From positions 1 through 22,692 of IMG/VR virus record IMGVR_UViG_3300025120_000607: a stretch of 22,692 nt of DNA; one strand, given 5' to 3'. Below the pieces are notes generated by a model. That model saw only the letters and a program-made list of their open reading frames with translations, was not told where the DNA came from and searched no databases. Both the position numbers and the translations under genes were made by a program. Positions 1-22,692 of this stretch are shown here, piece by piece; position 1 is the stretch's first letter; every line of letters starts with the position of its first letter. This DNA is from a virus.

Positions 1-267
1 GTTCGGCCAAGTACCTTGTCCAAATGCTATGTCTGACATTCCACCAGGTATATCTGTCAGGTTCGCACCTGATATTGCTGGTAAAGTTGCAGGTAATCTA
101 GCGTCTGGTAAAATACCAGAACCAATATTTGCCGCGTTAGTAGTATCTGTGGTCGCACTTGTAGCAAGACCAGACACTTTAGTTGCCGCAACTGCCGCGG
201 AAGCATTTACGTCAGCGTTTAGTATTGTTCCGTCAGTAATCTGACTGGACTTAATTCGTGTTACCAT
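1..267 (-). CDS. Fibre-like virion protein, N-terminal part (runs off left edge)
   Basis: The first 89 codons of a leftward gene are visible; the 3' end lies outside the window. The N-terminus (MVTRIKSSQITDGTILNADV) followed by Ala/Thr/Ser/Gly-rich sequence and a 'SGANLTDIPGG' segment is the low-complexity style of marine T4-like tail-fibre or other surface virion proteins, but no domain can be named. The ATG at 265-267 is supported by a good ribosome binding site (AGGAG, about 10 nt upstream) and by a TATAAATA late promoter 21 nt upstream, so this gene can start its own late transcript although it lies close behind the 476-aa gene. Function is inferred from composition and from its place at the end of the virion cluster. 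Confidence 0.75.
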   Translation of the reverse strand, partial: MVTRIKSSQITDGTILNADVNASAAVAATKVSGLATSATTDTTNAANIGSGILPDARLPATLPAISGANLTDIPGGMSDIAFGQGTWPN

Positions 268-288
268 AGTCTTTTTCTCCTATATTAG

Positions 289-296
289 TATTTATA
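289..296 (-). promoter_or_regulatory. T4-type late promoter TATAAATA for the left-edge gene
   Basis: On the minus strand the box TATAAATA ends 21 nt before the ATG at 267, with an AGGAG ribosome binding site between. This matches the late promoter of T4-like phages, which is read by host polymerase carrying the phage late sigma factor and sliding clamp. It lies in the short gap after the 476-aa gene. Confidence 0.75.
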
Positions 297-323
297 CAAG
301 AAATACTTTTTAAATTATAATTT

Positions 324-1754
324 TTAGTACCTAACAACAACCCTATCACCAGAGGCAGGTGCCGCGTCTAATGTTAATGTCGTGCCAGATATTGTGAAAT
401 CTTCCGTAGGTTCCTGTGCGATACCGTTAATCGTCACGGTCATCTGGTTGACATTGTACCCTGCGTCAATTGTGATTGTGGTGTTTGACCCATTACCATC
501 AAGTGTCTTCTTGTTTATACCTGATGATAGTAGGAATGTCTCGTTTGGTAATGTAATAGTTCTATCAGCAGTTGGATCTGTTACCGTTACTGTTGTCTCA
601 AAACTGTCCGCTGAACTACCTTCGAATACGATTGAACTATCTGATAATGCTAGACCAGAGACGATTGGACTCGTTAAAGTCTTATTCGTTAATGTATCAG
701 TAGTTGCTTTACCTACCAATGTGTCTGTTGCGTTTGGTAAAGATACTGTTCTATCTGCTGTTGGATCAACCGTTGTGAGAGTTGTCTCAAAACTATCATC
801 AGTTGCTCCTTCAAAGACAAAAGCATTCTGAATACTGATTGTAGCACTATCCACTGTAGTTGTTGTACCAGATACAGTTAAGTCACCTGCGATTGTTACG
901 TTGGCACCACTCATCGTTAATGCCGTGGTTGTACCAGATTTAATTATTAAGTTACCACTTGTATTTGTTAAACTACCATAAGTTGTTCCGTCATCTTTTA
1001 AGAATACATCACCACCGTTAGCATCCAACACTATGTCTGTTGTTGCGTCTAAAGTAATTGTTGAACCACTATCTATCTCAGCGATAACTGGTGTTGTTAA
1101 AGTCTTGTTTGTTAATGTGTCTGTTGTATCTTTTAGGACAACCGTACCAGTTGCGTTTGGTAATGTTATTGTTCTATCTGCTGTTGGGTCAGTTAGTGTT
1201 ATCGTTGTCTCAAAACTGTTCGCTGTGTTACCTTCCATTACGATTGGTGTTGTACCTGTCAACACACCCAATGATGTGATACTAGATAAGTTGCCAGTTG
1301 TGATAGCAGTACCCGTCACGTTAGGTATTGTGAACGTTCTATCTGCTGTAGGATCTGTAATAGCGATTGTTGTTTCAAAAGAATCCGCAGTAGCACCCTC
1401 GAAGACAAGACTACCATTAGCATCAACGGTTCCTGAAATTGTTGGACTTGTTAATGTTGGTGCGTTAAATAAATTCGCAACCGTCATCTCCCTCAATGCG
1501 TTTTGATTTGCGTCTCTTATGATGAAACTATCATCAGTTGCTGGTGCCGCACCTAGGTCACTTGCGTTTGTTATCGTGTTTACACTAAATGCTGATACCT
1601 CACTCTCAATCTCATTAATCGCACCTACGAGTGACGAGGCGTCTATTGATGAGTTTAGAGTTGCCAAATCACCAATGTCTGTCGCTGATAAACTATTGAA
1701 AGTTGTCCTAAACTGTTCTAATGTATTTGTTGCTGCTACACTTTTCGCTGCCAT
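324..1754 (-). CDS. Repetitive fibre-like virion protein (476 aa)
   Basis: This protein is built from repeats typical of marine T4-like phage fibre or appendage proteins. Four copies of a module of the form 'FEGxTADSFETT...DPTADRTITLPN' start near residues 116, 171, 311 and 375. Between the second and third is a block beginning 'IAEIDSGSTITLDATTDI' that also occurs in the 727-aa protein encoded at 9785-11968. The last ~65 residues (TITIDAGYNVNQMTVTINGI onward, ending RVVVRY) look like a separate beta-rich end domain. The N-terminus (MAAKSVAATNTLEQFRTTFN) has no signal peptide. The ATG lies 1 nt after the stop of the upstream 76-aa gene, so translation is probably coupled; a possible late promoter lies 60 nt upstream inside that gene. 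The receptor or adhesion role is inferred from composition and context; no catalytic motif is visible. Confidence 0.85.
   Translation of the reverse strand: MAAKSVAATNTLEQFRTTFNSLSATDIGDLATLNSSIDASSLVGAINEIESEVSAFSVNTITNASDLGAAPATDDSFIIRDANQNALREMTVANLFNAPTLTSPTISGTVDANGSLVFEGATADSFETTIAITDPTADRTFTIPNVTGTAITTGNLSSITSLGVLTGTTPIVMEGNTANSFETTITLTDPTADRTITLPNATGTVVLKDTTDTLTNKTLTTPVIAEIDSGSTITLDATTDIVLDANGGDVFLKDDGTTYGSLTNTSGNLIIKSGTTTALTMSGANVTIAGDLTVSGTTTTVDSATISIQNAFVFEGATDDSFETTLTTVDPTADRTVSLPNATDTLVGKATTDTLTNKTLTSPIVSGLALSDSSIVFEGSSADSFETTVTVTDPTADRTITLPNETFLLSSGINKKTLDGNGSNTTITIDAGYNVNQMTVTINGIAQEPTEDFTISGTTLTLDAAPASGDRVVVRY
946..1006 (-). repeat. 61-bp identical block shared by two fibre genes, copy 1
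   Basis: Base-for-base identical to 10920-10980, encoding part of the shared 'LKDDGTTYGSLTNTSGNL' module in the 476-aa protein. Sequence flanking the block diverges quickly in synonymous and non-synonymous positions. Confidence 0.95.
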
Positions 1755-1755
1755 A

Positions 1756-1986
1756 TTATTTCTCTACTATCTGTTTCAACAAAGATTTTATCTCAAACAT
1801 CTCTGCCTTTAAATTATTTATATCTCTCACAGCATTTCTCAAATCGTTACTCGATTGTCTCGCCTCTTTGATACGTTGTACATGTATCTGATATGCTGAC
1901 TTGTCAGTATTGATGATGGCACTAGACGAGGTTTCTCTTACCATGTTTGAATGCCCTTCTACTTTTCTAAATTGTCTATACATCAT
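1756..1986 (-). CDS. Small conserved marine-myovirus protein with C-terminal coiled coil (76 aa)
   Basis: The segment 'RKVEGHSNMVRETSSSAIIN' matches a small protein I remember as recurring in T4-like cyanophages (pattern VEGHxNLVRDxxxxAIINT), so this is a real gene. After it comes an alpha-helical, heptad-like stretch (about residues 35-75; LRNAVRDINNLKAEMFEIKS and following) expected to form a coiled coil. The start is ATG-ATG at 1981-1986, 1 nt after the stop of the 2005-aa gene; an internal Met15 with an AAGGG-like site upstream is possible, but the family similarity begins before it. A role as a small assembly or linker protein of the distal baseplate or fibres is conceivable from context only. 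Confidence 0.8.
   Translation of the reverse strand: MMYRQFRKVEGHSNMVRETSSSAIINTDKSAYQIHVQRIKEARQSSNDLRNAVRDINNLKAEMFEIKSLLKQIVEK
1815..1822 (-). promoter_or_regulatory. Possible T4-type late promoter inside the 76-aa gene
   Basis: TATAAATA on the minus strand, 60 nt upstream of the 476-aa gene's ATG. It lies within coding sequence (Asp-Ile-Asn-Asn region), so it may be chance. An internal late promoter giving the fibre-like gene a ~55-nt leader is plausible. Confidence 0.4.
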
Positions 1987-1987
1987 A

Positions 1988-4900
1988 TTATAATGCTAAT
2001 GCAATCCCTCTCATGTCTGTTATACGTGGTGGGTATGCTGGGTTCGTGCCTTTCATAACTATCTTAATTTTGAAAGATGTAAACTCGTTGATATCGCTCT
2101 CATTAAACTCATAGTCGAAGAAGTCTGTTTTGAAACTACCACTGTATGGTGATTGACTTCTACCCTCGGCACCTATCGCCGTATTTGTCTGTGTCATCTG
2201 GACGTAAGGTATATCTTTCATCTCCCTATCGTCATCGATACCTTTTACTTTTCTGAATACCTCGATTGAAGATGTTGGGAATATACTTGCCGCAACTCTT
2301 AAATCTAATGCTGTTGATGGATTCTCTAAACTAATCTCTCTTGTTATATACTTCGCACCCGCACTACCTCCAGTTGGATCTGTCTCCGCAACGAATCCAG
2401 TTGTGTTGCTTGATGTAGGATTATCAAGTCTATTATGTATCGCATATAAACTTGTTCTGGATAAGTCGATAATTGGACTTATATTTGCGTTTGCTGTACT
2501 CAATGTAATATTATAAAATAGTGATTTTGTGCTTGACAAGTGAGTTGTTTCGTTTATAGTCGATAATACTGCCTTAGCGGTTGTAAAGTAAAAGTTATCA
2601 TTAGGCACAATACTACTAAATGAACTATCCGTAACATATGGTGTTTCACTACCATGTACAGATTGTGTCGAAGTTGTCTTAATGCTGTGTGTTGATGTAG
2701 TATCTGGGAAGTTTAACATACCAATCTTAGGCATGACACTCTCAAAGGCACGGTCTTGCGTTGCCACTACAGCACTACCTCCAACTGAACCAGTTGAAGT
2801 CGCAGGATCGCCCGATAGAGTTACAGTATAACTATCCTCAGTTACGTTACCAACATCATGTGTGCCGTTTATGACACTACCTTGAATACCATTAAAGTCT
2901 GTTGTACCACCAAGACCAGATATCGTCACCTTACTTGGTTTGTTATCCGTCATGCCATGGTGTTTATGATTAATCTTAATTATGTTAGGGTTACCACCAA
3001 ATCCTGTACCACTACCTGCGGTAGAATTTGTTTCGATTGGATTATTTACCAATGTCTTACTCGCCAATGCGTCATTCGTCATACTGAAAGTACCCTCAGT
3101 ATTTGTTGTGAATGCTGCCTTGTATAGAGTGAATTTTAAATCTTCCATCTGGTCATCTGTCCATAGTCTCGCATTTTGCGAACGGAATAGAGAACCCATC
3201 AACGGTTGTGTTGTTACTCGTCTTGTGCCGCCAACATCAGTATCACCTAATCTACTCACCCATGCTTTATATTTCTGACTATCTGGTTTTAAGATAATCG
3301 CATATTCTTTATTACCTTGTAGGTATACAGGACTTGGGAAAGTTACCGTTGTCGCTGTTGCCGCGGTCGTAGATACATTCACACTTGCCGCAGGTAAAGT
3401 AACCTCTGAGAATGGTAATATTCTTCTACCCGGTCTACTCTCAATTGTCTCAACCAGATATACCTTGATTGGTATGTTATCATCTTTCTCACTAAAGAAT
3501 AAATCAACCTTAGTTAAGAAGACACCACCAATATCATCAATCATAAATGTTTGTGCTAGTGGATCTGTATTTCTTGGTGGTTCTTGGATACTAATACCAA
3601 CAGAAATATTATCTACCGTTCTTCTCTCGTCTGTCTCTGAAACAGTATTTGAACGTATGATTGGAACCCTTGTGGATTCAATCGTCTCTTGTTTGGTAGT
3701 CTGTAATCCTCTTGCCGTAAATGTACTATCCGCGAAAGTATCAACATCATCATCAATCTTTCTATTCGTTGATGAACTTGTTAATCTGAATACTCTATCA
3801 CCTGTTCTAAATCTTGTAGCGTCTGAATTTGGTAATGCGAAAGTACCTGATACTGAACCTGTACTATCTGTTACTAGGTTACCTCCCGCAACACCTGATG
3901 TAGGCGTGACGAATGAAGTTATATTCACATTATCAAAGAATGGGAATACCTTACTGTTAGGTTTTAACCTTGTCGCACTAAATGATATAGTCTGACTACG
4001 AATGAAAGGTATAAATGCCACATCAACAACTCTATCGCCAAATGATTGACGTTGTATATTTGATCCAGAAATCTCTCTAGTAATACCTGTTCTGGTTCTA
4101 CTTGTAACTGTACCACTTACTGTAGCACCCGCACTTAAATTACCCTGTGATGACCCAGCACTTTGAGACCACTGACCTGACCAGTTAGTCTGCCAGTTAT
4201 TCCAAACTGTGCCTAAACTATTACCACCTCCCGCAAGGGCTGTCATCGTGTCAAATAAATTATTATCGTTGATGATTAAGTCTGGTCTTCTCTCTGTTTC
4301 GTACCACTCATCTAAACTTGGTGTTAATGCGATATCACCCTGGTATTGGAATACCAAGAATGGGTTACAGTTAACTGATTTAGTAGCGTATGGATTTTTG
4401 ATGAACTCACTTGATGTATATGGTAGAGTAATCAAGTCACCAGTTTTCTGATAACCTGCTGTTGTTCTCTCAGCGTCCGTGTCATTACTCGCCAACTCAA
4501 TAAGTTTAACTTGGTCAGTATGGTGTTCTGGTCTTAACTCACCCTCACTCATATCAACTGAACATCTATATTCACCAGAAAGTATATCACCAATATTGTG
4601 ACCTTTGAAACTATCTACAATGATACCATTCTTAAATCTATCAAGTCCAGTAGCACTATCTTGTATCTGTGTGTTAACTGCCTGTTGTTCTAATAGACTT
4701 AACTGTGTGTAGTATTCTATGTTCTTAATTCTCTGTTCTAACTTACCAATATCTCTCATCGTGTAACGTCTATTATCTACTGTGGTAATCTTAATGTCAC
4801 TCGTATTGAAAGTAAATGGTGGTAAGTTTAAGTAGTATAACGCCATAGCGTCATTGAATGGTTCTGGTCTCTGTGGGTCAATCGCAGGCGTTCCTTTTGC

Positions 4901-7900
4901 CTGTTTAAATAGACCCTCTTGTGTTAGGAATATCCCATCTATTCTTGCCAGATGAAACTCGAAATCTAATGTTGCGTCACTACCAGGTTTAGGCATATCA
5001 ACTGCTGATGAACCGCCGCCCGTGTAATTCTTCGCACCAATACTATCTACTGCTCCAAATCCTACAACACCACTATCATTCGCAACCATTGGTCTAAAGT
5101 CTAATGCGTCTCTTAATTCTATCTTACCTTTTGTTGGACTATCGAAAGATGGTATAGCGCTGTAATCAACAACACCTGAGTAACTATCTACTGAGAAGTA
5201 ATCTCCACTACCATGTGTGAAGTGTGAGAATGTGATTAACAATCTACCAGTTGGTGTCTGTGCTCCATCTTTTCTTACGATACGACCAATGTCGTAGTAA
5301 CTATCTCTCTGTCCATTGTCTAGTGTAAATCTGTCTGTGATATCAGTATGACTTGTTGTCGCTGCCGTACTGAAATCTGGTGCCATGAAGACACTCGTTA
5401 ATGCGAAGATATCACCTTTACTCATACCAATTGTTTTTTCTTCACAATTTGCTTGTGTTGATATCGCTGTTGTCGCACCTGTTACTAATGCTTTCGTTTT
5501 CTCGTTGGCGATACTTCTTGTTATCGTTGCCACGAGTTTAACTTTTGCCGTAGCGAAGTTTGCCCCTAAATCAACTTGAACTTGTCTACCATTTGGACTA
5601 CCAGTCAATGTGAACCTACTGTCACCCTCGTGGTTGTTACCTGAAAGTGATATGACATCTCCAATCGCACCGTCACTAGAACCTGCTGTCATTATCGATA
5701 ATGTGTAATCTGCCTCAGCGTGAGCATTAAATGTCTCATTCGCACCCGCACTAAATGTCGCAACACCAGAAGATGATAAAGTCTCAACGAATTGTCTTCT
5801 CACTTTATGTGAGGTATCTGTGATACCTGCGTTAGCGTCTGTCTTCAATGTCTTAATAACATTTTCTGGTAATTTATAGATGAGTGCCGTAGTATCGATA
5901 TTATTTAATCTTGTTCTTCTTCTCTGTGTTGACGCGGACGTAACTGTCGTTGCCTGTGTCTCTGTGATAGACGCCCTGGTATTGTTTGTGATACCAGAAA
6001 TAAATCTGCTGTGTTGGGTTCCTGCGTCATCTTCAAATACTATGTTGTCACCTATCTTCAATTCAGAATTAAACTTAGTATTCTTACCAAAGATAACTGT
6101 TGTTCCTGCCGCAATATCAATTGAACCAGCAAGTGTGATATTTGATTTGTCTTTCTCGTTTGCCGCACTCGTACTTAGTACCATGTCTGCCGTAAAGTTT
6201 GGCGACCCTATCATACCTATAGATTTAGTCTCAGCGAACTCAAAACTGTTTACCGCTTTCTGTGTAGATATATCACCAATTACTGTGCCACTATTTGTTG
6301 ATGTGCCACCAGTTACTGTTTCCGCATTCGCAAAACTACCCGAAACATTACTCAATACGATAGTCGTAAATATAGTTTGTTCAGCGATAAGTTGGTCATT
6401 CTCATTTGTTTTGGAAGCGTCTGTGCCATCTAATACGATAGCGTCACCCTCTTCCGTGATAAATGCGTCTGGGTCAGTTGATGAACTGGCAGATATTGCC
6501 TCTACAACACCTGTAGCCCCACTTGTTCCACCTGATACTGTCTCACCAGTGGTGAAAGAAACTGCCGTTGTTATACCAACATGTGTGAACATATCGATAT
6601 TGAATAGACCCAGTTTATAAACTGAGGTTTTGTTTGTTGATAATGAACCTGCTGTACCAGAAACATATTCGAAGTATCTAGGTTTTGCCCTACCAATCTG
6701 TTGAACATCAACGTTAGTAGTTGCGTTGTTTGTACCTCTAACTTTATTCTTATCTTTGAATAATGCTAACTCTTTGAATGCCTCTGTCTCACCTGATACT
6801 GTACCAATGTCTGGTGAACCATGTATGTTTGTGACATTAACGAAGTTACCAATAGCAAGTCTTGTTGTACTATTCTGTATAGTATCGAAGTCTCTCGCCT
6901 TCTCTATCGTAACAAATTTCTGAGACGTTGTATCTAACTCGTAACCTTTAACATATGCTTTACCTGGAGATAGACCAATTGCCAATCTTGCCTCTGAGAT
7001 AGTCGCACTCAATCCATCGTGTAAACTATCACTATCTGCCGCGAAGATACCACGATTTGATCCATTGTCTAAGTGTTCTCTAACATCTATATCGAAAGGT
7101 TGAATTACATAATCACCACTTTCCTCTGCCGTTCTTCTCGCTAGAGTTTCTTCTAAGATGTTATAGTCTGCTCTCTTTACAATTCTCTCTGTGTTACCAG
7201 TCTTTGTTCTCACCAACTCTACGAAGTTTGTATCGTCCGTATCAGTTGTAAGTTTCTTCGCAAGTGTTAATGCGATTTTAAATCTGTGTGCCCCTGGAGC
7301 ATTTATGTTTGATGAACCAGTTGCGTTATCGTTTAATGTTGTATCATCTTCTGGTGTTATGAAACTTTCTGTTACCGTAAATCCAACCCTGTAAGATGGA
7401 GTATTTGAGTATGGGTCTAGTATTAATGTTTCTTCACTATTCTTAACGAAGAATCCATTAACAAAATAGACACCTGCCTGTACGTTAACTGAACTACCTT
7501 GACCTAGAGCATTTGAACTTGTAGGTAATGATGTACCAGATGTACCAACAACCGCACTCGATGATGTGCTGTTATATGTGAAAGTTAAAGTCTCACCCTG
7601 TGTAAATCTTTTTGTTACATTATCTGTGCCTGACTTTTTGTAGATAACGTAAATCGTTGCCGCAGCCGTGGAACTTGCCTCACTCGTATTGACAACCTCT
7701 GCCTCGATACCTGAGGTGCCACCTGTTACGGTTAGACCCACCATGTTGGAAGCGGTTGTTGTAGAGTGACTTGCCAGTTTTACATATTCATACTTGATGT
7801 TAAGTGTTACCTCACCAGGTATGACCATGCTACCTTCTTTGAATACATGTTCACCAAATCGTTGAACTTGATTTTGAAGTATGGTTTGTAACTGTGTTAG

Positions 7901-8005
7901 TTCTCTCGCCTGTACAGCGAAAGCAGGTCTGAATAAAAGTCTGTGAAAATTCTTACTGTCTGAAAAGTCATCATAGTAAGGTGAGACGTTAAAGTTTGTT
8001 GCCAT
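1988..8005 (-). CDS. Very large DUF4815-like virion structural protein (2005 aa)
   Basis: The N-terminus (MATNFNVSPYYDDFSDSKNF, then 'RPAFAVQARELTQLQTILQ' and 'GEHVFKEGSMVIPG') matches the start I remember for the DUF4815 family, huge structural proteins of marine T4-like phages thought to sit at the baseplate or fibre junction. Further on are several 'GETVTGGTSGATG' segments (near residues 92, 490, 565) and an 'LDGTD...NENDQLI' segment near 523. The middle and C-terminal parts are Ser/Thr/Asn/Gly-rich and beta-like. No enzyme motif is seen. The ATG at 8003-8005 has a strong AGGAG site, 9 nt after the end of gp8, so it is co-transcribed with gp8 from the late promoter at 9424. The 6-kb frame is unbroken. 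A baseplate-periphery role is inferred from position next to gp8. Confidence 0.88.
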   Translation of the reverse strand: MATNFNVSPYYDDFSDSKNFHRLLFRPAFAVQARELTQLQTILQNQVQRFGEHVFKEGSMVIPGEVTLNIKYEYVKLASHSTTTASNMVGLTVTGGTSGIEAEVVNTSEASSTAAATIYVIYKKSGTDNVTKRFTQGETLTFTYNSTSSSAVVGTSGTSLPTSSNALGQGSSVNVQAGVYFVNGFFVKNSEETLILDPYSNTPSYRVGFTVTESFITPEDDTTLNDNATGSSNINAPGAHRFKIALTLAKKLTTDTDDTNFVELVRTKTGNTERIVKRADYNILEETLARRTAEESGDYVIQPFDIDVREHLDNGSNRGIFAADSDSLHDGLSATISEARLAIGLSPGKAYVKGYELDTTSQKFVTIEKARDFDTIQNSTTRLAIGNFVNVTNIHGSPDIGTVSGETEAFKELALFKDKNKVRGTNNATTNVDVQQIGRAKPRYFEYVSGTAGSLSTNKTSVYKLGLFNIDMFTHVGITTAVSFTTGETVSGGTSGATGVVEAISASSSTDPDAFITEEGDAIVLDGTDASKTNENDQLIAEQTIFTTIVLSNVSGSFANAETVTGGTSTNSGTVIGDISTQKAVNSFEFAETKSIGMIGSPNFTADMVLSTSAANEKDKSNITLAGSIDIAAGTTVIFGKNTKFNSELKIGDNIVFEDDAGTQHSRFISGITNNTRASITETQATTVTSASTQRRRTRLNNIDTTALIYKLPENVIKTLKTDANAGITDTSHKVRRQFVETLSSSGVATFSAGANETFNAHAEADYTLSIMTAGSSDGAIGDVISLSGNNHEGDSRFTLTGSPNGRQVQVDLGANFATAKVKLVATITRSIANEKTKALVTGATTAISTQANCEEKTIGMSKGDIFALTSVFMAPDFSTAATTSHTDITDRFTLDNGQRDSYYDIGRIVRKDGAQTPTGRLLITFSHFTHGSGDYFSVDSYSGVVDYSAIPSFDSPTKGKIELRDALDFRPMVANDSGVVGFGAVDSIGAKNYTGGGSSAVDMPKPGSDATLDFEFHLARIDGIFLTQEGLFKQAKGTPAIDPQRPEPFNDAMALYYLNLPPFTFNTSDIKITTVDNRRYTMRDIGKLEQRIKNIEYYTQLSLLEQQAVNTQIQDSATGLDRFKNGIIVDSFKGHNIGDILSGEYRCSVDMSEGELRPEHHTDQVKLIELASNDTDAERTTAGYQKTGDLITLPYTSSEFIKNPYATKSVNCNPFLVFQYQGDIALTPSLDEWYETERRPDLIINDNNLFDTMTALAGGGNSLGTVWNNWQTNWSGQWSQSAGSSQGNLSAGATVSGTVTSRTRTGITREISGSNIQRQSFGDRVVDVAFIPFIRSQTISFSATRLKPNSKVFPFFDNVNITSFVTPTSGVAGGNLVTDSTGSVSGTFALPNSDATRFRTGDRVFRLTSSSTNRKIDDDVDTFADSTFTARGLQTTKQETIESTRVPIIRSNTVSETDERRTVDNISVGISIQEPPRNTDPLAQTFMIDDIGGVFLTKVDLFFSEKDDNIPIKVYLVETIESRPGRRILPFSEVTLPAASVNVSTTAATATTVTFPSPVYLQGNKEYAIILKPDSQKYKAWVSRLGDTDVGGTRRVTTQPLMGSLFRSQNARLWTDDQMEDLKFTLYKAAFTTNTEGTFSMTNDALASKTLVNNPIETNSTAGSGTGFGGNPNIIKINHKHHGMTDNKPSKVTISGLGGTTDFNGIQGSVINGTHDVGNVTEDSYTVTLSGDPATSTGSVGGSAVVATQDRAFESVMPKIGMLNFPDTTSTHSIKTTSTQSVHGSETPYVTDSSFSSIVPNDNFYFTTAKAVLSTINETTHLSSTKSLFYNITLSTANANISPIIDLSRTSLYAIHNRLDNPTSSNTTGFVAETDPTGGSAGAKYITREISLENPSTALDLRVAASIFPTSSIEVFRKVKGIDDDREMKDIPYVQMTQTNTAIGAEGRSQSPYSGSFKTDFFDYEFNESDINEFTSFKIKIVMKGTNPAYPPRITDMRGIALAL

Positions 8006-8014
8006 CTATCTCTC

Positions 8015-9406
8015 CTAAAACTCTACGATTAACTTTACATTCTCCGTTTGGTCTGACGCCCTAGTGATAGGTTTTCTATTTTCTACATACAGTATTTCAC
8101 CACTATCTGCTGTCAATTCTGGAGTAATATCATGTGATGATGGTGTGCCTGTCGCACTCGAAGTACCACCAGTAACCGTTGCCGTGCCAGTGAAGGCAGT
8201 TAGATTTTGGTTACTATCAATACCCTGGTTTGCGAATTGTGGTTGTATGTATCTCAATACCTTAGTTGTCGAATTGAAATCAACAACGAACCCTACCGCA
8301 CCAGAAGTAGCCTGTGTAATCTTCTCGTCTGCCTGGAATGACCCTGGCGTGCCACTAAATGTGATTGACTTTGTTGCGTCTAGTGTCGAAGCACTTGCCG
8401 TTGAACCTGTCGTACTGTCTGTTGGATTTCTCAATAGAGCGATCCTTCTAAAGTCGTTAGTGACGTTGAAGTCACCACTACCATCACCCTGTGTTAAATC
8501 TAAATTCATCATTACGAAGAATCCACCTAACTCTGTGATAACGTCTGACGCATGTCCACCTGGTGGTGATATGATGAAATCAATATCAGAACCTGATGTG
8601 TTACCAAAATCACTCGCTTTGATACTTGCGAAAGTGTAACCACTACCTGCGGTTGTTATCGTTACTGCCGTTACAGCATTACCAGATACAACTACCGTAC
8701 ACGCACCACTTGATCCGTCACCTCTTATTGCGACACTCGTATATGTTCCGTTAGAACCACCACTACCCCCAGCGGTTATCTTAACATGTTCTATCGCACC
8801 TGCCGTAGTTGAGAAATCTGTACTCTCTGTTGAGAGGTGCATGAAATCTGTTGACAGGAAGTTTGCCTGTTCAGAGGCAGATAGTGAATACATGTATTTC
8901 CACTTGTATCCATCTGCCGTACTGAATACTGACGTTGATTTATTACCCGTAGGTTCAGTAGTTGAGGCTGTATCGCCGTCGTTATCAATACATTTGTAAA
9001 CATCAAAGGTACTATTCATTACATAGAACGTACTATCTAATAAGGTCGTAGCCCCAGAGTTTGCCGCAATTACTGCACCCGCACTATTAATCTCTCCGTA
9101 ATCGTGCCTGTAATAATCGTATGTTGTGCCAGTCGCCCAGTTTTTTCTTGGAATACATAAGGTAATGTCTGAACTTGTTACCTTTTTCGCGGATAATAAG
9201 TCATCATAGACATAATGTTCAATGGATCCAACACTATCTACTGGTGTAGGTGGTGCCGTATCTGTCCCATCGTTAAATGCTTGGTCATTGGCGAACGCCT
9301 GTGGTCTGCCTATTGCCAAGTAATATACATCAGCACTCTCAGAAAATGATTCCTGAAACTGTCTGGCGTTATGTACTCTAAAATCTTTTGTAATTATTGC
9401 TGGCAT
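8015..9406 (-). CDS. 8: Baseplate wedge subunit, T4 gp8-like (463 aa)
   Basis: Several segments line up with T4 gp8 as I remember it: N-terminal 'TKDFRVHNARQFQESF' (T4: TSKFRTEKMLNFYNS); 'YYLAIGRPQAF' near residue 28 (T4: IFITFGRSEPW); 'APPTPVDSVGS' near 50 (T4: APPYPTDSV); 'CIPRKNW' near 84 (T4: VIPRRDW); 'DGYKWKYMYSLS' near 165 (T4: DGYVWEYLFEI); and the C-terminus 'GEILYVENRKPITRASDQTE' (T4: GEMIYMENRPPIIMAMDQTE). gp8 is a structural subunit of the baseplate wedge in the contractile tail. The protein is ~130 residues longer than T4 gp8 (334 aa); the extra sequence is Gly/Ser/Thr-rich, with a 'TAGSGYT' segment near residues 255-260 and 'TVTGGTSSATG' near 409. The start has a late promoter 17 nt upstream and an AAGGAAA ribosome site. 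Confidence 0.92.
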   Translation of the reverse strand: MPAIITKDFRVHNARQFQESFSESADVYYLAIGRPQAFANDQAFNDGTDTAPPTPVDSVGSIEHYVYDDLLSAKKVTSSDITLCIPRKNWATGTTYDYYRHDYGEINSAGAVIAANSGATTLLDSTFYVMNSTFDVYKCIDNDGDTASTTEPTGNKSTSVFSTADGYKWKYMYSLSASEQANFLSTDFMHLSTESTDFSTTAGAIEHVKITAGGSGGSNGTYTSVAIRGDGSSGACTVVVSGNAVTAVTITTAGSGYTFASIKASDFGNTSGSDIDFIISPPGGHASDVITELGGFFVMMNLDLTQGDGSGDFNVTNDFRRIALLRNPTDSTTGSTASASTLDATKSITFSGTPGSFQADEKITQATSGAVGFVVDFNSTTKVLRYIQPQFANQGIDSNQNLTAFTGTATVTGGTSSATGTPSSHDITPELTADSGEILYVENRKPITRASDQTENVKLIVEF

Positions 9407-9423
9407 TATGTTTCCTTATAATC

Positions 9424-9431
9424 TATTTATA
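9424..9431 (-). promoter_or_regulatory. T4-type late promoter TATAAATA upstream of gp8
   Basis: TATAAATA on the minus strand, 17 nt before the gp8 ATG, with AAGGAAA between as ribosome site. It sits in the 38-nt gap behind the 102-aa gene, so gp8 and the 2005-aa gene can be transcribed independently of the fibre gene upstream. Confidence 0.75.
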
Positions 9432-9444
9432 CAGTTTTTCAATC

Positions 9445-9753
9445 CTATGCGTCTTCTTTTTGTTGCCTTGTCTTGTAATCACTTCTTGCTGTAATTAAAT
9501 TTACAAAATCTGCTTGAACTGAAGGTAAAGAATCCGTGAAAGAATCATCATTCATTAATGTTGTTGTCCATTCTGTTCTAAATCTTTTCCAAGCATTATT
9601 GATTTTTCCATTTACTGCTGCTTCTACCCAGTCTTTTATACCCTCGTTATCGTTTCCAGTTTGTGATTGTAGAGCAGGTATTGTACCCTTTAACTCGCTG
9701 TATAATATTTTTTCTTGTAAATCTGTTATTTGTATTGTTATTGTTTTAGCCAT
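9445..9753 (-). CDS. Small conserved phage protein of unknown function (102 aa)
   Basis: The product begins MAKTITIQITDLQEKILYSE and contains 'WVEAAVNGKINNAWKRFRTE' and a C-terminal 'ITARSDYKTRQQKEDA'. This pattern (short beta start, then W-xxAxNGKIN-x-xxKR, then TARxDYK) recurs in small marine-phage proteins next to fibre genes in my memory, but I know no function for it. It is soluble, mostly helical and charged, with no Cys. It has the best ribosome binding site in the cluster (AGGAGG at 9760-9765) and follows the 727-aa fibre gene by 31 nt without its own promoter, which suggests co-expression with that fibre. A fibre chaperone or accessory role is only a guess. Confidence 0.82.
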   Translation of the reverse strand: MAKTITIQITDLQEKILYSELKGTIPALQSQTGNDNEGIKDWVEAAVNGKINNAWKRFRTEWTTTLMNDDSFTDSLPSVQADFVNLITARSDYKTRQQKEDA

Positions 9754-9784
9754 TTTAAACCTCCTTTAAAGTTAATTATTTCGT

Positions 9785-11968
9785 TTAGCCTATTAATACC
9801 CCACTAAAGAAAGAATGTTCTACATTACCTTCGATAGTTATTGTTGCGGATGTAGCAACCTCAACGGAAGCAGTGTCATTTGCATCCATGTCAGCGAGTA
9901 CACTTCCTTTTATCGTCATGGTAGTTATACCAGTAGTATTATCTTCAAATTTGTTTCTTATTCCCCACCTATAGTTTCTATTACTCGTTAGAAGTCGCAT
10001 ATCGTAACTTGTATCGTCTGTTGAGTTGGCATCCGCGATACCTATAGTAAAAAGATATGTTCCTGTTACCGGGGCTGTGAATGTGCCATTACCTGCTAGG
10101 TCAGAATTAACATCATATTGTTCTGTAATTCCTCCAGTACCGTTAAATGCCGTATGACCATTTGCGAAATCTCCACTCGTTGATTGTACCACTCTAAAAG
10201 CAGGATTATTAGGTGTAGTTACATGACCTGCACTATCAATTTTTAAATGACTTGCCGCATTTGCTCCTAAAGCCAATTGATTGGCACCATGGTCATATTC
10301 AATATATCCAATATCGTTATCACCATCATCACCAAACATAATTCTTCCATTATTAGAATTACCAGATAAAATTGATATGCCAGAGTTAGCACTTCCTTCT
10401 ACAACTAATTCGTCTGCGTGAACAGAAACACTTGCTCCACTATCTGCTGTTTTAATATGTAATCCTGTACCTAAATCTCCTTCAGCACCAACACCTACAA
10501 TATTATTACCGCCACTAATGAATAACATGTTAGCGTTACCATTAGTCTCAACTCTAAAGTCTAAGTCATCAGAATCCTCGTTGATAACAACTGCCGTATC
10601 TGTGATTGTAATTTGGTCATCGTTAGAAGATGATTGGTCATCAATACCGGCTAAGGCTGTTATATCTGAGGTTAATGCTACGGTACCAGTTCCGTCTGGT
10701 AATGTAATTGTTCTATCAGCGGTAGGGTCAGTTACAGCGATTGTTGTTTCAAAACTGTCTGCTGTTGCTCCTTCAAATACTAATGGACTCGCACTACTTA
10801 AAATTGCTTGTGTTGCGGTTACTGTTGATGAAGATGTAATAGCCCCACTACCTACAGTACCTGCCAGTGTTACATTCGCACCAGAAAAAGTTGCGGCAGT
10901 AGTTGTGCCTGATTTGATAATTAAGTTACCACTTGTATTTGTTAAACTACCATAAGTTGTTCCGTCATCTTTTAAGAATATGTCAGCACCATTAGCGTCT
11001 AATATAATGTCTGTTGCCGCGTCTAAAGTAATTGTTGAGGCACTATCTATCTCAGCGATTATTGGTGTGGTTAATGTTTTGTTTGTTAATGTGTCTGTTG
11101 TCGCCTTACCAACTAATGTATCTGTCGCATTAGGTAACGTTATCGTTCTATCTGCTGTAGGATCCACGACAGCGATTGTTGTTTCAAAACTGTCTGCCGT
11201 ACTACCTTCAAAGATAATCGTTGGACTGTTAATAGCAGGACTTGTTAATGTCTTGTTCGTTAATGTGTCTGTTGTTGCTTTACCTACAAGTGTGTCTGTC
11301 GCATTTGGTAGAGTAATCGTTCTATCTGCTGTTGGGTCTGTAACAGCGATAGTTGTTTCGAAACTGTCTGCCGTACTACCCTCAAAAATAATTGTTGGAC
11401 TGTTAATAGCAGGACTATTAAGAGTTGGACTTGTTAATGTTTTGTTTGTTAAAGTTTCTGTTGCCGTAATCAATGATACAGTACCAGTTAGGTTAGGTAG
11501 AGTAATCGTTCTATCAGCGGTAGGGTCAGTTGCCGCAAGAGTTGTCTCAAAACTGTCTGCCGTACTACCCTCGAATACTAAGTTGGCACCAAATGATATA
11601 TCAGATAAGTTACCCGTTGTAATTACCGTACCAGTTGCGTTTGGAAAATTGATTGTTCTATCTGCGGTTGGATCCACGACACCTATAACTGTCTCAAAAC
11701 TATCATCAGTTGAACCTTCTGCCGTGAGAGTTGTAAATGCGGTCGCTTGAACTGCTGTTGGTTCAAACCTTGAGTTTGATGAGTTGAATATTAATGCGTC
11801 TCCGCTTGAAGCACCCGTTGTGATAATCTTTAATGCGGTAGTTGAACCTGCCCCTAGGGCTGTATAGATTTCGACAAAGTTATCATTAACCTTATCACCA
11901 CCTATTCTTAAGGTATCACCCGTACCGTCGTTAGCACTTGATCCTAATCCTATTGCTTGATATGCCAT
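9785..11968 (-). CDS. Repetitive tail-fibre-like protein with C1q-like tip domain (727 aa)
   Basis: The N-terminus 'MAYQAIGLGSSANDGTGDTL' ... 'GGDKVNDNFVEIY' is a common attachment-type start of marine phage fibre proteins. Five copies of the 'FEGSTADSFETT...DPTADRTITLPN' module begin near residues 82, 130, 193, 252 and 394. After the fourth is the 'IAEIDSASTITLDAATDI...' block shared with the 476-aa protein. From about residue 588 to the end (PAFRVVQSTSG ... FTAPVTGTYLFTIGI ... EHSFFSGVLIG) the sequence looks like a C1q/TNF-type jelly-roll, a usual receptor-binding tip. Host recognition is therefore the likely role. The gene sits between the 1001-aa protein and gp8 with a TATAAATA box only 6 nt before its ATG. 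It is not part of the T4 gene order and looks like an exchangeable fibre cassette with the 102-aa gene. Confidence 0.88.
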   Translation of the reverse strand: MAYQAIGLGSSANDGTGDTLRIGGDKVNDNFVEIYTALGAGSTTALKIITTGASSGDALIFNSSNSRFEPTAVQATAFTTLTAEGSTDDSFETVIGVVDPTADRTINFPNATGTVITTGNLSDISFGANLVFEGSTADSFETTLAATDPTADRTITLPNLTGTVSLITATETLTNKTLTSPTLNSPAINSPTIIFEGSTADSFETTIAVTDPTADRTITLPNATDTLVGKATTDTLTNKTLTSPAINSPTIIFEGSTADSFETTIAVVDPTADRTITLPNATDTLVGKATTDTLTNKTLTTPIIAEIDSASTITLDAATDIILDANGADIFLKDDGTTYGSLTNTSGNLIIKSGTTTAATFSGANVTLAGTVGSGAITSSSTVTATQAILSSASPLVFEGATADSFETTIAVTDPTADRTITLPDGTGTVALTSDITALAGIDDQSSSNDDQITITDTAVVINEDSDDLDFRVETNGNANMLFISGGNNIVGVGAEGDLGTGLHIKTADSGASVSVHADELVVEGSANSGISILSGNSNNGRIMFGDDGDNDIGYIEYDHGANQLALGANAASHLKIDSAGHVTTPNNPAFRVVQSTSGDFANGHTAFNGTGGITEQYDVNSDLAGNGTFTAPVTGTYLFTIGIADANSTDDTSYDMRLLTSNRNYRWGIRNKFEDNTTGITTMTIKGSVLADMDANDTASVEVATSATITIEGNVEHSFFSGVLIG
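10920..10980 (-). repeat. 61-bp identical block shared by two fibre genes, copy 2
   Basis: Identical to 946-1006, in the 727-aa fibre gene. Same orientation and reading frame, about 10 kb away, which makes it a substrate for homologous recombination between the two genes. Confidence 0.95.
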
Positions 11969-11974
11969 ATACTC

Positions 11975-11982
11975 TATTTATA
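11975..11982 (-). promoter_or_regulatory. T4-type late promoter TATAAATA abutting the fibre ATG
   Basis: TATAAATA on the minus strand ends only 6 nt before the ATG of the 727-aa fibre gene (TATAAATA-GAGTAT-ATG). A GGGAG sequence lies just before the box, right after the stop of the 1001-aa gene. A transcript from this box would start about at the ATG, i.e. be leaderless or nearly so. Confidence 0.65.
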
Positions 11983-11987
11983 CTCCC

Positions 11988-14900
11988 TTATGCGATGTTA
12001 TCATCAAATTTCTTACCAGTTGTGTCGAATGTTGTTGCCGCAGGTCCATCACTACTGAAAGTATCTTCCTGGAATGATACTTCCGTTGGTATTGCGAAAT
12101 TCGTATGTATTGGTAAAGAGAAGTCACCAATCTGTACAAAGTCACCATCGATTGATGTATTCGTACCCATAATCTTCAAATTGTTCAATGTCGCTATTGT
12201 GATACCTGACATACCACCACCACCCGCATTACCAAATGCCGTGTTGACAAATTTACCTATCGTACTCATTCTTGGTCCCGCATAGATAACACCAGTCGTT
12301 GGTGTCGTTGAATGAACCGTCGTGTTAGGTGTCCTCTGTTGATTTAATTTGATTGTTATATCTTGGTTTAAGGTCACAGCCCTCGTGTTCGATGTGAAAG
12401 AGGCATCCAACTCTATTGTACTCTCTGGGTTACTTCGTAATGATGAACCGTCAGTTGCCGTACCTAATCTTCTACCAAGTTTCTCTCCAAAGATAACTGT
12501 TAGTATTTCTATCACCTCATCTGTCTCAGTCTTACCAGACAATCTAGTAAATCCAGTTTTCATTCTAGCATTCAACCTACTCTTAATACTAACCTCACCC
12601 GCAAAGTAGAAACCAGCAGGGTGTACAGCAGATTTGAGATAGTCTCTCCACTCCGTGATACTCTCACCAACTTTTACGATGTATGAATAATCTTGGTAGT
12701 ATAAACTATCTTGTATCTTCTTCGTACTCTCTGATATGAATCCATCAACACCACTAAACTCTCCATCTGTCTCAATGACCGTGCCAACACTCGAAGACAT
12801 CACTGCCGTATCAGCACTTCTAACTCTTGCGGTCGCACCTGAGGTGCCACCAGTGAGTGTCACTTTATCATCGAAGGTTCCATTTACCGTGTTCAATGTT
12901 AAGATGTTGGAATCTGAATCCAATAATTCTTCTACTGTAGCAGTAGTTGTTGATGTGTCCTCGTTTAACAATCTACTATCATCTGTGCCGTTATGAGTGA
13001 TTGTTAGAAAGTCTGTTGTATTCGTAACTTCATAGATTGTGTTGACAATCTTATCACCATCTTCCGTGATAATCTTATCTTGTTCGAAACCATCGAAGAC
13101 TGGATCAGTTGCCAATTCTTCGAAAGCGATACTATCACCGTCCTCTGTGATTAAATCTCCTTCTTCACCATCTAATCGTATTACTGCCTGTCTGTGGTCT
13201 TCTAACAGTATCGCATAATCCAATTCTTGGAATGGTTCCAAAACAATGTTGTCTTCTTTTGTTGAACTAACTGTTTCATTTATAGCGAAGGCACCTGATA
13301 GGCTATCAATCTGCATGTGTAACTTAGGTAGTATCCCAGGTGGTTCTTCGTATCTGAATCCTTGGTCGATTGGTTTGACAGATAGTGCCTTACCAATACT
13401 ATCTGATACAGGGAATACATCTGCCCCACTACCACCAGATGATGTGACCGTTACTGCTGGTAGTGATAGATAACCACCACCTGCGTTTGTAATTAAAATT
13501 TTTGTGATATCATTTGTTGGACTACCCCCACCATTTGTGGCTGCTTCCATAACCAGTTGGTCAGTTGAACTGCCTTCCATCATAAGAATACCATCGTCTA
13601 GTGTATCTTGTTCTAATGTGAAACCCCCATTGACAACCGCAACTTTACCTGCCAGCCCAGAACCGTGTGTTGGATTCGTAACTGCCAATACATCACCCTC
13701 AGCGTAACCAGTACCAGCAGTATTGATAATGATACTATCGACACTACCATAAGATGTGTTATCAATCTGTGCGACCATGCCACCCCCACCTTTTTGTGAG
13801 TTAGTGTCGACCGCAACTTGTTCACCTACTGTATAGTAACGTCCTGGTGTGTTGACTTCGATATCATCTACAATAGATTGAATAGTACATGTTAGGGTAA
13901 CATCTGGGTTATTATTTGGAACACCAGTTATCGTTGATGAAGTCTGTTGTAATACACTTGATCCATCTTCGTTTATTATCTCGTCACCCGCATTTGTTGA
14001 ACTACCATCTGTACCGTCTAACAACATCGTGCTACCATCATTGGTAACAAAAGTACCACTGATACTCGCTTTGTTTAGAATGAGTGTAGCAACGTCTCTC
14101 TGAATACCATCAAGTTGAACAGCAGATATACTTACATCTTCTACTGTCGCTGTCGCCAGGTTGACGTTAGTATTACCAACAACATTTGCTTGTGTGATTG
14201 TCTGTCCTTTTAGTTTTGTCATATCACCATCTGATGGTGATGATAGAGTAATCTTTAATATGTTTGATGTGTTGAACTTACCAGCAGAAACTCTCAACAT
14301 ATCAACTGTTGGGTAATATAATTCTGGTGTCTCGTTTAACAACGCACGGAAGAAAATCTCGTGTCCCTTCTTCGTGCCTTTTCTCTTATATAATGATAAG
14401 ATATTCTTTGTCAGTTGTCTCTTATCTAATCCGTCTGTAAGTCTGTTTGGTATAGTCTGTAAAAATGTATTCCTAAACTGTACGAAAAAATCATCTATTG
14501 TATCATTGACGTCCGCATAGTCTAATAGTTGGGTTAGTGTCTCGTTAGGATTCGCTCTGTATTTACCAATGATACCCGCGGCACCAGATGAACTGCCTGT
14601 GATTGTCTCACCAGTTACGAATAAACTGTTAGAACTAATATAAATTTTTAGATTGTCTGTGTCCTCTGCCAGTATCGTTGCCGTCTGACCAGATGTGGAA
14701 CCCGTAATCGTCTCACCCTTTGTGAACTCACCAACACTACCTTCTTCGTTGAGTAAGTAATCGTTCTCGTTATTGCCCTTTTCGTCCGTACCATCTAATG
14801 CCAGAAAACCTTCTGACGCCGTCTCTAATAATATCTGGTCTGACGCCGTGACACTAGATAACGTAATCTGTGCGGACTCCATATAGACATAGTATTGTTT

Positions 14901-14993
14901 TAGAAACTCCGCTAAGAGTGGATTGTTAGCCTGTATGTGTTGGGGTAACTGTCTGTTAACTAACGGACTTAATTTTTTATTAAACTTAGCCAT
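11988..14993 (-). CDS. Large virion protein, probable baseplate component (1001 aa, T4 gene 7 position)
   Basis: The gene lies directly after gp6 (3 nt gap), where T4 has gene 7 (~1030 aa), but I see no similarity to T4 gp7, so only position and size agree. The N-terminus 'MAKFNKKLSPLVNRQLPQHI' with 'FLKQYYVYMES', and the conserved C-terminal segment near residues 762-798 (YYQDYSYIVKVGESITEWRD ... VHPAGFYFAGEV), match a structural protein common in T4-like marine phages. Between are 'GETITGSTSG' segments (near 92, 129, 710), 'LDGTD...' segments (near 65 and 322), two 'ITEDGD' segments (near 611 and 637) and 'NTAGTGYAEGD/TNAGGGYLSL' repeats typical of beta-structured phage insertions. There is no enzyme motif. 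Co-transcribed with gp25-gp6. Confidence 0.85.
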   Translation of the reverse strand: MAKFNKKLSPLVNRQLPQHIQANNPLLAEFLKQYYVYMESAQITLSSVTASDQILLETASEGFLALDGTDEKGNNENDYLLNEEGSVGEFTKGETITGSTSGQTATILAEDTDNLKIYISSNSLFVTGETITGSSSGAAGIIGKYRANPNETLTQLLDYADVNDTIDDFFVQFRNTFLQTIPNRLTDGLDKRQLTKNILSLYKRKGTKKGHEIFFRALLNETPELYYPTVDMLRVSAGKFNTSNILKITLSSPSDGDMTKLKGQTITQANVVGNTNVNLATATVEDVSISAVQLDGIQRDVATLILNKASISGTFVTNDGSTMLLDGTDGSSTNAGDEIINEDGSSVLQQTSSTITGVPNNNPDVTLTCTIQSIVDDIEVNTPGRYYTVGEQVAVDTNSQKGGGGMVAQIDNTSYGSVDSIIINTAGTGYAEGDVLAVTNPTHGSGLAGKVAVVNGGFTLEQDTLDDGILMMEGSSTDQLVMEAATNGGGSPTNDITKILITNAGGGYLSLPAVTVTSSGGSGADVFPVSDSIGKALSVKPIDQGFRYEEPPGILPKLHMQIDSLSGAFAINETVSSTKEDNIVLEPFQELDYAILLEDHRQAVIRLDGEEGDLITEDGDSIAFEELATDPVFDGFEQDKIITEDGDKIVNTIYEVTNTTDFLTITHNGTDDSRLLNEDTSTTTATVEELLDSDSNILTLNTVNGTFDDKVTLTGGTSGATARVRSADTAVMSSSVGTVIETDGEFSGVDGFISESTKKIQDSLYYQDYSYIVKVGESITEWRDYLKSAVHPAGFYFAGEVSIKSRLNARMKTGFTRLSGKTETDEVIEILTVIFGEKLGRRLGTATDGSSLRSNPESTIELDASFTSNTRAVTLNQDITIKLNQQRTPNTTVHSTTPTTGVIYAGPRMSTIGKFVNTAFGNAGGGGMSGITIATLNNLKIMGTNTSIDGDFVQIGDFSLPIHTNFAIPTEVSFQEDTFSSDGPAATTFDTTGKKFDDNIA

Positions 14994-14996
14994 AGA

Positions 14997-16844
14997 TTAA
15001 GCATAACTTGTTGATGTTGTATAACCTATACCTGAAGTTGTATCAAAGTCATCAGCCGTTACAGTTGTCGTAGTGTTTGTTTCATCAATCTCTATGACCT
15101 GATTACGAACTGGTTTGATATCTACTGAGTTTGGCACAATCGTTAATCTTACTGCCGTTGACGTAGAACCATTTATGTTTGATACGCTAGAGATATGTAA
15201 AGAGTTTAACACAATCGTTCCGTTTGTATAATCTATCGTACCCTGTGTGCTGTTTGTGTATGTTCTAACACCTGCCGTGATATAGTATAATCTCACATTA
15301 CCCTGTCCGTCTTCATCTAAGAAATATTCGTTAGTCGTATCACCAGAGACTTTGAATCCTGTTGAAACTAATATACCACCGCCACTCGCATTATGACCAC
15401 TGTGTGGATTATAAAATGCGTTGTTGAAACCAATAGTATAAGTTGTTGTACCAGTCGTTGTCGCTGTGAATGACTTATGTAATTTTACCGTGGTGATGTT
15501 TGATAGTATTGCCGTATCAACTTTGTTTATCGTCTCTATGAATTTACTGTGTCTGAACATCTGGTCGAACTGTTGTAGGTTGTTCTCGTTGTATGTTGTA
15601 ATCGTATTCTGAACTAATGACTTGATTGTATCAGGTGCCTTAGTTGTTGCTTTCTGGTCATACTTGACCACAACATTTAACTGAATGAAAGTTGTCTCTG
15701 GGTCTTCTATAACTGGTGTAATACTCGCAACGTTAAAATCTTTTAACTGTGTGATAATATCTGCCTTGTTACTCTCTGTAACTGAGACACCAGATTTTGG
15801 ATTGATAGAGATATAGACACGACCATAAACAGGTGTGTTGTTATCTTCACCACCCCATACTTGAACTGACTTAGCATTTGGAAAAATTGTCTTCACTCTC
15901 GCTTCGTAATCTTTTGTGGTTACGGCACGATTTTGTGAAGCGTACTGTCTTGGTGCGTTGAAACGAATACTGTCTGGAGTTTCTGGTTCTGACCCACCTG
16001 ATGAATTACTTGCCGTAGTGATAGTTGCGCTTGAACTACCTGCGATGTTACCAGATAGAGTGAAAGATGTAGCACCGTTACTACCCGTACCACTCGTCAC
16101 TATGTAAGATAGTGTGACGATGTTGCCTGTCGATAATGATTTACCTAAAACACCATCACCAAATATAACTTCATACTGTTCATCTTCGACACCTTCTAGG
16201 TAATAGACCGTTGATGTAGATGAAACATCTGCCAAGTCTGTTGACTTCGTGTAGGTTACCGTGGTCGTATCACTTGAACTGTTTTGAACTGTAACTTGTA
16301 ATGTTGTTGTATCCGCAAATTTATTCTTAATTAAAAATCTTTGGTCTGCGTTTGAAACGTCAACCGTATATTTGTTGTTAACTAACGTGCCCTCGTAAAC
16401 TGGTAATTCAGAAAACGTATAGACGCCTGAAACTGGATTGATTGTTGTATCATCTTTGACAACATAGTTGTAAGATGTACCATCAACTGTTGTGGTGAAA
16501 GTTGTACCTCTCGCCGCGGTAGCACTTGATCCTGATAAGTCAGAAACAACCACGTTTAATTTGGCAATTGGTGATGTCGCACTTCTTGGTGTGTAACCTA
16601 CATGTTTCGCATGTGAGACAATACTGTTTCTTATGTCCGCACTATCTAGGAACATTTCATTGGCGAGAACATTGGCATAGACCGCGTTGTAATGTGTGTT
16701 GTATGCCAGAACATCTAACAAGGTAGATATCGTTGACCCCTCAAAATCGTAATCTGTGAATTGGTCTTGTTGACGTAAAAACGTCTTCATATTATTTTTA
16801 ATATCATCAAAATCTAATGATGTTACTGAAAGTCTTTTAGCCAT
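14997..16844 (-). CDS. 6: Baseplate wedge subunit, T4 gp6-like (615 aa)
   Basis: The N-terminal ~100 residues (DFDDIKNNMKTFLRQQDQFT, FEGSTISTLLDVLAYNTHY, NEMFLDSADIRNSIVSHAKH, GYTPRSATSP) are the hallmark of T4 gp6 and its marine homologues. Around residues 293-350 'NAPRQYASQNRAVTTKDYEA' and 'VWGGEDNNTPVYGRVYI' match the baseplate-J-like part. gp6 forms the inter-wedge ring of the baseplate with gp25 and gp53. Length is close to T4 gp6 (660 aa). The ATG overlaps the gp25 stop in a TAATG junction, implying translational coupling, so the two partners are made together. The product is entirely structural. Confidence 0.95.
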   Translation of the reverse strand: MAKRLSVTSLDFDDIKNNMKTFLRQQDQFTDYDFEGSTISTLLDVLAYNTHYNAVYANVLANEMFLDSADIRNSIVSHAKHVGYTPRSATSPIAKLNVVVSDLSGSSATAARGTTFTTTVDGTSYNYVVKDDTTINPVSGVYTFSELPVYEGTLVNNKYTVDVSNADQRFLIKNKFADTTTLQVTVQNSSSDTTTVTYTKSTDLADVSSTSTVYYLEGVEDEQYEVIFGDGVLGKSLSTGNIVTLSYIVTSGTGSNGATSFTLSGNIAGSSSATITTASNSSGGSEPETPDSIRFNAPRQYASQNRAVTTKDYEARVKTIFPNAKSVQVWGGEDNNTPVYGRVYISINPKSGVSVTESNKADIITQLKDFNVASITPVIEDPETTFIQLNVVVKYDQKATTKAPDTIKSLVQNTITTYNENNLQQFDQMFRHSKFIETINKVDTAILSNITTVKLHKSFTATTTGTTTYTIGFNNAFYNPHSGHNASGGGILVSTGFKVSGDTTNEYFLDEDGQGNVRLYYITAGVRTYTNSTQGTIDYTNGTIVLNSLHISSVSNINGSTSTAVRLTIVPNSVDIKPVRNQVIEIDETNTTTTVTADDFDTTSGIGYTTSTSYA

Positions 16845-17287
16845 TATCTACTTCTTTCTAACATTGTTGTTAAGGTTATTAATTCACCTGGTACATTAAC
16901 GACATAAAAACTGATAGTCACTTCGTAACTATTTCTATCTGGCTGGGCTGAAGCGATAACTGAGACGAGTCTTGCCCTTGGCTCAAAATTTTCTATTACC
17001 TCTGATACGGCACGTTGTAATACGTTTGCCGTGATAGGGGTCATTGGTTCAAACAATAGTGCCGACACACTCGACCCAATCTCTGGGTGAAATGGTCTCT
17101 CGTAATGATTTGTTAATATCAGATTACGGACAGATTGTTTGACAGCCTCAACGTCCTTCTTCACAATCAAGTCTTTGGTTGCCACATTCTTCTCAAAAGA
17201 AAGTGCCAAGTCTGAATAAAGTCTCGTACTCCTGGCACTCGCATTGGTGCCACTTGCGTCTCTATATCCTGATTGTAGTATTGCCAT
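16844..17287 (-). CDS. 25: Baseplate wedge subunit, T4 gp25-like (147 aa)
   Basis: The GPW/gp25 family signature is clear: 'KKDVEAVKQSVRNLILTNHY' followed by 'ERPFHPEIGSSVSALLFEPM' (about residues 42-82) and 'VSEVIENFEPRARLVSVIA'. This sheath-initiator/wedge protein nucleates the tail sheath and binds gp6. Length is slightly above T4 gp25 (132 aa) because of an N-terminal tail rich in Ser/Ala/Arg. The ATG at 17285-17287 follows the PAAR stop by 17 nt. No Shine-Dalgarno sequence is visible; instead GATAAATA lies 6 nt upstream, so the message may be leaderless or translated from read-through transcripts. Confidence 0.95.
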   Translation of the reverse strand: MAILQSGYRDASGTNASARSTRLYSDLALSFEKNVATKDLIVKKDVEAVKQSVRNLILTNHYERPFHPEIGSSVSALLFEPMTPITANVLQRAVSEVIENFEPRARLVSVIASAQPDRNSYEVTISFYVVNVPGELITLTTMLERSR

Positions 17288-17293
17288 GATAAC

Positions 17294-17301
17294 TATTTAT
17301 C
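17294..17301 (-). promoter_or_regulatory. Possible late promoter GATAAATA abutting gp25 ATG
   Basis: GATAAATA on the minus strand fits the NATAAATA late consensus of T4-like marine phages and ends 6 nt before the gp25 ATG, with no ribosome binding site in between. The geometry matches that of the 727-aa fibre gene. Confidence 0.5.
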
Positions 17302-17304
17302 AAG

Positions 17305-17562
17305 TTACCCAGCAAAAACGTTAGAACTCCCTGAACTTCTTGTATGAGCGCAGGTGTCAGCGTCTCCCTTGCGATTGACTGGTTTGCCATTCGCATTGAC
17401 GCTACCGCTACCATTGGCAGTTTTAACTCCAGTATGTAGTCCATGTGCCGAGACACTATCTCCATCTACGGAGATGGGTTGCCCATTCACATTGACATTA
17501 CGGCCAGAACTAACAACTCCGCCACCAGTATTACTATCACCGTTTCGATGAACACTAGGCAC
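17305..17562 (-). CDS. PAAR-repeat spike-tip protein, GTG start (85 aa)
   Basis: With a GTG start at 17560-17562 the product begins MPSVHRNGDSNTGGGV, the usual opening of phage PAAR proteins such as T4 gp5.4. The body shows the expected repeat pattern: 'VNVNGQPISVDGD' (23-35), 'SVNANGKPVNRKGDADTCAH' (54-73), then 'SSGSSNVFAG' at the C-terminus. PAAR proteins form the sharp, often metal-bound cone on the tip of the gp5-type spike and help pierce the outer membrane. I prefer this start over the TTG at 17637 because the family begins here, GAGGGCAAGGTA precedes it, and the start then overlaps the upstream 44-aa gene by 8 nt, as its neighbours do. The longer frame would add 25 residues with no family resemblance. 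Confidence 0.85.
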   Translation of the reverse strand: MPSVHRNGDSNTGGGVVSSGRNVNVNGQPISVDGDSVSAHGLHTGVKTANGSGSVNANGKPVNRKGDADTCAHTRSSGSSNVFAG

Positions 17563-17689
17563 TACCTTGCCCTCTACTTCGTGTGTGTTGTTTACGTTTC
17601 TGTTTATTCTTAGGCCTTGACCTACAACTGTTACCAATAGATGTGCGTTTCTTTGGACCCTGTCTATAATTATTATTACTTATAGCCAT
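17555..17689 (-). CDS. Small basic protein of marine T4-like phages (44 aa)
   Basis: The frame from the ATG at 17687-17689 reads MAISNNNYRQGPKKRTSIGN, then an Arg/Lys-rich tail with 'RPKNKQKRKQ', ending 'RGQGSA'. The combination 'GPKKRTSIG' plus 'RPKNK' and a terminal 'RGQG' resembles a small basic protein I remember from cyanophage and pelagiphage genomes; function unknown. Its ATG overlaps the stop of the 30-aa Cys-rich gene (TAATG), and its end overlaps the PAAR GTG start by 8 nt. The strong positive charge would suit binding to nucleic acid or an acidic protein surface, but this is speculation. It overlaps in a second frame the extension that a TTG start would give the PAAR gene. Confidence 0.65.
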   Translation of the reverse strand: MAISNNNYRQGPKKRTSIGNSCRSRPKNKQKRKQHTRSRGQGSA

Positions 17690-17781
17690 TACCCATGCTC
17701 ACAGTTAGAACACTCGCAACTCTGACATGATCCACCACTAGAACAGTGGCAACCGTGTTCACAATTTATACATGTACCCAT
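17689..17781 (-). CDS. Cysteine-rich micro-protein, probable metal binder (30 aa)
   Basis: The product starts MGTCINCEHGCHC and contains 8 Cys and 3 His in 30 residues, spaced C4-x2-C7-x3-C11-x-C13-x5-C19-x2-C22-x-C24-x2-C27, like a metallothionein or a compact zinc- or iron-binding knuckle. It has no hydrophobic core and would need metal or disulfides to fold. It is bounded on both sides by TAATG stop-start overlaps (with the 58-aa gene before and the 44-aa gene after), which strongly supports translation. Being in the late virion operon ahead of the PAAR spike tip, it could be a small virion or assembly component or a metal buffer. No family is recognised. Confidence 0.65.
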   Translation of the reverse strand: MGTCINCEHGCHCSSGGSCQSCECSNCEHG

Positions 17782-17957
17782 TACTTCTTCTCTTTCTTTT
17801 TAGCAGCCTTCTTCTTCTTTTTGACTACCTTCTTTTTCTTCTTCTTTGGTTCTTCTGGTGTATCAAAGTGTTCCGCCAGGTTCTTCGTCTTACCCTTCTT
17901 ACTCTTTGGTTGCCATAAACTATCTGTCATTGTCCATAATTTGTCTAAAAATCCCAT
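17781..17957 (-). CDS. Lysine-rich small protein, first gene of the late operon (58 aa)
   Basis: The ATG at 17955-17957 follows a GGAG ribosome site (sense: GTGGAGATTTTATG). The N-terminal ~17 residues (MGFLDKLWTMTDSLWQP) could form a short amphipathic helix with two Trp. Residues 38-58 are almost entirely Lys with a few Val, Ala and Glu, giving a histone-H1-like tail. The stop overlaps the next start in TAATG. It is the first gene after the late promoter at 18073-18080. Possible roles are DNA or membrane binding; no family is recognised. The sequence is low-complexity, but the start signal and coupling argue that it is expressed. Confidence 0.6.
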   Translation of the reverse strand: MGFLDKLWTMTDSLWQPKSKKGKTKNLAEHFDTPEEPKKKKKKVVKKKKKAAKKKEKK

Positions 17958-17969
17958 AAAATCTCCACT

Positions 17970-17998
17970 TGTTGTAAAAATACAACACTTTTTATTTG
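17970..17998 (+). terminator. Hairpin with T-tail (plus orientation), first of two
   Basis: A 7-bp stem TGTTGTA/TACAACA (17970-17976 and 17981-17987) with an AAAA loop is followed on the plus strand by CTTTTTATTTG. It looks like a rho-independent terminator for rightward transcription, though no plus-strand gene lies upstream. In the minus direction it lies in the late leader just before the 58-aa gene. Confidence 0.45.
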
Positions 17999-18026
17999 TT
18001 CAATATTACTAAGTCATTGAAAAACA

Positions 18027-18059
18027 ACACTTTTAATTTAAAGAAAAGTGTATTTTTTA
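18027..18059 (+). terminator. Hairpin with T-tail, second of two (possibly bidirectional)
   Basis: An 8-bp stem ACACTTTT/AAAAGTGT (18027-18034 and 18044-18051) with a 9-nt loop is followed on the plus strand by ATTTTTTATTT, and on the minus strand by TGTTTTTC, so it could stop transcription in either direction. The minus-strand late transcript must pass it before reaching the virion genes. Confidence 0.5.
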
Positions 18060-18060
18060 T

Positions 18061-18089
18061 TTGACTTTCTATTATTTATAGTATATAGT
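18061..18089 (+). promoter_or_regulatory. Strong sigma70-type early promoter P1
   Basis: TTGACT (18061-18066) and TATAGT (18084-18089) are separated by exactly 17 bp. Expected start is about 18096, shortly before a 24-bp leader shared with P2, giving a short leader for the 86-aa gene. A minus-strand late promoter box occupies 18073-18080 within the spacer. Confidence 0.75.
18073..18080 (-). promoter_or_regulatory. T4-type late promoter TATAAATA for the leftward virion cluster
   Basis: TATAAATA on the minus strand, about 115 nt upstream of the first late gene (ATG 17957). It lies wholly inside the -35/-10 spacer of early promoter P1 on the opposite strand, so polymerase could hardly occupy both at once. 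The resulting leader RNA would contain the two hairpins at 17970-18051. Confidence 0.6.
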
Positions 18090-18093
18090 ATAC

Positions 18094-18117
18094 CTATAAT
18101 AACAAAGAAAGAGACTA
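18094..18117 (+). repeat. 24-bp leader repeat, copy 1
   Basis: Exact 24-bp match to 18428-18451. It contains TATAAT and AACAAAGAAAGAGACTA and ends 3 nt before the ATG of the 86-aa gene. Placed just after the -10 box of P1, at the presumed transcript start, it forms nearly the whole 5' leader and the ribosome-binding region. Confidence 0.9.
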
Positions 18118-18120
18118 ATT

Positions 18121-18381
18121 ATGAAACAGAAAACAACTCAAAACAACTTATTAAAATATATCAATACTCCATATGATGGACAAGATTATCAAACAGTTGC
18201 CAGTCTTATTGGTGGTAACCAGTTCGAGGCGGCTGCTAGTTTTATCGAAATGTTAGATAGTCTACCAAGAGATACTATGAAGACTATTATTGCGAAATCT
18301 TGTAAGACCATCTTTATTGAGATGTTTGATTGTGACCCATCTTTATATGCGGACGAACTAGGATTTTTTAACGTAGAATAA
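18121..18381 (+). CDS. Small early protein of unknown function (86 aa)
   Basis: The product (MKQKTTQNNLLKYINTPYDG..., ending DELGFFNVE) is acidic, soluble and mainly helical, with 'FEAAASFIEMLDSLPRDTM' and 'IIAKSCKTIFIEMFDCD' as likely helices and two Cys. No known domain is recognised. It is the first gene after early promoter P1 and is expressed through the conserved leader. In T4-like phages such first-expressed small proteins often act on the host, but nothing in the sequence shows this here. The frame is open from the ATG at 18121 directly downstream of the leader, and a second promoter follows its stop. Confidence 0.75.
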   Translation: MKQKTTQNNLLKYINTPYDGQDYQTVASLIGGNQFEAAASFIEMLDSLPRDTMKTIIAKSCKTIFIEMFDCDPSLYADELGFFNVE

Positions 18382-18394
18382 TTTAAAATAACGC

Positions 18395-18423
18395 TTGACA
18401 AATACACCATTGTGGTGTATAGT
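18395..18423 (+). promoter_or_regulatory. Strong sigma70-type early promoter P2 with spacer palindrome
   Basis: TTGACA (18395-18400, full consensus) and TATAGT (18418-18423) are separated by exactly 17 bp. The spacer is mostly a perfect palindrome, ATACACCA-TTG-TGGTGTAT (18402-18420), overlapping the first bases of the -10 box. It drives the 91-aa gene and those after it. Confidence 0.8.
18402..18420. promoter_or_regulatory. Operator-like 19-bp dyad in promoter P2
   Basis: ATACACCA and TGGTGTAT are perfect 8-nt inverted repeats around a 3-nt centre, positioned between -35 and -10. This is where a dimeric repressor, or a MerR-type activator, would control the promoter. No comparable dyad is obvious in P1. 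Confidence 0.55.
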
Positions 18424-18427
18424 ATAA

Positions 18428-18451
18428 CTATAATAACAAAGAAAGAGACTA
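18428..18451 (+). repeat. 24-bp leader repeat, copy 2
   Basis: Exact copy of 18094-18117, again with its TATAAT beginning 11 bp downstream of the start of TATAGT, and ending 4 nt before the ATG of the 91-aa gene. Confidence 0.9.
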
Positions 18452-18455
18452 TATT

Positions 18456-18731
18456 ATGAAACTTGAATTTAATAACTTACCTGATATACTTGACTTTATC
18501 AAGGACAAATCTAACAAAGACAGTTTGTTTCTGTTAGAGTGTGCGATTAGAGACGCTAAGTCTAACTCTAAATCTGAATTTAAAGTTGGAGACCATGTTC
18601 TCTTTGGAAGACCTAACGGTCGTAAGAGACCTGGTGTTATCACTACTCTTAACCCTAAGAAGGCTGTAATCAGAGACACCAACCTTGGTGGTCAGTGGAG
18701 AGTTCCTTACTCTCTAATGGAGGCAGCGTAA
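18456..18731 (+). CDS. Small early protein with SH3-like C-terminal domain (91 aa)
   Basis: The N-terminal half (LPDILDFIKDKSNKDSLFLL) is helical. Residues 42-91 (FKVGDHVLFGRPNGRKRPGV, then 'AVIRDTNLGGQWRVPYSLME') have the alternating V-G-D/R-P-G-V-I/W-x-V-P pattern of a small SH3-like or KOW-like beta barrel, found in many small marine T4-like phage proteins; such barrels often bind nucleic acid or proteins. The exact role is unknown. It is expressed from P2 through the repeat leader. Its stop overlaps the next gene's ATG (TAATG at 18729-18733), and an ATGGAGGC stretch near its end serves as that gene's ribosome site. Confidence 0.8.
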   Translation: MKLEFNNLPDILDFIKDKSNKDSLFLLECAIRDAKSNSKSEFKVGDHVLFGRPNGRKRPGVITTLNPKKAVIRDTNLGGQWRVPYSLMEAA

Positions 18732-18976
18732 TGAAAAAAATATTATACGATTTTATGTTTGACAATCAGATACCTTTCACTTACCCAATGTATAGTGAAA
18801 TGTCATTGATGAAAAAAATTGATATCAAGTATCTGAAATCTGTTAAAGAGTTTATCAAAAAGAATAGACTACGATTAAGAGTTAGGTATCGTGGATCATC
18901 TACGGATACTTATAGACGTGACCCTAGTTATGTCTTAATGAATAATGCTCAAACTTTTGCCTTATATGAAAGGTAA
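18731..18976 (+). CDS. Small basic early protein (81 aa)
   Basis: The product starts MKKILYDFMFDNQIPFTYPM and continues with 'KKIDIKYLKSVKEFIKKNRL' and 'RLRVRYRGSSTDTYRRDPSY'. The '(K)YLKSVxxFIKKNxLxLRVRYRG' pattern recurs in small proteins of T4-like marine phages in my memory; function unknown, and the Arg/Lys-rich helix-strand could bind nucleic acid. I use the ATG at 18731 rather than the in-frame one at 18695, because it has GGAGG 7 nt upstream and forms the TAATG overlap with the preceding gene, whereas the earlier start would overlap by 37 nt and add 12 unrelated residues. Confidence 0.75.
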   Translation: MKKILYDFMFDNQIPFTYPMYSEMSLMKKIDIKYLKSVKEFIKKNRLRLRVRYRGSSTDTYRRDPSYVLMNNAQTFALYER

Positions 18977-19118
18977 TATATTTTGGATTATATTATTTGT
19001 TGCGGCACTCTTAGTGCCGTTTTTTATTGGCCAATATATTGATGGTGAATTATTTAATTCTGATTTAGAACTGAAAGAGTTTTGGAAATTTGGTGTGAGG
19101 GAGTGTTCTCAATGTTAG
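18966..19118 (+). CDS. Putative single-span membrane peptide (50 aa) crossing a terminator
   Basis: The frame from the ATG at 18966 reads MKGNIFWIILFVAALLVPFF followed by a charged C-terminal part (ELKEFWKFGVRECSQC). Residues 4-22 form one clear membrane segment. It overlaps the preceding gene by 11 nt and the following one by 7 nt, as in a compact phage operon. Against it: no Shine-Dalgarno sequence is seen, and a canonical intrinsic terminator (19003-19025) lies within codons 13-20, so few transcripts may cover the whole frame. It may be a real gene expressed only on read-through or antitermination, or a chance hydrophobic frame in T-rich DNA. Confidence 0.45.
   Translation: MKGNIFWIILFVAALLVPFFIGQYIDGELFNSDLELKEFWKFGVRECSQC
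19003..19025 (+). terminator. Canonical rho-independent terminator of the early operon
   Basis: A perfect 7-bp GC-rich stem CGGCACT/AGTGCCG with a 3-nt loop is followed immediately by six T and ATT on the plus strand. It starts 27 nt after the stop of the 81-aa gene. On the minus strand no T-run follows, so it works rightward only. It lies inside the 50-aa frame. Confidence 0.8.
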
Positions 19119-19255
19119 AGAAGATTTTGAAGTGTAAGATGAAGTATGATAAACTTGCCATGAGAGAACCAAGGAATGGTCGACAAGTGTATGACCGTAT
19201 CGTCTGGGAAAGACTTCGAAAAATCTTAATTCAACGATACGGTCGTTTTGATTAG
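19112..19255 (+). CDS. Small basic protein of unknown function (47 aa)
   Basis: The frame reads MLEKILKCKMKYDKLAMREP, then 'GRQVYDRIVWERLRKILIQR' and ends YGRFD. It is strongly basic and helical, with one Cys. GAGGGAGTG 8-16 nt upstream is a good ribosome site, and the start overlaps the 50-aa frame by 7 nt. It lies beyond the terminator at 19003-19025, so expression needs read-through. Its stop overlaps the stop of the convergent 63-aa minus-strand gene by 4 nt. A stem-loop (19193-19244) is embedded in its last codons. No family is recognised. Confidence 0.55.
   Translation: MLEKILKCKMKYDKLAMREPRNGRQVYDRIVWERLRKILIQRYGRFD
19193..19250 (+). terminator. Possible convergent terminator/stem-loop
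   Basis: GACCGTATCGT (19193-19203) and ACGATACGGTC (19234-19244) are perfect 11-nt inverted repeats. The 30-nt interior has an additional small AAGA/TCTT stem, and GTTTTGATT follows. It sits where the plus-strand and minus-strand operons meet. The long loop makes it an unusual terminator; it may be coincidental within coding sequence. Confidence 0.3.
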
Positions 19256-19443
19256 CCTGACACGTCCTCAGTTGGTACTGGGATTTCTATCTCAGGTTCA
19301 CTCTCAAAAGTAATCTTTGGTACTGGTACTTCGTCAATCATCTTCGCAGCCTCTTCACCGTATTGGTGACCAAGCCAGAAAGCGAATATAACTACCACTA
19401 CATAGAAAAATTTTTTCCAGCGATTTTTTGTTATGTCTCTCAT
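19252..19443 (-). CDS. Small single-span membrane protein (63 aa)
   Basis: A basic N-terminus (MRDITKNRWKK) is followed by one transmembrane helix (about residues 12-25, FFYVVVVIFAFWLG) and an acidic, Pro-rich tail with 'PVPKITFESEPEIEIPVPTE'. The charge pattern predicts N-terminus in the cytoplasm and the Pro/Glu tail in the periplasm. The start has an AGGAAA site. It lies 8 nt after the 53-aa membrane gene, so the two are co-expressed. The combination of small membrane proteins near the late genes could be a lysis pair (holin/spanin-like), but no diagnostic motif, such as a lipobox, is present. Confidence 0.65.
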   Translation of the reverse strand: MRDITKNRWKKFFYVVVVIFAFWLGHQYGEEAAKMIDEVPVPKITFESEPEIEIPVPTEDVSG

Positions 19444-19451
19444 TGTGTTTC

Positions 19452-19613
19452 CTATTTGCCGTTATGTCTCTGCCATACGTTGACAGCGATCCAAGCAATT
19501 AGACCCCACTTGACTACTGCCATTACTGGTAGTATGCCTGTAAAGATTGATACCGCTAATAAAATTAGTCCGTAATCTTTCCATGCGCCTAAATCTTTGA
19601 TCCATTTATCCAT
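19452..19613 (-). CDS. Small two-span membrane protein, holin-like candidate (53 aa)
   Basis: The frame begins MDKWIKDLGAWKDYGLILLA and has two hydrophobic stretches (about residues 14-31 and 34-47) with a very short turn between, then a polar end (WQRHNGK). An AGGAG ribosome site lies just upstream of the ATG at 19611-19613. The size and two-helix hairpin topology would fit a small holin or another membrane-active phage protein, but holins have no reliable sequence signature, so this remains a candidate. It is the gene after the porin-like gene and before the 63-aa membrane protein, and probably shares their late transcript. Confidence 0.65.
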   Translation of the reverse strand: MDKWIKDLGAWKDYGLILLAVSIFTGILPVMAVVKWGLIAWIAVNVWQRHNGK

Positions 19614-19638
19614 TGTTTTTCTCCTTGTTTAATTTTGT

Positions 19639-20496
19639 TTAGAACGTAAATTTCGCACCTGCGCTATAATGTTGTAGGTCTGTGCCAGTATCTAAATCAT
19701 CTTGTTGCATCTCAGCATAGACGGTTAGACTTTCTGTCATATCATGGCTCAACCCATAAGTCATATACGTTCCTGTACCTTCTTTATCTCCGTAACCAAC
19801 TGTCAATGCTTTCCATCCAATCGTTGCTTCCATACCAGTTAGATCCGTTGCCGCATCCTTCACAGTATAAGTTGAAGCGATTGTTAAATCACCTACAGTT
19901 GTTGAAGCGCCGCCGCCCCAATAAGAGATATCGTTAACCACGTCATCAGAATATCCTACTGATACATCAATGCCACTCATACTATGAGAGAGCGTACCCT
20001 CCCACATATCAATACCATCTTGTCCAGAAGAACCATCAACCATAGCCATGACACTTAGAGAGCCATTGTCTAATTTGATTGTGTTTGATGACCTTGTACC
20101 ATAACTGAATACAGCGTTGCCTCCGTACACTTCAAAGTTTCCAGTTTTAGAAACCCATGAGTGTGCCTGACGACCAGCAGTAATCGAAACACCATTATTT
20201 TCTAAACCAACATATGCCAGTCTGGAATCTAAAGTGTCTGATCCACTATCGTCAACATCAACGCCTACCTCTAACTTGGCGATACCCGATATGGAACTTC
20301 CTTCATCAAAACTTTCGATAACGTCTATACCTAGAATTGATCCGTTGTTCTCTAACTTATCGTGTGCCACGCCAGAACTGTTCTCGTTATGTGACCATTT
20401 ATAGTTAAAGGTACCATACGGTGTGATATCCGCGGCCATAGCCTGATAGGCAAATAGCGACATGAATACCGCCGTAATAGTAATTAATCTTAACAT
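19639..20496 (-). CDS. Porin-like outer-membrane beta-barrel protein with signal peptide (285 aa)
   Basis: The N-terminus has a classical secretion signal (MLRLITITAVFMSLFAYQAMA, cleavage probable after AMA at 21) and the mature part starts ADITPYGTFNYKW, like Gram-negative general porins (x-x-YGxxxxxx). Further porin-like elements are 'GSILGIDVIESFDEGSSISG' (~53-72), 'AKLEVGVD', 'LDSRLAYVGLENNGVSITAG' then 'RQAHSW' (~89-114; compare R-A-x-VGL-x-G...GRQ in porins), alternating beta-strand patterns throughout, and the C-terminal Phe (SAGAKFTF) needed for BAM recognition. It would form a channel in the host outer membrane. It is shorter than most host porins (~300-380 aa), perhaps with trimmed loops. 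The start is supported by AGGAGA and there is a late promoter 66 nt upstream. The role in infection (altered uptake, receptor masking, lysis) is not shown by the sequence. Confidence 0.82.
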   Translation of the reverse strand: MLRLITITAVFMSLFAYQAMAADITPYGTFNYKWSHNENSSGVAHDKLENNGSILGIDVIESFDEGSSISGIAKLEVGVDVDDSGSDTLDSRLAYVGLENNGVSITAGRQAHSWVSKTGNFEVYGGNAVFSYGTRSSNTIKLDNGSLSVMAMVDGSSGQDGIDMWEGTLSHSMSGIDVSVGYSDDVVNDISYWGGGASTTVGDLTIASTYTVKDAATDLTGMEATIGWKALTVGYGDKEGTGTYMTYGLSHDMTESLTVYAEMQQDDLDTGTDLQHYSAGAKFTF

Positions 20497-20525
20497 ATTT
20501 TCTCCTTGATTAATTTTAAACTCAA

Positions 20526-20540
20526 CACCCAGAAAGGGTG
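20526..20540 (-). promoter_or_regulatory. Short hairpin in the porin leader
   Basis: CACCC/GGGTG stem with a 5-nt loop. On the minus strand it is followed by TTGAGTTTAAAATT, a weak terminator-like tail. It lies between the late promoter at 20563 and the porin ATG, so it may terminate upstream transcripts, protect the mRNA or modulate expression. Confidence 0.35.
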
Positions 20541-20561
20541 GATTAATGTATTACCTCATGT

Positions 20562-21284
20562 TTATTTATATGTTTCGTCATATGTCTCCTTGTAGATGTT
20601 ATCAACATCTTCCTGGTTCTCTAACACATATGCTGAAATATGAGTGTATCCGTTCTTTTTTGCCCATAGTATCCTACGACCACCAGCCTGCCACTTACGA
20701 TACTTCCCGTTCATTCTACGGACCATGATGGGGTGTAACATACCATTCTTGTCCATATCGTCAAATAACTTCTCGTAGTTTATACCTCTAACATTGGCAT
20801 AACTCTCCCAGTTACCCGTGACGTTATCCCACTTATAGGTGAGTTCGTCTAGTGGTATGAGTTGATGGTGTTGTTGGTGTGTAATCTCTTTCGCTATTAA
20901 TTCCTTCACTTCGTCATTCATATATTTTTCCCAGTATATCTCACTATTTGTAAATTCTAAGACCTCTATAAATTCATTATGACCAGGCACACAGTAACAA
21001 TCGATGTGCGTGTAACCATGTTCTTTCGCATACCATAGTCTCTGATTGCCTACCGCCACCTTATCTTCGTTCCAAGTATTGATTATAATTGGATGGAGCA
21101 TTCCGTTCTTGTTTATATCTTTGTATAGGGAGTAGAGACGGAATCGTTGTTCTCGTCTTTCTTTACCACCGAGGAATACTTTACGTTGGTCTATACTATC
21201 ACCGAGACTATCAATCTCTCTTACTGTATGATACTGTGGAAATTCTATGTGGTTAGCAGATAACGTTTTTCTGGAAAGCAGCAT
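20562..21284 (-). CDS. Protein with two tandem ParB-like (Spo0J/Srx-fold) domains (240 aa)
   Basis: Two similar units are seen: residues 56-98 (DINKNGMLHPIIIN ... VAVGNQRLWYAKEHGYTHID) and 176-219 (DMDKNGMLHPIMVR ... KWQAGGRRILWAKKNGYTHI). Each has the ParB N-domain pattern: NGMLHPI (as in 'xxGxxxPixV'), then GxxR-x-x-x-AK-x-x-G (as in 'GERRxxAAK'). ParB-like folds bind or hydrolyse CTP/ATP and act in DNA segregation, as nucleases or as regulators; several phages carry stand-alone versions of unknown role. No helix-turn-helix DNA-binding domain is apparent, so plasmid-type segregation is unlikely. The start ATG at 21282-21284 has GGAG upstream. The gene is preceded by a 63-nt gap with no recognisable promoter. 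Confidence 0.78.
   Translation of the reverse strand: MLLSRKTLSANHIEFPQYHTVREIDSLGDSIDQRKVFLGGKERREQRFRLYSLYKDINKNGMLHPIIINTWNEDKVAVGNQRLWYAKEHGYTHIDCYCVPGHNEFIEVLEFTNSEIYWEKYMNDEVKELIAKEITHQQHHQLIPLDELTYKWDNVTGNWESYANVRGINYEKLFDDMDKNGMLHPIMVRRMNGKYRKWQAGGRRILWAKKNGYTHISAYVLENQEDVDNIYKETYDETYK
20563..20570 (-). promoter_or_regulatory. T4-type late promoter TATAAATA for the porin-like gene
   Basis: TATAAATA on the minus strand overlaps the last codons of the upstream ParB-like gene and lies 66 nt upstream of the porin ATG. This suggests that the porin and the two small membrane genes are late genes. Confidence 0.65.
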
Positions 21285-21347
21285 TATATGTATGCTCCAG
21301 GAATGAGGATTTGTTGCCTATGTCTAAATAAATTCCACACACAATAC

Positions 21348-22049
21348 CTAGTCTTTAGGTGCCATGAATGGGTTTGCCCCTTCTCTCACAAATGGTTTAC
21401 TCCTACTGTTCGCTATTGGTGTGCGACCACCAGTTATCTCATCTATGAATGTTATCAATGTCAACCTCTCCTCCTCTGGCGTGTTCACATCATAGTTGAC
21501 AACACCGTGTGCCAACTGACTATCGAAACCAACACAACGGTTGTAGACGTTGCCACAGTAGGCTGTCTGGACGTACTGGCTGTTATGTTCCTCCGCAGCC
21601 GCACGTGCCACCTCTGGGCTCGTCTGCCCGCTGTGGTGTCCGCTCCTCTCCTGTTGACGATAATCCACCCTGTCAAAATTTTTCTCCTTGAAGAACCCTG
21701 TGCCCGATGATGGGTCAGCGCCTGGTGTCAGGTATATGATGAACGTGTGGACCTGTGGGTAGTCGTGGTGTATCCACCCAAAATCTATCTTCGATGATAT
21801 ACGTTGGAAGTAGGATGCCGACTGACAACCCCAATTCCTCGTCATCTCCCTGTGTGAGAAGAATTGTAGGAAGTATCTCTGTAGTACGTATTGGTTGAAC
21901 TCGTTGTCCAACTCATGTAGTGGTTGTGAACGAACACCTGGCCACAGGCCTCCATCTGGGTTCGTGTATCTCGCTTTCTTCGATAGTCCTACCACCCAGT
22001 CTGGGTCATCGAAAAAATTGTCTGTAATCGTAATTGGGTAATGTATCAT
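21348..22049 (-). CDS. 2-oxoglutarate/Fe(II)-oxygenase-like protein (DUF6445-type, 233 aa)
   Basis: Numbered from the ATG at 22047-22049, the protein starts MIHYPITITDNFFDDPDWVV. It holds the elements of the double-stranded beta-helix oxygenase fold: H94-H95-D96 in 'FGWIHHDYPQVHTFIIYLTP' as the iron-binding HxD, a glycine-rich 'SSGTGFFKEK' segment (115-124), a distal His181 in 'DSQLAHGV', and Arg195 in 'ERLTLITFI' where the 2-oxoglutarate carboxylate is usually bound. Such proteins hydroxylate peptides, sugars or small molecules; substrate is unknown, and this subgroup is common in T4-like marine phages. An in-frame TTG at 22076 would add nine residues (MPALRKILI), but would put the start inside a GC-rich hairpin, so I prefer the ATG. 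It follows the tRNA-like gene. Confidence 0.78.
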   Translation of the reverse strand: MIHYPITITDNFFDDPDWVVGLSKKARYTNPDGGLWPGVRSQPLHELDNEFNQYVLQRYFLQFFSHREMTRNWGCQSASYFQRISSKIDFGWIHHDYPQVHTFIIYLTPGADPSSGTGFFKEKNFDRVDYRQQERSGHHSGQTSPEVARAAAEEHNSQYVQTAYCGNVYNRCVGFDSQLAHGVVNYDVNTPEEERLTLITFIDEITGGRTPIANSRSKPFVREGANPFMAPKD

Positions 22050-22065
22050 AATTAAAATCTTTCTG

Positions 22066-22093
22066 AGGGCGGGCAACGTTTAGGCGCCACCCT
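22066..22093 (-). promoter_or_regulatory. GC-rich hairpin between tRNA-like gene and oxygenase
   Basis: On the minus-strand RNA AGGGUGG pairs with CCGCCCU (six Watson-Crick pairs plus one G-U) around a 14-nt loop, about 20 nt after the tRNA-like 3' end and 16 nt before the oxygenase ATG. Only a weak T-rich stretch follows. It could help tRNA processing or partly terminate transcription. Confidence 0.3.
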
Positions 22094-22111
22094 TCCTAAA
22101 TTAACCCTCTA

Positions 22112-22204
22112 TGGTACGGTCTGCCAGATTTGAACTGGCACAAAACTATCCTTATTGGACATCTTTAGAATTACTTCCGCGTCTACCTCTTCCGCCAAGA
22201 CCGC
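22112..22204 (-). tRNA. tRNA-Leu-like gene with unpaired anticodon arm
   Basis: On the minus strand a 93-nt tRNA-like unit is seen. The acceptor stem GCGGTCT/AGACCGT has one G-U pair and is followed by A and an encoded CCA. The D-arm GCGGAAGAGGTAGACGC is typical of tRNA-Leu. A long class II variable arm (GTCC-AATAA-GGAT) and a T-arm GCCAG-TTCAAAT-CTGGC complete it. The anticodon region (GAAGTAATTCTAAAGAT) does not form a 5-bp stem in any register I tried; the loop candidates would give anticodons such as TCT or CTA, neither in a paired arm. So the ends and class fit tRNA-Leu, but identity and function are uncertain: it may be a degraded or edited tRNA. Confidence 0.6.
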
Positions 22205-22216
22205 ATTAGTATATAG

Positions 22217-22528
22217 TTAGACAGAAAAAGAGGTTCCGCAACCACAACTCGATTTTGCCGCTGGGTTGGTGAACTTGAATGTCGCACCAAAGTCGTCCTT
22301 GTCGTAATCTATCTCCGTGCCCATGAGGTATATCTCGTACATCTTGTGTACCAGTAGTATGTCATCAACGATCCTGTCGTCCCTGCCATCCGCGTCATCG
22401 AAGGACCACTCGTACTCGTAGCCAGCGCAACCGCCAGCCTTGACGTCCAGTCGCACGAATTCCTTATCGTGTTTCCTCCGTAGATCCCGTAGATGCTCGT
22501 AGGCACTATCTGTGAGTGTTATGTCCAT
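22217..22528 (-). CDS. A-type iron-sulfur carrier, IscA/HesB family (103 aa)
   Basis: From the ATG at 22526-22528 the product starts MDITLTDSAYEHLRDLRRKH, the normal beginning of IscA/ErpA/SufA proteins (E. coli IscA: MSITLSDSAA). The three metal-binding cysteines are present: Cys34 in 'VKAGGCAGYEYEW' and Cys95/Cys97 in 'FTNPAAKSSCGCGTSFSV'; length equals the bacterial family (~107 aa). It should bind Fe or a [2Fe-2S]/[4Fe-4S] cluster and pass it to apo-proteins. Similar phage copies are known from marine T4-like phages. An in-frame TTG at 22555 would add nine residues unlike the family, so ATG is chosen. GATAAATA ends 4 nt before the ATG and no ribosome site is visible. It lies 7 nt behind an oxygenase gene. 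Confidence 0.9.
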   Translation of the reverse strand: MDITLTDSAYEHLRDLRRKHDKEFVRLDVKAGGCAGYEYEWSFDDADGRDDRIVDDILLVHKMYEIYLMGTEIDYDKDDFGATFKFTNPAAKSSCGCGTSFSV

Positions 22529-22532
22529 GTTA

Positions 22533-22540
22533 TATTTATC
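22533..22540 (-). promoter_or_regulatory. Possible late promoter GATAAATA abutting the IscA-like ATG
   Basis: GATAAATA-TAAC-ATG on the minus strand: the box overlaps the stop codon of the upstream oxygenase and ends 4 nt before the carrier gene's ATG. It fits the NATAAATA consensus but would yield a leaderless message. Confidence 0.4.
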
Positions 22541-22692
22541 GAAACGGCTTGCCAAGAGCCCACACTACCAACGAGTATCTCGTACCCGATGTTACTGGTG
22601 TCACCTGGTGGCTCATGTAACTTGGGAACACCACTATCGTGCCCCTCTCCCTACAATCTGGTTGCCCAGACCAGAACCTCACACCGTCTTCG
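22536..22692 (-). CDS. 2OG-Fe(II) oxygenase, C-terminal 52 residues (runs off right edge)
   Basis: The visible C-terminus includes 'GTIVVFPSYMSHQVTPVTSG' and 'TRYSLVVWALGKPFR'. This is the end of the jelly-roll core of PKHD/prolyl-hydroxylase-type oxygenases: the distal iron-binding His (SHQV) and the Arg that binds the 2-oxoglutarate carboxylate (RYSLVVW). The HxD motif would lie beyond the window. Proteins with this ending are frequent in T4-like marine phages. The stop TAA lies within the GATAAATA box before the IscA-like gene, 7 nt from its ATG, so the two form an operon. Confidence 0.85.
   Translation of the reverse strand, partial: EDGVRFWSGQPDCRERGTIVVFPSYMSHQVTPVTSGTRYSLVVWALGKPFR

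Follow-up and report, generated by a model that had tools for sequence, protein, structure and literature searches.

The NmpC/Lc-type porins of lambdoid prophages belong to the OmpC family; carried by temperate phages, they alter the surface of the lysogen, and they resemble the gene described here in that a phage carries an outer-membrane porin. In the sea, viruses whose hosts are presumed to be Bacteroidetes encode an OmpL porin alongside amtB and glnK (PMC8115048), a comparable case of a marine phage porin amid nutrient-acquisition genes. Pelagimyophages themselves possess another outer-membrane pore, the CsgG/CsgF curli pore, a protein unrelated to the porin that has been proposed to function in macromolecule uptake, fibres or lysis timing (PMC7029224, PMC9004378). 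The closest counterpart, however, is gp042 of the cultured relative HTVC008M (YP_007517908.1), which is 75% identical over 285 aa, occupies the same position among the same neighbours, and is already annotated as an ‘outer membrane porin’, although the open papers searched do not discuss it. Thus, the porin gene itself is not new. No description of a pelagimyophage porin was found in open PMC papers, among which the original HTVC008M paper did not turn up. What is new here, as read from sequence comparison, is that the porin is optional and swapped with a 27-aa ORF at a single slot.

The window, meaning the whole 22,692-nucleotide stretch of the IMG/VR virus record IMGVR_UViG_3300025120_000607, belongs to an HTVC008M-type pelagimyophage. 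Its baseplate genes gp6, gp25 and gp8 and the adjoining genes match Pelagibacter phage HTVC008M, gp6 being 73% identical, and the order ParB-porin-smA-smB-gp25-gp6 is common to both; the host is presumed from HTVC008M. Unlike the NmpC/Lc genes, the porin of this locus (Table 1) is a Porin_4 protein, carried by a T4-like phage and preceded by a putative late-promoter box. Rather than the temperate carrier and lysogen expression of the lambdoid case, the window, itself a fragment, presents a T4-like baseplate module, an HTVC008M-type backbone and a putative late box. The OmpL case (PMC8115048) differs in the protein, in its link to ammonium transport, and in the viruses and hosts concerned.

Table 1. 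Features of the porin locus in window coordinates.
Feature	Position	Strand	Remarks
Porin CDS	19639..20496	-	285 aa; Porin_4 family; predicted 16-stranded barrel
Predicted Sec signal peptide, residues 1-21	20434..20496	-	Cleavage between AMA and A; read from sequence; model helix 2-18; same pattern in relatives
L3-like loop, residues 111-136	20089..20166	-	AlphaFold model; preceded by conserved GRQ motif (108-110)
Putative late-promoter box TATAAATA	20563..20570	-	66 bp upstream of porin start; overlaps stop of ParB-like gene
5'-UTR hairpin CACCC-TTTCT-GGGTG	20526..20540	-	Between promoter box and Shine-Dalgarno sequence
Shine-Dalgarno AAGGAGAA	20500..20507	-	Read from sequence; conserved in relatives
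ParB-like protein	20562..21284	-	Upstream neighbour of porin
smA53, 53-aa membrane protein	19452..19613	-	Next gene after porin; retained with or without porin
smB63, 63-aa single-TM protein	19252..19443	-	Non-significant resemblance to Rz-like spanins (E=0.36)
gp25 baseplate wedge	16844..17287	-	Locus marker
gp6 baseplate wedge	14997..16844	-	Backbone marker for allele tree

The porin ORF is intact, running from an ATG start to a stop codon on the minus strand. The encoded N-terminus is predicted to be of the Sec type (MLRLITITAVFMSLFAYQAMA, with cleavage before the next A), and the protein ends in KFTF, a terminal F that is shared by all 78 of the 78 full-length relatives extracted; such a Sec signal combined with a C-terminal aromatic BAM signal is that of a general Gram-negative porin. 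The Pfam family Porin_4 (PF13609) covers residues 11 to 281 with 53.7 bits, the cut-off being 27 (E=3.7e-14), and is matched by 20 of 22 diverse relatives. In Pfam, the OmpC/OmpF-type family Porin_1 gave no match to the window porin and matched a single one of the 22 relatives (E=0.035). NCBIfam and PHROGs hold no model for the porin, a PDB sequence search returned spurious antibody matches only, and a plasmid search for relatives found none. The mature protein of 264 aa is acidic (pI 4.1), with 38 D+E versus 12 K+R.

Structural modeling with AlphaFold on a 45-sequence alignment (pLDDT 85.9, pTM 0.76), which supersedes a shallower model from 26 aligned relatives (pLDDT 71), yields a signal helix followed by 17 strand segments. 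Since both termini should be periplasmic, segments 44-50 and 54-62 were counted as a single bulged strand, giving 16. The longest loop of the model, 26 residues, lies between strands 5 and 6, where general porins have L3, and the other outer loops are short (3-11 residues). The best Foldseek matches are all 16-stranded general porins, namely OmpU and OmpT (Vibrio cholerae), OmpF, Omp35, Omp32 and PorB, with TM values of about 0.7-0.78 (some 0.74 for the OmpU/OmpF type) at ∼15% identity; it is from these known porins, and not from the model itself, that barrel closure and an inward L3 are taken. The phage porin would share with them the fold, strand count, L3-like loop and C-terminal Phe, whereas it is shorter, has short outer loops and is phage-borne. 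The first-pass annotation had claimed a complete porin-like gene with a signal peptide, barrel-type strands and a C-terminal Phe, and the ORF, its two termini, the Porin_4 match and the predicted OmpU/OmpF-type fold bear this out; general porins, rather than tail or adhesin proteins, head the Foldseek matches. These data support the view that this T4-like marine myovirus carries a genuine outer-membrane porin and that the gene product is neither a tail protein nor an adhesin.

The phage late promoter box that had also been claimed upstream of the gene is present as TATAAATA on the minus strand. The window holds six copies, all on the coding strand and upstream of gene starts, a raw count modestly above chance (2.05 expected; six reached in 3 of 100 shuffles). 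In the HTVC008M genome, the total count shows no excess over chance, but the placement does: 18 of 21 boxes have an annotated start on their own strand no more than 110 nt downstream, where 7-14% would be expected (P about 3e-13 even with the coding strand alone). The genes so preceded include gp25, tail sheath, portal, csgF and the porin gp042 (box 100 nt upstream), as well as a minus-strand operon beginning with the DNA end protector; the annotation of this genome also lists a late sigma factor and a putative transcription factor for late promoters. The porin gene thus has the layout of a T4-type late unit, with TATAAATA shortly upstream on the coding strand, and it is from this box only that we infer its late expression. 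In HTVC008M, the box at 7549-7556 stands 13 nt before csgF, which suggests that the curli-pore operon is likewise expressed late.

Support for the leader hairpin is moderate, because one of its pairs is altered on both sides (T-A to A-T) in 7 relatives. The hairpin is absent at porin-less loci, has no match in Rfam, and may stabilise the mRNA. In many relatives, a second, A/T-rich hairpin (TGATTATAGATATAATCA) follows it.

Relatives of the porin are encoded on at least 149 IMG/VR contigs according to an alignment-based scan and on 102 according to an earlier one, the best 80 of 149 and the best 80 of 102 being retained. Across 111 porin loci, 61 had a recognisable gp5 and 63 a recognisable gp25, many of these contigs being too short to reach one or the other. 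Porins down to 50% identity hold the same genomic slot between gp5 and gp25, including those of a second lineage (50-56% identical) in which the small membrane genes are mostly absent. Porin identity follows backbone identity (rho 0.69, 946 pairs), yet some pairs combine 95% identity in gp6 with only 62% in the porin; alleles have therefore probably been exchanged between similar backbones. Two conserved-peptide pattern scans, which reach fairly close relatives only, found no porin relatives in 84,980 bacterial and archaeal species genomes.

The reading that we favour, tentatively and at just short of an even chance, is a general-diffusion porin, made late and placed in the host outer membrane, that would sustain or raise small-solute permeability in an oligotrophic cell. 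Transcription would proceed late from the TATAAATA box, the product would be exported by Sec, and the host BAM machinery would assemble it into the host outer membrane, so that permeability to small solutes would be kept or raised during virion building, with host envelope synthesis halted. The gene is an accessory gene of HTVC008M-type pelagimyophages, residing in a recombination slot between gp5 and gp25. Several features count in favour: the intact porin architecture with predicted export and assembly marks, purifying selection over the mature protein (pN/pS 0.18 among close relatives), the short surface loops and L3-like loop of the model, as in a plain pore, and the putative late box together with the slot shared by distant porins. 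Among the three functions offered by the first-pass annotation, nutrient influx fits best, although the benefit of the pore is presumed.

Genomic neighborhoods lend this diffusion pore modest further support. A PstS-like phosphate-binding protein adjoins the porin in two contigs (L063:1678-2607 and L245:3874-4812) and lies in the same gp5-gp25 interval of phage Mosig (MT647606 93031-93978), in which no porin was detected; a glutamine synthetase lies just upstream of the porin in a third contig (L069:44-1072). However, such neighbours are rare among the 111 porin loci (PstS in 2, GlnA in 1), which counts against a nutrient reading. Also counting against it, a published model of oligotroph uptake assumes diffusion-limited uptake, not porin abundance (PMC8168909), and the two conserved-peptide scans brought up no host homologue that would indicate what is supplemented. 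A dedicated phosphate pore was rejected: the linkage to PstS is real but rare, and the acidic mature protein does not suggest one. Mosig is recorded on strain HTCC1062, as is HTVC008M, and gave no porin match; the porin is therefore not essential for infecting that strain.

A second function offered at first pass, receptor replacement to block superinfection, remains a live rival, one that we regard as somewhat unlikely. By analogy with the lambdoid prophage porins, a late porin would displace or dilute the porin that serves as receptor on the host, keeping progeny and competitors from adsorbing to the doomed cell or its debris. The late box is consistent with this, as are the accessory status of the porin, its swapping among close relatives and the exchange of alleles between similar backbones (gp6 95%, porin 62%), and very short outer loops, as modelled, would give few binding sites. 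However, in a lytic cycle the protection gained from changing the surface late is brief, and conservation within the protein is on average highest in the predicted outer loops (0.84 without L3, against 0.76 in strands and 0.63 in periplasmic turns; P=8e-5 for loops versus turns on the predicted topology). L7 is invariant across 45 sequences, and neither it nor L8 differs in amino-acid sequence among 24 close relatives (pN=0). Porins usually vary in their outer loops, which face pressure from phages and predators; on its modelled topology, the phage porin reverses this pattern, which argues against an adsorption arms race over the loops.

Close relatives that lack the porin retain the ParB-like gene and the small membrane genes, and most retain TATAAATA. 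In the porin's place they carry a hydrophobic ORF of 27 codons (MLEVVLMAYAITIIGGLIIQSTGLSSI and variants) with its own start, found at L136:5236-5319, in L119 and L146, and at smA53-anchored loci. Of 68 such anchored loci, among which near-identical contigs are not independent, 56 carry the porin and 12 the micro-ORF, with none carrying both or neither; anchoring instead on gp6, and requiring 4.5 kb or more of upstream sequence, gave the porin in 13 of 22 contigs. On the gp6 tree, the micro-ORF state requires at least 3 changes. HTVC008M and L136 share 95% and 91% DNA identity in the two flanks, and the segment exchanged between them begins just past the box and stops just short of the smA Shine-Dalgarno sequence. 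Because relatives hold either the porin or the micro-ORF in the same slot, the porin looks like an optional, swappable envelope module.

The micro-ORF is too short for most gene finders, and its codon differences are too few for a clear synonymous excess, leaving its coding status unproven. Its interpretation as the remnant of a decayed gene was rejected, as the exact length and hydrophobic pattern are retained in three lineages. An unlikely but coherent extension is a two-state envelope locus, in which one conserved late promoter would serve either the porin or the 27-aa peptide; the two would be exchanged by recombination and would meet one late envelope need (permeability, exclusion or lysis timing) in different ways.

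The third function suggested at first pass, envelope weakening for lysis with the neighbouring small membrane proteins, would make these genes a late lysis cassette, and is weakened by the present comparison to something distinctly improbable. The two small membrane genes do adjoin the porin, a 27-aa hydrophobic peptide replaces it in relatives, and smB63 bears a resemblance to spanins that is non-significant (E=0.36). Yet the porin and the small genes separate in both directions: smA and smB remain where the porin is absent, and the second lineage has the porin without them. In addition, the endolysins of HTVC008M are located elsewhere, and a predicted 16-strand barrel with an L3-like loop is no obvious lytic agent. 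That the protein is instead associated with the virion or baseplate and merely has a barrel fold is very unlikely; it is encoded among baseplate genes under the same late-promoter motif, but it has a predicted signal peptide, a C-terminal Phe and a full porin fold in the model, and it is absent from related phages that retain the neighbouring baseplate genes. Functionless host DNA, recently captured by chance, is hardly credible, for although Porin_4 is a bacterial family and some relatives lack the gene, it is contradicted by the selection and synteny data, by relatives on at least 149 contigs, by divergence to 50% under purifying selection, and by a phage promoter box with its own conserved leader hairpin.

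The surface ocean is dominated by SAR11 and its phages, and if the diffusion-pore reading holds, these phages may set host outer-membrane permeability late in infection. A porin that is optional, swapped and constrained on its predicted outer face provides a natural presence/absence comparison for nutrient influx, exclusion and lysis control, one such pair, both recorded on HTCC1062, being HTVC008M, which has the porin, and Mosig, in which none was found and PstS lies in that interval.

Beyond the porin slot, the window contains further features. A PAAR-motif protein, possibly a tail-spike tip, is encoded beside gp25 (17305-17637, minus strand). A cluster of small plus-strand ORFs (18121-19255) lies between two minus-strand gene groups; HTVC008M gp046-047 are here also on the strand opposite the late genes. 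Two genes (324-1754 and 9785-11968, minus strand) encode tail-fibre-like proteins with repeated FEGSTADSFETT..DPTADRTITLPNATGT units common to both, the second ending in a C1q-like C-terminus that falls just under the Pfam cut-off.
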